This document shows, in pieces, positions 1-64,000 of a stretch of 64,000 nucleotides of DNA; the first letter of the stretch is position 1; every line of letters starts with the position of its first letter. Origin of the DNA: Acidimicrobiales bacterium (lineage in GTDB: Bacteria > Actinomycetota > Acidimicrobiia > Acidimicrobiales > MedAcidi-G1); the NCBI GenBank assembly GCA_029577135.1, contig JARQPW010000012.1, positions 1 through 64,000 of the forward strand. The letters run 5' to 3'. A program made the position numbers and the translations under genes. The notes under the pieces were generated by a model. That model was not told the origin of the DNA. It ran no database searches and worked only from the letters and a program-made list of their open reading frames with translations.

Positions 1-126
1 GCAGGTTCTCCCTATCGGGGCATCCGCAGACCCAGGACCTGAGTCCGTCCCAGCACGACGGGGACCCCGACACACCATTCGTGTCGCCAGTTGTTCGACA
101 CGCGGTGTTGACGGGTTTGCAAATGG

Positions 127-816
127 ATGCCGCCGCCACAGGCCGTCCCCAAGATCAGCGAACTCGACCTCGCAGGAAGCAATCCCGGTTACTTCGACCG
201 ATTCGGGCCGGCGTTGTGGCCGCAGTGCGAGCGAGTCGACGTGCACATATCCATCGATCCGTCGATTGACTCAAGCCTGCGCGCCTCGGCTCGCAGCCTG
301 GCCGTCAACACGATCCTGGAGTTGAACAAGTTGACCGGGCTGACATTGGTCGTGAGAAGTGGTGCCACCGAACAGGACGAGGAGTTCTTCAACCCCGGGG
401 CCGAGCCTGATGTCCCCGGAATCCGGGAACTCGACGTGTTCTGGTACAACACCGCCTCCGACGCTCCATCCGAGCAATTTGGCATTGCCGACGCATGGCA
501 TTCCGGCCCAGACGCGTTGGAGCAGTCCACAAGTGACGGCTCGGTCAACGTGACGTCGAAAGACGCACCGACGCAACAGGCATCGCTGCTTCGTTCCCGA
601 ATCCACCTCTCGATCGAAATCCTCCGCAGGCTCCCCGATGCGAAGATCACCGAACCGTCACAGGCAATGGCGGTCCTGCACGAACTCGCACACATCGTCG
701 GCATCGGCCACTCGACGGCGAGGGACAGCTTCATGTACCCGCGCTTCAACGACCAGACCCGGTTGACGACACCAGACCGGGCCGCCCTCGCCCTGGCCGG
801 CAGCAGGCCCTGCTGA
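127..816 (+). CDS. Matrixin-like zinc metalloprotease
   Basis: This is a 229-residue protein with the extended metzincin zinc motif HELAHIVGIGH at residues 185-195, where three His bind zinc and Glu is the catalytic base. It is followed by SFMYP near residue 203, which resembles the matrixin Met-turn. The rest of the sequence has no recognised domain. The ATG at 127 is the first possible start, because in-frame stops lie at 40 and 109. No signal peptide is visible, although such proteases usually act outside the cell. The true N-terminus may therefore be lost, or lie in another frame upstream through a frameshift. Family assignment is good; substrate is unknown. Confidence 0.75.
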   Translation: MPPPQAVPKISELDLAGSNPGYFDRFGPALWPQCERVDVHISIDPSIDSSLRASARSLAVNTILELNKLTGLTLVVRSGATEQDEEFFNPGAEPDVPGIRELDVFWYNTASDAPSEQFGIADAWHSGPDALEQSTSDGSVNVTSKDAPTQQASLLRSRIHLSIEILRRLPDAKITEPSQAMAVLHELAHIVGIGHSTARDSFMYPRFNDQTRLTTPDRAALALAGSRPC

Positions 817-845
817 CCGCAACCGCCCCTTCGAACCCTACGAAG

Positions 846-1619
846 TCAAGCCCCGGCGTCGCGTTGGTCGATGAGTGTCTGCAACGGAGCGAGGTCGAAC
901 GGGTCGCCGATCATCACGATCAGGTGGTCGACGCCCACATCGGTGTAGCGGTCCACGTCCTCGACGTCGTCCTGGGCAATGCACACCGTCCGTTCGACCT
1001 CGGCAGGGTCGCGGCCCACCTTGGCGCACCAGTCGTCGAGGACCGCCGACAACTCGGCGACGTTCTCCGGCGGGCCGAAGCAGTTCCAGGCATCGGCGTG
1101 CTCGGCGACCAGACGGAGGGTGACCTTGCGCCCTGATCCGCCGATGAGGATCGGCAGCCGGCCGACGGGAGGCGGATTGAGCTGGTCGAGACGGCTCCGC
1201 ATCCTGGGCAGGTCGGCCTCCAACTGCCTGAGGCGGCTGCCGACCGTGCCGAACTCGTAGCCGTACTCCTCGTAGTCCCGCTCGAACCAGCCGGCGCCGA
1301 CGCCAAGGTACATTCGGCCGTCCGAGAGGTGATCGAGCGTGCGGGCCATGTCGGCGAGCAGTTCGGGGTTCCGGTACGAGTTGCCGGTCACCATGGTGCC
1401 GAGCATCGCCTGCCTGGTGTCGGCGGCCATGGCCGACAACAGGGTCCAGGCCTCGAAGTGCTCCAAGTCGGGGTCGCCGTAGAGCGGGTAGAAGTGGTCC
1501 CAGACCCAGATCGAGTCGGCCCCCATGGCGTCGGCCTCCTGCCAGGCGTGGCGCAACGCTCCGACGCTTGTGGCCTGGGGGTGGAGTTGGCAGCCGACCT
1601 TTAGTGACATGCGATTCAT
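846..1619 (-). CDS. LLM class flavin/F420-dependent oxidoreductase
   Basis: This 257-residue luciferase-like TIM-barrel protein begins MNRMSLKVGCQLHPQ. It contains the typical stretch YLGVGAGWFERDYEEYG, which is strongly reminiscent of actinobacterial F420-dependent members, and PILIGGSGRK, a segment often lining the cofactor site. The open frame continues upstream to 1817, but that extension is Pro/Ala/Arg-rich and unlike the family, so the ATG at 1619 is preferred; 1610 is an alternative. Substrate cannot be read from the sequence. The gene points towards the protease gene and appears monocistronic. Confidence 0.85.
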   Translation of the reverse strand: MNRMSLKVGCQLHPQATSVGALRHAWQEADAMGADSIWVWDHFYPLYGDPDLEHFEAWTLLSAMAADTRQAMLGTMVTGNSYRNPELLADMARTLDHLSDGRMYLGVGAGWFERDYEEYGYEFGTVGSRLRQLEADLPRMRSRLDQLNPPPVGRLPILIGGSGRKVTLRLVAEHADAWNCFGPPENVAELSAVLDDWCAKVGRDPAEVERTVCIAQDDVEDVDRYTDVGVDHLIVMIGDPFDLAPLQTLIDQRDAGA

Positions 1620-1864
1620 CTTGGTCGGCGCGGCCACACCTCGACGACTCAGGGCCGAAAGGATCAGACGAGGCGACGGATCACGTTCTGACCCGCACCC
1701 CGCCCGCCACCGGAACTCGGCCGGAGCAGCGCGCCCCGGCACCGCTGAACCGCCCGGAAGGAACTCTCCGGCCCCCCGGCACCCGCCCGGCGCCACCCCC
1801 GCCCCCACCATGACCACCGTGGCGCCTCGCCAAGGGGTTTCGATCCGCGTTACGGTCCGCCCCC

Positions 1865-1937
1865 GGGTCGCTAGCTCATCGGGTAGAGCAGGGGACTTTT
1901 AATCCTCAGGTGCCGGGTTCGAGACCCGGGCGACCCA
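1865..1937 (+). tRNA. tRNA-Lys (TTT)
   Basis: A complete cloverleaf can be drawn. The acceptor stem GGGTCGC/GCGACCC is fully paired. The D-stem is GCTC/GAGC, the anticodon stem GGGGA/TCCTC carries loop CTTTTAA with anticodon TTT, and the T-arm is CCGGG-TTCGAGA-CCCGG. The discriminator is A. The 3' CCA is not encoded, since CCG follows. Confidence 0.97.
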
Positions 1938-1956
1938 CCGGATCCGAGGTGCCCGG

Positions 1957-2931
1957 TCAGGAAGGAGGGCCGAGCACCGAGGCGTGGAAGGCCAGCATGT
2001 CGGCACGGAACAGGTCCGGCTGGTCGCCGACGCTGCCGATGTGGGCACCCCACCGGCCCAGCCCGGCACCGACTGCGGCGAGGAACATGTCGCGATCGGT
2101 GGTAGCGGCATCGGGTCGGCCGGTTGCGGGGTCGATCATGGCCCCGTCGTCATCGACGTAGACGGTCGGGGCTGAGGGGGCGACGGCCGCCTCAGGCACC
2201 TCGTGGACGGCCTCCTGACGGTCGAAGCTGTGCCCAGCCCCGGCCACGATTCGCAGCGAGGCGTCGCCACCACCCAGGCGGATGGCCTGCACCTGGGCCT
2301 GGACCTGCTGGACCGACAGCCAGTCGTCCTGGTCACCGACGATGGCCCGGACCCGGGTCGCACCCACCGTCGGATCGGCGAACTGGTGGCCGCACCACGG
2401 GTAGACGGCGTACACCCCGGCCAGGCCGACGCCGTCGCCCACGACGGGGTCGGCGAAGCGCCGCATGGCCGCCGTCATCACCGCAGAGCCGCCCCTGCTG
2501 TGTCCCTGTGCGCAGACCCGCTTCGGGTCGACCGCCGGGAGCCCGGACAGGACGACCAGGGCAGCCAGCACGTCGAAGGCGCTGGCGGCGAACGAGTACA
2601 GGGTCTGGTTGGCCACCGTCGACACCACGGCCCGTGAACCGAACGGGTCGAGCACGAACACCGCGTAGCCCGCCGCCACCAGGGTCTCGGCATGGGCGAC
2701 GTGGCTGTCGGCGACACCGAGGCTCCCCGGGACGACCATCACCAGGGGTAGGGGCCGGTCGGCGGGCGGCAGGAACAACTTGCCGTCCACGACCACCGGC
2801 TCGCATCCGGCCGGGTCGTCCACGGCCTGGTGGTAGTTGACGGGGTTGGCGCTGGGGACCTCGACGTTCTCTCCGGCCACCCCGGCCAGGGTGATCGCCC
2901 GGTCCCGGAACCGTGTCTCATCGTCCATCAC
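1957..2931 (-). CDS. Dienelactone hydrolase-like alpha/beta hydrolase
   Basis: This 324-residue alpha/beta hydrolase shows a probable nucleophile Ser145 in GHSRGG, an acid residue in VGDQDD around 200-203, and catalytic His234 in GAGHSFD. The arrangement and the C-terminal lid match the dienelactone hydrolase/acetyl-xylan esterase-like group. The start is the first of two adjacent ATGs (2931, 2928). No signal peptide is seen, so it is probably cytosolic. The desaturase gene lies 39 bp upstream in the same direction. The substrate, probably an ester or lactone, is unknown. Confidence 0.8.
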   Translation of the reverse strand: MMDDETRFRDRAITLAGVAGENVEVPSANPVNYHQAVDDPAGCEPVVVDGKLFLPPADRPLPLVMVVPGSLGVADSHVAHAETLVAAGYAVFVLDPFGSRAVVSTVANQTLYSFAASAFDVLAALVVLSGLPAVDPKRVCAQGHSRGGSAVMTAAMRRFADPVVGDGVGLAGVYAVYPWCGHQFADPTVGATRVRAIVGDQDDWLSVQQVQAQVQAIRLGGGDASLRIVAGAGHSFDRQEAVHEVPEAAVAPSAPTVYVDDDGAMIDPATGRPDAATTDRDMFLAAVGAGLGRWGAHIGSVGDQPDLFRADMLAFHASVLGPPS

Positions 2932-2970
2932 TGAGATCCTAGGCGGGAGGGAGGATTCGGCTTCCGGTCC

Positions 2971-3903
2971 TCAGGCGCCGGGTTCCAGGCCGGCGGCGGC
3001 CCGCTCCCTCGGGTGGACCGGATGGTCGAACGGACGCAGCAGGTGGCGGACGAACACCACGCCGTAGCCGCGGTGGTGTCCCGCCCCGGCGGCGGTCCTC
3101 TCGTCGGAGTCGAGGTCGTCGGCAAGGGCCGACAGCCGATACCACGGCACCGACGGCTGCTCGTGGTGGGTGTCGTGCAGCGTGTTCTCGAGGAACAGCA
3201 GGCGCCACGGCCACGACGCCCGCACGATCGCCGAGCGGGTGGCGTCGCCCTCGACGTAGCGGTGCTCGAGGTACGACCGCACGAGGCTGAGGCCGTTGCC
3301 GGCATAGACCCCCAGCAGGTACACCCACAACGGAATCCCCGCCACGGCGACCACCAGCCAGGCCACGAACGCCGCCGCCACGAGGTGCCCCGTCCACCAG
3401 CGCAGCAGGCGGCCGTCGCCGGAGCGGACCTCCCCCACGTCGCGGCGCAGCATCGACACGTTCTCGACGATCGGCCCCAACAGCATGCGACCCAGCAGCG
3501 TGTGGTGAGCCAGCAGGAACGCCCGGCCGACAGGCGTCGCCCGCGACCAGGTGGCCGCCGTGACGTAGAAACACTCGGGGTCGGTGGTCGGGTCGGTGAG
3601 GTCGGTACAGGCGTGGTGGCGCAGGTGCGAACGCCGGTAGACGCGGAACGGCAGGCGCAGGCTGATCGGGATCGATCCAACCAACTCGTTGGCGAACGAA
3701 CTGGAGAACGGATGCCCGTGCAGGGCCTCATGCTGAAGCGAGCCGTGCCAGGCGATCACCACGGCCAGCAGGGCGAGCGTGGCCGGCCACGGCAACGACC
3801 CGTGCACGAACAGGACCGCCACCCAGCCGCCGTAGACGCCGGCGGCCACCGCCACCGTGGGCCACTCGACGCGGGGTCCGGTCACCGTACGGCCAGAGTC
3901 CAC
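2971..3903 (-). CDS. Membrane fatty acid desaturase family protein
   Basis: This 310-residue integral membrane protein carries the di-iron histidine boxes of the desaturase/hydroxylase family: QHEALHGH at 57-64, HLRHH at 93-97 and HDTHH at 243-247. An additional EHRYVEG follows the last long hydrophobic segment. Hydrophobic stretches lie near residues 17-55 and 172-205. It should use O2 and reduced ferredoxin or cytochrome to desaturate or hydroxylate a lipid or carotenoid-like chain. It belongs to a minus-strand run with the hydrolase genes on either side. Substrate is not deducible. Confidence 0.85.
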   Translation of the reverse strand: MDSGRTVTGPRVEWPTVAVAAGVYGGWVAVLFVHGSLPWPATLALLAVVIAWHGSLQHEALHGHPFSSSFANELVGSIPISLRLPFRVYRRSHLRHHACTDLTDPTTDPECFYVTAATWSRATPVGRAFLLAHHTLLGRMLLGPIVENVSMLRRDVGEVRSGDGRLLRWWTGHLVAAAFVAWLVVAVAGIPLWVYLLGVYAGNGLSLVRSYLEHRYVEGDATRSAIVRASWPWRLLFLENTLHDTHHEQPSVPWYRLSALADDLDSDERTAAGAGHHRGYGVVFVRHLLRPFDHPVHPRERAAAGLEPGA

Positions 3904-3946
3904 GGACGGGCAATCTACGGCCGACGCCAGCCGAAAGCCAACGACA

Positions 3947-4726
3947 TCAGCCGTCCCGGTGGCGCAGCAGGAAGTCGAGCACCGGCGGCAGCACCCGGTC
4001 GGGGCCCTCGACGAGGATCGAGTGCTTGAGGTCGGCGAGGACCACGAGTTCCGAATCCGGCAGGGCCTCGTCGATCACGGCGTTGAGCCGCGGGTTGCAG
4101 CCCCCGTCGAACTCGCCCGTCAGCACCAAGCAGGGGCATCGGACCTGCGGCAGCCAGGCCAGCATCTCTGTCGAGGCGTACACGTCGAACACGCTCAGGA
4201 ACACGTCCTCGGGCGTGCCGAGCACCTGGGCGATGCGGTGCTCGATGACGTCGGGGCGTGCGGCGATGAAGTCGTCCGTGTACCAACGCTCCGCGAGCGT
4301 GGTGAGCACCGCTTCGACGCCCTGTTCCCGCATCGCCGCCACGACGCCCTTGACCCCGGCGCTGTCCTCGGCGGTGCGTCCGGCCGCAGTCGACAGCAGC
4401 ACGACCGACGCCGTGCGATCGGGGTGCGCCCGGGCGTAGGCGGGGCCGATCTGGCCGCCCAGCGAATGTCCCATGACGTGGATCCGGTCGTGACCGAGCC
4501 GTGTACGCAGGGCCTCCAGGTCGTCGACCAGTTCGTCCAGCGAATAGGGCACCGGCGGCACCGGGCTGCCTCCGTGGCCCCGCAGGTCGTAGGCAACACA
4601 GGTGAAGTGCTCCGACAGGGCCGGCAGGAGGGCGTCCCAGGTGGTGCGGCGCGAACCGATGCCGTGCACCAAGTAGAGGGGCGGCCCCTCGCCGGTGACG
4701 GTGTGTGCGACGTCGACGGCGGGCAT
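3947..4726 (-). CDS. Alpha/beta fold hydrolase
   Basis: This 259-residue protein has a canonical alpha/beta hydrolase core. It shows the oxyanion HG at 21-22, the LRGHGGS turn near 48-54, nucleophile Ser88 in GHSLGG, an acid in LTGEFDGG and the C-terminal His in DLKHSI. The closest broad resemblance is to 3-oxoadipate enol-lactonase or haloperoxidase-like esterases. The gene sits 22 bp after the stop of the upstream LLM oxidoreductase gene, suggesting cotranscription and possibly consecutive steps in degradation of one compound. Confidence 0.82.
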   Translation of the reverse strand: MPAVDVAHTVTGEGPPLYLVHGIGSRRTTWDALLPALSEHFTCVAYDLRGHGGSPVPPVPYSLDELVDDLEALRTRLGHDRIHVMGHSLGGQIGPAYARAHPDRTASVVLLSTAAGRTAEDSAGVKGVVAAMREQGVEAVLTTLAERWYTDDFIAARPDVIEHRIAQVLGTPEDVFLSVFDVYASTEMLAWLPQVRCPCLVLTGEFDGGCNPRLNAVIDEALPDSELVVLADLKHSILVEGPDRVLPPVLDFLLRHRDG

Positions 4727-4748
4727 GCGGATCGGGTCCTTCGGTGGA

Positions 4749-5789
4749 TCAGGCGGGAACGTCGGCGGATGTCGGCGCGAAGTGTGGCATCACCTCGCTG
4801 GCGAAGCGTTCCATGGCCTCGAGGTGCTCCTCCTGGGGCTGGCCCATGTTGGAGGAGAGGATGATCTCGTCGATGCCAGCCTCGTGGTACTCGGCCAACC
4901 GGTCGACCATCTCCTCCGGTGGGCAGATGATGAGGTTCTCGTCCAACTCGTCGACGGTCCTGGCGCACGGCAGCGGTGCGATGCAACCGTTGCTCACGAG
5001 GCCCGGGCCGGTGAAAACGTTGTCGAACCGCCCGTAGTAGTCATGCGCCCGCTCGAGCGACTCGCGGGCGTGCGCTGCGTCGGCGGCACAGTAGATGACC
5101 CGGGACATCATCATCCGCAGGTTCTCGCCGGCCGCGCCCATCCCGGCCTTGGCCTCCTTGTGGGCGGCGACCTGCTGGCGGAACAGCTCCGGGGCGCCGG
5201 ACAGCGGCGTGGTCTGGATGTTGAAGCCCCGCTTCGTGCAGGCGGCGATCCCCGGGGGGTTCATCACGGCCACCATGATCGGCGGCATCGGCAGCGTCAT
5301 CGGCCGGGGCATGATCGTCAGCGGCTCGAAGTCGTACCAGTCGCCGTGCCACTCGACCTCCTCACCGGTCAGGAGGGCGATCAGCACGTCGAGGCTCTCG
5401 TCGAACTTCTCCTTCGACGACTCGATGGGCGACCCCATGCGGGCCATCTCGTAGGCGAAGGCGCCACGACCCACCCCGACGACGAGCCGCCCGTCCGTGA
5501 GGATGTCGGCCTGCACGATCTCGCCGGCGAGGATCCGCATGTCGTGGAGCGGCAGGACGACCACCGAGGTGACCAGTTCGAGGCGTTCGGTCACGCCGGC
5601 CACCTTCACCGCCATCAGCAGCGGCGACGGGGTGAGTAGCACGTTGATGAGGTGGTGCTCGGGCAGCGTCACGCCGCGGTATCCGAGACGCTCGGCCGCC
5701 ACAGCCTGCTCGACCATGTCCGCGTAGAGCCGCCGGCCCCCGTATTCCGGGTCCGGGTAGTAGCTGGAGAGGAAGTGGTTGAAGTCCAT
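4749..5789 (-). CDS. LLM class flavin-dependent oxidoreductase
   Basis: This 346-residue luciferase-like monooxygenase family protein starts MDFNHFLSSYYPDPEYGG and has the LPEHH segment of the bacterial luciferase alpha-like group, then GVGRGAFAYEMARMG. It is longer than the other LLM protein in the window and belongs to a different subgroup, probably FMNH2-using. The frame extends to 5867, but the 26 extra residues do not fit the family, so ATG 5789 was chosen. It is probably the first gene of a two-gene unit with the downstream hydrolase. Confidence 0.85.
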   Translation of the reverse strand: MDFNHFLSSYYPDPEYGGRRLYADMVEQAVAAERLGYRGVTLPEHHLINVLLTPSPLLMAVKVAGVTERLELVTSVVVLPLHDMRILAGEIVQADILTDGRLVVGVGRGAFAYEMARMGSPIESSKEKFDESLDVLIALLTGEEVEWHGDWYDFEPLTIMPRPMTLPMPPIMVAVMNPPGIAACTKRGFNIQTTPLSGAPELFRQQVAAHKEAKAGMGAAGENLRMMMSRVIYCAADAAHARESLERAHDYYGRFDNVFTGPGLVSNGCIAPLPCARTVDELDENLIICPPEEMVDRLAEYHEAGIDEIILSSNMGQPQEEHLEAMERFASEVMPHFAPTSADVPA

Positions 5790-5895
5790 CGCTCGTTCCG
5801 GGATCGCCGGACCCTCAATGGGCCCGGTGCGTCCCGGAAGTATGCGGCACACGGAATCCCCTGCCAAGCGCAGCGCCCTGCGCCCGAGGGCGTGC

Positions 5896-6291
5896 TCAGC
5901 CCGCCTCGCCCCGGTCGTCGGTCTCGTCCGCCTCGTCGTCCTCGGGCTTCCAGTCCGCCCAGCCCGGCGCCGAGCCGGTCCGTATCACGCGGAAGAACAC
6001 GGCCCGCTCGTGCAACGTCCGGGCCGACTCCTGCTCGTCGTCGGGAAGGCCGTCGATGCGCCCACGCTCCTCGTCGTCGGCCCAGGTGGTGCCCTCAATC
6101 CAGCCCAGCGGGTGGGTCATCGGCAGTCGTGGCGACAGGCGGTTGTGGAGCCGCACCACCGCACGCGGCCAACGTCGGAGTGCGGACGGCGCCCAGTCGG
6201 GCTGCCCTTCAAGGTGGGCGAAGTGCTCGACCAGGAGGCGCTTGTTCAGTTCCCGCTCAGCCGACGAGGGAAGGGGGCCACCGGCGTTCAC
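5896..6291 (-). CDS. Hypothetical protein, coupled to the GH3 gene
   Basis: This protein of about 131 residues is not recognised. It is charged, with an Asp/Glu-rich C-terminus (residues after KPEDDE) and Trp-containing segments, and has no membrane segment. The GTG at 6291 overlaps the stop of the GH3 gene in a GTGA quartet, typical of translational coupling. An upstream ATG at 6306 would give 136 residues. It is probably translated with the GH3 enzyme, but nothing in the sequence says what it does. Confidence 0.6.
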   Translation of the reverse strand: MNAGGPLPSSAERELNKRLLVEHFAHLEGQPDWAPSALRRWPRAVVRLHNRLSPRLPMTHPLGWIEGTTWADDEERGRIDGLPDDEQESARTLHERAVFFRVIRTGSAPGWADWKPEDDEADETDDRGEAG

Positions 6292-7529
6292 GAAACCAGT
6301 GTGCACGGATCGACGCCGCGAAGCGCGAATGCCCGCCCCACGGCCTCGTTCAGGCGTGCCTCATCCAGTCTCCCGTCGTCGAGCGCCGTAACGATCTCCC
6401 AGGCGGCCGGGATCACATTCTCCTCGCCACCGGTGATCAGCAGGTCGGCGCCCGCCACCAGTGCGAGCACCGCCGCCTTCGACAGCGTTGCGACCTCCTC
6501 GATGGCGCCCATGGCGAGGTCGTCGGTGAAGACCACGCCGTCGAAGCCCAGGTCCTTCCGGAGCAGGCCGGTGATGGCCTCCGGCGAGAGGCTCGCCGGC
6601 ATGCCCTCCGTGAGACCCGGCACGTCGAGGTGCCCGACCATCACGCCCATGCCCTCGATCAGGTCGTGCCACGGCAGGAGGTCGATGTCCGACAGTTCCT
6701 CGAACGGCGGCGTTTCCGGCAGGTCCTCGTGGCTGTCGGCGTCGGCGCGCCCGTGCCCCGGGAAGTGCTTGGCCACCGGGACGAGGCCGCCCTCGAGTAC
6801 GCCGGCGGCAAACGCCCGCCCGTAGGCCACGACCACCTCCGGTTCGTCACCGAACGATCGTGAGCCGATGCCGGGACCCGCCCCGACGTCGAGCACCGGC
6901 GCCAGGTTGACCGTGAAGCCCAGGTCCGCCATTGCCGCCATCCGGTCGGCGACCACCACGCGGACCTGCCGGGGCTCCAACTCGGTCAGCCCATAGGCGG
7001 ACGGAAGCCGTCCGAGGAGCCCGTCGAGGTGCTGCACGCTCCCGCCCTCCTCGTCGACGGCGATGACCAGTCGGTCGATCATCGACGACTCCTGCAACGA
7101 GTCGATCGCGTCGGCGATCCCCTCGTCCGGCTTCCCGATGAGGACCACTCCCCCGATCAGCCCACGCTCCGCCAGGGCGACGACGTCCACCAGGTCCGCC
7201 TGCTCGACGACCGGCAACAGCACCTGGCCGATGCGCGTGGCGGGGGGCAGTTGAGCGACGCACTCGGCGTCCGTCGGCCCGGGTGGTGCCGTCGTGGTGG
7301 TCGTCGTGGACGTCGTCGTCGTGGTGGTCGACGTGGACGTCGTCGTCGTAGTGGTCGACGTGGTGCTCGACGTGGTGCTCGACGTGGTGCTCGACGTGGT
7401 GCTCGACATCGTCGAACTCGTCGAAGTTGAACTCGTCGTCGTCTCGACGACCGTCGTGGTCGGAGGCGCGACCGTTTCCGACGACCCACAACCCGCAAGG
7501 ACCGCGGCAACCAGCACCGCCTTCAACAT
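6288..7529 (-). CDS. Glycoside hydrolase family 3 lipoprotein (NagZ-like)
   Basis: The 413-residue protein begins MLKAVLVAAVLAGCGSS, a lipoprotein signal with lipobox LAGC. A Thr/Ser-only linker of roughly 60 residues follows, then a single GH3 catalytic domain. That domain contains KHFPGHG with the SHEDLP segment, and FTDDLAMGAI holding the Asp nucleophile, both diagnostic of beta-N-acetylhexosaminidases. The likely role is trimming GlcNAc from muropeptides or other glycans outside the membrane. A GTG at 7535 is an alternative start. It is divergent from another protein with a Ser/Thr linker. Confidence 0.88.
   Translation of the reverse strand: MLKAVLVAAVLAGCGSSETVAPPTTTVVETTTSSTSTSSTMSSTTSSTTSSTTSSTTSTTTTTTSTSTTTTTTSTTTTTTAPPGPTDAECVAQLPPATRIGQVLLPVVEQADLVDVVALAERGLIGGVVLIGKPDEGIADAIDSLQESSMIDRLVIAVDEEGGSVQHLDGLLGRLPSAYGLTELEPRQVRVVVADRMAAMADLGFTVNLAPVLDVGAGPGIGSRSFGDEPEVVVAYGRAFAAGVLEGGLVPVAKHFPGHGRADADSHEDLPETPPFEELSDIDLLPWHDLIEGMGVMVGHLDVPGLTEGMPASLSPEAITGLLRKDLGFDGVVFTDDLAMGAIEEVATLSKAAVLALVAGADLLITGGEENVIPAAWEIVTALDDGRLDEARLNEAVGRAFALRGVDPCTLVS
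7357..7404. repeat. Four tandem 12-bp repeats in the GH3 linker
   Basis: The unit gacgtggtgctc is repeated four times without error inside the Thr/Ser linker coding region. It lies within a wider low-complexity tract of about 7280-7445 made of gtc/gac/gtg triplets. Repeat number could vary by slippage, changing linker length by four residues per unit without a frameshift. Confidence 0.9.
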
Positions 7530-7606
7530 CCGCACAACGGCTAGTGCATCACATTCCGGGCCGGGGCGCACGAACCCAACCGGGTTGCTGTTCTACGCTC
7601 GCCGAC

Positions 7607-8278
7607 ATGCGGTCGCTCTCCGTCGCCGGCATCGCCCTGGTACTCGTCACCTTCGTGCTGTTCCTCGGCACCTGCAGCAGGACGGAGGACGACACACCCG
7701 CCCCTACGACGACCACGAGCACGTCGACCACGAGCACGTCGTCGACCACGACGACCACGACCACGCTCGACCCGGCCTCGCTCGGGACGCTCCCCCCCGT
7801 CGAGGGGATCGGCTCGCCGAAGCTCGGAACCACCTCGTCGGTGACCACGGTCGGGCTCGACACCGTCTACTTCGGCATGACGGCCGCCGACGCGCAGATC
7901 GCCGCCGGCAGCCGTTTCACGCCGATCACCCCGGTGGACGACTGCTTCCTCGTGACGCCTGACGACGCCCTGGAGGGCATCACGTTCTGGATCGTCAGCG
8001 GCACCGTCGAGCGGGTCGACATCGACACCGACGAGATCACCACGCGCTCGGGCGCCGGCATCGGCGACACCGAGAACCGGATCACCAACATGTTCCCCGA
8101 TCGCATCCAGGCCTCGCCGCTGCCCGACGGCTCCGGCAACCTGCTGGCCTTCGTCCCCCGGGACGAGTCCGACCGGGAGTTCCGGGTCATGTTCCAGACC
8201 GACGGCGAAAAGGTCGTCCGAATGTGGGCGGGCCGCCTGCCCTGGGCTGCGGAACTCGGGGGCTGCCCGGTGGGCTAG
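7607..8278 (+). CDS. Putative lipoprotein/secreted protein with Ser/Thr linker
   Basis: This protein of 223 residues starts MRSLSVAGIALVLVTFVLF with a hydrophobic signal ending LGTC. That is a poor lipobox because Thr rather than Gly/Ala precedes Cys. A Thr/Ser linker of about 25 residues follows, then a globular domain with the pattern VYFGMTAADAQIAAG, seen in small secreted actinobacterial proteins of unknown role. The start at 7607 is chosen because it begins the signal. The gene diverges from the GH3 lipoprotein gene, so both may be expressed together. Function unknown. Confidence 0.75.
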   Translation: MRSLSVAGIALVLVTFVLFLGTCSRTEDDTPAPTTTTSTSTTSTSSTTTTTTTLDPASLGTLPPVEGIGSPKLGTTSSVTTVGLDTVYFGMTAADAQIAAGSRFTPITPVDDCFLVTPDDALEGITFWIVSGTVERVDIDTDEITTRSGAGIGDTENRITNMFPDRIQASPLPDGSGNLLAFVPRDESDREFRVMFQTDGEKVVRMWAGRLPWAAELGGCPVG

Positions 8279-8814
8279 GAACCGTCCACGAGCAGCTCGA
8301 GCAGGCGCCCACCGTCGGTGAGGCGGTGCTCGACGCCGGATGGAAGCGTCCCGACCCCGATCGGGGCCTTCGCCGACATGACGAGGGCAGCCTCGTCTCC
8401 ACGACGCCACGCGGACACCTCGACGACGGTGCCGTCCACGCGTGCCGCAGCCAGGGCCTCCACCAGGGGTTTCGGCGCCGTGCCGACCAACCCTTCCGGG
8501 ACAGGAGCACCGTCTCCTCCCGGCCAGCGGCCCACCTCATCCCACGCTCCCGGCCTTCGACCCGGCGCAAGCCGGAGGCCGGCAGACTTCAGGCGCCCGA
8601 GCAGTTCACGACCACCCACGGACTCCGCACCCAGGGCGAGCGCATGGTCCCGGACCTCGGCGGTCACGTCGTAGTGGTCACCCTGGAAGGCCATGCGGCG
8701 CAGCCCCAGGCCGGCGGCGAAGGCGTGCAGCTCCTCGTAGCCCGCATCGCTCACGAGATGGGCCCAGCGTCGACCGCGCCAGGGCCAGATCGCCTCGTCC
8801 ACAAGGATCGCCAT
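8275..8814 (-). CDS. DUF4031 domain-containing protein
   Basis: This 179-residue protein begins MAILVDEAIWPWRGRRWAHL and contains EELHAFAAGLGLRRMAFQGDHYDV, the signature of the DUF4031 family, whose biochemical role is not established. The family domain fills the N-terminal half; the C-terminal half looks variable. The frame continues to 9003, but only the ATG at 8814 starts where the family starts. Its stop overlaps the stop of the convergent plus-strand gene by 4 bp. Confidence 0.8.
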   Translation of the reverse strand: MAILVDEAIWPWRGRRWAHLVSDAGYEELHAFAAGLGLRRMAFQGDHYDVTAEVRDHALALGAESVGGRELLGRLKSAGLRLAPGRRPGAWDEVGRWPGGDGAPVPEGLVGTAPKPLVEALAAARVDGTVVEVSAWRRGDEAALVMSAKAPIGVGTLPSGVEHRLTDGGRLLELLVDGS

Positions 8815-8859
8815 ACCCCATGCTGGGCCGGCCGAGCGCCAAAGTGCCACACTTGCGCC

Positions 8860-9138
8860 ATGGAGGCCGCGAGAGCAGACGACACCATCACGTTGCGGAT
8901 CCCCGCCGACCCGGCCTTCACCGACCTCCCCCGGGTGTGCCTCACCGTGCTGCTCCGTGTCCACCGCATCGATCCCGGCGACCTGGGCGACCTCGCCACG
9001 CACCTCAAGGAGGCCTCAGCGGACCTGATCACCGGTGGCGGCGAGTTGACGATCGACTACCGGGTGACCGGGACTGCGGTCGAGGTCGTGCTCACCGGAC
9101 CCGGTGGCACCATGATGCTCGAGGCGCCCAGGGCCTAG
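8860..9138 (+). CDS. Small RsbW/anti-sigma-like protein
   Basis: This 92-residue protein begins [25 protein letters not shown] after MEAARA. That is the usual opening beta-strand and first helix of actinobacterial RsbW-type histidine-kinase-like ATPases. The N-box (E..N) and G-boxes needed for ATP binding are not visible in the short remainder. It may be a reduced relative that binds a partner without nucleotide. It lies between a divergent DUF4031 gene and a convergent dut. Similarity is judged by eye only, so family assignment is tentative. Confidence 0.55.
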
Positions 9139-9157
9139 GACCCGGCGGACACCCGCC

Positions 9158-9595
9158 TCAACGGCCGGTCGAGCCGAAACCGCCGGCACCCCGCTCGGAA
9201 TCGGGCAGCTCCTCGACCTCGACGAACCGACACGCCTCGACCCGTTGGATCACCAACTGGGCGATGCGCTCGCCGCGCACCACCTCGAAGGGCTCGGACG
9301 GGTCGGTGTTGACGAGCAGCACCTTGAGCTCGCCCCGGTAGCCGGCATCGATGAGTCCCGGGGTGTTGAGGCACGTCACCCCGTGCCTCAGGGCGAGGCC
9401 GCTGCGGGGCTGCACGAATCCCGCATAGCCCTCGGGAATGGCGATGGCCGCGCCCGTGGGCACCAGCGCACGCCCGCCGCCGGGGGCGAGGGTCATCGAC
9501 TCGCTGGCAACCAGGTCTGCGCCCGCATCTCCCTCGCGTGCGTAGGCGGGCATCTGAAGATCCCGGTCGAGGCGCAGCAGGGGGATCTCGAGCAC
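9158..9595 (-). CDS. dut: dUTP diphosphatase
   Basis: This 145-residue trimeric dUTPase hydrolyses dUTP to dUMP and pyrophosphate. Its conserved motifs are visible in order: [31 protein letters not shown] with the catalytic Asp, [10 protein letters not shown], and the C-terminal flexible [11 protein letters not shown] that closes on the substrate. Length is normal for the family. The window also encodes a dCTP deaminase of the mycobacterial type at 61852-62418, so dUMP may be made by more than one route. Confidence 0.95.
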
Positions 9596-9661
9596 GGCCG
9601 GACACTAGCGGCCGGTGTCGTTCCCACCGTCGGCCGATGTGCCGCACGTAGGCTCCACGGC

Positions 9662-10201
9662 ATGTTGGCCTGGATGGACCTCGAGATGACCGGACTCGAC
9701 CCGGCCCACGACGTCATCGTCGAAATCGCCACCCTCGTCACCGACGACGACCTCGAGATCATCGCCGAGGGCCCCGACCTCGTCGTCCACCAGCCACCCG
9801 AGGTGCTGGCCCACATGGGCGACACGGTCCGCACAATGCACACCTCGAGCGGCCTCCTCGACGAGATCGTCACCTCGACCACCACGCTCGAGGAAGCCGG
9901 CGCCGCCACACTCGCCTTCCTCCGGGAACACATCCCCGAGGCCCGCACGGTCCCACTCTGTGGCAACTCGATCGGCACCGACCGTCGCTTCCTGCACGCC
10001 TGGCTGCCCGAGATCGAGGAGTTCCTCCACTACCGGTCGATCGACGTGTCGACCCTCAAGGAACTGGCCCGCCGCTGGCACCCCGAGGTCCTCGACTCGG
10101 CGCCCGAGAAGGAGGGCGGACACCGTGCCCTCGACGACATCCGGGAGTCGGTGGCCGAACTCCGCCACTACCGCACGCACCTGTTTCCCGCCGGCGCCTG
10201 A
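9662..10201 (+). CDS. orn: Oligoribonuclease
   Basis: This 179-residue DEDDh 3'-5' exoribonuclease degrades the last di- to penta-ribonucleotides of RNA and pGpG. It begins [14 protein letters not shown], with the first two acidic metal ligands. Later it shows [20 protein letters not shown] and the HRALDDI segment with the catalytic His and Asp. The ATG at 9662 opens directly onto the first catalytic strand, as in other Orn proteins. It is divergent from dut. Confidence 0.95.
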
Positions 10202-10272
10202 TCCCCTCACCGACCCCCCCGCCCCCGCCGCCGCTTCGCCCGGCCCGGGCGGCCACACCTAGGGTCGCCCGG

Positions 10273-11373
10273 GTGACCGAACCCGCCGCTCCGATCCGCC
10301 GCCAGGAGCAGGAGCCTGCGGAAGACGAGATCCTGGAACTGGCGCCGGGCCTCTACCGGCTGCAACTGCCCATCTCGATGCCCGGGCTGGGCCACGTCAA
10401 CTGCTACGCCCTCGAGGACGAACGGGGCCTCGCACTCGTCGACCCCGGCCTCCCCGGTGAAGCGTCGTGGAAGGTCCTGGTCGCACGGCTCGGGCAACTG
10501 GGAGCGCGCGTCGGGCACGTCCACACCGTCGTCGTCACGCACAGCCATCCCGACCACTTCGGCGGCGTCCACCAACTACGCGACGAGTCGGGCGCCACCC
10601 TGCTCACCCACGCCGACTTCCGGTCCGCATTCGGGAACGACGACCCCGTGGGACCAGCGTCCGATCTGGCGGAACTCGTCGAGGAGCCGCTCGCCGACGC
10701 CGAACCGTCGACTGACGGGGCCCTCGAGGCGTTCCGGGAGGAGATGCGACGCTCCACACCCTGGGGCACCGTCCGGGAGCCCCCGCCCATCGAGGAGATG
10801 CGGACCTGGGGCGAGGGTGGCCTCGGTGCCCAGGCCTTCAGCGTCCCCCGACCCGACCGGACCCTCGAGGACGCCGACGAGGTCGTCCTCGGCGGCCGCA
10901 CCTGGCTGGCCGTCCACACCCCCGGCCACACCCACGACCACCTCTGCCTCTACGACCCGGCCGACGGCCTCTTCCTCTCCGGCGACCACGTCCTGCCGAC
11001 CATCACGCCACACATCGGCGGAGTGTCCGAGCTCGAGGATCCGCTCGCCATGTTCATGGACTCGCTGGACCGGATGGAGGAGTTCGCCGCCGTCTCCCAG
11101 GTGCTGCCCGCCCACGGCCACCCGTTCACCGACCTGGCCGGCCGCGCCGACGACATCCGGCGCCACCACGGCGAGCGCCTCGACGTGATCCGCGAGACCG
11201 GAAGCGAACTGGGCCGTGCGACGGTCGAAGCCTTCATGCAGCGCCTCTTCAAGGAACGGTCCTGGGGCTACATGGCCGCCAGCGAGACCTACGCCCACCT
11301 CGAACACCTCCGGCTGACCGGCGGCGCCGATCGCAGCGACGAGGGCGGCACCAGCAGCTACCTGGTCGCCTGA
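10273..11373 (+). CDS. MBL-fold metallo-hydrolase
   Basis: This 366-residue metallo-beta-lactamase-fold enzyme has THSHPDH at residues 89-95, further metal ligands in HTPGHTHDH, and GDHVLPTITPHIG. This is the glyoxalase II/LACTB2-like architecture with a long C-terminal helical extension containing the last metal His (LPAHGHPF). The start is GTG at 10273. It is likely a cytosolic hydrolase of a thioester, nucleic acid or phosphoester; the exact substrate is unclear. It follows orn in the same direction with a 71-bp gap. Confidence 0.85.
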   Translation: MTEPAAPIRRQEQEPAEDEILELAPGLYRLQLPISMPGLGHVNCYALEDERGLALVDPGLPGEASWKVLVARLGQLGARVGHVHTVVVTHSHPDHFGGVHQLRDESGATLLTHADFRSAFGNDDPVGPASDLAELVEEPLADAEPSTDGALEAFREEMRRSTPWGTVREPPPIEEMRTWGEGGLGAQAFSVPRPDRTLEDADEVVLGGRTWLAVHTPGHTHDHLCLYDPADGLFLSGDHVLPTITPHIGGVSELEDPLAMFMDSLDRMEEFAAVSQVLPAHGHPFTDLAGRADDIRRHHGERLDVIRETGSELGRATVEAFMQRLFKERSWGYMAASETYAHLEHLRLTGGADRSDEGGTSSYLVA

Positions 11374-11415
11374 CGCGCGATTTCCCCGCCACTGCCAATA
11401 AATCACTTGACGGAC

Positions 11416-11464
11416 CACCACTGAGTGGTGTTGGGTGGTCACCCGGCGTGAATTTCCGTATCAT
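11416..11464 (+). promoter_or_regulatory. Palindrome plus candidate promoter of the small-ORF unit
   Basis: A perfect 15-bp palindrome, CACCACTGAGTGGTG, spans 11416-11430. Directly after it lies TGGTCA (11436-11441), 17 bp, then TATCAT (11459-11464), a plausible -35/-10 pair (4/6 and 5/6 matches to the consensus). The palindrome sits where an activator would bind, just upstream of the -35. Which regulator binds is unknown. Confidence 0.45.
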
Positions 11465-11527
11465 GGAGCGCCGGACACCGAATCGACAGTCCCGACCACC
11501 CCCGACAACCCGGAAGCAACCTTCCCC

Positions 11528-11710
11528 ATGCAGCATCAGGCGCAACGACACCACCACGGCACCACGGCCGTCCGGCCGGTGTCCGACGCGCGTCTGCACG
11601 CCTCGGACTATCCGACCACGGCCACGCCCATGAACACGGCATCCCTGAACTCGATGACCACGTTCATGTTCTGGACCAAGCACCAGCGGCCCCGGGAGAC
11701 GTTCGGCTAG
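11528..11710 (+). CDS. Small hypothetical protein (60 aa)
   Basis: This short frame starts MQHQAQRHHHGTTAVRP and ends in TTFMFWTKHQRPRETFG. Third codon positions are overwhelmingly G or C, as in genuine genes of this genome, which argues for translation. GGAAG at 11512-11516 could serve as ribosome binding site, with rather long spacing. A candidate promoter precedes it and a strong intrinsic terminator follows 24 bp after the stop. A GTG at 11435 would extend it to 91 residues. It is not recognised. It is His-rich at the N-terminus and has no signal peptide or clear membrane helix. Confidence 0.5.
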   Translation: MQHQAQRHHHGTTAVRPVSDARLHASDYPTTATPMNTASLNSMTTFMFWTKHQRPRETFG

Positions 11711-11734
11711 ACACCAACGCACACCACTTCCCCG

Positions 11735-11767
11735 AGGCCGCCGGAAACATCCGGCGGCCTTTCTGAT
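11735..11767 (+). terminator. Intrinsic terminator after the small ORF
   Basis: A perfect 10-bp stem, aggccgccgg/ccggcggcct (11735-11744 and 11751-11760), has a 6-nt loop aaacat and is followed by a T-rich run, ttctgattttt. This is the best intrinsic terminator seen in the window. It closes the small-ORF unit and separates it from whiB. Confidence 0.85.
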
Positions 11768-11826
11768 TTTTCCGCCCACCCCCATACACCACCCATTCCC
11801 CAGACACCGACGACAGGAGCAGGACC

Positions 11827-12162
11827 ATGCAGGCACTGCAATACGAACCGGAGACCTGGCGTGCAGACGCCGAGTGCGAACGACTCGGCGTGCCCACCCA
11901 CCTGTTCTTCTCCGACGACCTCGGCGACATCGCCCAGGCGAAGCGCATCTGCACCGAGTGCCCGGCCCTCGTGCCGTGCCTCGAAGGGGCGCTCGCCCGC
12001 CGTGAGCCCTGGGGCGTCTGGGGCGGGCAGATCTTCCGCAACGGAAAGATGCTCGCCACCAAGCGACGTCGCGGGCGGCCACCGAACGTGCCCCGCCCCG
12101 AAGACCTGCTCCCCGTGGTGCCCATTCCGGTTCACCTCCGATCGGAACTCCGTTCGGCGTAA
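11827..12162 (+). CDS. WhiB family transcriptional regulator
   Basis: This 111-residue Wbl protein has four iron-sulfur Cys at positions 17, 42, 45 and 51 (C...CTEC.....C), followed by the GVWGG turn at 63-67. A basic C-terminal tail, KRRRGRPPN, resembles an AT-hook and can contact DNA. Wbl proteins bind a [4Fe-4S] cluster and usually act with the primary sigma factor. An AGGAG ribosome binding site precedes the ATG. Which Wbl class it belongs to cannot be settled by eye; the small-ORF unit lies directly upstream. Confidence 0.92.
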   Translation: MQALQYEPETWRADAECERLGVPTHLFFSDDLGDIAQAKRICTECPALVPCLEGALARREPWGVWGGQIFRNGKMLATKRRRGRPPNVPRPEDLLPVVPIPVHLRSELRSA

Positions 12163-12330
12163 GCCGACGGACGGGCCTCCCTCCACCACGGGGAGCACAA
12201 GCCGCCATCAACACGGGTCGGGGTGACGCCTCGACGAACCCCGGCCCGTGGGCGCACCAATGCACCCATGCTGCCGGCCACCCCTGGGCGGCCGCTCGAA
12301 ACCCTGCACCACGCGGCTACCGTCGGCGCC

Positions 12331-12825
12331 GTGGTTCGGCCGGTCGCCCTCATCCTCGGAATGTTGCTGTGCACGGCCCTCACCTCCTGCGGCTCGGTCG
12401 TCGACGTGGCCGACGCCGATGTCCTCGACCGCCCCTTCCAACTCGTGGACGGCGGCACCACGACCCTCGCCGACCTCCAGGTCGACGACGATCGGGCGCT
12501 GGTCGTCAACCTCTGGGCCACCTGGTGCGCACCCTGCCTCGCCGAGATGCCCGACCTCGAGGCCTTCCACCGGCAACGGGGTGACGACATCCTGATCCTC
12601 GGCTTGAACATCTCCGACTCGCCGACCCGTGCCGCCGACCTGACCGACGAACTCGACATCACCTACCTGCTGGGCCGCAATCCTGAGGGCGCCTTCGTCG
12701 AGGCACTCGGCGCCGTCGGCCTGCCGGTCACCGCATTCATCGACCGGCAGGGTCGACTCGCCTACGTCCACCAGGGCCCGCTCGACCTCAAACGCCTCGC
12801 CGACCTCGTGGCGGAGCACCTCTGA
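12331..12825 (+). CDS. TlpA-like thioredoxin-fold lipoprotein
   Basis: This protein of 164 residues from GTG 12331 begins with a signal peptide ending LTSC (lipobox, Cys20). It is followed by a thioredoxin fold with the WCAPC redox site at residues 65-69 and the cis-Pro segment GLPVTAFID. It should work outside the membrane as a thiol reductant, for example for cytochrome c maturation. The frame stays open to 12223 (with ATG 12268 inside), but only the chosen start places the signal at the N-terminus. It sits 43 bp before ccdA, its likely electron donor. Confidence 0.85.
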   Translation: MVRPVALILGMLLCTALTSCGSVVDVADADVLDRPFQLVDGGTTTLADLQVDDDRALVVNLWATWCAPCLAEMPDLEAFHRQRGDDILILGLNISDSPTRAADLTDELDITYLLGRNPEGAFVEALGAVGLPVTAFIDRQGRLAYVHQGPLDLKRLADLVAEHL

Positions 12826-12868
12826 TGCCGGCCGCCTTTCCCACTGCCACGCCTGTCCGGGGCACTGC

Positions 12869-13966
12869 GTGATGTTCGACCTCGGCCTCACGCTTCCGTT
12901 CACGCTCGGCCTCGTGACCGCGATCAACCCGTGTGGCTTCGCCATGCTCCCCACCTGGATCGGCTACTTCCTCGCCGGCGATGCCGCCGACCGGGAGGAC
13001 CGCCCCGAACAGGTACTCCGGGGCCTGCTCGTCAGCTTCGTCATGGCCGGCGCCTTCATCCTGGTCTTCGGCACCCTCGGACTGGCGGTCACGCACCTGG
13101 TGACCGAGGAGTCGATCGCCCGACGGACCCCCTGGATCACCGTCCTGGTCGGCCTGTTCCTCATCGGCTACGGCCTGGCGCTGCTCACCGGGCGAAGGGT
13201 CCGCCTGCCGATCCCGAAGCCCCGTCGCGGCCCGGAATCCAGCGAACTGTGGTCGGTGTTCGGCTTCGGGGTCTCCTACGCCGTCGTCTCGGTCGGCTGC
13301 GCGGCGCCGATCTTCCTCCTCCAGGTGGCGGGCAGCTTTGGTCGCGACGGAATCCTCGAAGGCACCGCCACCTACCTGGCCTTCGCCGCCGGGATGACGG
13401 CCGTCATCACCTCGCTGACCCTCTCGCTCGCACTGGCCCGCGGCGGCCTCGTCCGGCACCTGCGCCGACTCCTCCCCTTCACCGACCGGATCGGCACCCT
13501 CATCCTCGTGCTGGGCGGCGCCTACCTGGTCGTCTACGGCGTCTACGAGATCCGGCTGCTCCGCAATCCCGGCACTCCCTCGAACCCGATCGTCGATGCC
13601 GTGACCGACCTGCAGACGCACCTGACCAACTGGGTCGCACAGACAGGAGGCGCAAGTGTGGGACTGGCGCTGTGGCTCGTGGCCTTCACCGCCGTGGTCT
13701 GGGGGGTCGGACCGGCGCTTTCCGGCGAAGCCCGCCGGACCGCCTGGACGATCACCGGCGCAGCCTGGCTGCTCGGTGAGGGCATCGCCCACCGGGGCGA
13801 CCTCGTGGTGCTCCCCGTCGGGCGGCTCGCCATGGACTGGCCGGCCCGCATCGCCAACTGGGCCGACGCCCCGGGACGCGGGGCGGTCCCCCTGGAGGTG
13901 CTGCTGACGCTCGTCGTCGCAGCGACCCTCGTGATCCTCGTCCGTCCGGCGTTCCAGCGCCGATGA
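12869..13966 (+). CDS. ccdA: CcdA/DsbD-type cytochrome c biogenesis membrane protein
   Basis: This 365-residue polytopic membrane protein contains the CcdA hallmark INPCGFAMLP (Cys22) and a second membrane Cys in VGCAAP. It passes reducing power from cytosolic thioredoxin to extracytoplasmic thiols. About 250 residues match the family core; the C-terminal part after residue 250 has further hydrophobic segments that look lineage-specific. GTG 12869 and ATG 12872 are adjacent possible starts. It pairs with the upstream TlpA-like protein. Confidence 0.88.
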   Translation: MMFDLGLTLPFTLGLVTAINPCGFAMLPTWIGYFLAGDAADREDRPEQVLRGLLVSFVMAGAFILVFGTLGLAVTHLVTEESIARRTPWITVLVGLFLIGYGLALLTGRRVRLPIPKPRRGPESSELWSVFGFGVSYAVVSVGCAAPIFLLQVAGSFGRDGILEGTATYLAFAAGMTAVITSLTLSLALARGGLVRHLRRLLPFTDRIGTLILVLGGAYLVVYGVYEIRLLRNPGTPSNPIVDAVTDLQTHLTNWVAQTGGASVGLALWLVAFTAVVWGVGPALSGEARRTAWTITGAAWLLGEGIAHRGDLVVLPVGRLAMDWPARIANWADAPGRGAVPLEVLLTLVVAATLVILVRPAFQRR

Positions 13967-14613
13967 AGCCCGTCCGTCGGATCGCCGACCTCCCGGCGCT
14001 GCTCGAACTCCCCGGGGTGGTCGAGGACCTGGAGTTGGGCTCGGCCCTCGGCGTGTGCGCCCTCCACGGTGGGGGCCTGGAGCGGGCCACCGAGGTCGTC
14101 GCCCGGGAGGTCGCCGACCGGACCGGGGCCTCGTACTACGGAGTGGTCCAACCCGAGGGGACCCGCCGCCACCTCTCCTCCACCCGCTTCGACCCCGACG
14201 CGTCGCCCCGCCTGGCCGCCTTCCTCGACCGGGTCCAGACGATCGTCTCGATCCACGGCTACGGCCGGGACGACGACTTCTTCGCCGTGCTCCTGGGAGG
14301 TACCAACCGGCCGTTCGCCCACCACCTGGCCGGCCACCTCCGGGGCACGCTCCCCGACGACTACCGGGTCGTCGACGACCTCGCCGAGATGCCCCGCAGG
14401 CTCCGCGGCATCCACCCCCGCAACCCCGTCAACCGGCCGCGCCATGGCGGCGTGCAAGTCGAACTCCCGCCGAGCATCCGCTGGAACCTGGACGCCCACG
14501 ACTGGAGCGACCGGGCCGGCACGCCGCGGGCACCACAGCTCGACGATCTGATCGAAGGGCTGGCCGCCGGCGTCGGCGGCTGGGACGACGTCGCCTGCGG
14601 AGACATGTCGTAG
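13963..14613 (+). CDS. Poly-gamma-glutamate hydrolase family protein
   Basis: This 216-residue protein resembles the PghP/DUF867 family of zinc-dependent poly-gamma-glutamate hydrolases. CALHGGGLERATEVVA carries the metal-binding His and Glu, and VSIHGYGRDDDFFAVLLGG follows with another His. No signal peptide is seen. The ATG overlaps the ccdA stop in an ATGA quartet, so translation is probably coupled. The functional link to cytochrome biogenesis is not obvious. Confidence 0.75.
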   Translation: MKPVRRIADLPALLELPGVVEDLELGSALGVCALHGGGLERATEVVAREVADRTGASYYGVVQPEGTRRHLSSTRFDPDASPRLAAFLDRVQTIVSIHGYGRDDDFFAVLLGGTNRPFAHHLAGHLRGTLPDDYRVVDDLAEMPRRLRGIHPRNPVNRPRHGGVQVELPPSIRWNLDAHDWSDRAGTPRAPQLDDLIEGLAAGVGGWDDVACGDMS

Positions 14614-14649
14614 GGCTGGACAACCCGACCCAGCACCTAGGGTCCGGGC

Positions 14650-15069
14650 ATGCGCACCGGCCTCCTGCAGAGCCCCGTCCTGCTCGTCGCCGGGGGCGGA
14701 GCGCTGGGTGCTGGGGCGCGCTGGGTGGTCCTCGAGGCGCTTCCCGTGGGCAGCACGGAGGGCGTCGCCACTGCGGCAACCCTCGCGGCAGTGGGCGACG
14801 GCCTGCCGTGGCCGCTGGTGCTGGTCAACCTGGTCGGGTGCGCGCTGCTCGGCGTAGTGCTGGGACGGGGCGCGGACAGCCGTGTGCGCCTGCTCATCGG
14901 GACCGGATTCTGTGGAGGGCTGACGACGTTCAGCACGTTCGCCGTTGACGCCGCCGGGCTCATGCGCGACGCCAGGGTGGGGGCCGCTGCCACGTACCTG
15001 GCGCTGTCAGTGGTGCTCGGCCTCGGAGCCTTCCTAACCGGACGACGGTTCGCCGGAACCAGCCGATGA
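14650..15069 (+). CDS. crcB: Fluoride channel FluC/CrcB, subunit 1
   Basis: This 139-residue four-helix membrane protein has the family signature GTGFCGGLTTFSTF, in which the TTFS segment binds Na+ and lines the fluoride pore, plus an early Gly-rich GALGAGARWVV. Such channels export F- passively. It overlaps the next gene by 4 bp (ATGA). Two adjacent FluC genes normally encode the two antiparallel halves of a heterodimer. No fluoride riboswitch consensus is seen in the short leader. Confidence 0.9.
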   Translation: MRTGLLQSPVLLVAGGGALGAGARWVVLEALPVGSTEGVATAATLAAVGDGLPWPLVLVNLVGCALLGVVLGRGADSRVRLLIGTGFCGGLTTFSTFAVDAAGLMRDARVGAAATYLALSVVLGLGAFLTGRRFAGTSR

Positions 15070-15434
15070 GCGGCTTCACGATCCCTGCGTTCCTCGCGTT
15101 GGCCGGGGCGGGCACGTGCCTGCGCTGGCTGGCCGCCGACCGTTGGCCGGGAGGGCACCGGGGGACGCTGCTCGTGAACGTGGCCGGGGCATTCCTGCTG
15201 GGGCTGCTCGTCGGGAGCGGAGCGTCGGCAGCCACGATGACGGTCGTCGGAACAGGAGGCCTCGGCGCACTCACCACGTTCTCGCGGTTCGCCCAGGACG
15301 CCGCGGATCTCGCCGAACCTGCCGACGACAATTCGCCCGAGATGCGTTCCCTGAGCGCCCCGGTCCTCTATGTGGGAGGCACACTGTCGCTGGGCCTGGT
15401 TGCCGCGTGGCTGGGCCTCGAAATCGCATCCTGA
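15066..15434 (+). CDS. crcB: Fluoride channel FluC/CrcB, subunit 2
   Basis: This 122-residue FluC homologue carries GTGGLGALTTFSRF and an N-terminal GAGTCLRWLAADR. It is shorter than its partner and differs in the charge of its loops, as expected for the oppositely oriented subunit. It follows the first FluC gene with overlapping stop and start codons, so the two are cotranslated. It ends 24 bp before the acyl-CoA synthetase gene. Confidence 0.9.
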   Translation: MSGFTIPAFLALAGAGTCLRWLAADRWPGGHRGTLLVNVAGAFLLGLLVGSGASAATMTVVGTGGLGALTTFSRFAQDAADLAEPADDNSPEMRSLSAPVLYVGGTLSLGLVAAWLGLEIAS

Positions 15435-15458
15435 CACCCGTCCCTGGAACCGACCTCC

Positions 15459-17114
15459 ATGCCCGAATACAACCTCGCCGTGCTCGCACGGGCCGTCGCC
15501 GAGGCGGTGCCCGACCGTGACTACTTCGTTCATAGCTCTGCCCACGCAGAACTGCGCCTCACCTACGCCGACATGCAGGACCGGGCCCGCCGGTTCGGGC
15601 GCTACCTGGTCGACCAGGGCTTCAAGGTCCGCAAGGAGCGGACCGAACTCGCCGACCACGAGATCGGACAGGACACACTCGGCCTGTACCTCCACAACGG
15701 CGCCGAGTTCCTGATCGCCAACCTCGGCTGCTTCGAGGCACGGACGGTGCCCTTCAACGTCAACTACCGGTACGTGGCCGAGGAACTCACCTACCTGCTG
15801 CACGACAGCGGTGCCCGCGGCCTCGTCTATCACTCGACCTTCGCTGCAACGCTTGCAGAGGTGCTCGAGGGGACCTCCGGTCCGGAGACGCTGATCCAGG
15901 TGCCGGATGCGTCGGGCAACCCGCTGCTGCCCGGAGCGACCTGGTTTGACGACGCACTCGCAGCCAGCGACCCCGACCCCGGGGTCGAGCCGACGCCGGA
16001 CGACCTCTACATCCTCTACACGGGTGGTACCACCGGCATGCCGAAGGGCGTGCTGTGGCGTCAGGCGGACGTGTACGTGTCGGCGCTCGGAGGCCGAAAC
16101 CGCAACACCGGCGACGAGTGGCCCGACCTCGAGGCCATCGTCGGGGTGGCGGTCAAGGGCGGGAAGTCCCGGGTCATGCCGCTGCCACCGTTCATGCACG
16201 GTGCCGGCCAGTGGCCGTCGCTGACCGGACTGCTTTCCGGGCACACGATCATCGTCCCCGAGGTCGTCGAGCGGCTCGACACGACCAGCATCCTCGAGGC
16301 CGTGGAACGCGAGGCCGCCACCACCCTCGTCATCGTCGGCGACGCCTTCGCCCGGCCCCTCTGCGAAGCGATCGAGCACGGCCACCACGACCTCTCCAGC
16401 GTCGCCACCCTCATCAACTCGGGGGCCGCCCTCCACGCCGACACGAAGGCGCGAATCCTGGAGCTTCTTCCCGGCCGGAAGGTCATCGACACGCTCGGCT
16501 CCTCGGAGACCGGCTCCCAGGCCCAGGAGGTCACCATTTCCGTCGAGGGTGCGAGGACCGGCTCGTTCGTCGCCACGAGGACCGCGGCGGTCATCGACAG
16601 CACCCGAACCCGGTTCGCCGTACCGGGCGAGGACGACCTCGGCTGGCTGGTCCAGCGGGGTCGCCTCCCCCTCGGCTACCTCGGCGACCCCGAGAAGACC
16701 GCCGCCACGTTCCCCATCGTCGAGGGCGAACGCATGGCCGTGGCCGGCGACCGGGCCCAACTGGCAGCCGATGGAACCGTGGTCCTCCACGGCCGCGACT
16801 CGGTCACCATCAACTCCGGCGGCGAGAAGATCTTCGCCGAGGAGGTCGAACGGGCCCTTATGCACCATCCTGCCGTGGCCGACGTCGTCGTCTGCGGACG
16901 CCCGTCGGAGCGCTGGGGCAGCGAGGTCTGCGCCGTGATCGCGCTCCATGATGGCAACGACGACCTCTCCGACGACGAGTTGCTCGCCGAGGCCGGCGTC
17001 CACATCGCCCGCTACAAGTTGCCGAAGGTGCTTGTGCGCTGCGATCAGGTCTTCCGCAGCCCCTCCGGCAAGGTCGACTACCGCTGGGCGGCCAAACAGG
17101 TCGAGGGGGCCTGA
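15459..17114 (+). CDS. Acyl-CoA synthetase (AMP-forming)
   Basis: This 551-residue ANL-superfamily enzyme activates a carboxylic acid with ATP and couples it to CoA. The phosphate-binding loop YTGGTTGMPKGV, the adenylate motif LGSSETGS, GRDSVTINSGGEKIFAEEVE at the hinge and the catalytic Lys in SPSGKVDYRW are all present. It resembles actinobacterial FadD enzymes for fatty or steroid side-chain acids. The first residues, MPEYNLAVLARAVAEAVPDRD, are typical of the family start. Exact substrate is unknown. Confidence 0.9.
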   Translation: MPEYNLAVLARAVAEAVPDRDYFVHSSAHAELRLTYADMQDRARRFGRYLVDQGFKVRKERTELADHEIGQDTLGLYLHNGAEFLIANLGCFEARTVPFNVNYRYVAEELTYLLHDSGARGLVYHSTFAATLAEVLEGTSGPETLIQVPDASGNPLLPGATWFDDALAASDPDPGVEPTPDDLYILYTGGTTGMPKGVLWRQADVYVSALGGRNRNTGDEWPDLEAIVGVAVKGGKSRVMPLPPFMHGAGQWPSLTGLLSGHTIIVPEVVERLDTTSILEAVEREAATTLVIVGDAFARPLCEAIEHGHHDLSSVATLINSGAALHADTKARILELLPGRKVIDTLGSSETGSQAQEVTISVEGARTGSFVATRTAAVIDSTRTRFAVPGEDDLGWLVQRGRLPLGYLGDPEKTAATFPIVEGERMAVAGDRAQLAADGTVVLHGRDSVTINSGGEKIFAEEVERALMHHPAVADVVVCGRPSERWGSEVCAVIALHDGNDDLSDDELLAEAGVHIARYKLPKVLVRCDQVFRSPSGKVDYRWAAKQVEGA

Positions 17115-17126
17115 CCGAGGTGCCTG

Positions 17127-18416
17127 CTACATGCCGGCTTCGATGACCTCGACGCCGCGCATGTAGGGCCTGAGCACGTCGGGGACACGGACCGAACCGT
17201 CCTCCTGCCGGTAGGCCTCGACGACGCCCGCCCAGACCCGGGGCACGGCAAGCGCGGAGCCGTTGAGCGTGTTGACGATGTGGGTCCCACGCTCGCCCGT
17301 CGGCCGGTAGCGGGCGTTGGCGCGCCGGGCCTGGTAGTCGCTGAACCAGGACACCGACGAGACCTCCAGCCACTGGTGGGCGCCGGGGGCGTACACCTCG
17401 ATGTCGAACGTACGGGCCGACGAGGCACCAAGGTCGCCGGCGACCAGGTCGATGATCCGGTAGGTGAGGCCCAGGTCGGCGATGGCGGCCTCGGCCCGGT
17501 CGAGGATGTCCATGTGGACCTCGTGCGACTGCGCCTCGGTGGCGTAGGCGAGCAGCTCGACCTTGTCGAACTCGTGGACCCGCAGCAGACCCCGGGTGTC
17601 GCGGCCCGCCGAACCGGCCTCGCGGCGGAAGCACGACGTGTGGGCCATGAGCTTCAACGGCAGGTCGGCCTCGTCGAGAACCTCGTCGCGGGCCAGCGAC
17701 GTGAGCGGCACCTCGGCGGTGGGGATGGCCCAGAGGTCGTCGCGCTCGAGGTGGTAGGCGTCGTCCTCGAACTTGGGAAGGTGCCCGGTCGAGACCATCG
17801 TCTCGGTGCGGACCAGGGTCGGCGGTCGCATCTCGCGGTAGGCGTCGGCGTTGCGGTCCAGGCCGTACTGGCACAGCGCCCGGCAGAGCGTGGCACCGAG
17901 TCCCGAGTACATGACGAACATGGCGCCCGAGAGCTTCGTCCCGGCGGCGACGTCGAGGATGCCGAGCTCCTCACCGATCACCCAGTGCGGGACCCGCTGG
18001 TGGTCCGGGAAGGAGTCCGGGTCGGCGCCCACCTGGCGGATCACCGGGTTCTCCTCGGGGGTCAGGCCGTCGGGGCAGTCGGGCGACGGCGTGTTGGGCA
18101 CCCGGAGCAGGATCTCGCGGATCTCGGAGGCCAGGCCATCGACCTCGTCGGCGAGGGCGTCGGCCCGGTCTCCCAGGCCGCGGCTGCGGGTCTGCAACTC
18201 GGCGGCCTCATCGCCCCTGCCCTGTCTGTGCAGGTCGCCGACCTGGCGGGAGATGCCATTGACCTCGTTGCGAACGGCATCGCGTTCCTCGGCCAACCGG
18301 CGTTGACGCTCGTCCATCTCGACGACCTGGTCGAGGACCGAGACGTCCTCGCCCCTCCGGGCGATGGCGGCCTTGACCCCCTCCGGGTCGGCGCGAAGGC
18401 TGCGCAGGTCGATCAT
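17127..18416 (-). CDS. serS: Seryl-tRNA synthetase
   Basis: This 429-residue class II synthetase charges tRNA-Ser. The N-terminal ~110 residues form the helical tRNA-binding arm (MIDLRSLRADPEGVKAAIAR, then charged heptads). The core includes TAEVPLTSL, motif 2 with FRREAGSAGRDTRGLLRVHEF truncated here to its key Arg, and motif 3 around NGSALAVPRVWAGVVE with class II Arg. Length and start are standard. It is convergent with the acyl-CoA synthetase gene. Confidence 0.97.
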   Translation of the reverse strand: MIDLRSLRADPEGVKAAIARRGEDVSVLDQVVEMDERQRRLAEERDAVRNEVNGISRQVGDLHRQGRGDEAAELQTRSRGLGDRADALADEVDGLASEIREILLRVPNTPSPDCPDGLTPEENPVIRQVGADPDSFPDHQRVPHWVIGEELGILDVAAGTKLSGAMFVMYSGLGATLCRALCQYGLDRNADAYREMRPPTLVRTETMVSTGHLPKFEDDAYHLERDDLWAIPTAEVPLTSLARDEVLDEADLPLKLMAHTSCFRREAGSAGRDTRGLLRVHEFDKVELLAYATEAQSHEVHMDILDRAEAAIADLGLTYRIIDLVAGDLGASSARTFDIEVYAPGAHQWLEVSSVSWFSDYQARRANARYRPTGERGTHIVNTLNGSALAVPRVWAGVVEAYRQEDGSVRVPDVLRPYMRGVEVIEAGM

Positions 18417-18468
18417 GGGGTGAACCTACCTCCCGGGCGGGGCGCGGAGCGGAGCGCGTTTCTGGCGA

Positions 18469-19314
18469 TCAACTCTGTTCCTTCCCGTACAACCGCTGCG
18501 AACGCTCCGACCGCTCCGAGGCGGCGAACCGGACGTACTTCACGACGATGATGCCCCAGAGGTAGAAGCCGCCCAGCACCTTCATGACCGCACCGGCGGC
18601 CTGCTGGTCGGAGATCACGCCGATCCCCCACGGCTCGAATCCGTCGTCGTACACCCGGTAGACCGCCCCCTCGGCAAAGGTCAACCAGCCGGCCGGGATG
18701 GTCGGGATGATCGACATGAGGAACAGGTAGAGCATCTGGCCGGGGGGTCCCAGCCGTTCTTCCCGGATCGGCGACACGACCGGCATCCACATCAGCAGCG
18801 CCGAGGTGAACAGCACCACGTGGGCCGAGTAGTGGAAGGCACTGTTCTCCGCCGAGAGGCTCACGATGCCGCTCCAGTGTGTGAGCGCCACCAGGGCGTT
18901 GAAGACCACGCCGGCTACGACCGGATGCGAAAGGCGCCGCAGGATCGCCGATGATGCCCCGCCCTCGAGGACCACCAGCCGGGCCAGCCAGGCCGGAGTG
19001 GCCAGGAGGAACAGGGGCGGCACCATCATCGTGATCGACATGTGCTGGAGCATGTGCACCGAGTAGAGGTGCTTCTCGGCGATGTCGTGCACCGGCCAGT
19101 CCGCCGAGAGGAGGAGCAGGAGAACAGCGAGGACGAAGGCGCGCTTCTGGAAGCGCGTGGCAACGGGGGTGCCGACGGGCAGCACTCTGGGCCCGATGCG
19201 GGTCGCCCACCACCCCAGCCCAACGATGGCGAGCACGAGGAACCAGACCTCGGGGTGGGCCTGGAAGGCCCAGGGGCTGGCGGCGGCCAGCATCGGCGCG
19301 GCGGGCATCAGCAA
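18469..19314 (-). CDS. ctaG: Cytochrome c oxidase assembly protein, caa3 CtaG family
   Basis: This 281-residue polytopic membrane protein of the caa3_CtaG family is associated with assembly of caa3-type oxidases, probably in copper delivery. It shows SVHMLQHMSITMMVPPLFLLATP with conserved His and Met, and several membrane segments with a late VVSPIREE loop. It is the last gene of the oxidase run, 39 bp after the COX4-like gene, and the context supports the assignment. Confidence 0.85.
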   Translation of the reverse strand: MLMPAAPMLAAASPWAFQAHPEVWFLVLAIVGLGWWATRIGPRVLPVGTPVATRFQKRAFVLAVLLLLLSADWPVHDIAEKHLYSVHMLQHMSITMMVPPLFLLATPAWLARLVVLEGGASSAILRRLSHPVVAGVVFNALVALTHWSGIVSLSAENSAFHYSAHVVLFTSALLMWMPVVSPIREERLGPPGQMLYLFLMSIIPTIPAGWLTFAEGAVYRVYDDGFEPWGIGVISDQQAAGAVMKVLGGFYLWGIIVVKYVRFAASERSERSQRLYGKEQS

Positions 19315-19353
19315 CCAGTCAACCGGATCGCCCGCGATTCCGGGCGAGGACCG

Positions 19354-19668
19354 CTAGCCCTTGGACCAGAACTCGAAGGCGGTGAGGGCGATGCAGTACA
19401 CGACCGTTGCGAGGATCAGGCCCGCCACGAAGAACCGCCTGAAGAGGATGCTGTCGAACTTCAGGTGCATGAACCAGGCAGCCACGTAGAAGAACTTGAC
19501 GACCATCATCACCAGCAGCGCCGGGATGAGGATCGGGCCGATGTCCACGAAATAGGTCGAAACCTCGGCAGCCGTGAGCGCCGCCAACAGGATGGCGATC
19601 TGGACGTACTTGGCGTCGGAGGGATGCTCGTGCTCGGTGTGCGTGACGGCGGCGGTATCGGTGCTCAT
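19354..19668 (-). CDS. Cytochrome c oxidase subunit IV family protein
   Basis: This 104-residue protein has a soluble His/Asp N-terminus (HTEHEHPSDAKY) and three membrane helices. It contains VMMVVKFFYVAAWFMHLKFD, the pattern of the prokaryotic COX4-like family. Small subunits of this kind stabilise subunits I and III. It lies 17 bp downstream of ctaE, in the usual ctaC-D-E-IV order. Confidence 0.88.
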   Translation of the reverse strand: MSTDTAAVTHTEHEHPSDAKYVQIAILLAALTAAEVSTYFVDIGPILIPALLVMMVVKFFYVAAWFMHLKFDSILFRRFFVAGLILATVVYCIALTAFEFWSKG

Positions 19669-19685
19669 TGCTGCGGGCTCCCTGT

Positions 19686-20324
19686 TCAACTCGTCGGCGA
19701 GGGCACGAGGTAGATGACGGTGAAGATGAAGATCCAGACCACATCGACGAAGTGCCAGTAGAGGCCGACGATCTCGACGGTCTCGGAGTTCTTCTGGGTG
19801 AGCGTGCCCCGGTACGACGAGATGGCCAGCGACATCAACATCACGATGCCGACGCTGACGTGGATGCCGTGGAAGCCGGTCAGCGTGAAGAACGCAGACG
19901 AGAACGGGCTGGTCGTGTAGCCGAGGCCCTCCCGGAGGAAGCTCGTGAACTCGTAGACCTGGCCGCCGATGAACAGCGAGCCCAACAGGGCCGTGGTCAG
20001 CAGCCAGATCCGGTTGTTGCGGATGTCGCCCCGCTGCAGCGCTGACAGCGCCAGCACCATGGTGAGCGAGCTCATGAGGAGCACGAACGAGCTCACCGAG
20101 GTGAACGGGATGTCGAAGATGTCGCCGGGCGCAGGCCCGGTGTGGAACCGGCTCCGGTTGATCAGGTAGGCGGAGATCAGACCGCCGAACAGCAGGCACT
20201 CCGAACCCAGGAACACCCACATCAGGAGCTTGTTGTTGGAAATGCCCGTCAACGTGCCGTGGTCTCCATGGTCGTGGTCCCCGCGTGCGGGCTCGCCCGC
20301 CTCGGTAACGATCGCCTCACTCAA
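19686..20324 (-). CDS. ctaE: Cytochrome c oxidase subunit III
   Basis: This 212-residue protein has a His/Asp-rich cytosolic start (RGDHDHGDHG) and five membrane helices. The canonical COX3 signatures are SECLLFGGLISAYL, GFHGIHVSVG and YWHFVDVVWIFIF. The TTG at 20324 is the preferred start: it overlaps the ctaD stop (TTGAGTGA) and has GGAGG just upstream. The frame extends further, but that extension lies within ctaD and is unlike COX3. Confidence 0.93.
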   Translation of the reverse strand: MSEAIVTEAGEPARGDHDHGDHGTLTGISNNKLLMWVFLGSECLLFGGLISAYLINRSRFHTGPAPGDIFDIPFTSVSSFVLLMSSLTMVLALSALQRGDIRNNRIWLLTTALLGSLFIGGQVYEFTSFLREGLGYTTSPFSSAFFTLTGFHGIHVSVGIVMLMSLAISSYRGTLTQKNSETVEIVGLYWHFVDVVWIFIFTVIYLVPSPTS

Positions 20325-22326
20325 CGGAAGCCGCCTCCTCCTGGGGAGCGCTCTCGTCGCTCGCGGACTCTTCGGTCTCCCCGTGGCCTTCATCCCCGTG
20401 GCCTTCATCCCCGTGGCCACCGCCGAAGGGCCCGTCGGGGTCGTCGGGCGGCTCGAACACCCAGGCATAGACACCGATCAGGACGAGGATGGTGCCCGGC
20501 ACGCAGATCCAGAGGTTGTACAGGAGGCCGAAGCCGACCAGCGGCAGGCCGGCGGCCACCACGACCGGCCAGTAGGACGGCGACGGCAGGTGCACGTCGT
20601 CGGCGTCTCCCGTCTGGCAGACCTCGGCCGCCGTGGCCCTGCGGACGACCCTGCCGTTTTCGTCGGTCGTCCACTTGCGGTGCCAGAACTCGTCCAGCGA
20701 CGAGACCTCGACGATCTCGTCGAAGTTGTGCACGGGCGTCGGGTTCGGGGTGAACCACTCGAGGCTGCGGGCATCCCACGGGTCGGGCGGCTCGGGCGGC
20801 AGGCCCCGTGCCCGCCGGGCCGACAGGATCACGTTCATTGCGAAGCACAGGACGCCGAATGCGATGACGAACGCACCGACGGTGGCGAACAGGTTCCAGA
20901 ACTCGAACCCGAAGCCCGGCGAATACGTGTCGATCCGGCGGGACATGCCGTTGAGGCCCAGGATGTGCATCGGACCGAACGTCATGTTGAAGCCGACGAT
21001 CATGAGCCAGAAGTTCCACTTGCCGAGTGTCTCGCCGAGCCTGTGGCCGAAAACCTTGGGCCACCAGAAGTAGAAGCCGGAGAAGAAGCCGAGCAGGGCG
21101 CCACCGAAGATCACGTAGTGGAAGTGGGCCACGATGTAGTAGGTGTCGGTCTGCTGGGTGTCGGCCGGCGACACCGCGTGGGTGACGCCCGAGAGGCCGC
21201 CGATCGTGAACATCGACACGACACCGGTGGCGAACAGCATCGAAGCGGTGAGCCGGATCTTGCCGCCCCACATGGTGGCCAGCCAGTTCAGGATCTTCAC
21301 GCCGGTCGGAACGGCGATGAACATCGTCGAGAGCGTGAAGGCACCGATCGAGATCGGTCCGATGCCCGACACGAACATGTGGTGCGCCCACACGCCCCAG
21401 CCCATGAAGCCGATGGCGATGCCCGAGAAGACCATGAACTCGTAGCCGAAAAGGGGCTTGCGGCTGAAGGTCGGGATGACCTCCGAGACGATGCCGAACG
21501 ACGGCAGGATCAGGACGTACACCTCGGGATGCCCGAAGATCCAGAAGAGGTGTTGCCACAGCAGCGGGTCGGCGCCCATCTCCGGGTTGAAGAAGTTCGC
21601 ACCGAAGTTGCGGTCGAAGAGCAGCAGGAACAGCGCCACCGTGATGACCGGGATGGCGAAGAGCAGCAGGAACTGCACCACCAGGATCATCCAGGTGAAC
21701 ACCGGCATCTTGAACAGGGTCATGCCCGGCGCCCGCATGTTGAGCACCGTCACGATCAGGTTCATCGCCGAGACCAGCGAGGCGATGCCGGCGATCTGGA
21801 GGCCGATGGCGTAGAAGTCCATGCCGTGTCCCGGCGAGAACGTCACGCCGGTGTTGGGTGCGTAGGCGAACCAGCCGCCGTCGGGGGCGTCGCCCACCAG
21901 CCAGGAGAAGTTCAGGAACAGGCCGCCCGCCAGGAAGAGCCAGAACGACATGGCATTGAGACGGGGGAACGCCACGTCGCGGGCGCCGATCTGGAGCGGC
22001 AGCAGGTAGTTCGCGAAGGCGGCCGCCAGGGGCATGATCACCAGGAAGACCATGGTGACCCCGTGCATCGTGTAGAGCTGGTTGTAGAGGTCGGCGCCGA
22101 CGACGGTGCCGTTCGGGGTGGCCAACTGCAGGCGGATCAGCAGGGCCTCGAAGCCGCCGATGCCGAAGAAGAACAGTGCGGCACCGCCGTACAGGATGCC
22201 GATCTTCTTGTGGTCGACGGTCGTGACCCAGTCACGCCAGCCACCGCCGCCCTTGGGACGGGAGTAGACGCCGAGCGGAAGCGCTGCGCCACCGCCCGAT
22301 GTCAGTTCTGCCACGGGTTCACTCAT
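20317..22326 (-). CDS. ctaD: Cytochrome c oxidase subunit I (caa3-type)
   Basis: This 669-residue catalytic subunit has every metal ligand: haem a His88 and His403, CuB His266 within HPEVY and His315-His316, and haem a3 His401. Tyr270 gives the His-Tyr cofactor. After the 12-helix core it carries a C-terminal extension from about residue 540 with two more membrane helices and an acidic/His tail (GHGDEGHGDEGHGE). The tail comes from short tandem repeats in the DNA near 20388-20420. ATG 22326 has GGAG 8 bp upstream. It reduces O2 and pumps protons. Confidence 0.96.
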   Translation of the reverse strand: MSEPVAELTSGGGAALPLGVYSRPKGGGGWRDWVTTVDHKKIGILYGGAALFFFGIGGFEALLIRLQLATPNGTVVGADLYNQLYTMHGVTMVFLVIMPLAAAFANYLLPLQIGARDVAFPRLNAMSFWLFLAGGLFLNFSWLVGDAPDGGWFAYAPNTGVTFSPGHGMDFYAIGLQIAGIASLVSAMNLIVTVLNMRAPGMTLFKMPVFTWMILVVQFLLLFAIPVITVALFLLLFDRNFGANFFNPEMGADPLLWQHLFWIFGHPEVYVLILPSFGIVSEVIPTFSRKPLFGYEFMVFSGIAIGFMGWGVWAHHMFVSGIGPISIGAFTLSTMFIAVPTGVKILNWLATMWGGKIRLTASMLFATGVVSMFTIGGLSGVTHAVSPADTQQTDTYYIVAHFHYVIFGGALLGFFSGFYFWWPKVFGHRLGETLGKWNFWLMIVGFNMTFGPMHILGLNGMSRRIDTYSPGFGFEFWNLFATVGAFVIAFGVLCFAMNVILSARRARGLPPEPPDPWDARSLEWFTPNPTPVHNFDEIVEVSSLDEFWHRKWTTDENGRVVRRATAAEVCQTGDADDVHLPSPSYWPVVVAAGLPLVGFGLLYNLWICVPGTILVLIGVYAWVFEPPDDPDGPFGGGHGDEGHGDEGHGETEESASDESAPQEEAASVE

Positions 22327-22339
22327 CGAAGCATCTCCA

Positions 22340-23557
22340 TCACTCGACCTCCGTGGCAACAATGATGCCGATCGACGGGCTGGTTCCGAGGGTCTGGAGG
22401 TAAGCCACCACGTTGTCGATCTCGATCTCGCTGAGGCCCAAAGCCGGCATGCCGCGACGGCCCTCGGCGTAGGCGGGCTTCTCGGCCGGCGCGTTGCGCA
22501 GCCAGGCCTCGAGCTGGGGGCGGTTGAGGTTGCCGTTCGGCTCGTAGAGGTTGAAGATGCCGCCGGCGAAGGTGGTGCGGCTCATGAGGTGCGTCAGGTT
22601 CGGCGCGGCGTTCGACACCAGGTCGGCACCCGTGCTGGGCGTCTCGTCATGGGGTCCGTTGACGCCGTTGATCACGTGGCAGCGTGCGCACTGGGCCTCG
22701 AAGATGGCCCTGCCGGCGACGGCAGCCGCATCGGTGGGCTCGACGGCCGGCTGCAACTGCTGGTCGACCCAGGCCTGGAAATCGGCCGTGCTGAGCGCCA
22801 CCGTCTGCATCCGCATGCGGGAGTGCGACAGGCCGCAGAACTCGGTGCACTGGCCGAAGTAGACGCCCGGCTCGTCGGCGTTGACCTTCCAGAAGGTGAT
22901 GCGACCCGGGACGGCGTCGCGCTTGCCGTTCAGCGCCGGGATCCAGTGGCTGTGGATCACGTCGCGGCTGGTGATCTTGAGTTCGATCTCCTGGCCTGCC
23001 GGGATCACCATCTGGTTGGCGGTGACGATGTCGGCCGGCGGGAGGTTGCGTTGGTCGGAGAGGTCGACGCCCTCGAGGCCACCGAAGTAGTAGCGGTACT
23101 CCCACCACCACTGCTGGCCGACCACGACCACCTCGGGCTCCCACATCGTGGGCTCGCCATCGACGGACAGTGCCATGGCGTTGTCCTCGTTGCTGCTGAT
23201 GTCCACCAGGGTCAGGATCGTGAAGATGGAGATCACCACGAGGATCACGGTCGGGACGATCGTCCAGAGGATCTCGAGGCGGAAGTTGCCGTGGATCTGC
23301 TCGGGGTACTCCTCGTCGCTGTAATCGTCGTGGAACCGCCACCAGAGGAAACCGGTGCCGCCGAAGACGACCAGGAACACCACCCCGGCCACCATGAAGA
23401 CCGGATCCGAGAGGTTGTCGATGGTGCGCGCGTAGGGACCCTGCGGGTTCAGCGTGTCGAGTTCGGCGTCGGACGCGCAGCCGGCGAGCGCGAGGAACGC
23501 GCCCAGCAGTGCCGCCGGAACCCCGGCCCTACGGAAGAACCTCACGACCCTGCCCAC
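22340..23557 (-). CDS. ctaC: Cytochrome c oxidase subunit II with fused cytochrome c domain
   Basis: This 405-residue lipoprotein (lipobox LAGC, Cys27) has two membrane helices and a CuA cupredoxin domain with ligands in CTEFCGLSHSRM (Cys237, Glu239, Cys241, His245, Met248). A C-terminal class I cytochrome c follows, with CARCH at 290-294 and axial Met in GMPALG near 370. The fusion makes the complex caa3-type. GTG 23557 shares one base with the preceding stop (TAGTG); GTG 23545 is an alternative. It takes electrons from cytochrome c or bc1. Confidence 0.95.
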   Translation of the reverse strand: MGRVVRFFRRAGVPAALLGAFLALAGCASDAELDTLNPQGPYARTIDNLSDPVFMVAGVVFLVVFGGTGFLWWRFHDDYSDEEYPEQIHGNFRLEILWTIVPTVILVVISIFTILTLVDISSNEDNAMALSVDGEPTMWEPEVVVVGQQWWWEYRYYFGGLEGVDLSDQRNLPPADIVTANQMVIPAGQEIELKITSRDVIHSHWIPALNGKRDAVPGRITFWKVNADEPGVYFGQCTEFCGLSHSRMRMQTVALSTADFQAWVDQQLQPAVEPTDAAAVAGRAIFEAQCARCHVINGVNGPHDETPSTGADLVSNAAPNLTHLMSRTTFAGGIFNLYEPNGNLNRPQLEAWLRNAPAEKPAYAEGRRGMPALGLSEIEIDNVVAYLQTLGTSPSIGIIVATEVE

Positions 23558-24348
23558 TAGTGCCCGTCCCCTGACTGCGTGTCCGTGGCGTTCGCGTCGC
23601 TGCCCTTCAGGTGGAACTCCCGTTCGCCGGTGGCGGCGGTGACGATGCCGGCCACGATCACGGCGACGAAGCCGACCAGAAGTGCACCCTGCACCATGCC
23701 CCGGGGCAGGCTCGGGTTGCGGCTGACAAAGGCGGCTCCACCCAGGACGACGACGGCGACGACGGTGGCGACGACCACGGCGCCGTTGACCGAGGAGGCC
23801 AACAGCACCCGGGACGTGGCGAGCACGAGGACGCCGATCCCGAGCGTGCCGAGTACCGGGATCTCGACCGGGCGCATCAACTTCTCGCGTTGTGCGGCGT
23901 TGTGGGCCGGGTCGCCGCTGAGCTTCTCGGACCAGTTGGTCATGGTCCACTCGACGGCGATGGAAACCAAGGCGCAGATGCCGACGACGAACACGACGGG
24001 GTGGACGACGGCACCGACGGCGGTGGCGCCCACGCCGAGGGCGGCGAAGACCGGCCACCACGACCCGCCCACGGGGCGCTGGGCCGGCGGGGCGTCGTCC
24101 GTTTCGAGCAGTTCGGCGGCGGCCTCGGCGTCACCGTCCCGGAAGGCGACCGCGAACAGCGCCAGTCCGAGCGCCACGCCGGCAGCGGTCACGAGCAGCC
24201 CGTAGGAGATGTGGTTCCCGACGGCACCCTTCCAGGCGACGCTGATCGGGCCGGTCTGGTCGCCCCCGGAGGTGTAGCCGGCGAAGGACGCCGCGCCGAA
24301 GGCAGCCACGAAGATCCCGAACCAGAGCTTGAAGCCGGTGGTGAACAT
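23557..24348 (-). CDS. CtaF-like oxidase-associated membrane protein, extended
   Basis: This 263-residue membrane protein has about six or seven helices. Its first ~150 residues (LWFGIFVAAF, then SWWPVFAALG and VEWTMTNWSEKLSGDP) recall actinobacterial oxidase subunit IV, CtaF, which is usually about 130-140 residues. The second half adds around three helices with no known counterpart and a hydrophilic tail. It sits between the COX3-like gene and ctaC, overlapping ctaC by one base. Being in the same operon supports an oxidase role. The CtaF resemblance is by eye. Confidence 0.65.
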   Translation of the reverse strand: MFTTGFKLWFGIFVAAFGAASFAGYTSGGDQTGPISVAWKGAVGNHISYGLLVTAAGVALGLALFAVAFRDGDAEAAAELLETDDAPPAQRPVGGSWWPVFAALGVGATAVGAVVHPVVFVVGICALVSIAVEWTMTNWSEKLSGDPAHNAAQREKLMRPVEIPVLGTLGIGVLVLATSRVLLASSVNGAVVVATVVAVVVLGGAAFVSRNPSLPRGMVQGALLVGFVAVIVAGIVTAATGEREFHLKGSDANATDTQSGDGH

Positions 24349-24377
24349 CGTTGGTCGTTCCTACCCGCGCCCGTGTC

Positions 24378-24971
24378 CTACTTGGCCACGTAGATGAAGA
24401 GCCAGATGACCGAGTAGACGGCCACGACGACATACCAGAAGATCGACACCGAGATCACGAGGTCCTGGTGGCGGCCGGTGGCCTGGCCACCGAATGCACG
24501 CAGCAGGACCAGGCCCATCCACAGCACGGCGATGCCGGTCATGACCATGTGGGCGCCGACGATGACGTACAGCAGGGTCGTGGCGACGTTGTGGTCGATC
24601 GGCAGGCCGATGTCGTTGAAGTAGAAGACCGTCTGGTTGATGGCGGCGATGCCCAGCAGTGCCGTGAGGCCGAGGGCGAGGTAGCCGTGGATTCGGTACT
24701 CGTGGATGCTGGCGTAGTGGGCCCAGGCCATCGTGACGCCGGCCATGGCGAAGGTCGACATGAGCGATCCGCCCGGCTTGAGCTCGATGGCGCCCTCCGG
24801 GAACCACTCGGCACCCCAGGCGAGGGTGTCGTTGCGGACCGAGAAGTAGAGCGAGAAGAGCGCCCCGAAGAACATGATGGCTGCACCGGTTGCGAAGGCC
24901 GTGCCGACCAGAAGGGTGCGCGGTCGGGCGAGGGGGGCCTCGACGGGGGCGAATTCGGTGCCGGCGGCCAT
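24378..24971 (-). CDS. COX3-like protein, second copy, divergent
   Basis: This 197-residue five-helix protein is related to oxidase subunit III: the layout LLVGTAFATGAAIMFFGALFSLYF and IVGAHMVMTGIAVLW matches COX3 helices. It diverges from the canonical copy at 19686-20324, where YWHFVDVVW is replaced by FWYVVVAVY. The SEC segment with the conserved Glu is also gone. ATG 24971 overlaps the stop of the upstream COX1-like gene (TGATG). It probably partners that protein. Confidence 0.75.
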   Translation of the reverse strand: MAAGTEFAPVEAPLARPRTLLVGTAFATGAAIMFFGALFSLYFSVRNDTLAWGAEWFPEGAIELKPGGSLMSTFAMAGVTMAWAHYASIHEYRIHGYLALGLTALLGIAAINQTVFYFNDIGLPIDHNVATTLLYVIVGAHMVMTGIAVLWMGLVLLRAFGGQATGRHQDLVISVSIFWYVVVAVYSVIWLFIYVAK

Positions 24972-26566
24972 CAGGAAGCTGCTCCCGAGCCCTCGAGGGC
25001 ATCCAGCAGGGGGCGTTCGGAGGTGACCTCCACGGAGGACGGGTCTGCTGCCCACTCGAGCGTGTGGCCACCCCACGGGTCGGACGGGGCGGCGGCGCCG
25101 GTGAGGCGCCTGATGCCGTTGGCGAACCAGCCGAGGGCGCCGACCAGCAGCAGCACGCTGCCGGTCAGGGCGACCAGGTTGAGGGAGTCGACGCCGGAAT
25201 CGGGAGATCCGGCAGCGACCACAGAGGCGCCGGTGAAGTCGTTCTGGCCCATGAAGCCGCTGAGCAGATCGGCGACGCCGACGAGCAGCACACCGACGAC
25301 AGCGACCAGGCCGGCCAGGAGGCCCAGCCCCTGCGAGGTGGATCGACCCACGATGCGGTCGCCCCACCAGAGGGTGCCGGCCATGGCTCCGACGAATGCG
25401 GCCCCCATCGTGAGGGTCATCTGGGCGCCGGTTGCAGAGGTGGCGAGCAGGTCAAAGGGGTCGACGGCCCGCAGGGCACCCACGATGGCGGCAGCCAGCA
25501 GGAGCAGCATGGCCAGCACCGACAGGACCATCGGAGCCGGCGGCCTGTTGCCGGCACCCGGTCCGAGGTTGGCGGCACCCCGACGCAGCGTGTCGGCCAA
25601 CCCGCCGAACAGCGCAAGGGCGACCAGAGCGGCGGCAAAGGCATCGACGACGTAGATCGCCTCGTTCATGACCGGCGTGCCGGGGGTGTCGAAGAACGAC
25701 TGGGCGTAGGCCCCGAAGCCGACGACACCGAGCATCGTGGTGAGGACCAGGACGACGTTGTGGCTGGCAAGTCGGCTGCGCACCGACACCGGAACGATGT
25801 CGAAGGCGATGCCGACCAGTGGAAGGGCGAAGGCGTAGACCTGTGGGTGGCTGAACGCCCAGGAGAGCTGCTCCCAGATGGCGTCCTCGGCCCCGAAGCG
25901 CACGGCGGTGCGGCCCCGGAGGTCAACGTAGGCGAGGACGGCGTTGGCGGCCAGCACCGGCAGCGTCAGCAGCCAGAAGGTGCCCGCCACCAGCAGCGTC
26001 CAGCTGAACAACGGGATGCGACCCAGCGTGAGGCCGGCGACGCGGCCGCAGACGATGGTGGTGAGCAGCGAGATCGTCGCACCCAGAAGGCCGCCGATGA
26101 CCATCAGGAGGCCGACAAGGGTGAGGGCGACGGCCTGGCGCTGGCCGCCGGCGTCGGGGGCGCCCAGCCCGCCGTCGATCAGGAAGCCGGTGACGGTGGT
26201 GCCGGCGCCGATCAGCCAGGTCCAGAAGGAAAAGGCGGCCATCCGGGGAAAGGCAATGCTGTCGGAACCGACCTGGAGGGGGGCCACTGCCGTACCGAGA
26301 CCCACGAGGATGGGCACGATGGCGAGCAGCACGAACCCGACCCGGTGGGCGGACCAGAACTGGAAGACCTCGTCGGCGCTGCCGAACACCTGGGCACCAC
26401 CGAGATCGAGGCGCTCGAGGGCGACGAGGACGCCCGCGACGAGGCTGGCCAGTAGCGTCAGCGAGCCGGCGCCGAGCCAGTAGCGGCCGAGTGTGTTGGC
26501 ATCGGTGGAGGTGACGACGCGCTCCAGCGCGGTTGCGCCGTCGGTCTCCAGGGGGGTGTCGGTCAT
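24971..26566 (-). CDS. COX1-like protein lacking most haem and CuB ligands
   Basis: This 531-residue polytopic protein is homologous to ctaD along its length: APLQVGSDSIAFPR matches PLQIGARDVAFPR, WEQLSWAFSHPQVY matches the CuB helix, and DPWGGHTLEW matches DPWDARSLEW. The first haem a His is kept (His74), as are His240 and Tyr244. The CuB pair His-His is Gln289-Ser290, and the haem a3/a pair HFH is QMT at 382-384. It cannot bind the normal binuclear centre. ATG 26566 is used; the frame is intact, so it is probably not a decaying gene. Confidence 0.8.
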   Translation of the reverse strand: MTDTPLETDGATALERVVTSTDANTLGRYWLGAGSLTLLASLVAGVLVALERLDLGGAQVFGSADEVFQFWSAHRVGFVLLAIVPILVGLGTAVAPLQVGSDSIAFPRMAAFSFWTWLIGAGTTVTGFLIDGGLGAPDAGGQRQAVALTLVGLLMVIGGLLGATISLLTTIVCGRVAGLTLGRIPLFSWTLLVAGTFWLLTLPVLAANAVLAYVDLRGRTAVRFGAEDAIWEQLSWAFSHPQVYAFALPLVGIAFDIVPVSVRSRLASHNVVLVLTTMLGVVGFGAYAQSFFDTPGTPVMNEAIYVVDAFAAALVALALFGGLADTLRRGAANLGPGAGNRPPAPMVLSVLAMLLLLAAAIVGALRAVDPFDLLATSATGAQMTLTMGAAFVGAMAGTLWWGDRIVGRSTSQGLGLLAGLVAVVGVLLVGVADLLSGFMGQNDFTGASVVAAGSPDSGVDSLNLVALTGSVLLLVGALGWFANGIRRLTGAAAPSDPWGGHTLEWAADPSSVEVTSERPLLDALEGSGAAS

Positions 26567-26797
26567 CGTCCTCGAAACTGATTCGTTCTGCGGGTCCGGG
26601 TGGCGCCCTCGCCTACCCACCCGAGTGGGCCCGGACCACGAGAGGCTAGACGGATCAACGGCGGTCCCACCGCTCTTCCGACGCGGTGAGGATAGCCGCC
26701 TGAATCCCCCGCGCCTGCACTCGTGAGGGCCCTCATTTCGGCGCCTGGCATGGCTACCGCGGTCCGTGCCATCACGACCTCCCGGACCCCTCGTCCC

Positions 26798-27691
26798 TCA
26801 GGCCAGAACATCAACCACGATCGCCCCGAAGAGCAACGTGACGTAGGTGATCGAGTAGGTGAAGAGGCGCATGGCCGTGCCTTCCGAAGGGTCCCGCCTG
26901 ACTGCCATGGCGAACGCCGTGAACACCACACCGAGGGCGAGCGCCGATGCCAGGTAGATGACCCCCATGTCCGCCACCGGACCGAAGACCAGGGTCAGTG
27001 CCACGAGGGCCACCGTGTAGAGCAGGATGCGCCGGGCGGTCGTCTCGAGGCTGGCCACGGCCGGGAGCATCGGCACCTCGGCGTTGGCGTAGTCGTCGCG
27101 GTACCTGATTGCGAGGGCCCAGAAGTGCGGGGGCGTCCAGAAGAAGATGACGAGGAAGAGGACGATCGGCGCCCAGCCCAGCGAGTTGGTCACCGCCGCC
27201 CAGCCGACGAGCACCGGAACGGCGCCCGCTGCGCCGCCGATCACGATGTTCTGCGTCGAGGTGCGCTTGAGCCAGAGCGTGTAGACGAACACGTAGAACA
27301 GGGTTGCCGACACCGCCAGCAGGGCGCTGAGCAGGTTGACGAAGGCGACCAGCCAGGCGAAGGCCGCCACCTCGAGGGCGATGGCGAACACGAGGGCGTC
27401 GCGGGGCGACATCACGCCGGTCACCAGCGGGCGGTCCCTGGTGCGTTCCATGAGAGCGTCGATGTCGCGGTCGACGACCATGTTGACGGCGTTGGCGCCG
27501 CCGGCGGCGAGGGTGCCGCCGAGCACCGTGGCGACCATCAGCCAGACGGAGGGCACGCCCTGCTCGGCGACGAACATGGTCGGGACCGTCGTGACGAGCA
27601 GCAGCTCGATGATGCGAGGCTTCGTGAGCGCGACATAGCCGGCCGCCCGGGCGCGGACAGAGAGTAGGGGGAGTTGGGGTGACGCCGACAT
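26798..27691 (-). CDS. ctaB: Protohaem IX farnesyltransferase (haem O synthase)
   Basis: This 297-residue UbiA-family prenyltransferase converts haem B to haem O for the oxidase. It has the first Asp-rich motif NAVNMVVDRDIDALMERT, the following RDRPLVTG, and a second conserved loop with YRDDYANAEVPML. Nine membrane helices are expected. It lies 231 bp upstream of the COX1-like gene on the same strand. CtaA, the next enzyme in the pathway, is encoded nearby in the opposite direction. Confidence 0.95.
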   Translation of the reverse strand: MSASPQLPLLSVRARAAGYVALTKPRIIELLLVTTVPTMFVAEQGVPSVWLMVATVLGGTLAAGGANAVNMVVDRDIDALMERTRDRPLVTGVMSPRDALVFAIALEVAAFAWLVAFVNLLSALLAVSATLFYVFVYTLWLKRTSTQNIVIGGAAGAVPVLVGWAAVTNSLGWAPIVLFLVIFFWTPPHFWALAIRYRDDYANAEVPMLPAVASLETTARRILLYTVALVALTLVFGPVADMGVIYLASALALGVVFTAFAMAVRRDPSEGTAMRLFTYSITYVTLLFGAIVVDVLA

Positions 27692-27740
27692 CGCCGTCAG
27701 GCTAGGTGGTGCTCACCCGTGCCGGACAGGTAGATGCCAC

Positions 27741-28568
27741 TCAGCCGGTGAGCCAGTCGGCGGGGGTGGAGCCCTCGGGGTACAGGCGCTGCTGGAAGCG
27801 GCGCATGCCGGCCAGCCAGCGGTCGACGTCATCGCCCTTTCGGCGCACGTACTCGGCGACCTCGGGGTGCGGGAGGATGTGGAACCGTCCCTCGGCGAGG
27901 CCCTCCACGACCACGCCGGCCAGGTCCTCGGCGGTCATGACCCCGTCGATGCCCGCAGCGCCGAACCCCTGGTCGGCGTCGAGCAGGTCGGCCGTCGGGC
28001 TGTTGGCACGGATGTTGCTCTCGACCGCCTGCGGGCACAGCACCGACACGCCGATGCCCCGGTCGCCGTAGGTGATGGCGATCCACTCGGCCAGCGCCAC
28101 GGCTGCGTTCTTGGTGACCGAATAGGCCAGCGAGCCGATCTGGGTGAGCAGACCGGCCGCCGACGCCGTGTTGAGCAGCCAGCCGCCGCCCTGGTCGACC
28201 ATGTGCGGGATGGCGTGGCGTGCGGCGTGGAGGTGCGCCATCACATGCACGTCGAACATGTCGGTCATCTCGTCGTTGGGAGCCTCGAGGCCGCCCAACG
28301 TGACGTAGCCGGCGTTGGACACGAACAGGTCGAGCCCGCCGTGCATCTCGACGGTGTCGTCGACCAGCGCCTTCACCTGCGCCTCGTCGGCGACGTCGCA
28401 GCCGACGGCGGTGCCGCCGATCGACGCCGCCACCGCGGCGGCCCCGTCGGCATCCCGGTCGGCGACCACGACCGCCCGTGCCCCCTCGGCGTGGAAGCGC
28501 TTGGCGAGCGCCTTCCCGATGCCGCTCGCCCCGCCGGTGACCACTACGACCTTGCCGTCGAGTTCCAT
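27741..28568 (-). CDS. SDR family oxidoreductase
   Basis: This 275-residue classical short-chain dehydrogenase has the nucleotide-binding TGGASGIG at about 12-19, DVAD, NAGY, the catalytic Ser in NTASAAG and the YSVTK catalytic pair, followed by CPQAV. The acidic ADRDADG after strand 2 suggests NAD preference. It has no obvious link to the flanking haem genes. Substrate unknown. Confidence 0.88.
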   Translation of the reverse strand: MELDGKVVVVTGGASGIGKALAKRFHAEGARAVVVADRDADGAAAVAASIGGTAVGCDVADEAQVKALVDDTVEMHGGLDLFVSNAGYVTLGGLEAPNDEMTDMFDVHVMAHLHAARHAIPHMVDQGGGWLLNTASAAGLLTQIGSLAYSVTKNAAVALAEWIAITYGDRGIGVSVLCPQAVESNIRANSPTADLLDADQGFGAAGIDGVMTAEDLAGVVVEGLAEGRFHILPHPEVAEYVRRKGDDVDRWLAGMRRFQQRLYPEGSTPADWLTG

Positions 28569-28646
28569 GGGGCGATCCTAGGAAGGACATCCGCCGTGGG
28601 CCCCGTCCGGGCACCCGCCTAGCCTTCGTGACGTGCGGAGACCCAC

Positions 28647-29558
28647 ATGAGATCGCGTCTGTCACCCGATGCGTACCACCGCATCAGCGGCATCGCCCTC
28701 GGACTGCTGGCGATGATCGTCGTCACCGGCGGTGCCGTGCGCCTGACCGGCTCCGGCCTGGGATGTTCCGACTGGCCGACCTGCGAACAGGACCAGGTCA
28801 TCCCCGAAGCCGAGTTCCACGGCTGGGTCGAGTTCGGCAACCGCCTTCTCACCGGCCTCGTCTCGGTGGTCGTGGTCCTGGCCGTGCTCGGCTCGATGGC
28901 CCGGAACCCCCGTCGCTCCGATCTGGTGCGCCTGTCGTGGGGACTGGTCGCAGGCGTCCTGGCGCAGATCGTGCTGGGAGGGATCGTGGTGCTCAGCCAC
29001 CTCAACCCGTGGCTGGTGCTGGGCCACTTCGCCCTGTCCATGGTGCTCATCGGCAACGCCGTGGTCCTGCGCCACCGGTCCGGCGACCACCTGCGTGTGG
29101 CCCGACCACCGACCCCGACACCGTCGGACCGGCTCCGGTCGATGGCCACCGGCATCACGCTGTTCTCGGTCGTGGTGCTGACCACCGGCACGTTCGTCAC
29201 CGGCTCGGGCCCCCACACCGGCAGCCGCGACGACCCGATCCCCCGCCTGCCGTTCCGGCCCTCCGACATCGCCCGGGTGCACGGGACGACCGTGGTGTTG
29301 TTCCTCGTGATGGTCGCGGCGCTGGCCCTGGCCGTGCGCCGCGATCCGACCGGTGAGCGGCTGCGGCCCCGGATGCAGGCGCTCGGAGCCGTCGTCGTGC
29401 TCCAGGCCGCCATCGGCTGGACGCAGTACTTCACCGGCGTGCCCGAACTCCTGGTCGGGCTGCACCTCGCCGGCGCCACCGCCCTGTGGGCGACCGTCGT
29501 GTCCCTGGGGCTCGAGGCCCGGGAACACCTTCCCGTTCCCGAAGGCGCCCCGGCATGA
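28647..29558 (+). CDS. ctaA: Haem A synthase
   Basis: This 303-residue eight-helix COX15/CtaA protein oxidises haem O to haem A. Its signatures are [21 protein letters not shown] with paired Cys in the first extracytoplasmic loop and conserved His residues in [27 protein letters not shown] and GLHLAGA. It supplies haem A to the caa3 oxidase in the same window. Its stop overlaps the clpS start (ATGA). Confidence 0.95.
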
Positions 29559-29857
29559 CCCGGGCCTCGATGCCGGACATCGACGAACGGCTCGACGAGG
29601 ACGTCGGCGAGGACGTCGACACCGACCGCCCGTGGATCGTGCTGGTCTGGAACGACCCGATCAACCTGATGTCGTACGTCGCCTTTGTCTTCCGGAAGCT
29701 GTTCGGCTACAGCCGCCAGAAGGCGGACAAGCTCATGCTCGACGTCCACCACAAGGGCCGGGCGGTCGTCTCGTCGGGCACCCGCGAGAAGGCCGAGATG
29801 GACGTCTTCCGCCTGCACGAGCACGGCCTCTGGGCCACCATGCAACACGATGACTAG
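29555..29857 (+). CDS. clpS: ATP-dependent Clp protease adaptor ClpS
   Basis: This 100-residue adaptor delivers N-degron substrates to ClpAP/ClpCP. The core shows [22 protein letters not shown] and [17 protein letters not shown], containing the substrate-pocket and Clp-contact residues. The acidic N-terminal tail is typical. The ATG at 29555 overlaps the ctaA stop by 4 bp, and DUF2017 follows 22 bp later, a conserved actinobacterial pair. Confidence 0.95.
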
Positions 29858-29879
29858 AAGGACCGGGGAGTAGGGATCC

Positions 29880-30353
29880 ATGGTGCGCCGCCGACGCCCG
29901 GTCGCCTTCGCCCGCTTGGGCGACCTCGTCGAGGTCCGCCTCGGCGACGAGGAGCGCGACCTCGTGGCGAACCTGGCCGGGCAGTTCCGCTCGCTCCTCA
30001 CGGAGGATGCCGGACCGGACCAACGACGCCTCTACCCAACCGCCTACCCCGCAGATCCGGAGCGGGACGCCGACTACGCCGCCCTCGTCCACGACGACCT
30101 GCTGCACTTCCGCCTCGAGGCCGCCGACGTGGTCGCGTCCACCGTCGACAACGACACCCTCGAACCCGGTGAACTCGAGCAGTGGATGGTCGTCCTCAAC
30201 TCGCTGCGCCTCGTCCTCGGGACCCGCCTCGACATCTCCGAGGCGGACGAGTTCGACCCCGAGGCGCCCGACGTGGCCGAGCGTTCGCTCCTGCTGTGGC
30301 TGGGCCTGCTCCTCGAGGAGGCCGTCGAGGCGTCGCTGGGGTTCCTGCGGTAG
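29880..30353 (+). CDS. DUF2017 family protein
   Basis: This 157-residue soluble, acidic helical protein has the pattern DLVEVRLGDEERDLVANLAGQ near the N-terminus and VVLNSLRLVLGTRL in the middle, typical of DUF2017. The family regularly follows clpS in actinobacteria, which suggests a connection with protein turnover, but no activity is established. The start is the ATG after a GGGGAGTAGG ribosome binding region. Confidence 0.85.
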   Translation: MVRRRRPVAFARLGDLVEVRLGDEERDLVANLAGQFRSLLTEDAGPDQRRLYPTAYPADPERDADYAALVHDDLLHFRLEAADVVASTVDNDTLEPGELEQWMVVLNSLRLVLGTRLDISEADEFDPEAPDVAERSLLLWLGLLLEEAVEASLGFLR

Positions 30354-30434
30354 GGGCCCGCGTCCCGCAGCCTGCGCCCTCGGTCGGTTTCCGTTGGTCG
30401 TTTGCTATCGTGGCGCCGCCCTCACGAGGTCCGA

Positions 30435-30510
30435 GCCCCCATCGTCCAGCGGCCTAGGACGCCGGCCTTTCACGCCGGTAACACGGGTTCGAATCCCGTT
30501 GGGGGTACCA
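30435..30510 (+). tRNA. tRNA-Glu (TTC)
   Basis: The acceptor GCCCCCA pairs with TGGGGGT (one G-U at the end). The anticodon stem CCGGC/GCCGG encloses CTTTCAC with anticodon TTC. The T-loop is TTCGAAT. CCA is encoded at 30508-30510. It is the first of three tandem tRNA genes. Confidence 0.97.
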
Positions 30511-30557
30511 GGAACGGACGGTTCGGATGCCTTCTGGAAATCCGGCCGGTCGCTCGG

Positions 30558-30635
30558 GGTCCTGTGGTGCAGTTTGGAGTGCACGCCGGCCTGTCAAGCC
30601 GGAGGTCGCGGGTTCAAATCCCGTCAGGACCGCCA
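30558..30635 (+). tRNA. tRNA-Asp (GTC)
   Basis: The acceptor GGTCCTG/CAGGACC is fully paired. The anticodon loop CTGTCAA gives GTC, the T-loop is TTCAAAT and the discriminator is G, as expected for Asp. CCA is encoded at 30633-30635. Confidence 0.97.
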
Positions 30636-30641
30636 CCGTCC

Positions 30642-30658
30642 CCCGCCCATCGGGCGGG
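30642..30658 (+). other. Hairpin between tRNA-Asp and tRNA-Phe
   Basis: A perfect 7-bp stem, CCCGCCC/GGGCGGG, with loop atc lies 6 bp after tRNA-Asp. There is no T-run, so it is more likely a processing or pause hairpin than a true terminator. Confidence 0.4.
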
Positions 30659-30666
30659 AGGCGCAC

Positions 30667-30739
30667 GGTCGGGTAGCTCAGTTGGCAGAGCGTCCGCCTG
30701 AAAAGCGGAAGGTCCCCGGATCGACGCCGGGCCCGACCA
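30667..30739 (+). tRNA. tRNA-Phe (GAA)
   Basis: The acceptor is GGTCGGG/CCCGACC. The anticodon stem TCCGC/GCGGA carries loop CTGAAAA, giving GAA. The T-stem CCCGG/CCGGG is perfect but the T-loop is ATCGACG, with A rather than T at position 54. CCA is not encoded. Confidence 0.95.
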
Positions 30740-30750
30740 CCGAGACCGGA

Positions 30751-30776
30751 GCCCGCCCCCGAGGGGCGGGCTTCGT
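30751..30776 (+). terminator. Probable terminator after the tRNA cluster
   Basis: A 9-bp perfect stem, gcccgcccc/ggggcgggc (30751-30759, 30763-30771), with a 3-nt loop lies 11 bp after tRNA-Phe. Only a weak T tract (ttcgtcg) follows. Its position argues for a terminator of the tRNA transcript. Confidence 0.6.
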
Positions 30777-30809
30777 CGCGTTCCGACCCCGCCACTATGT
30801 TTGGCAGGG

Positions 30810-31619
30810 ATGAGCGAACCCTTCCTGGCGGACCACCGCGTGCTCGTGGTCGAGGCCAACCTGCGGGACCTCGGGGGGCTGCCGACGGCCGACGGGCGCA
30901 CGGTGCGCACAGGGAGGCTGTTCCGCAGCGGCCACCTCTGCGACCTCGACGGGCCGGCGCTCGCCACGGTCGAGGGCCTGGGCCTGCGCACGATCATCGA
31001 CCTGCGCCGTCCCGACGAGACCCGGAATCGCCCACACCCCGATCTCGACGGCACCGAGGTCGTCCACGTGTCGGTGTCGGCCGACGACAACGAATTCGCC
31101 GTACTCGCCAACCGCATGGTGTCGGACCCGGCAGCGATCCCCGGTCCGGAACTGGTCGCCGACTACTTCCGCAACAGCGTGCGCACCCGCCTCGACAAGT
31201 ACCGCGAGGTCTTCGACCTGGCGACGGATCCCGACCGACACCCCCTGCTGTTCAACTGCACAGCCGGCAAGGACCGGACCGGCTTCGTGGGCGGCATGCT
31301 CCTGCGACTCCTCGGCGTGGCCGAGGACCTCGCGATCGCCGACTACCTCCTCAGCAACGACGTCCGCCGCCCCTGGCTCCAGGAGCGCGAGGACCAGCAC
31401 CGTCAAGTGATCGCCGACCGGCTGGGCATCGAATCGGACGACGTCCCCGACGAACGCCTCGTCAACACCCGGGCGATCATGTGGTGTCATGCCGACTACC
31501 TCACCGCCGCCTTCACAACCGTCGTCGACGACTGGGGCACCTGGGAGGCCTTTCGCCGGAGCGGCCTCGGCATCGACGACGCCCGTATGGGCGCCTTCCA
31601 CGACGCCATGCTGGCCTGA
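30810..31619 (+). CDS. Tyrosine/dual-specificity phosphatase family protein
   Basis: This protein of about 269 residues has the CX5R phosphatase loop CTAGKDRTG. The N-terminal signature NLRDLGGLPTADGRTVRTGRLFRSG is typical of actinobacterial tyrosine phosphatases of the PtpB-like group. The AGKDR loop is shared with phosphoinositide-active members. ATG 30810 is preferred to the TTG at 30801. It follows the tRNA cluster and precedes the PEP-utiliser-like gene by 77 bp. Confidence 0.88.
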   Translation: MSEPFLADHRVLVVEANLRDLGGLPTADGRTVRTGRLFRSGHLCDLDGPALATVEGLGLRTIIDLRRPDETRNRPHPDLDGTEVVHVSVSADDNEFAVLANRMVSDPAAIPGPELVADYFRNSVRTRLDKYREVFDLATDPDRHPLLFNCTAGKDRTGFVGGMLLRLLGVAEDLAIADYLLSNDVRRPWLQEREDQHRQVIADRLGIESDDVPDERLVNTRAIMWCHADYLTAAFTTVVDDWGTWEAFRRSGLGIDDARMGAFHDAMLA

Positions 31620-31696
31620 GCCGGCACCACCCGCCTACCGGCCTCCAGCCGGGCCTGTCCTATGGTCCGCACCACTCGCGAGCAGGGAGAGACGTC

Positions 31697-33406
31697 ATGA
31701 CCGTTGGCTGGTTCATGGACGACGAGCCGTCGCCGTCCTTTCCGATCTACACGCGCGGCAACGTGGGCGAGGTGTTCCCCGACCCCGTGTCGCCGCTGAC
31801 CGCCGACCACACCTGGCACGGCGCCGGCGACGTGGGAATGCGCGATTTCATGTCCCGCTTCACCATCGACCTCGACGAGATCGACGACGGCCACAAGGTC
31901 CTATTCGAGATCTTCGGCGGGTACATGTTCCTGAACCTGAGCGTGGCCCGCCTCATGGGCGCCCGCTCGTCGGGAATGACGCCCGAGCTGGTCGACATGG
32001 GCTTCTTCGGCTCGCAGTCAAGCCTGCCCACCTACGTACCCAGCCCCAAGGACGACGACCCCACGATCGTCGCCCGGGTCGACGGCCTCATGTTCTCCTG
32101 GATGACCGCCACGGAGTGCCCGGCGATCGGCGAGCACGTCGTCGAGGTCGATGCACTGGTCGCCGCCCGTCCCGACCTCGGCACCGCATCCGAGGCCGAA
32201 CTGGTCGCCCGCATGCGCGAGATGATGCCGGTGTTCGCCCGGGTCTTCGCCACACACGGCGAGGTCAGCGCCGCCGCCTCGGTCACGATGGGCGCCATCA
32301 CCGCCATGGCCCTCGGCCTCGGCAAGCCCGGACTCGACCTGCGCATCACCGGCGGACTCGGCGGCGTGGCGTCGGCCGCACCCAGTTTCGGCATGTGGGA
32401 CCTCAGCCGCCTGGTCGCCGGCTCGGACGAGTTGACCGCCGCCTTCGACGATGGGATCGACGGGCTCCACGACCGTCTCACCGGCCTCGGTGAACCCGCT
32501 GTCGACTTCCTTGCCGGCCTCGACGCCCTGCTTGCCGAACACGGCAGCCGCGGCCCCAACGAATGGGAGCTGCGGTCACCCACCTGGGGCACCCACCCCG
32601 ACCTGGTCCTCACGCTGGTGGACCTCATACGCCTCTCCGACGACACGGACGACCCGCGTGCCCGCCACGAGGCGGCACGGGCGCAGGCCGACGAGGCCCT
32701 GGCCGTGCTGCGTGGCATGGTCGCCGGCGACGAGACCCAGGCCGGCACCCTCGAGATCGCCAAAACGGCGAGTTCGGTGTTCATCCCCGCCCGCGAGCAG
32801 GCCAAGGCCACGATCGTCAAGGTCATCCACGAGGCCCGACTGGCGGCACTCGAGTTCGGCCGCCGCCTCGCCGCCGACGGCCGACTGGCCGAAGCCGGCC
32901 ACGTGTTCATGTTGCGCGACACCGAGCTCGAATCGGCGATGGCCGGTGAGTTGGCCGACGAGGCGGCCGGCCGCGAGGCCACCTACCTCTCGCTGTTCGA
33001 CCTGACCCCGCCCTACTGGTTCGCCGGCGAGGTTCCCGGCGCAGACGCCTGGCAGGGCAACGAGGCCCCGGCCTCGACACGCAGGATCGTGCAGGGCATG
33101 GGAGGGAGCGCCGGCACCGCCACCGGACGGGCGCGGATCATCACCGACCCGTCGGATCCGTCCGGCCTCGAACCGGGCGACATCCTCGTCGCCCCCATCA
33201 CCGACCCCTCCTGGACGCCGCTGTTCGTCCCAGCCGCAGGCGTGGTGGTCGACGTGGGCGGCACCATGAGCCACGCCGTCATCGTGAGCCGGGAACTCGG
33301 CATCCCGTGTGTGGTGTCGGCGACCGGCGCCTCGACCCGCATCCCCGACGGTGCGCAGGTCAGGGTCAACGGCGACACCGGCACCGTCACGATCCTCGGG
33401 GACTGA
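31697..33406 (+). CDS. PEP-utilising-enzyme mobile-domain protein
   Basis: This 569-residue protein has a C-terminal phosphohistidine swivelling domain: VDVGGTMSHAVIVSRELGIP contains the His that is phosphorylated in PEP synthase and pyruvate phosphate dikinase. The preceding ~450 residues are helical and soluble and show no ATP-grasp nucleotide domain. The architecture resembles stand-alone C-terminal parts of rifampicin phosphotransferase-like or PEP-synthase-like systems. A good ribosome binding site, GGGAGAG, precedes ATG 31697. Substrate and partner are unknown. Confidence 0.75.
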   Translation: MTVGWFMDDEPSPSFPIYTRGNVGEVFPDPVSPLTADHTWHGAGDVGMRDFMSRFTIDLDEIDDGHKVLFEIFGGYMFLNLSVARLMGARSSGMTPELVDMGFFGSQSSLPTYVPSPKDDDPTIVARVDGLMFSWMTATECPAIGEHVVEVDALVAARPDLGTASEAELVARMREMMPVFARVFATHGEVSAAASVTMGAITAMALGLGKPGLDLRITGGLGGVASAAPSFGMWDLSRLVAGSDELTAAFDDGIDGLHDRLTGLGEPAVDFLAGLDALLAEHGSRGPNEWELRSPTWGTHPDLVLTLVDLIRLSDDTDDPRARHEAARAQADEALAVLRGMVAGDETQAGTLEIAKTASSVFIPAREQAKATIVKVIHEARLAALEFGRRLAADGRLAEAGHVFMLRDTELESAMAGELADEAAGREATYLSLFDLTPPYWFAGEVPGADAWQGNEAPASTRRIVQGMGGSAGTATGRARIITDPSDPSGLEPGDILVAPITDPSWTPLFVPAAGVVVDVGGTMSHAVIVSRELGIPCVVSATGASTRIPDGAQVRVNGDTGTVTILGD

Positions 33407-33407
33407 C

Positions 33408-34382
33408 TCAGGCGCAGTTGGGCGCCCGGTCCGCCTCGAGCAGGCCGCCGGCGACCAGCCACGCGACCGTGTCGTGGAGGGTCTCCTCGACCGGACGCCA
33501 GGCGCCCAGCCCGCTGTCGGCGAGCAGCCCGGCGTCGTCGCCGGGGACGATGCCCAGCATGATCTCGACGGCCTCGGCATCGACCATCTGTTCGAGGGCC
33601 TCGCGGGGGGTCGGGAACAGCGCCCTGTCGCAGCCGGTCACCTCGCTGACCACGGCGTGAAACTCGTCCCAGTCCATGTACGTGCCGCCGGCCACGTAGC
33701 GCTGCGGCCCCCGACCCGGTTGGAGCAGCCCGACCAGCGCCTTCGCCAGGTCGCGCACGTCGACCAGCAGCCAGCCGCCGCTGGCGAGGCTCATCATGAT
33801 CTCGCTCTGGAGGGTCGGGATCAGGTTGGCCGCCAGCACGTTCAGCCCGAGGTCGGTCGGGCCGGTGACGCCCGCCGGGTAGATGATGTTCACGGGCTGA
33901 CCGGCGTCCTGCATGCCCCGGGCGTGCTCCTCGGCGATGGCCTTCGAGGCGTTGTAGGGGTTGCCGCCACCGTGCACCGGATCCAGGCCGGAGAGCATGT
34001 CGCCGGTGGGCGGGAAGATCACCGACATCGTCGACAGGTGGATGATCGGGTCGCATCCCGCAGCCACCGCCGTATCGAGCACGTTGATCGCCCCGGGGGC
34101 GTTCACCTCGAGCGCAAGGTGCATCTGTTCCGGATCGAGGCTCGTGAACGCCGCCGTGTGGATGCAGGCATCGCAACCCTGCATGGCCTCGGCGACGCTG
34201 TCGGGATCCGTCATGTCGCCCACCACGTGGTCGACGGCGGCGTCGATGCCCTGGGCCGCACGCATCTGGTCCAACTTGTCGATGCTGCGGACCAGCGCCC
34301 GCGGCTCGTGGCCAGCATCGACCAGCGCCCGGAGCACGTGCCCCCCGATGAACCCGGTTCCACCCGTCAACATCACGCGCAT
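33408..34382 (-). CDS. NAD(P)-dependent epimerase/dehydratase family protein
   Basis: This 324-residue extended SDR has [11 protein letters not shown] at the N-terminus, [12 protein letters not shown], a Ser in HLSTMSVIF, and YNASK providing the Tyr/Lys pair. It is similar to the dihydroflavonol reductase-like or 3-beta-hydroxysteroid dehydrogenase-like branch. It is divergent from the aldehyde dehydrogenase gene, and its stop abuts the stop of the PEP-utiliser-like gene. Confidence 0.85.
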
Positions 34383-34521
34383 CGTGTTCCCCCTGGTTCA
34401 CCTGCTGGTCGGCCTCGGCAACCAACGCCCGACCGTAGCCCCGGCCCGCCGTTGGCGCGGCGTCCGCCGATGGCGCATGATCTTCGGTACCACGGGCTCC
34501 TTCGAGAAGATGGGTGAATTC

Positions 34522-35949
34522 ATGAGCACACGAGAGCAGATCTACATCGGTGGGGCCTGGGTCCCTTCGGACGGAGACGGCAGCATCGACGTCGTCAACC
34601 CGTCGAACGAGGAGGTCATCGGCTCGATCCCCGAGGGCACCGCAGCCGACGTCGACGCAGCGGTCGCAGCGGCCAACGCGGCGTTCCCGTCATGGTCGGC
34701 GGCACCCCTCGAGGAACGGCTCGGCTACATCGAGGCCCTCGGTGCCCAGCTCGCCGCACGGAGCGAGGAGATCGGCAGTCTGATCTCCCGGGAAGTCGGC
34801 ATGCCGGTCAGCCTCTCCATGATGATCCAGGCCGGCATCCCGACCGCGACCACGTCGGGCGTTCCCGCCACGGCCCGGGAGTTCGCGTTCGAGGAGACGA
34901 TCGGACGCTCGTTGATCACCCGGGAGCCTGTCGGCGTGGTCGGCTGTATCACCCCGTGGAACTATCCGCTGCACCAGATCATGGCGAAGGTCGCCCCTGC
35001 CATGGCCGTGGGCTGCACCGTGGTTCTCAAGCCCAGCGAGGTGGCGCCCCTGAACGCCTTCCTGTTGGCGGACATCATCCACGAGTTGGGCTTCCCGGCC
35101 GGGGTATTCAACCTGGTGTCCGGTGTCGGTCCGGTGGTCGGCGAGGCGATCGCCGCCCATCCCGACGTCGACATGGTGTCGTTCACCGGCTCGACCCGGG
35201 CCGGTACACGCGTCGCCGAAGTGGCCGCCGCCAACGTCACCAAGGTCCACCAGGAGCTCGGTGGCAAGTCCGCCAACATCGTCCTCGACGATGCCGACTT
35301 CGCTGCGGCCATTCCGTCGGCGGTCGGCGCCGCCTACCTCAACTCGGGCCAGACGTGCAGCGCCCTCACCCGCCTGCTGGTGCCGACCGACCGCATGGAC
35401 GAGGCCGCCGAGCTCGCCGCCGCTGCGGCAGCCGGCCACACCGTCGGACCCGCCGACGATGCCGGCACGAGGCTCGGCCCGCTCGTCTCCCAGGTCCAGT
35501 GGAACCGGGTACAGGGCTACATCCAGAAGGGCATCGACGAGGGCGCCACGCTCGTCACCGGCGGCACCGGCAAGCCCGACGGCCTCGAGACCGGCTACTA
35601 CGTCAAGCCGACAGTCTTCGCGAACGTCGACAACTCGATGACGATCGCCCAGGAGGAGATCTTCGGACCGGTCCTGTCGATCATCGGCTACGAGGACGAG
35701 GACGACGCGATCCGCATCGCTAACGACTCCGACTACGGCCTGTCCGGCGGGGTGTGGAGCTCGGACTCCGACCGGGCGCTCGCCGTCGCCAAACGGTTGC
35801 GCACCGGCGAGGTCGACATGAACGGGTCGTTCCTCAACACCGACGCCCCGTTCGGCGGCTACAAGAAGTCCGGCAACGGCCGCGAACTGGGCCGCTACGG
35901 CCTCGCCGAGTTCCTCGAGGCCAAGCAGATCAACCTGCCACTGGGCTGA
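34522..35949 (+). CDS. Aldehyde dehydrogenase family protein
   Basis: This 475-residue NAD(P)-dependent enzyme oxidises aldehydes to acids. The sequence shows [27 protein letters not shown] for cofactor binding, the general base Glu in HQELGGKS and the nucleophile Cys in [19 protein letters not shown] and a C-terminal [13 protein letters not shown] complete the fold. ATG 34522 has GGTGA upstream; ATG 34510 is an alternative. It leads a run with ferredoxin and P450, suggesting oxidation of a P450-derived alcohol or aldehyde. Confidence 0.93.
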
Positions 35950-35971
35950 GCATCACAACAGGGGGGAGGAC

Positions 35972-36169
35972 ATGAAGATCCATGTAGACAGTGACAAGTG
36001 CGAGGGGCACAGCCGCTGCTACGCACTGGCCCCCGACCTCGTCGACGTCGACGACCTCGGCAACGCCTTCGAGTTGAACGACGGCGTCGTGCCGGCCGGT
36101 ATGGAGGAAAGGGCCCAGTTGATCATCGACAACTGTCCCGAGTACGCCATCGAGATCGTCGAGAACTGA
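35972..36169 (+). CDS. [3Fe-4S]-type ferredoxin, P450 redox partner
   Basis: This 65-residue ferredoxin has three Cys at positions 10, 16 and 55 (CEGHSRC ... NCPEY). His13 takes the place of the second Cys, the C-x2-H-x2-C form known among actinobacterial P450 ferredoxins. It should hold a [3Fe-4S] cluster and deliver electrons one at a time. GGGGGGAGG precedes the ATG. It lies 4 bp before the P450 gene, so the two are almost certainly partners. Confidence 0.92.
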   Translation: MKIHVDSDKCEGHSRCYALAPDLVDVDDLGNAFELNDGVVPAGMEERAQLIIDNCPEYAIEIVEN

Positions 36170-36173
36170 AGCG

Positions 36174-37397
36174 ATGACCGACACCGAACGCTGTCCGGTC
36201 GACGACCTGGCCACCGACTACGACATCTTCGATCCCGACTACGTCCGCGACCCGGTCCCGGCATGGGCCGAGTTGCGCGGGAGTTGCCCGATCGCCCACA
36301 CCGAGCGCTACGGAGGCTCCTGGCTGCCCACCCGCTACGAAGACGTCCAGGCCATGGCCAGGATGGTGCCCGAGCTCTCGAGCGCCAGCCCGGGACCGAT
36401 CGTCATCGACCTGCCCGTCGAGCTGCGCGACCAGAACCGGGAGGGCTACAACGCCGCTGCGCCCATCACCGCAGACCCGCCCGAACAGACCTGGACCCGC
36501 AAGGCCCTGCTTCCGCACTTCACGCCGAAGGCCATCACCCCCGAGCGCGAATTCTCCGAACAACTCTGCGATGAACTGATCGACGGATTCATCGACGCCG
36601 AGGGCTGTGACGGGGCGGTCGACTACGCCCAGCAGATCCCTCCACGGGTGATCGCCAGGAAGCTCGGCGTCGACCAGACGCGGGTCGACGACTTCATCGG
36701 ATGGGTCCGCGGCGTCCTCGAGTTCGGACTCACCGACCCCGAACTGCGCCTGAAGAACTCCAACCTCATCCGGGACTTCTTCGCCGAGGAGGTCGTCGAC
36801 CGCCGGGCCAACCCCGGGGACGACCTCATCACCGCCCTCTGCCAGACAGAGGTCGACGGTGAGTTGCTGCCCGACGAGGTCGTGATCGGCATGTGCAACC
36901 TCCAACTTGTGGCCGGCATCGACACCACCTGGTCGTCGATCGGCTCGGCGCTGTGGCACTTCGCCACCCACGAGGAAGACCGCCGACGCATGGCCGACGC
37001 CGACGACGCCCTCTGGGACACCGCCATCGAGGAACTGCTGCGTTTCTACTCGCCCGTCACCATGGCACGCAACGCCATCGAAACCGTCGAGTACGGCGGC
37101 ATCACCATGGAACCGGGCGACAAGGTGCTCATGAACTTCCCCGGCGCCAACCACGACCCCGAGGTGTTCGAGGACCCCGACACCGTTGTCCTGGACCGGC
37201 AACGCAATCGCCACATCGCCTTCGGCTCCGGAATCCACCGCTGCGCCGGGTCGAACCTGGCCCGCATGGAGATGGAGGTCTCGCTCAAGGCCTGGTTCTC
37301 CCGAATCCCAGAGTTCACCCTCGCCGACCCCGACGCGGTCACCTGGGCCGGCGGCCAGGTCCGCGGCCCCCGCCGCCTGCCGATCCTCTTCGGTTGA
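36174..37397 (+). CDS. Cytochrome P450
   Basis: This 407-residue soluble monooxygenase has the haem-binding loop FGSGIHRCAG with proximal Cys357, the ExxR motif in EELLR at 287-290, and the oxygen-activating I-helix segment AGIDTT at 247-252. Length is standard for class I bacterial P450s. It uses electrons from the adjoining ferredoxin; a ferredoxin reductase is not in the window. Substrate is not predictable. With the aldehyde dehydrogenase it may act on a terpenoid, alkane or xenobiotic. Confidence 0.95.
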   Translation: MTDTERCPVDDLATDYDIFDPDYVRDPVPAWAELRGSCPIAHTERYGGSWLPTRYEDVQAMARMVPELSSASPGPIVIDLPVELRDQNREGYNAAAPITADPPEQTWTRKALLPHFTPKAITPEREFSEQLCDELIDGFIDAEGCDGAVDYAQQIPPRVIARKLGVDQTRVDDFIGWVRGVLEFGLTDPELRLKNSNLIRDFFAEEVVDRRANPGDDLITALCQTEVDGELLPDEVVIGMCNLQLVAGIDTTWSSIGSALWHFATHEEDRRRMADADDALWDTAIEELLRFYSPVTMARNAIETVEYGGITMEPGDKVLMNFPGANHDPEVFEDPDTVVLDRQRNRHIAFGSGIHRCAGSNLARMEMEVSLKAWFSRIPEFTLADPDAVTWAGGQVRGPRRLPILFG

Positions 37398-37580
37398 GCA
37401 GGCTCTCCCAGGTTCGCATCTGCCACATTCGGACATGCGTCCGAAGCAACAGGACACCTGTCCAAGCGCCGTACGCCGTGGCATGGATGATGGTCTGGTA
37501 GGAGCCCGGGTACGACCCGAGGCGGCCTCGGCGTGGTCGAGGAGGCGGTCGGCGACCGGAGCCTTTCCCTGATCCAGGCT

Positions 37581-38350
37581 CTACCCGCCTGCCACCCCCA
37601 GCAGCTCGGGCAGCTCGTCCAGGCGGTCGATGACGTGGTGCGCCTCGGAGCCGTCGACGTCGCCTCCCTCGGGAACATCGTCCTCGACCACGCCGCGGAA
37701 GCGCACGGTGGTCATGCCCAGTGCTCGGGCGCCGGCCACGTCGGTACGGCGCAGGTCGCCGACGTGCACGACCCCGGCCGCGTCGTCGACGCCTAGGCCG
37801 GCAAGGCAGTCCTGGAAGATCGCCGACTCCGGCTTGTAGACGCCCACCTCGTCGGAAAACGAACAGTGGCCGATGTGGTCGAGCAGTCCGTGGTCCTCGA
37901 GGTAGCCGCGCAGGTGGCGGCCGCCAGCCAACGAGGTGTCGCTGACCAGCCCGATCCGGAGCCCGGCGCCGGCCAACGCCGCCAACGCGACCGCCCCACC
38001 ATCGACGGCATCCACCTCGAGCCGGTACGAGGCAGCCTCGAACGCTTCGGCCAGTGCTTCCTCGTCGTCCGGGCCGATCCGACCTGCGAACGCCCGGAAG
38101 GCGTCGGCGAGTGCCTGCGGCGTCCCGTACTGGCGGCCCGCACGCCACTCGTCCTCGAAGCGGGCCGGGAACAACTCCACGACCGACCGCAGCAGGTCGG
38201 CAGGAAGGTCGAGGCCCCGCTCGTCGACCACCTGACGCCAAGCGTCGAGCCGGATCTCCACGGCACCCGGCACGCTGACAAGCAGTGTGTTCCAGAGGTC
38301 GAAGGTGACGGCACGCCACTCCCCCACGGGGGTCAGGTCGTCGAAAGTGC

Positions 38351-38363
<13 letters not shown>
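37581..38363 (-). CDS. HAD family hydrolase
   Basis: This 260-residue HAD phosphatase has FDLWNTL as motif I. Trp replaces the usual general-acid Asp (D-x-D becomes D-x-W), as in several dehalogenase-like HADs. VSDTS is motif II, KPESAIF motif III and GDLRRTD motif IV. A four-helix cap separates motifs I and II. The missing second Asp may mean altered activity. Its start overlaps the 3' end of the malic enzyme gene by 13 bp. Confidence 0.82.
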
Positions 38364-39754
<1,391 letters not shown>

Positions 39755-39795
39755 GGGGTGGTGATCCTACGGGGCGGCCCCAGCCGCCACCCGGG

Positions 39796-40362
39796 TCAGG
39801 GGCCCTCGTAGGGGAAGCCGAGGTCGTGGGCGGTGACCAGAGGACGGAAGGCGATGCCCGCCTCCTCGGCCAACGCACCGCAAGTACCGCCCCGATCCAC
39901 GATGGGCAGGATCATGACCGGTTCGGCGCCCAGCGCCCGAACCACCTCGGCCGCCTCGAGCGGAGACGCCCCACGGGTGACGACGTCCTCGCAGATCACG
40001 ACCCGGTCGCCGGGTTCGAGTGCACCCGCCAGCCGGCCCTCGACACCATGGCCCTTCGACTCCTTGCGGATGCTGAACGAGCGCAGCGAGCGCCCACGGG
40101 TGGCGGCGACCGCTGCGATGCCGAACGCCACCGGGTCGGCTCCGGCAGTGAGGCCGCCGATGGCGGTCACGTCGTCGGGGATGATCCCGAGCGCAGCGTC
40201 GGCGACGAGGAGCAGGCCCTCGGACCTGCAGACGGTCTGCTTGCCGTCACAGAACCACGTGCTCCTGCGTCCGCTCTTGAGGACGAAGTCGCCGGTCTGG
40301 ACCGCATGCGCCAACAGGTGGTCGATGAGTGCCTGATTCGGACCGGAGGACGCCTCTGCCAC
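39796..40362 (-). CDS. pyrE: Orotate phosphoribosyltransferase
   Basis: This 188-residue enzyme joins orotate to PRPP in pyrimidine synthesis. The PRPP loop VVICEDVVTRGAS and the flexible catalytic loop FSIRKESKGHGVEG are both present. The GTG at 40362 gives MAEASSGPNQ, the expected N-terminus; the frame remains open to 40545 but overlaps purM. It is separated from purM by 10 bp and is probably cotranscribed with the purine genes. Confidence 0.93.
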   Translation of the reverse strand: MAEASSGPNQALIDHLLAHAVQTGDFVLKSGRRSTWFCDGKQTVCRSEGLLLVADAALGIIPDDVTAIGGLTAGADPVAFGIAAVAATRGRSLRSFSIRKESKGHGVEGRLAGALEPGDRVVICEDVVTRGASPLEAAEVVRALGAEPVMILPIVDRGGTCGALAEEAGIAFRPLVTAHDLGFPYEGP

Positions 40363-40372
40363 GGTTCCGAAC

Positions 40373-41407
40373 CTATCGGCGCAGGTCGACGAGGCCGGAG
40401 CCTTCGACCAGTTCGCCGATGATCCGTGCCGGACGGTCGTGGGCCCCGAGTGTGCCGATGACGGCGTCGGCCTCGTGGCCGGGGACCACCAGCACCATGC
40501 CGATCCCGAGGTTGAACACCCGAGACATCTCGTCGTCGCTGACACCTCCCATGGCCTGGAGTTCGCAGAAGATCCGGGGCACCTCCCACGCCGCCGTGTC
40601 GACTACCGCATCGACAGTGTCGCCGAGCACCCGGGGCAGGTTGCCGGGCAGGCCGCCGCCCGTGACGTGGGCGACGGCGTGGACCTCATGGGCGGCGAGG
40701 GCGGCCACCACCGCCGGGGCGTAGATCACGCTCGGAGCCAGCAACTCATCAGCCAAGGACGTCTCCGCACCCTCCCAGGCAGGGTCGTCGAGCGATCGGT
40801 CGGCGACGTCGAACACCAGGCGACGGGCCAGCGAGAAGCCGTTGGAGCGCAGGTTCGGCGACTCGATCCCGACGAGGACGTCGCTGGCCGACACCCTGCT
40901 GCCGTCGAGAACCGCATCGCGCTCGACGGCACCCACCGAGAAGCCGACCAGGTCGAACTGGTCGGCCTCCATCACGCCGGGATGTTCGGCCATCTCACCG
41001 CCGACCAAAGCGCAGCCGGCTTCCCGGCAACCGCCGGCGATGCCCGACACCAGCTGCTCCATCGCGGCGGGGTCCAGCCGGCCGACGGCCACATAGTCGA
41101 GGAAGAACAGCGGGGCGGCCCCCAGGCACACCAGGTCATCGACACACATGGCGACGAGATCCCGGCCGATCGTGTCGAACCTTCCCGTCCTGCGGGCGAT
41201 CTCGGCCTTGGTGCCCACCCCGTCGGTCGTCGACACGAGGAGCGGGTCGCGGTAGCCCGACATCCCGAGGTCGAAAAGGCCTCCGAACCCGCCGATGTCG
41301 CCGATCACCTCCGGTCTGTAGGTGGAGCGTACGTGGGGGGCGATGCGCCGGATGGCATCCTCGCCGGCTCCGATGTCGACGCCCGCCGACCGGTAGTCCT
41401 TGGCCAC
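40373..41407 (-). CDS. purM: Phosphoribosylformylglycinamidine cyclo-ligase
   Basis: This 344-residue AIR synthetase closes the imidazole ring using ATP. It shows DYRSAGVDIGAGEDAI at the start, STTDGVGTK, the VGGEMAEHPG loop and HVTGGGLPGNLPRVL. GTG 41407 is preferred since it yields the standard N-terminus. It starts 7 bp after the purF stop, within the purL-F-M series. Confidence 0.96.
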   Translation of the reverse strand: MAKDYRSAGVDIGAGEDAIRRIAPHVRSTYRPEVIGDIGGFGGLFDLGMSGYRDPLLVSTTDGVGTKAEIARRTGRFDTIGRDLVAMCVDDLVCLGAAPLFFLDYVAVGRLDPAAMEQLVSGIAGGCREAGCALVGGEMAEHPGVMEADQFDLVGFSVGAVERDAVLDGSRVSASDVLVGIESPNLRSNGFSLARRLVFDVADRSLDDPAWEGAETSLADELLAPSVIYAPAVVAALAAHEVHAVAHVTGGGLPGNLPRVLGDTVDAVVDTAAWEVPRIFCELQAMGGVSDDEMSRVFNLGIGMVLVVPGHEADAVIGTLGAHDRPARIIGELVEGSGLVDLRR

Positions 41408-41414
41408 GGCCGCC

Positions 41415-42998
41415 TCAGGTGCGGTCGAAGAGCCGGGCGGCGTCCTCGACGGGCAACCCACCCTCGAGGTCGTGGACCAGGACGGGCATGGCCCCTTCCG
41501 GAGCCGAAGAGTCGTCGGGAAGCTCGAGCATCTGCTTCGCGAGGTTGACGGGAATCTCGATCGGGTAGCTACCGGTCAGGCAGGCGGAGCAGAAGCCGGC
41601 GCCGGCGGCTCCGGTGGCCTCTAGCAGGCGGTCGAGCGTGAGGTAGTTGAGCGTGTCGACGTCGAGGTACTCGCGGATCTCGTCGACCGTGAGGTTGGCC
41701 GCCAGCAGTTCGCCCCGGGACCCCGTGTCCATGCCGTAGAAGCACGGCCAGCGGTAGGGCGGCGACGACACACGTAGGTGGACCTCCTTTGCCCCGGCAT
41801 CGCGCAGCATGCGCACCATCGACCGGGTCGTGGTGCCCCGCACGATCGAGTCGTCGACCACGACGAGGCGCTGTCCCTCGATGTTGTCCCGCAGCGGGTT
41901 GAACTTCATGCGCACGGCCGAAGACCGGAGGGCCTGCGTGGGAGCGATGAACGTCCGGCCGATGTAGCGGTTCTTGACGAGGCCGTGGCCGAAGTCGATG
42001 CCCGACCCCCGGGCGTAGCCCTCGGCCGCCGGGATGCCCGACTCGGGCACACCCATGACCAGGTCGGCCTCGACCGGCGCCTGCTTGGCGAGCGCCTCGC
42101 CCATCCGGACCCGGGCATGGTGGACGCTCTGCCCGTAGAGGACGCTGTCCGGCCTGGCGAAATAGACGAACTCGAAGAGGCAGAGCCGGGGGTCGACCTC
42201 GATGGGGTCGAACGGGTGCAGCGACCGGCAGCCCGTCCGGTCGATGATGACGACCTCCCCGGGCTCGAGTTCCCGGACGAAGTGCGCACCGATCACGTCG
42301 AGGGCGGGTGATTCGGAGGCGAGCACCCAGCCTCCGTCGAGGCGACCCAGGCACAGTGGCCGGAACCCGTTGGGGTCGCGCACGCCGATGACGCGCTCAC
42401 AGTCGGCGAACACGAGCGAGAAGGCACCGCGCAGCCGGGGCAGCACATCGGCCAGTGCCACCTCGAACGCCTCGCCGGCCTCGAGGTCGGGCCGGGCCAG
42501 CAGCGCCGTGGTGAGGAGCTCGGCCATGAGGTCGGTGTCCGAGGTGACGGTGCCTGGCAGCATCCCGGCCTCGCGGGCCAGCGCCTCGGTGTTGACCAGG
42601 TTGCCGTTGTGGCCGAGGGCGAACTCGACGTGGTCGACGCCGCGGTACACGGGCTGGGCGTTGCGCCAGGTGCTCGACCCGGTCGTCGAGTAGCGGGTGT
42701 GGCCGATGGCGAGGTCGCCGGAGAGGGCAGTGAGGGTCCGGTCGTCGAAGACGTTGGAGACCAGCCCCATCTCCTTGGCGACGGTGAGCGCCTCGCCGTC
42801 GCTGACCGCCATACCCGCCGATTCCTGGCCGCGGTGCTGGAGGGCATAGAGGCCGAGGTAGGTGAGGTGGGCCACCGGCTGTCCGGGGGCGAACACCCCG
42901 AAAACGCCGCAGGCCTCCCTGGGGGTGTCGTCGGCGTACTCGTCGTGGACAAGTTGCGGGCGCAACACGGAGGTCAGCCTACTGTCGGCCATCGGCAC
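41415..42998 (-). CDS. purF: Amidophosphoribosyltransferase
   Basis: This 527-residue enzyme commits PRPP to purine synthesis. The N-terminal nucleophile Cys lies in REACGVFGVF after a propeptide of about 29 residues that is normally cleaved. The C-terminal phosphoribosyltransferase part has VVDDSIVRGTT. The later Cys in RWPCFYGMD and FCSAC match those that bind the structural [4Fe-4S] cluster in the Bacillus-type enzyme. It lies 11 bp downstream of purL. Confidence 0.97.
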   Translation of the reverse strand: MPMADSRLTSVLRPQLVHDEYADDTPREACGVFGVFAPGQPVAHLTYLGLYALQHRGQESAGMAVSDGEALTVAKEMGLVSNVFDDRTLTALSGDLAIGHTRYSTTGSSTWRNAQPVYRGVDHVEFALGHNGNLVNTEALAREAGMLPGTVTSDTDLMAELLTTALLARPDLEAGEAFEVALADVLPRLRGAFSLVFADCERVIGVRDPNGFRPLCLGRLDGGWVLASESPALDVIGAHFVRELEPGEVVIIDRTGCRSLHPFDPIEVDPRLCLFEFVYFARPDSVLYGQSVHHARVRMGEALAKQAPVEADLVMGVPESGIPAAEGYARGSGIDFGHGLVKNRYIGRTFIAPTQALRSSAVRMKFNPLRDNIEGQRLVVVDDSIVRGTTTRSMVRMLRDAGAKEVHLRVSSPPYRWPCFYGMDTGSRGELLAANLTVDEIREYLDVDTLNYLTLDRLLEATGAAGAGFCSACLTGSYPIEIPVNLAKQMLELPDDSSAPEGAMPVLVHDLEGGLPVEDAARLFDRT

Positions 42999-43009
42999 GG
43001 CCCGGATGA

Positions 43010-45217
43010 TCAGCGGTTGGAGGTGCCGGCACCGAGCGCCTCGGGCAACCGGTCGATGAACGCCGCCGTGACCTCGTCGAGGCCGATGTCGACCAGGCCC
43101 TTGACCGTGAACCGGTCACCGGTCGCGAGGCCGATACGGGAGGTCGGCACACCGGCCGCCTCGGCCCGCCCGAACACCTCGACGAGCCAGTCCGGATGGA
43201 CGACGACGACCACCCGTGCGGGCGCCTCGCCGAACAGGGCCCGGTGGTCGGCCACCCGGGCGACGTGGACGCCGACACCGGAGCGGGCCGCCATCTCGGC
43301 CAACGCCACGCCGAGGCCGCCCGACGAAACGTCGTGGACGCCGTCGACGAGGCCGTCGACCACGAGCCCGCGGATCAACTCGACGATATCGGCCACCATC
43401 GCCAGGTCCAGATCGGGCAGACGACCGCCCGGCGCACCGTGGGCGGCACCCCAGCGCGAGCCGCCGAGCCCGTCCGCCTCAGGGCCGAACACCAGCAGGC
43501 GATGCCCGTCGACGAGGGTCGCTCCGGGTGGACGCCGGTCGAGTCGGTCGACGATGCCGAGCAGCCCGATGACCGGCGTGGGGTCGATGTCGGTTCCGGC
43601 CGACTCGTTGTAGAGGCTCACGTTGCCACCGACGACGGGCACGTCCAGTGCCCGACACGCATCGGCCATGCCGTCGACGGCCTCGGAGAGCTGCCACATC
43701 ACCTCGGAGTGCTCGGGATTGCCGAAGTTGAGGCAGTTGACGACCGCCAGCGGGCGGGCACCCACACAGGCCAGGTTGAGGACCGACTCGGCGACCAGCA
43801 TCGCCGTTCCCTGCCGGGGGTCGACGGCACACCAGCGGTGGTTGCCGTCGGTGGTCAGGGCCAGGCCGCGGCCGGTGTCGGCGCCGGTGACCGGGTGCCT
43901 GAGCCGCAGGACCGTGGCGTCGTCGCCGGGGCCGATCACGGTGTTGAGGAACAGCTGGTGGTCGTACTGCCGGTACACCCAAGCAGGGTCGGCCAACAGG
44001 TCGAGCAGGTCGGCGCCCGGATCCTCCGGGGCGTCGAGGTCGTCGGCCGAGGGACCGAGCGGGGCGTCGGGCGCCCGACGGGGACGGTCGTAGAGGGGGG
44101 CGTCCTCGTGGAGCGAGGCGGCCGGCACCTCGGCCAGCACCTCGCCGTCGAACCCGTCGAGGATGCGCAGGGAACCTCCCTCGGTGACACGGCCGATGAC
44201 GCTGGCCCGCACCTCCCAGCGCTCGCAGATCTCGAGGACTCGGTCGAGGCCGTCGGGCTCGACGATGGCGAGCATGCGTTCCTGTGACTCGCTGGTCATC
44301 ACCTCGTGGGGCTCCATGCCGGGCTCGCGCCGCGGCACCGCCGACACGTCGACGTCCATGCCGACGCCACCACGCGAGGCCGTCTCGCTGGTCGCACAGG
44401 TCAGGCCCGCGCCGCCGAGGTCCTGGATGCCGACGACGAGCCCCTCGTCGAGCAGGGCGAGGCACGCCTCGATGAGGCGCTTCTCCTCGAAGGGGTCGCC
44501 CACCTGGACGCTGGGTCGCTTGTCGCCGTCGCTCTCCTCGGAGAATCCCGCCGAGGCGAGGACGCTGACGCCGCCGATGCCGTCGCGACCCGTGGAGGAA
44601 CCCAGCAGCACGGCCAGGTTGCCGACCCCCGAGGCCCGGCCGAGCACCAGCCGCTCGGTGGGGAGCAGGCCCAGGCACAGCACGTTGACGAGTGGGTTGC
44701 CCCGGTAGGTGGCGTCGAAGACGGTCTCGCCACCGACCGTCGGCACGCCCACTGCGTTGCCGTAGCCGGACACGCCGGAGACCACGCCCTCGGCGATCCA
44801 GCGGCTGCGGGGGTCGTCGATGGGGCCGAACCGGAGGGAGTCCATGAGGGCGATGGGCCGTGCACCCATGGTGAAGATGTCGCGGAGGATTCCGCCAACC
44901 CCGGTGGCCGCACCCTGGTAGGGCTCGATTGCCGACGGGTGGTTGTGCGACTCGATGCGGAATGCGGCGGCGATGCCGTCACCGACGTCGACCACCCCGG
45001 CGTTCTCGCCCGGGCCCACGAGCACCCATGGTGCCTCGGTGGGAAGCCGCTCAAGGTGGATGCGGCTGCTCTTGTAGGAACAGTGCTCAGACCACATCAC
45101 CGAGTACATGGCCAACTCCAAGGTGTTGGCGGCCCGGCCGAGGATCCCTTCGATGGTGGTGGACTCGTCGTCGGTCAGCCCCAGTGCCCGATGGAGGGGT
45201 TCGCTCACGGCGGGCAC
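43010..45217 (-). CDS. purL: Phosphoribosylformylglycinamidine synthase subunit II
   Basis: This 735-residue small-type PurL works with separate PurQ and PurS to convert FGAR to FGAM. It shows [10 protein letters not shown] with catalytic His, [20 protein letters not shown] cut into its ATP/Mg loop, [13 protein letters not shown], and the duplicated C-terminal half with [15 protein letters not shown]. The partners purQ and purS lie beyond an oppositely oriented gene, so the complex is encoded in two transcripts. Confidence 0.97.
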
Positions 45218-45441
45218 GGTAGCGGTCGGAGATCACCGGCTGGTGCGTCCCTCTGAACTCCTACGCCTGTCTGGACGGGTCGAGCCCATCTTCCCGCTAC
45301 CAATGTTCATTATCCGCAGAACAACGGGGAACTTTAGGTTTCAATGTGGAAGTTTCCAACCGGTCAATAAAGGCATTATCCTGTTTCGGTAAACTGACAC
45401 TCCCACCTTCATGATCACAGATGATTAGGAGCATATATTTC
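45218..45441. promoter_or_regulatory. AT-rich divergent intergenic region of purL and the unknown gene
   Basis: This 224-bp gap is distinctly AT-rich from about 45290 onward, unlike the rest of the window. It includes TTCATTATCC, a GGAA-gt-TTCC element at 45348-45357 and a minus-strand GATAAT (45314 to 45309) that could be a -10 for purL. AGGAG at 45427-45431 serves the plus-strand gene. No purine riboswitch fold was recognised. Confidence 0.45.
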
Positions 45442-45828
45442 ATGGCACGCCAGAAGATGTCCGATGCGGAGAAGGCCGAGACCAGGGCCGTCCGCGACTA
45501 CCTCACGGCGCTCGAGGCCAACCAGCCCAAGCGTGGTCGCAAGCGCACGCCCGACAGCGTCCGCAGTCAGATCGAAGCCGTGACCACTTCCATGGAGGGT
45601 GCCTCGGCCACGAAGCGCCTGGCCCTCGTCCAGCAGCGCATCGACCTGGAGGCCGAACTGGACCGCCTCGAGAGCACCGGTTCCGTGGACATGGGTGCCC
45701 TCGAGTCGGCCTTCGCCGCCAATGCCGCCTCGTACGGCGGTAAGCGGGGGATCTCCTACGCCGCCTGGCGAGAGGTCGGCGTGCCCGGCCCCGTGATTAA
45801 GGCCGCCGGCATCCGCCGCTCGGCCTGA
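45442..45828 (+). CDS. Uncharacterised small basic protein in the purine cluster
   Basis: This 128-residue protein is not recognised. It has a charged helical N-terminus (MARQKMSDAEKAETRAVRDYL), a basic KRGRKRT patch resembling an AT-hook core, a coiled-coil-like middle (LVQQRIDLEAELDRLE) and a compact C-terminus ending GISYAAWREVGVPGPVIKAAGI. ATG 45442 is chosen because AGGAG lies 10 bp upstream; ATG 45421 has none. It is the only plus-strand gene among ten purine genes. A nucleic-acid-binding role is possible but unproven. Confidence 0.8.
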   Translation: MARQKMSDAEKAETRAVRDYLTALEANQPKRGRKRTPDSVRSQIEAVTTSMEGASATKRLALVQQRIDLEAELDRLESTGSVDMGALESAFAANAASYGGKRGISYAAWREVGVPGPVIKAAGIRRSA

Positions 45829-45841
45829 ACCGGAGCCTCCC

Positions 45842-46507
45842 TCAGGCGGTCGCTGCCAACAGGGAACGGATCAGCACGACTCCATCGGTGCTGCCCAGGA
45901 GTTCGTTGCACGCCCGCTCGGGGTGGGGCATGAGGCCGACCACGTTGCGGGCCTCGTTGCAGACCCCGGCGATGTCGTCGATCGAGCCGTTCGGGTTCCC
46001 GACATAGCGCAGGACGATCCGATCCTCTTCGCGCAACTGCTTCAGGGTCCGTTCATCGCACGTGTAGTTGCCCTCGAAATGGTTGATCGGGATCGAGAGT
46101 TCCGCACCTACTACAGCCTCGACGGTGAGCGAAGAGTTCGTTGTTTCCACACGAACCGTCGCGGGTCGGCAGAGGAACTTGAGGCCGCTGTTCTTCTGCA
46201 ACGCGCCCGGTAGCAGGCCGGCCTCGGTCAGGACCTGGAAGCCGTTGCAGATGCCGACCACCGGCCCGCCGTCGGCGGCGAACCGGGCGACCGCCTCCAT
46301 GGCCGGCGAGAAGCGGGCGATGGCGCCCGGCCGCAGGTAGTCACCGTGGGCGAACCCACCGGGCACGATGACCGCATCGACGCCCGACAGGTCGTCGTCG
46401 CCGTGCCAGAGCAGGCGGCCGCTGCCACCCAGGCCGTCGACGGCCTCGACCGCGTCCATCTCGCAGTTGGTCCCGGGGAAGACGACCACCCCGACGACGG
46501 TGCTCAC
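45842..46507 (-). CDS. purQ: Phosphoribosylformylglycinamidine synthase subunit I (glutaminase)
   Basis: This 221-residue class I glutamine amidotransferase supplies ammonia to PurL. It shows VVFPGTNCEMD, the nucleophile Cys in VVGICNGFQVL, and the catalytic His and Glu in GLMPHPERA. The GTG at 46507 overlaps the purS stop (GTGA). Its stop lies 13 bp from the end of the convergent unknown gene. Confidence 0.96.
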   Translation of the reverse strand: MSTVVGVVVFPGTNCEMDAVEAVDGLGGSGRLLWHGDDDLSGVDAVIVPGGFAHGDYLRPGAIARFSPAMEAVARFAADGGPVVGICNGFQVLTEAGLLPGALQKNSGLKFLCRPATVRVETTNSSLTVEAVVGAELSIPINHFEGNYTCDERTLKQLREEDRIVLRYVGNPNGSIDDIAGVCNEARNVVGLMPHPERACNELLGSTDGVVLIRSLLAATA

Positions 46508-46773
46508 CTGCCGGACTCCGGGGACATCGCCTCGACCGTCAACTCGGCGTCCTCGATGACCGGGTTGGTGAGGAACGACTCCGTCAACTCGGCCGCCGCG
46601 ACCCGTGCCGCTTCGGCGTCGGCGGCCTCGATCGTGAACCGGATGGTCTTGCCGACGGTGACGCCGGCGATCCCCTCGTAGCCGAGCACCGGCAACGCCC
46701 GCTCGATGGTGGCGCCCGCAGGGTCGGAGATCCCGCCCCGCAGGCGGATGTCGACGAGTACCGAGAACTGCAT
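46504..46773 (-). CDS. purS: Phosphoribosylformylglycinamidine synthase subunit PurS
   Basis: This 89-residue protein bridges PurQ and PurL. It contains VDIRLRGGISDPAGATIERALPVLG and the VGKTIRF segment typical of the family. It lies 3 bp after the purC stop and is translationally coupled to purQ. Length is normal. Confidence 0.95.
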   Translation of the reverse strand: MQFSVLVDIRLRGGISDPAGATIERALPVLGYEGIAGVTVGKTIRFTIEAADAEAARVAAAELTESFLTNPVIEDAELTVEAMSPESGR

Positions 46774-46776
46774 GGG

Positions 46777-47682
46777 TCAGGCTCCTTCGGTGCCGGGCCA
46801 GTCGGCGAAGGACCGGCCGGTGATGCACTCATACGCCTCGATGTAGCGCTGCGAGGTGGCGGCGACGACCTCGTCGGGCAGCGCCGGTGGCGGCGGCTGC
46901 TTGTCCCAGTCGAGGCCGTCGAGGAAGTCGCGCACGGGCTGCTTGTCAAACGACGGCGGCGTGGCACCGGGCGTCCACCGGTCGGCAGGCCAGAACCGCG
47001 ACGAGTCGGGGGTGAGCACCTCGTCGGCCAGGACCAGTCGACCGTCGATGATCCCCAGTTCGAACTTCGTGTCGGCGATGATGATCCCCCGCTCGGCCGC
47101 CCAGTCGGCGCCACGTCGGTAGCACTCCAGCGACACCGACCGTGCCTGTTCGGCGATGGCGACGCCGATCAGGTCGACGGCCTCGGCGAACGAGATGTTG
47201 ACGTCGTGCCCCTCGTCGGCCTTCGTCGACGGGGTGAACACGGGTTCGGGCAGGCGATCGGCCTCCAGGAGCCCCTCGGGAAGCACCGAGCCGTGCATGG
47301 TGCCGTGGGTGCGGTACTCCTTCCAGGCCGAGCCGGTGATGTAGCCGCGCACGATGCACTCGATCGGGAGCATCTCGGCCCGACGGCAGAGCATCGTGCG
47401 CCCAGCCAGGTCGGTGGCGCCGTTCGTGCCCGGGGCGTCGGCCGGGTCGGTGGAGAGCAGGTGACCCGGGACCACGTCGGCCAGCAGGTCGAACCAGAAC
47501 GCCGACATGGCGGTGAGCACCCTGCCCTTGTGCGGGATGGGCTCGTCCATCACGACGTCGAAGGCGGAGATGCGGTCGGAGGTGATCATGAGGAGCCGGT
47601 CGTCGCCGGCGTCGAAGATGTCGCGGACCTTGCCCGAGTGGACGTACGGCAGGTCGATGGCGGGGGGCAACGCTGGCTCCAT
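46777..47682 (-). CDS. purC: SAICAR synthetase
   Basis: This 301-residue enzyme joins aspartate to CAIR using ATP. It has HSGKVRDIFD, the ITSDRISAFD loop, IECIVRGYITGSAWKEY and the Asp-rich IIADTKFELG. It is the longer, roughly 300-residue form found in actinobacteria and yeast rather than the short form of about 240. It lies between purB and purS. Confidence 0.96.
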   Translation of the reverse strand: MEPALPPAIDLPYVHSGKVRDIFDAGDDRLLMITSDRISAFDVVMDEPIPHKGRVLTAMSAFWFDLLADVVPGHLLSTDPADAPGTNGATDLAGRTMLCRRAEMLPIECIVRGYITGSAWKEYRTHGTMHGSVLPEGLLEADRLPEPVFTPSTKADEGHDVNISFAEAVDLIGVAIAEQARSVSLECYRRGADWAAERGIIIADTKFELGIIDGRLVLADEVLTPDSSRFWPADRWTPGATPPSFDKQPVRDFLDGLDWDKQPPPPALPDEVVAATSQRYIEAYECITGRSFADWPGTEGA

Positions 47683-47699
47683 CAGGTGGACGGGTCGGA

Positions 47700-49115
47700 T
47701 CAGAGGATGGGTTCGGGATCGTAGGCGGCGGCGCTGGGGCGGGCGGCCACCACCTCGCCGATGCGTTCGACGACGGCCTGGACCTGGCTGCCGGCCGTGC
47801 CGACGAAGGAGCCCGGGTCGGCCAGGAGGTCGTCGAGGGCGGCCCTGTCGAGGGGCAGTCGGTCGTCTGCGGCGAGTCGGTCGAGCAGGTCGGTCTCGGA
47901 GACGCCCTCCTCGCGGCGGGCGAGGGCGGCGGCGACGGCGTGCTCGAGGATGACCTCATGGGCGGCCTCGCGGCCCATGCCGGCGCGCACCGAGGCCACG
48001 AGGACCCGTGTGGTGGCCAGGAACGGCAGGTACTGCCGGAGCTCGCGCTCGACGACGGCCGGGTAGGCACCGAAGTCGTCGAGCACCGTGAGGAAGGTCT
48101 GGAAGAGTCCGTCGGCGGCGAGGAAGGCGTCGGGCAGGGCGACCCTACGCACCACCGAACAGCTCACGTCGCCCTCGTTCCACTGGTCGCCGACGAGGCC
48201 ACCGACCATGGCGAGATGGCCGCCCAGGACGACGGCCAACCCGTTGACCCTCTCACAGGACCGTGTGTTCATCTTGTGGGGCATCGCCGAGGAGCCGACC
48301 TGGCCGGGCACGAAGCCCTCGGTGGCGAGTTCGTGGCCGGCCATGAGCCGGATGGTGCGGGCCAGGTTGGCAGGGCCCCCGGCGGCCTGGACGAGCGCCG
48401 ACACCACGTCGAAGTCGAGCGAACGTGGGTAGACCTGCCCGACCGAGTCGAAGACTTCGGCGAAGCCGAGGTGCACGGCGACGCGTCGCTCAAGTTCGGC
48501 GACCCGGTCGGCGTCGCCGTCGAAGAGGTCGAGCATGTCCTGCTGGGTGCCGACCGGGCCCTTGATGCCGCGCAGCGGGTAGGCGGCGAGCAGGTCGACC
48601 AACCGGCGGTGGGCCACCAGGAGTTCCTCGGCGGCGGTGGCGAAGCGCTTGCCGAGCGTGGTCGCCTGGGCGGCGACATTGTGGCTGCGTCCCGCCATCA
48701 CGAGGTCGGTGTGCTCGGCGGCGAGACGCCCCAGTCGGGCGAGGGTGGCGACGACCCGGTCGAGGACCAGTTCGAGGCCGCGGCGGACCTGGAGCTGTTC
48801 GACGTTCTCGGTGAGGTCACGCGATGTCATACCCTTGTGGATGTGCTCATGGTCGGCGAGGGCGCAGAACTCCTCGATGCGGGCCTTCACGTCGTGGCGG
48901 GTGACCTGCTCGCGCCGCCGGATCGACTCGAGGTCGACCTGGTCGATCACCGCCCGGTGGTCGGCGACGACCCCATCGGGGATGTCGATGCCGAGGTCCC
49001 GTTGGGCCTCGAGGACGGCCACCCAGAGTTGGCGCTCGTGCACGACCTTGCCCTCGGCCGACCAGAGCTCGGCCATGGGCCGGCTGGCATAGCGGGAGGC
49101 GAGGACGTTCTCCAT
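47700..49115 (-). CDS. purB: Adenylosuccinate lyase
   Basis: This 471-residue fumarase/aspartase-superfamily enzyme acts at two steps, on SAICAR and on adenylosuccinate. Conserved stretches are MTSRDLTENVEQ with the catalytic region, AGRSHNVAAQATTLGKRF and the signature GSSAMPHKMN that holds the catalytic Ser loop. It starts MENVLASRYAS, a family-typical start, 20 bp downstream of purE. Confidence 0.96.
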   Translation of the reverse strand: MENVLASRYASRPMAELWSAEGKVVHERQLWVAVLEAQRDLGIDIPDGVVADHRAVIDQVDLESIRRREQVTRHDVKARIEEFCALADHEHIHKGMTSRDLTENVEQLQVRRGLELVLDRVVATLARLGRLAAEHTDLVMAGRSHNVAAQATTLGKRFATAAEELLVAHRRLVDLLAAYPLRGIKGPVGTQQDMLDLFDGDADRVAELERRVAVHLGFAEVFDSVGQVYPRSLDFDVVSALVQAAGGPANLARTIRLMAGHELATEGFVPGQVGSSAMPHKMNTRSCERVNGLAVVLGGHLAMVGGLVGDQWNEGDVSCSVVRRVALPDAFLAADGLFQTFLTVLDDFGAYPAVVERELRQYLPFLATTRVLVASVRAGMGREAAHEVILEHAVAAALARREEGVSETDLLDRLAADDRLPLDRAALDDLLADPGSFVGTAGSQVQAVVERIGEVVAARPSAAAYDPEPIL

Positions 49116-49135
49116 GGGGCGCGCGGACTCCCCGG

Positions 49136-49603
49136 CTAGCGGGGCCGCATCTCCTCGCGGTGGGATTCGAGTTCGGCGGCCAGCGACGGATCATCGACGG
49201 CGAGCATCTGGACGGCCAAAAGGGCGGCGTTCATGGCGCCGTCGACGGCGACGGTGGCGACGGGAATGCCCTTGGGCATCTGCACCGTGGCGAGGAGTGC
49301 GTCCCAGCCGTTGATGGCACCACCCGAGAGGGGCACGCCGATTACCGGCAGGGTGGTGTGGGCGGCGACGGCGCCGGCCAGGTGGGCGGCCATGCCAGCG
49401 CCGCAGATGATGGCGGTGTAGCCGTCGTCGCGGGCTGACCGGGTGAACTCGGCCACCTCTGCGGGGCTGCGGTGCGCCGACATCACGCGCACGTCGGCCT
49501 CGATGCCGTAGCGCTTGAGGGTGGCCGCCGCCGGCGCCATCTTGTCGGCGTCGTTGGGCGAGCCCATGAGGATCGCGACCCGCCTGTTCGATGACTCGGT
49601 CAT
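49136..49603 (-). CDS. purE: N5-carboxyaminoimidazole ribonucleotide mutase
   Basis: This 155-residue PurE has [12 protein letters not shown], the catalytic His in MSAHRSP and [19 protein letters not shown]. These match class I PurE, which uses N5-CAIR made by PurK. No purK is found in the window. ATG 49603 was chosen because the longer open frame upstream is purD antisense-like sequence. Confidence 0.95.
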
Positions 49604-49631
49604 GGGCTGGCTCCTCCGGTGGGTGGTTCGG

Positions 49632-50864
49632 TCAGTCTGCCGCGTCGACAGGCGTGGGCGCGGCGGCGATGTCCGTTCGACGCTGGATGCCGGGCCAGGA
49701 GACGGCGTTGACTCCGGCGTAGGCGCGATCGCGGGCGACGGCGATGGTGGGGCCCTGCCCGGTGACGGCCAGCACACGGCCGCCGGCGGTCATGAGCCGG
49801 CCGTCGGATCCGCCGACGCCGGCGCAGAACACGGTGACGTCGTCGATGGCGTTGGCCTCCTCGAGTCCGTGGATCGGGTCTCCCGTACGCGGTGACGCCG
49901 GATAGCCGTCGGTGGCGCACACGACCGTGACGGCGGCGCCCTCGGCGAACGCCGGAACAGCATCCAGCGAGCCCTCGGCGGCGGCGGCCAGCAGTTCGGT
50001 GAGGCTGCTCGCCATCCGGGGCAGCACGACCTGGGCCTCGGGGTCGCCGAAGCGCACGTTGTACTCGAGCACCTTCGGGCCGGTCGGCGTGAACATGAGG
50101 CCGCAGTAGAGGACGCCCCGGTAGTCGATGCCCCGGCGCCGGAGGGCGGCGAGCGTGGGCCCGATGGCGTCGTCCATGAGCGAGCCGACGATCGCGTCGG
50201 TGGCCACGGGTACCGGCGAGTAGGCGCCCATGCCGCCGGTGTTGGGGCCGGAGTCGCCGTCGCCGATCCGCTTGAAGTCCTGGGCAGGGGCGAGCGGCAC
50301 GGCGGTGTGGCCGTCGCAGATGGCCAACAGCGACAGTTCGGGCCCGCTGAGGCCCTCCTCGATCACCACGGTCCGCCCGGCGTCGCCGAAGGAGTCGCCC
50401 GAGAGGTAGGAGCGCACGGCATCGGTTGCCTCGGCACGGTCCCCGGTGACGAGCACGCCCTTGCCGGCGGCCAGGCCGTCGGTCTTGACCACGAAGAGGT
50501 CGGACATCGTGTCGAGGAAGGCGAGGGCGGCCGCCTCGTCGGTGAAGGCGCCGTGCTGTGCCGTGGGGACGCCCGCATCGACGAGCACCTCCTTCATCCA
50601 GGCCTTGGAGCCCTCCAGGCGGGCGCCGTCCGCTCCGGGCCCGAAGACGCGCCGACCCGCCGATCGCAAGCGGTCGGCGAGGCCGTCGACCAGGGGCGCC
50701 TCGGGACCGACGACGAAGAGGTCGGCGTCGACCTCCTCGGGCGGCGTGGCGACCGATCCGGGGATGCCCGGGTTGCCCGGGGTGACGACGACATCGGCAT
50801 CGCGGCCGAGGACGTTGGCGAGGGCGTGCTCGCGCCCGCCCGAACCGACGACGCAGACCCGCAC
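49632..50864 (-). CDS. purD: Phosphoribosylamine-glycine ligase
   Basis: This 410-residue ATP-grasp ligase makes GAR. It begins [16 protein letters not shown] and shows [13 protein letters not shown] and [12 protein letters not shown]-type sequence ([14 protein letters not shown]), which includes the metal ligands. Length is normal. It lies 13 bp after the purA stop in the same transcript. Confidence 0.96.
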
Positions 50865-50877
50865 GACCCGGCCCCGG

Positions 50878-52492
<1,615 letters not shown>

Positions 52493-52888
52493 TCAGCTGC
52501 GCCGTTCACGGCGATACAGCGTGACGCTCTGCCGGATCGGAACCAGGTCGCGCCGGTACTGCCTGTGCACCTCGGCCACGGCCTCGGTGCCCTCGCTGCG
52601 GGCGGCCTCGATCTCGGCCTCGAGCCGCGCCACCTCGGCCTCGAGTGCGAGCACCCGCTTGACGCCCTCGAGGTTGAGGCCCACGGAGGTGAGGTCGGCG
52701 ATGCGTTGGAGCAAGGCGATGTCGGCGTCGCTGTAGCGGCGGTTGCCGCCCGTGGTTCGGGCCGGATCGACGAGCCCGCGGCGTTCGTAGATGCGCAGCG
52801 TCTGGGGATGCATCCCCGCCAACTCGGCCGCCACCGAGATCACGTAGACGGCCTGATCGGGCCGGGGGCGGTTGCTCATCGGCCTCAT
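52493..52888 (-). CDS. hspR: MerR-family heat-shock repressor HspR
   Basis: This 131-residue protein has a MerR winged helix (YVISVAAELAGMHPQTLRIYERRGLVDPART) and a C-terminal coiled coil (LEAEVARLEAEIEAARSEG). HspR is the actinobacterial repressor of the dnaK operon and uses DnaK as corepressor. ATG 52888 overlaps the dnaJ stop (ATGA), placing it as last gene of dnaK-grpE-dnaJ-hspR. Confidence 0.93.
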   Translation of the reverse strand: MRPMSNRPRPDQAVYVISVAAELAGMHPQTLRIYERRGLVDPARTTGGNRRYSDADIALLQRIADLTSVGLNLEGVKRVLALEAEVARLEAEIEAARSEGTEAVAEVHRQYRRDLVPIRQSVTLYRRERRS

Positions 52889-53994
52889 CCTGTCAGCCCG
52901 TTCCGGAGCTCGCCACCAGCGACCCCCATCACGTCGGCGAGCGCCTCGACCGCCGAACGCTCACCGTCCGTGGTCGCCTCGGGCACGTACACCTCGACGG
53001 TCACGAGCAGGTCGCCGGTCCGTCGTCGGGTCGGCACGCCCCGGCCCTTCACCCGGAAGGTGCGGCCGCTGCGTGTGCCGGCGGGGACCTTGAGGGTCAC
53101 GGGGCCGTCGTCGAGCGTCGGCACCGACACCTCGGCGCCGAGTACCGCCTCGGGGTAGGTGATCGGGACGGTCAGGGTGAGGTCGGCGCCCCGCCGCTTG
53201 AAGAGGTCGTGGGGAGCGACGGCCACCACGACGAAGAGGTCGCCGGCAGGACCGCCCCGGCCGGGCTCGCCTCGGCCCTTGAGCCGGATGCACTGGTCGT
53301 CCTCCACGCCGGCCGGAATCCGGACCTTGACTCCGCGGGGTCGCCGCTCGACCCCCGCTCCCCGGCAGGAGCTGCACGGGTCGTCGACCATCCGGCCGCG
53401 GCCGCCGCACTGGCCACAGGGTCGGCTGAACGAGAACGGCCCCTGGTTCTCGGCCTGGACGCCGCGGCCGCCGCATGCGTCACAGGTGCGCGGGTTGGTA
53501 CCGGGCCGGGCTCCGCTTCCGGAGCAGGTCGGGCAGGGGGCGTCGCTGACGAGGTTGATCGTGGTGGTGACCCCATGGGCCGCCTCCTCGAACGACAGGG
53601 TCAGCCGGGTCTCGAGGTCGGCGCCGCGGCGGGAAGCCTGGCCTCCCCTACCGCCGCCCTGGCCGAAGAGCCCGCCGAAGAGGTCGCCCAGGTCGAATTG
53701 GCCGCCCATGCCACCCATGCCTCCGAAGCCGCCGGGCCCCCCGAAGCCGCCCATCGGGCCCATGGCCCGGACCTCGTCGTACTCACGGCGCTTGTCCTCG
53801 TCGCCGACCACACCGTAGGCGGCAGAGACCTCCTTGAAGCGGGCCTCGGCGGCGGCGTCACCCGGATTGGCATCCGGATGCAGACTGCGGGCGAGCTTCC
53901 GGTACGCCTTGGTGACCTCCTTGGCGGAGGCCTCCTTGGAGACGCCGAGCGTGGCGTAGTAGTCCTTCTCGAACCACTCGCGCTGCGGTGCCAT
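52885..53994 (-). CDS. dnaJ: Chaperone protein DnaJ
   Basis: This 369-residue type I J-protein has a J-domain with HPD (KLARSLHPDANPG). A Gly/Phe-rich linker (GGFGGPGGFGGMGG) and four zinc repeats follow, CPTCSGSG, CDACGGRG, CGQCGGRG and CSSCRGAG, then the substrate-binding C-terminal domain. It stimulates DnaK ATPase. It follows grpE by 17 bp. Confidence 0.97.
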   Translation of the reverse strand: MAPQREWFEKDYYATLGVSKEASAKEVTKAYRKLARSLHPDANPGDAAAEARFKEVSAAYGVVGDEDKRREYDEVRAMGPMGGFGGPGGFGGMGGMGGQFDLGDLFGGLFGQGGGRGGQASRRGADLETRLTLSFEEAAHGVTTTINLVSDAPCPTCSGSGARPGTNPRTCDACGGRGVQAENQGPFSFSRPCGQCGGRGRMVDDPCSSCRGAGVERRPRGVKVRIPAGVEDDQCIRLKGRGEPGRGGPAGDLFVVVAVAPHDLFKRRGADLTLTVPITYPEAVLGAEVSVPTLDDGPVTLKVPAGTRSGRTFRVKGRGVPTRRRTGDLLVTVEVYVPEATTDGERSAVEALADVMGVAGGELRNGLTG

Positions 53995-54011
53995 GGTGTG
54001 CCAGCCTCCGG

Positions 54012-54538
54012 TCAGCCCCGGACCTTGACCATCGCCGGGCGCAGGATGCGCCCCTGCCAGCCGTAGCCGCGGCGCAGCACCTCGGTCACGACCTGGCCAG
54101 TGGGCGTGTCTTCGCCGGTCGGCTCGTGCACGACGGCCTCGTGGCGGTTCGGGTCGAAGGGGGCGTCGAGGGGGTCGATGACCTCAAGGCCGACCGGTTC
54201 GAGGGCGGCGACCAGCGCCGACCGGATCGCCTCGACTCCCTCGGTGCCGTGGCCGATGGCCAGGTCGCAGGCGTCGAGCACAGGCAACAGCCGCTCAGCG
54301 ACATCGCTACGGGCGCGACCGGCGACCTCCTGGTTGCGCTTGTCGGCCCGCTTGCGGAAGTTGGCGAACTCGGCACTCACACGCTGCAAGTCGGCGAGGT
54401 ACATCTCGCGTGCGGCCTCGGCGATCTCGAGCGGGGTCGGCTCCGGGAGTTCCTCGTCACGAATCTCGTCGGCGCTGTCGTCGACCGACGGGTCGTCCGG
54501 TTCGACGGCCTCGTCAGCCTCCCCTGCGGCGGCGTCGC

Positions 54539-54542
<4 letters not shown>
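54012..54542 (-). CDS. grpE: Nucleotide exchange factor GrpE
   Basis: This 176-residue protein has an acidic N-terminus, a long helix ([20 protein letters not shown]) and the C-terminal beta-domain with [20 protein letters not shown]. It releases ADP from DnaK. The GTG start overlaps the dnaK stop (GTGA). Confidence 0.96.
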
Positions 54543-56362
<1,820 letters not shown>

Positions 56363-56515
56363 GGATTTGCTCCTTGTTTTCTAGAGGGTTTGTTGAGAAT
56401 GCTCTTGTGGTTCGGGTGCCCGCCCGGCCCCACAGCAGGGGGGCGGCTGCGGACCGGCGGGCACCCTTGGGGGCTGAACCCCGCGTTCCCACCTGTTGTG
56501 GGCTGTACCCACTCT

Positions 56516-56557
56516 ACTATATTGAGTCACTCTTTAGCAACTTCTGCAGAGTGCTTT
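56516..56557 (-). promoter_or_regulatory. Candidate dnaK promoter with heat-shock operator-like repeats
   Basis: On the minus strand TATAGT (56521 to 56516) is a good -10. Next to it, ATTGAGT at 56521-56527 matches six of seven bases of a HAIR half-site, and CACTCT/AGAGTG (56528-56533, 56548-56553) is a perfect inverted repeat. TTAGCA with GAGTGCTTT looks like a damaged CIRCE. A leader of about 150 nt would precede dnaK. Confidence 0.4.
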
Positions 56558-56585
56558 TCGAGTGAATCTCTGGTGGACTGCACGG

Positions 56586-57332
56586 GTGCCCACGCTCGTC
56601 CTCCTCCGCCACGGCCAGTCCGAGTGGAACGCCACCAACCAGTTCACGGGCTGGGTCGACTGCGGCCTCACCCCCCAGGGAATCGACGAGGCGGTGGCCA
56701 GCGGAGTCCTGCTGGCCGAGGCCGGGATACTTCCCGACGTGGTCCACACCTCGGTCCTGGTCCGGGCCATCCACTCCGCCGACCTGGCGCTGCACCAGAT
56801 GGGCCGGTCGTGGATCCCGGTGCACCGGACCTGGCGCCTCAACGAGCGGCACTACGGTGACCTCACCGGCCTCGACAAGGCCGCCACCCGCGAGAAGTTC
56901 GGCGACGAGCAACTCCACGCATGGCGCCGCGGCTACGACACCCCTCCCCCGCCCATTGCCGACGACAACCCGCACAACCCCAACGGCGACCCCCGCTACG
57001 CCGGCCTCGACGAGGTGCCCCACAGCGAGTGCCTCGCCGACGTGGTCGGGCGCCTGGGCCCGTGGTGGGAGGAGTCGGCGGGCCCCGACCTGACCGCCGG
57101 CCGCACCGTCCTGGTGGTGGCCCACGGCAACAGCCTGCGGGCGCTCTGCAAGCTCCTCGACGGCATCAGCGACGACGACATCGCCGACCTCAACCTGCCG
57201 ACCGGCACGCCGATCGTCTACGAACTGGACGACGACCTGCGCCCGGTCGGACAGAAGCCGGTCCTCGAGCGCTCACTCGACCCCGAGGCCGCACGCGCCG
57301 CCGCCGAGGCAGTCGCCCGACAGGCGGGCTGA
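56586..57332 (+). CDS. gpmA: 2,3-bisphosphoglycerate-dependent phosphoglycerate mutase
   Basis: This glycolytic mutase of 248 residues has [12 protein letters not shown] with the phosphorylated His, [12 protein letters not shown], and [12 protein letters not shown] with the second catalytic His. GTG 56586 ([10 protein letters not shown]) is the usual start; the frame begins at 56562. It is divergent from dnaK and shares the intergenic region with it. Confidence 0.94.
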
Positions 57333-57381
57333 CCACCCCGGCGGGGGTAGGGGTTCCCAGCGATCGTGGGCAGGTAGGGGC

Positions 57382-58800
57382 CTAGCCCACCGTCAGCGGC
57401 TCGTGGCCGTAGCCGGGCGAGCCGTGCTCGGCCAGGTCGAGCCCCTCGAACTCCTCCTCGGGCGAGACCCGCAGGCCGATCGTCCGCTTGATGACGGCGA
57501 ACAGGATCGCCGAGGTGCCGAGCACCCAGGCAGCGATCAGCACCACGCCGATGGCCTGGACGGCCAACTGCTCGAAGCCACCGCCGTAGAACAGGCCGGC
57601 GTCGGCGCGGCCGAGGAAGGCGTCGTCGACGGTGGCGAACAGGCCGATGGCCAGGGTGCCCCACACGCCGCACACGCCGTGCACCGACACGGCGCCGACC
57701 GGGTCGTCGACGCCCCTCTTCTCGATGAACAGCACCGAGTAGACCACGATCACGCCGCCGATGAAGCCGACGATGACCGAACCCGTGAAGCTCAGGGCAC
57801 CGGTGCCGGCGGTGATCGAGACGAGGCCGGCCAGGGCACCGTTGGCCGCCATGCTGACCCCCATGGCACCCGTCTTACGCCAGATCACGGCGCCGGCACC
57901 GACGACACCGGCCGAGGCGGCCAGCAGGGTCGTCACGATGAGGTGGGCGACCGCCTCGTCCATGGCCAGCTCCGACCCGGCGTTGAAGCCGAACCAGCCG
58001 AACCACAGGATGAACACGCCGACGACGACGAAGCCGATGTTGTGGCCCGGGATCGCCCGGGGGGCGCCGTCGGGGCCGTACTTGCCGATGCGGGGACCGA
58101 GGAAGATCGCCCCCATCAGGGCCGCCCAGCCACCGGCACTGTGCACGATGCTCGAGCCGGCGAAGTCGCTGAACCGGGCGTCGCCGATGGCGAGGTCGGA
58201 GAGGATGCCGTCGCCGTGCCAGAAGGAGTGCACGACCACCGGATAGATGAAGCCGGTCATCACTGCGCTGAACGCCAGGTAGGCGGGAAACCTCGTGCGC
58301 TCGGCCATGGCGCCCGAGGCGATGGTGACCGCCGTGGCGGCGAACACGACCTGGAAGAAGAAGAACGACGGCGTGGCCAGCACGTCGCCGCCGCCGAGGA
58401 ACGACTCGGACATCTCGGAGAGGAAGAAGTTGTCGGTGCCGATGAGGCTGCCGCCGTCGGAACCGAAGGCGAAGCCGAAGCCGACCGCCCAGAAGGCCAA
58501 GGCACCGATCGCCATGTCGGCCAGGTTCTTGGCCATGATGTTGCCGATGTTCTTGGCCCGGGTGAGACCCGCCTCGACGAAGGCGAACCCGGCCTGCATC
58601 AGGAACACGAGGCAGCCCGCCACGATCAGCCAGAGGCTGGCCAACAGGGCGTTGTTGTCGCCCGGCGTGAGCTCCTGGGCGGCGGCCGGCCCGGCCATGA
58701 TCAGGACGGCGCCGAGGATGCCGAACAAGCCGAAGGCGAGCTTGCGGCCACGGCTCCTCGTCCGGCGCTCCTGCCAACTACGGGACAGGCCCCTGGACAT
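57382..58800 (-). CDS. amt: Ammonium transporter
   Basis: This 472-residue Amt/Rh channel has a cleavable signal-like first helix (KLAFGLFGILGAVLIMAG...AQA-like) and about 11 further helices. It shows AGFAFVEAGLTRAKN, GSSIVHSAGGWAALMG with pore His, and VHGVCGVWGTLA with the second pore His. It imports ammonium. The Arg/Ser-rich N-terminus is long; ATG 58800 is preferred to 58830. No glnK follows. It is divergent from a winged-helix gene. Confidence 0.94.
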   Translation of the reverse strand: MSRGLSRSWQERRTRSRGRKLAFGLFGILGAVLIMAGPAAAQELTPGDNNALLASLWLIVAGCLVFLMQAGFAFVEAGLTRAKNIGNIMAKNLADMAIGALAFWAVGFGFAFGSDGGSLIGTDNFFLSEMSESFLGGGDVLATPSFFFFQVVFAATAVTIASGAMAERTRFPAYLAFSAVMTGFIYPVVVHSFWHGDGILSDLAIGDARFSDFAGSSIVHSAGGWAALMGAIFLGPRIGKYGPDGAPRAIPGHNIGFVVVGVFILWFGWFGFNAGSELAMDEAVAHLIVTTLLAASAGVVGAGAVIWRKTGAMGVSMAANGALAGLVSITAGTGALSFTGSVIVGFIGGVIVVYSVLFIEKRGVDDPVGAVSVHGVCGVWGTLAIGLFATVDDAFLGRADAGLFYGGGFEQLAVQAIGVVLIAAWVLGTSAILFAVIKRTIGLRVSPEEEFEGLDLAEHGSPGYGHEPLTVG

Positions 58801-58896
58801 GGAACGGGCTCGAGTACTGGTACAGGTCACGATGATTTCCTTCGGTCTGCTGGTGGATCTCCACCGGCGAACGTACGCAGGCCCGGTTACGCCACC

Positions 58897-59018
58897 GTTC
58901 GGTCAGCGTGACGCCTTGTGGTCGGCTTCCTGACGGGAACCTGACGGTCAACAGCGGGTCACGACCAGACCACCGAGTCGTTGACGGGTGGTTCACGGGC
59001 GTGAAACGCACCCGAAAC
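58897..59018. promoter_or_regulatory. GlnR-box-like sites between amt and the winged-helix gene
   Basis: The plus strand holds TTCAC-N6-GAAAC-N6-GAAAC (58992-58996, 59003-59007, 59014-59018). The first pair matches the actinobacterial GlnR pattern gTnAc-N6-GaAAc at 9 of 10 positions. On the minus strand GTCAC-N6-CGAAC (58912 to 58897) is a weaker match. GlnR sites commonly control amt genes. Confidence 0.45.
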
Positions 59019-59070
59019 AGGGCGTCCGTACGTTCCGTACATGCATCCGGAGAACCAGGGGGACATCGCC

Positions 59071-59553
59071 ATGGTCCGGTGGCCGGCCGAGGCTGACCGT
59101 CTCGACCGCCTGCGGGCCGCCGGGACCCCACGCCTTGCGCTGGTGGCGCCCCATGCCCCGCCGTTCACCGTGACCGATCCGCTCGAAGACTGGGTACGGA
59201 TGCCTGCCGACGAGGGCGACGTCCGGGCCCGGGCCCGCTGCCTCATCGAGCGCTGCGACAACGGCGTGGCCCACGAACCTGAACTGGCCGACGACCGGGT
59301 CCTGCGGTTCGGACGCTGGTGGACGACGCTCACCCCCGTCGAGGCCCGGTTGGCCGGTCTGCTGTCCGACCGCTTCGGCCACGTCGTGCCGCGAGCCGAC
59401 CTGGCGAGGGCCGGCTGGCCCGACGGGCTGCCCAGCCGCAACAGCCTCGACGTGCAACTCGGCCGCCTCCGCCGGCGCCTTGACGGCTCCGGCCTGGTGC
59501 TGCGCACCGTGCGCTCGCGGGGCTGTCTACTCGACGCACAGCCCTCTGCCTGA
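59071..59553 (+). CDS. OmpR-type winged-helix DNA-binding protein
   Basis: This protein of 160 residues ends in an OmpR/PhoB-type DNA-binding domain. LTPVEARLAGLLSDRFGHVV is followed by ARAGWPDG, the recognition helix NSLDVQLGRLRRRL and the wing RTVRSRGCLL. The first ~75 residues are too short for a normal receiver domain and lack the phosphorylated Asp pattern. ATG 59071 has an AGGGGG ribosome binding site; ATG 59041 has none. It is divergent from amt, suggesting a nitrogen regulator. Confidence 0.78.
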   Translation: MVRWPAEADRLDRLRAAGTPRLALVAPHAPPFTVTDPLEDWVRMPADEGDVRARARCLIERCDNGVAHEPELADDRVLRFGRWWTTLTPVEARLAGLLSDRFGHVVPRADLARAGWPDGLPSRNSLDVQLGRLRRRLDGSGLVLRTVRSRGCLLDAQPSA

Positions 59554-59606
59554 GCGCCTACCCAAAGGCCCACTGCCTCTGGAGTCGGGGCTACCCTGCG
59601 GCCACC

Positions 59607-61841
59607 ATGGACCAGCGCAAGTTCAAGCCCCACCACGCCGCCATCGGACTTGGCGTCCTCGTCGCCCTCTTCACCGCAGCCTCCGGAATCGCCGCCACGG
59701 TCAACGGCTGGCACGACGACTCCGAGATCACAAGGGAGGTGTTCGGGAACATCCCCGACCCCCTCAAGGTGACCTTCTACACGGTCATCCCGGTGCTGAT
59801 CGTCTACGGCGCCGTCCTGTTCGCCAACCGCATGAAGAACTGGGAACGCGGCGCCCCGGACAACCGGGCCACCACCTCAGCCAACGCCAAGCGCCGCTTC
59901 GGCGACTTCCGCGCCGGCGTCTACATGCAGACGCTGCTGCGCGAACCGGCCGCCGGACTCATGCACTCGCTCATCTACTTCCCGTTCCTGATCCTGCTGG
60001 CGGTCACCACCGTCCTCGAGGTCAACCACCAGGTGCCCGAGGGCCTCAAGTTCCTGCACGGCGACGTGTACCGCGCCTACACGCTCGTCGGCGACGTGGC
60101 CGGCGTGCTGTTCCTGGTCGGCGTCGTGTGGGCGCTGCTTCGCCGCTTCGGCCCACGCCGGTTCCGGCCCTACCGCATCCGCATCAAGTCCAGACCCGAG
60201 CACGCCACCGGCCTGGTCGTGTTCGCCACCATCGGCGTGACCGGCTTCGGCACCGAGGCGTTCCGGATCGCGACCACTGCCGCCGACCACGGTGGCGACT
60301 TCCCGTCGGCCGAGACCTGGTCGGTGGTCGGCTACCCGCTGGCTCAGGCCGTCGACTCGATCGGGTTCTTCGCCGACTCGGTCCACGGCTGGCACCAGGC
60401 CTGGTGGATCGCCCACGTGCTGGCGTTCATGGCCTTCCTGGCACTGCTGCCGATCACGATGCTGCGCCACATGTTCACGTCCCCGCTGAACATGTACCTC
60501 AGGGACCGCGACCGCCCCAAGGGCGCCATGAAGCCGCTGCCCAACCTCATGGAGACCGAGCTCGAGAGCTTCGGCGTCTCCACCATCGAGGAGTTCACCT
60601 GGAAGCAGCTGCTCGACACCGACTCGTGCACCATGTGCGGCCGCTGCACCGCCGTCTGCCCGGCGCACGCCACCGGCAAGCCGCTCGACCCCCGCGAGAT
60701 CGTGCTCAAGACCGGCGAGGTCATGGCCGCCACCGGCACCCCGGTCGTGTCGCCCCCGATCGACACCGACGACGAGATCACCGTGCCTGCCAACTGGATG
60801 TTCGACCGCATCACCTCCGAGGAACTGTGGGCCTGCACCACCTGTCGGGCCTGCGACGAGGTCTGCCCGGTCAACATCGAGATCCTCGACAAGATCCTCG
60901 ACATGCGCCGCTACCTCTCGCTCATGGAGTCCGACTTCCCGACCGAGCTGGGCACCGCCTACCGGTCGATGGAGAACTCGGGCAACCCGTGGGGCCTCTC
61001 GCAGAGCGACCGCACCGAGTGGGTCGGCGACCTCGAGGGCATCGAGGTCATCGACGGCGGCGACCCTTTCGAGGCCGAGTACCTCTACTGGGTGGGCTGC
61101 GCCGGCTCCTTCGACGACAAGAACAAGAAGGTGTCCCGGGCGATGGCCCAACTCATGCAGCGAGCCGGCGTGTCGTTTTCGATCCTCGGCCCGTCCGAGA
61201 TGTGCACCGGCGACCCGGCCCGCCGCTCCGGCAACGAGTACATCTTCCAGATGCTGGCCATGCAGAACGTCGAGACGCTCAACGGCATGGGCGTCAAGAA
61301 GATCGTCACCCAGTGCCCGCACTGCTTCAACACGCTCGCCAACGAGTACCCGCAGATGGGCGGCCACTACGAGGTCGTCCACCACAGCCAGCTGCTCGAG
61401 TGGCTCGTCGACCAGGGCAGACTCGACCTGTCCGAGGCCCGCCTCGACGAACGGCTCGTCTACCACGACTCCTGCTACCTGGGCCGCCACAACGACGTCT
61501 ACCTGGCACCCCGCCGCGTGGTCGGCAACATCGCCGGCATCGAGCTGGTCGAGGCCGAGCGCAGCGGCACCAAGGGCATGTGCTGCGGCGCCGGCGGCGC
61601 GCGCATGTGGATGGAGGAGGACATCGGCAAGAACATCAACGTCGAGCGCTCCCAGGAACTGCTGGCCACCGGGGCCACCCGCATCGCCACGGCCTGCCCG
61701 TTCTGCTACGTCATGATCGACGACGGCGTGAAGGGCGAGGGCGTCGAGGAGACCGAGGTGAAGGTGGGCGACATCGCCCTCCACGTGCTCGAGGCACTCC
61801 AGAACGGCGAGGCGGCCGCAGCCAAGGCGCCGACCGGCTGA
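59607..61841 (+). CDS. EtfD-like membrane iron-sulfur reductase
   Basis: This 744-residue protein has five or six membrane helices in its first 290 residues. Two [4Fe-4S] motifs follow, CTMCGRCTAVC (341-351) and CTTCRACDEVC (410-420). Two CCG domains come next, with WVGCAGSFD, QCPHCFN, HDSCYLGRHN and MCCGAGGARM. The layout is that of the Fe-S oxidoreductase (EtfD) that passes electrons from electron-transfer flavoprotein to menaquinone in fatty acid oxidation. It is monocistronic. Confidence 0.88.
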   Translation: MDQRKFKPHHAAIGLGVLVALFTAASGIAATVNGWHDDSEITREVFGNIPDPLKVTFYTVIPVLIVYGAVLFANRMKNWERGAPDNRATTSANAKRRFGDFRAGVYMQTLLREPAAGLMHSLIYFPFLILLAVTTVLEVNHQVPEGLKFLHGDVYRAYTLVGDVAGVLFLVGVVWALLRRFGPRRFRPYRIRIKSRPEHATGLVVFATIGVTGFGTEAFRIATTAADHGGDFPSAETWSVVGYPLAQAVDSIGFFADSVHGWHQAWWIAHVLAFMAFLALLPITMLRHMFTSPLNMYLRDRDRPKGAMKPLPNLMETELESFGVSTIEEFTWKQLLDTDSCTMCGRCTAVCPAHATGKPLDPREIVLKTGEVMAATGTPVVSPPIDTDDEITVPANWMFDRITSEELWACTTCRACDEVCPVNIEILDKILDMRRYLSLMESDFPTELGTAYRSMENSGNPWGLSQSDRTEWVGDLEGIEVIDGGDPFEAEYLYWVGCAGSFDDKNKKVSRAMAQLMQRAGVSFSILGPSEMCTGDPARRSGNEYIFQMLAMQNVETLNGMGVKKIVTQCPHCFNTLANEYPQMGGHYEVVHHSQLLEWLVDQGRLDLSEARLDERLVYHDSCYLGRHNDVYLAPRRVVGNIAGIELVEAERSGTKGMCCGAGGARMWMEEDIGKNINVERSQELLATGATRIATACPFCYVMIDDGVKGEGVEETEVKVGDIALHVLEALQNGEAAAAKAPTG

Positions 61842-61851
61842 GGAACCTGGG

Positions 61852-62418
61852 CTACTTCTCGAAGTTCTCCCAGTAGCGGCTGGGGCGCGGGCCCTCCTGG
61901 CCCAGGTATTTCGAGCCCAGCACGCCGGACCCGTACGGGTTGTCGGCGGCCGAGGTCATCTGCACGAACGAGATCTGCCCCACCTTCATGCCCGGGTAGA
62001 GCGTGATCGGCAGGTTCGCCACGTTGGACAACTCGAGGGTGAGTTGGCCGTCCCAACCGGCGTCGACGTAGCCGGCGGTCGAGTGGATCAGCAACCCGAG
62101 GCGGCCCAGGCTGGACTTGCCCTCGAGGCGGGCCACCAGGTCGTCGGGCACGACCACGCGCTCCGACGTGGAGCCCAGCACGAACTCGCCGGGATGGAGG
62201 ATGAAGGGGTCCGCGTCGGAGGCCTCGACCTGTTCGGTCAGGTCCGTTAGGTCCTCCTTCACGTCGATCAGGCCCCGGGTGTGGTTGCGGAACACGAGGA
62301 ACCGGTGGTCGAGGTGCAGGTCGATCGACGAGGGCTGCACGCAGCCGTCGTCGAACGGATCGATGACGATGCGTCCGGTGGCGATGGCCTCGCGCAGGGA
62401 GCGGTCGGAGAGGATCAT
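61852..62418 (-). CDS. dcd: dCTP deaminase
   Basis: This 188-residue enzyme shows MILSDRSLREAI, QPSSIDLHLD, EGKSSLGRLGLLIHSTAG and YPGMKVGQISF. The segment HSTAGYVDAGWDG is closer to the mycobacterial bifunctional enzymes that go straight from dCTP to dUMP than to the E. coli enzyme. That choice needs biochemistry. It is convergent with the EtfD-like gene, 10 bp apart. Confidence 0.93.
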   Translation of the reverse strand: MILSDRSLREAIATGRIVIDPFDDGCVQPSSIDLHLDHRFLVFRNHTRGLIDVKEDLTDLTEQVEASDADPFILHPGEFVLGSTSERVVVPDDLVARLEGKSSLGRLGLLIHSTAGYVDAGWDGQLTLELSNVANLPITLYPGMKVGQISFVQMTSAADNPYGSGVLGSKYLGQEGPRPSRYWENFEK

Positions 62419-62464
62419 GGCCCGCCGATGCTAGGCCGGGTCGGGCGCCACCGCGGTCGGCGCT

Positions 62465-63061
62465 TCAGGCGTCGGATCCGCCGACCGGCCGACCGGTCCA
62501 CGGGTTGGTGCCGAAGAACTGGCGGATCAACGGTTCGTAGTGCCCCAGCGGGTTCGAGTCGTAGCCCGGGTCGAACGCCGGCGAGTCGTACTCGGAGCAG
62601 AACTCCTCGGTGAGGTCGTAGTACGGCGAGTCGGCGTACTGGTCGCGGGTGTTGCGGTCCATGCCGAAGTGGTGCCAGAAGTAGTACCCCTGGAAGATGC
62701 CGTGGTGCACCACCATCCAGTGGTTGGCCTCGGACACGAAGGGCTTGAGGATCGCCGCTCCCACGTCTGGGTGGTTGTAGGGGGTGAGCGGGTCGCCCAG
62801 GTCGTGGAGCAGGGCACACAGCACGTACTCGTCGTCCCGGCCGTCGCGTTCGGCCCGTGTGGCGGTCTGGACGCTGTGCTCGAGGCGGTCGACGGGGAAG
62901 CCACCGTAGTCGTTGCGCAGGTGCTCGAACTGTTCGAGGACCCGGCCGGGAAGGCCGGCCTCGAGTTCGCTGCGCTGCTCCATGATTAGCATCCAGTCGT
63001 CCCGCGTCGATTCCTCGAACGAGCGGAACGATGCCCGTGGGAATGCGGCCTGGTCGGTCAC
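62465..63061 (-). CDS. HD-domain protein, inositol oxygenase-like
   Basis: This 198-residue protein has the HD-domain metal motif: His62 in RLEHSVQTA and His86-Asp87 in ALLHDLGD. Further His residues lie in NHWMVVHHGIFQGYYFWHHFG. The spacing resembles mixed-valent di-iron oxygenases such as myo-inositol oxygenase rather than a simple phosphohydrolase. Its ATG overlaps the stop of the VOC gene by 4 bp. Activity is not certain. Confidence 0.75.
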   Translation of the reverse strand: MTDQAAFPRASFRSFEESTRDDWMLIMEQRSELEAGLPGRVLEQFEHLRNDYGGFPVDRLEHSVQTATRAERDGRDDEYVLCALLHDLGDPLTPYNHPDVGAAILKPFVSEANHWMVVHHGIFQGYYFWHHFGMDRNTRDQYADSPYYDLTEEFCSEYDSPAFDPGYDSNPLGHYEPLIRQFFGTNPWTGRPVGGSDA

Positions 63062-63534
63062 GGTGTATCCCCGGTGTCGAATTCGGCCACGGCGGCGGCG
63101 GTGGCCTCGGGGTCGGGGCCAGGTCCGGGCGTCGCCATCGACCAGTGGTGGCCGTAGGGGTCCATGAGGCGGGCGTAGCGGTCGCCCCAGAACATGTCCT
63201 CGGGGCCGTGGAGCAGCGTGGCGCCGGTGGCCACTGCCCTCTCGACCGAGGCGTCCACATCGGGGACGTCGCGGTGCAGGCAGATCGGGGTGCCGCCGAT
63301 GGCCTTGGGCGAGGTGCCCTGACCGCCTTGCATCTCGGGGAAGTCGTCGGTCACGAAGACGACGAAGCCGTCGAACGAGACCTCGGCGTGGAGCACGCGG
63401 CCGTCGTCGAGGGCGTGGCGGAACATCTCCTCGGCGCAGAACGCCGCGGCATAGAAGGCCAGCGCCGCGTCACAGTCGTCGACGACCATCTCCGGGACGA
63501 CCTCGGTGCGCAGTGGTCGGTGCGGTTCGCTCAT
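63058..63534 (-). CDS. VOC family (PhnB/glyoxalase-like) protein
   Basis: This 158-residue protein has two beta-alpha-beta-beta-beta units. The DCDAALAFYAAAFCAEEMFR opening and the C-terminal GDRYARLMDPYGHHWSMATP are diagnostic of PhnB-like VOC proteins. Catalytic metal ligands are not clearly all present. It is translationally coupled with the downstream HD gene. Confidence 0.85.
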   Translation of the reverse strand: MSEPHRPLRTEVVPEMVVDDCDAALAFYAAAFCAEEMFRHALDDGRVLHAEVSFDGFVVFVTDDFPEMQGGQGTSPKAIGGTPICLHRDVPDVDASVERAVATGATLLHGPEDMFWGDRYARLMDPYGHHWSMATPGPGPDPEATAAAVAEFDTGDTP

Positions 63535-63588
63535 GGCCGCGAGCGTACGACAGGCACAGGCTCTGGCCCAGCGCTGGGAGGCAGCCGG

Positions 63589-64000
63589 CTACAGGCAGGA
63601 GCGGAAGAGGTCGAGGGTGCGTCCCCAGGCGGTGGCGGCAGCCGCTTCGTCGTGGGTGCCGAGCGGGTTCTCCCAGTTGGCGAAGGCGTGTCCGGTGCCC
63701 TCGTAGACGTGGAACTCGACGTCCTTCCCCATGCCCCGCAACTGCTCGCCGAGAGCAGTCACCGCGTCGGGCGGGAAGAAGTCGTCGACGGCAGCGAAGT
63801 GGCCCTCGACCCTTGCGGTGAGGCCCGACCAGTCGGGTCCGTCCTCGCCGAGCGGCGCCCCGTAGAACGGCGCCGCCGCAGCCACCCGGTCGCCCTCGAG
63901 GGCGGCGATCAGCAGAGTCAGCATCCCGCCCATGCAGAAGCCCACGACCCCGACGGCTTCGCCGGACGTGGCCCCGTGTCCCAGCAGGTGGTCGATGGCG
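63589..64000 (-). CDS. Dienelactone hydrolase family protein, truncated by window edge
   Basis: The visible 137 codons are the C-terminal part of a dienelactone hydrolase. Cys nucleophile is in GVVGFCMGG, the acid in AAVDDFFP and the His in GTGHAFAN. The start lies beyond base 64000. The Cys nucleophile is the form found in authentic dienelactone hydrolases. Confidence 0.85.
   Translation of the reverse strand, partial: AIDHLLGHGATSGEAVGVVGFCMGGMLTLLIAALEGDRVAAAAPFYGAPLGEDGPDWSGLTARVEGHFAAVDDFFPPDAVTALGEQLRGMGKDVEFHVYEGTGHAFANWENPLGTHDEAAAATAWGRTLDLFRSCL

Follow-up and report, generated by a model that had tools for sequence, protein, structure and literature searches.

Within a caa3 oxidase operon of a marine Acidimicrobiales bacterium, we found a COX1-like protein (X1) whose predicted fold is that of COX1 without its cofactor ligands. 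It is encoded together with a COX3-like partner (X3) and a third membrane protein (TM) in the window, as we call the whole analyzed stretch of 64,000 nucleotides. On balance, we lean towards the view that this module (X) represents a cofactor-free pseudo-oxidase, with counterparts of subunits I, III and IV, which is co-expressed with caa3 and serves it as a partner in structure or assembly. The searched open-access literature contained no earlier description of such a protein, although subscription journals could hold one; X appears to be a new branch of the haem-copper oxidase superfamily that is free of cofactors and of which intermediate forms survive.

Organization of the locus

The minus-strand genes of the window follow the order ctaB-X1-X3-TM-ctaC-ctaD-ctaE-ctaF-ctaG, and ctaA is divergent from ctaB. 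The features are as follows:

18469..19314, minus strand: ctaG, caa3 assembly factor (PF09678)
19354..19669, minus strand: ctaF-like small membrane subunit (boundaries approximate)
19686..20474, minus strand: ctaE, canonical COX3 with WHFVD present (start codon approximate)
20317..22326, minus strand: ctaD, canonical COX1, every ligand present, Cyt_c_ox_IV region at the C-terminus
22340..23545, minus strand: ctaC, COX2 of the caa3 type, fused to a cytochrome c domain (start codon approximate)
23557..24348, minus strand: TM, 263 aa, third protein of the module, with 7 helices and a COX-IV-like hairpin, no cupredoxin
24378..24971, minus strand: X3, COX3-like partner, 197 aa, ATG start, WHFVD signature lost
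24971..26566, minus strand: X1, cofactor-stripped COX1-like protein, 531 aa, 12 transmembrane helices
26798..27691, minus strand: ctaB, haem O synthase (from synteny and profile matches; named by sequence similarity)
28647..29558, plus strand: ctaA, haem A synthase (from synteny; named by sequence similarity)

X1 is an intact ORF with an ATG start, lying downstream of ctaB in the same direction after a gap of 231 bp. It shares one base with X3 inside TGATG, in agreement with the initial annotation, which had described both frames as intact and overlapping. That annotation had missed the third gene (23557-24348), as well as the relatives with haem ligands and cupredoxin that reveal the order of cofactor loss. 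The C-terminal extension of the window CtaD (20317-22326) matches COX IV (PF12270), which corresponds to a fusion of subunits I and IV, despite the presence of a separate ctaF-like gene. Downstream of ctaA, three tRNA genes (Glu, Asp, Phe) are clustered at 30435-30741; the ORFs overlapping this cluster are probably spurious.

An oxidase fold without cofactor ligands

X1 matches the COX1 family (PF00115) over 416 residues (E 1.6e-41; 143 bits against a cut-off of 34.8). Its AlphaFold2 model, built with 45 sequences, has 12 helices (pLDDT 92.4, pTM 0.94), and the best PDB matches found by Foldseek were subunit I of the bcc-aa3 supercomplexes of C. glutamicum (7q21) and M. smegmatis (6adq), with TM-scores of 0.81–0.85 to the subunit I chains of actinobacterial supercomplexes and of 0.84–0.85 to COX1 of these two species. 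Together with the alignment, these results bear out the earlier observation that the fold and the AFPR, HPxVY and DPW..LEW segments are kept. X1 did not reach the curated models for CtaD (TIGR02891, 189 against 670.75 bits) or aa3 subunit I (NF050116, 146 against 880 bits), and no NCBIfam model matched X1 or X3 at its cut-off.

To examine the individual residues, X1 was aligned with the in-window ctaD, other COX1 proteins and 71 X1 relatives; positions are given in Rhodobacter numbering, with the usual roles in CuB and haem a3/a ligation and in the proton channels. The CuB pair His333-His334 is replaced by Gln-Ser, and His419-Phe-His421 by Gln-Met-Thr, exactly as initially described. Thus the haem a3 ligand His419 is Gln, and of the low-spin bis-His pair H102 is present and H421 has become Thr. 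The D- and K-channel positions have changed as well (D132 to S, N139 to A, E286 to Q, T359 to A, K362 to L), and both arginines R481/R482 are gone (D/F). The description of X1 as ligand-stripped therefore holds for two CuB histidines, the haem a3 histidine and one haem a histidine, but His102 (in SAHRVGF) and the CuB ligand His284 (in HPQVY) remain. His102 is replaced in many relatives (by Y, S, N, Q and others), and His284 is kept in the close relatives of the window X1 and replaced elsewhere, mostly by Q or V. Across most of the family the ligand columns are occupied by residues other than His.

No other alignment brings the ligands back. A register error was ruled out: the flanking motifs PLQxG..AFPR, HPxVY and DPW..LEW fix the alignment, and at these columns HxH occurs in relatives. 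A non-catalytic oxidase-like module, as proposed initially, is still the best reading of the locus; the proton-path role mentioned among its options is disfavored, because X1 has lost its redox centers as well as the residues of the D and K channels.

The partner X3 matches COX3 (PF00510; E 3.7e-9, 37.3 bits against a gathering score of 23.8). The CtaE segment GLYWHFVDVVWIF aligns with SIFWYVVVAVYSVIWLF in X3, and the WHFVD signature, the loss of which had been noticed from the start, is absent: the aligned place reads WYVVV. For TM, 7 helices were predicted with a pLDDT of 77. The actinobacterial COX IV profile PF12270 gave no hit to TM; the TM profile, in turn, matches the C-terminal extension of true CtaD, in the region where PF12270 matches the window CtaD. 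Foldseek with TM alone returned no significant match, and its top three ranks, individually non-significant (E about 1), were subunit-IV-sized chains of actinobacterial supercomplexes. On the strength of the profile match and these ranks, X1, X3 and TM together look like a full second oxidase, with subunits I, III, IV and, presumably in the ancestral form, a cupredoxin where subunit II would be.

Such a cupredoxin, with an H..C..H..M motif, was found at the C-terminus of TM in only six of the 72 sequences: L104, L105, L109 and L112 (PF13473 above the cut-off), L110 (PF13473 below the cut-off) and L136 (by motif). A TM-like half-protein also occurs at the caa3 operon of other orders (L126-L134), near ctaG or ctaC, where X1 and X3 are absent; it mostly adjoins ctaG and matches mostly about columns 146-242 of the TM profile.

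Distribution, selection and order of cofactor loss

Tblastn-type scans and whole-genome searches revealed X1 in every member sampled from the family to which the window belongs, and also in many further families of its order. In this one Acidimicrobiia order, about 60 loci have X1-X3-TM between ctaB and ctaC, with the arrangement ctaB-X1-X3-TM-ctaC-D-E-F-G conserved, and X1 and X3 are always accompanied by TM where the contigs permit a check. The trio or its TM marker is missing from some families of the same order (L100, L102, L103; f16, f18, f20, f24), and the other orders of the class have ctaC-D-E-F-G without X1 and X3. Outside Acidimicrobiia, the strongest matches retrieved, scored against X-only and canonical profiles, were all canonical COX1. 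The Acidimicrobiia operon is also present in MAGs labelled as Acidobacteria (L069), Terriglobia (L029) and Thermoanaerobacterales (L067), which are probably mislabelled or chimeric.

Within the genus of the window, the dN/dS of X1 ranges from 0.12 to 0.28 (mean 0.18). The means for X3 (0.18) and TM (0.21) are likewise similar to those for ctaD (0.16), ctaE (0.16) and ctaC (0.20). Across the X1 clade, from close relatives down to about 25–30% identity, the frames are mostly intact, with a single in-frame stop in a few copies; neither widespread frameshifts nor dN/dS near 1 were seen among the homologs. Low dN/dS, the synteny at about 60 loci and the persistence of the clade uphold the earlier impression that the frames are selected and not decaying.

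The constraint has shifted. Mean pairwise identity across families is 39% for X1 versus 72% for CtaD. In CtaD, conservation is highest in helices VI-VIII (0.94–0.95), whereas X1 has no column at least 90% conserved in helices VII, VIII or IX; its peaks lie in helices II, III, V and VI and in the tail, so that constraint has moved from the active-site helices VII-X to helices II-VI and the C-terminal DPWGGHTLEW. The divergence of X1, X3 and TM tracks CtaD best, and not CtaE or CtaC (partial rho 0.58, 0.63 and 0.71, respectively, corrected for the other cta genes). This suggests joint evolution, which is not proof of contact, and CtaD may track X1 merely as the best species clock.

The homolog search that had been recommended for the missing residues showed the full CuB trio (H284, H333, H334) in none of the 72 X1 sequences and loss of the low-spin His pair in 62 of them. 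All three haem histidines are kept in five (L104, L105, L109, L110 and L112; TGHLHVVIFG, TAHIHMVVFG), in which the CuB ligands are replaced (FGRPEVY, AAG); five others (L069, L077, L091, L101 and L136) keep only the low-spin pair. In a tree built under a mixture model, with the ligand columns left out, all X1 sequences share a common origin: they group in a single clade with 100/100 support, apart from CtaD and the other COX1 proteins. An origin of X1 as a recent duplicate of the local ctaD was consequently rejected. The lineages bearing haem ligands branch first, the 30 stripped sequences form one clade (100/98), and both the CuB trio and the low-spin pair change once. The position of L136 as the first branch is weakly supported (92/55), and the fine details of the tree are unsure, the X branches being long. 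The order of TIGR02891 scores parallels that of ligand loss: L136 376, L104 338, L112 250, window 189 and L040 128 bits, with the haem-retaining members at 250–376 bits and all below the cut-off of 670.75.

Haem histidines are thus kept by the most CtaD-like relatives, and in six relatives TM has a cupredoxin; the loss was therefore stepwise, in which CuB disappeared first, followed by the haem sites (the low-spin pair once) and the cupredoxin. The cupredoxin occurs in 6 of 10 ligand keepers and in 0 of 62 stripped sequences, a correlation that was rejected as independent evidence, since the tree offers only one informative pair. Read from the tree, an ancient oxidase-like complex gave up CuB a single time, at the root of the clade. 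In a tentative scenario, to which we give somewhat less than even weight, this complex, made up of subunits I, III, IV and a cupredoxin, arose beside caa3 in Acidimicrobiia and lost CuB first. A cupredoxin-plus-haem module would have been retained in some families, as a CuB-less electron-transfer or haem-only enzyme; elsewhere, including the window's lineage, the low-spin haem site would have been lost once and the complex would have become a pure scaffold, a cofactor-free permanent half of caa3.

Possible roles and comparison with known systems

As a structural partner, X1, X3 and TM would form one complex, most probably bound to CtaD-CtaC-CtaE of the caa3 oxidase encoded just downstream, and this pseudo-oxidase core would be a permanent structural or assembly component. 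Two observations speak against such a role: X1 has diverged from family to family faster than CtaD to an extent that exceeds the expectation for a tightly packed partner (39% versus 72% identity), and other orders of the class run caa3 without X1 and X3, so the module is not needed for caa3 in general. The module could instead be a transient chaperone in CtaD assembly, placing haem A or CuB or holding CtaE/CtaF, and not a mature subunit. Its location immediately downstream of ctaB and opposite ctaA, its mimicry of the CtaD fold and the haem histidines of the early-branching forms are in line with this, as is the distribution of SURF1 among 42 genomes (21 of 22 with X, 1 of 11 same-order genomes without X and 2 of 9 from other orders), an association confounded with taxonomy and with the oxidase type of each genome. 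Yet SURF1, CtaG and CtaB are all present alongside X, so that no missing haem or copper factor is replaced, and in members of the window type few residues remain that could bind haem or copper; we consider a chaperone rather unlikely. As SURF1 co-occurs with X, the idea of X as a SURF1 substitute was rejected. An adaptor joining caa3 to another complex, such as a split cytochrome b or a quinol dehydrogenase, is improbable. In genomes with X, cytochrome b is typically encoded by a short, split ORF (about 260–300 aa), whereas same-order genomes without X carry the long actinobacterial QcrB, and the conserved helices II-VI and C-terminal tail could mark an interface. The link is not specific, however, because the split form is also found in other orders without X and several genomes with X carry both kinds; moreover, CtaC has its own cytochrome c domain. 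Among the 42 genomes, the short cytochrome b ORF has a stop inside the matched stretch in several cases, and it is present in genomes of other orders as well.

That X still performs redox chemistry, with unusual ligands or on a substrate different from O2, for instance by electron transfer through the remaining His, Gln or Met side chains, is a shade less probable still. This reading is consistent with the early-branching members, which keep His102, His421 and often His419 together with a blue-copper-type cupredoxin, and with the window copy, in which His102 and His284 persist and Gln-Met could in principle ligate haem. In the stripped clade, however, no residue is fixed at the ligand columns (His102 becomes Y, S, N, Q, W, F, R or A; His421 becomes T, K, N, E, S, A or V), which fits no conserved cofactor site; helices VII-IX lack any column at least 90% conserved, and the cupredoxin is absent. 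Least credible, and very improbable in our judgment, is a functionless, slowly decaying relic of an oxidase duplication. Fast divergence between families and the single in-frame stop in a few copies would be expected of it, but at 0.18 the dN/dS nearly equals the ctaD value, the frames are intact in nearly all genomes examined, and three linked genes have been kept together in the exact operon position over the depth of the order.

With family A haem-copper oxidase subunit I (CtaD/CoxA; TIGR02891, PF00115), X1 shares the 12-helix fold, PLQxG, AFPR, HPxVY, DPW..LEW and the adjacency of COX3; it differs in its separate clade and in the absence of the CuB trio, the haem a3 histidine, the low-spin pair and a D or K channel. 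The bcc-aa3 oxidases of C. glutamicum (7q21) and M. smegmatis (6adq) are the closest solved structures for X1, and their subunit-IV chains top the non-significant fold matches of TM; the catalytic subunits of actinobacterial aa3 supercomplexes have the cofactor ligands that X1 lacks. The solved subunit I(+III) of Thermus-type caa3 (2yev) was also matched by X1, and a caa3-type gene set adjoins X. The Thermus enzyme is catalytic and, unlike X1, contains all cofactors. None of the solved chains among the structure matches of X1 is described as a cofactor-free subunit I. In cytochrome bd, CydB stands beside its membrane paralog CydA, whose fold it shares but whose haem sites it no longer has. This pair, of unrelated fold, is the closest analogy to X1 and CtaD, for which the link observed is that of one operon; in X, by comparison, the whole set of subunits I, III and IV would be duplicated, and intermediates of stepwise loss survive.

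Subunit I of haem-copper oxidases is a strongly conserved respiratory protein whose ligands are regarded as invariant. A conserved, selected, cofactor-free sister complex would imply that the COX1 fold has a use beyond redox chemistry. A match to PF00115 is thus no proof of an oxidase, which matters for the annotation of aerobic respiration in metagenomes. If the stepwise history is true, the family would preserve successive stages between enzyme and pseudoenzyme within the haem-copper oxidase superfamily. The relatives with haem ligands and without CuB offer natural test objects for the role of haem without a binuclear center and for the way in which a bioenergetic enzyme turns into a pseudoenzyme. 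L104, L105, L109, L110 and L112, with the haem a/a3 histidines, and L136, with the low-spin pair only, combine the lack of CuB with a cupredoxin-bearing TM and are candidate CuB-less electron-transfer or haem-only enzymes.
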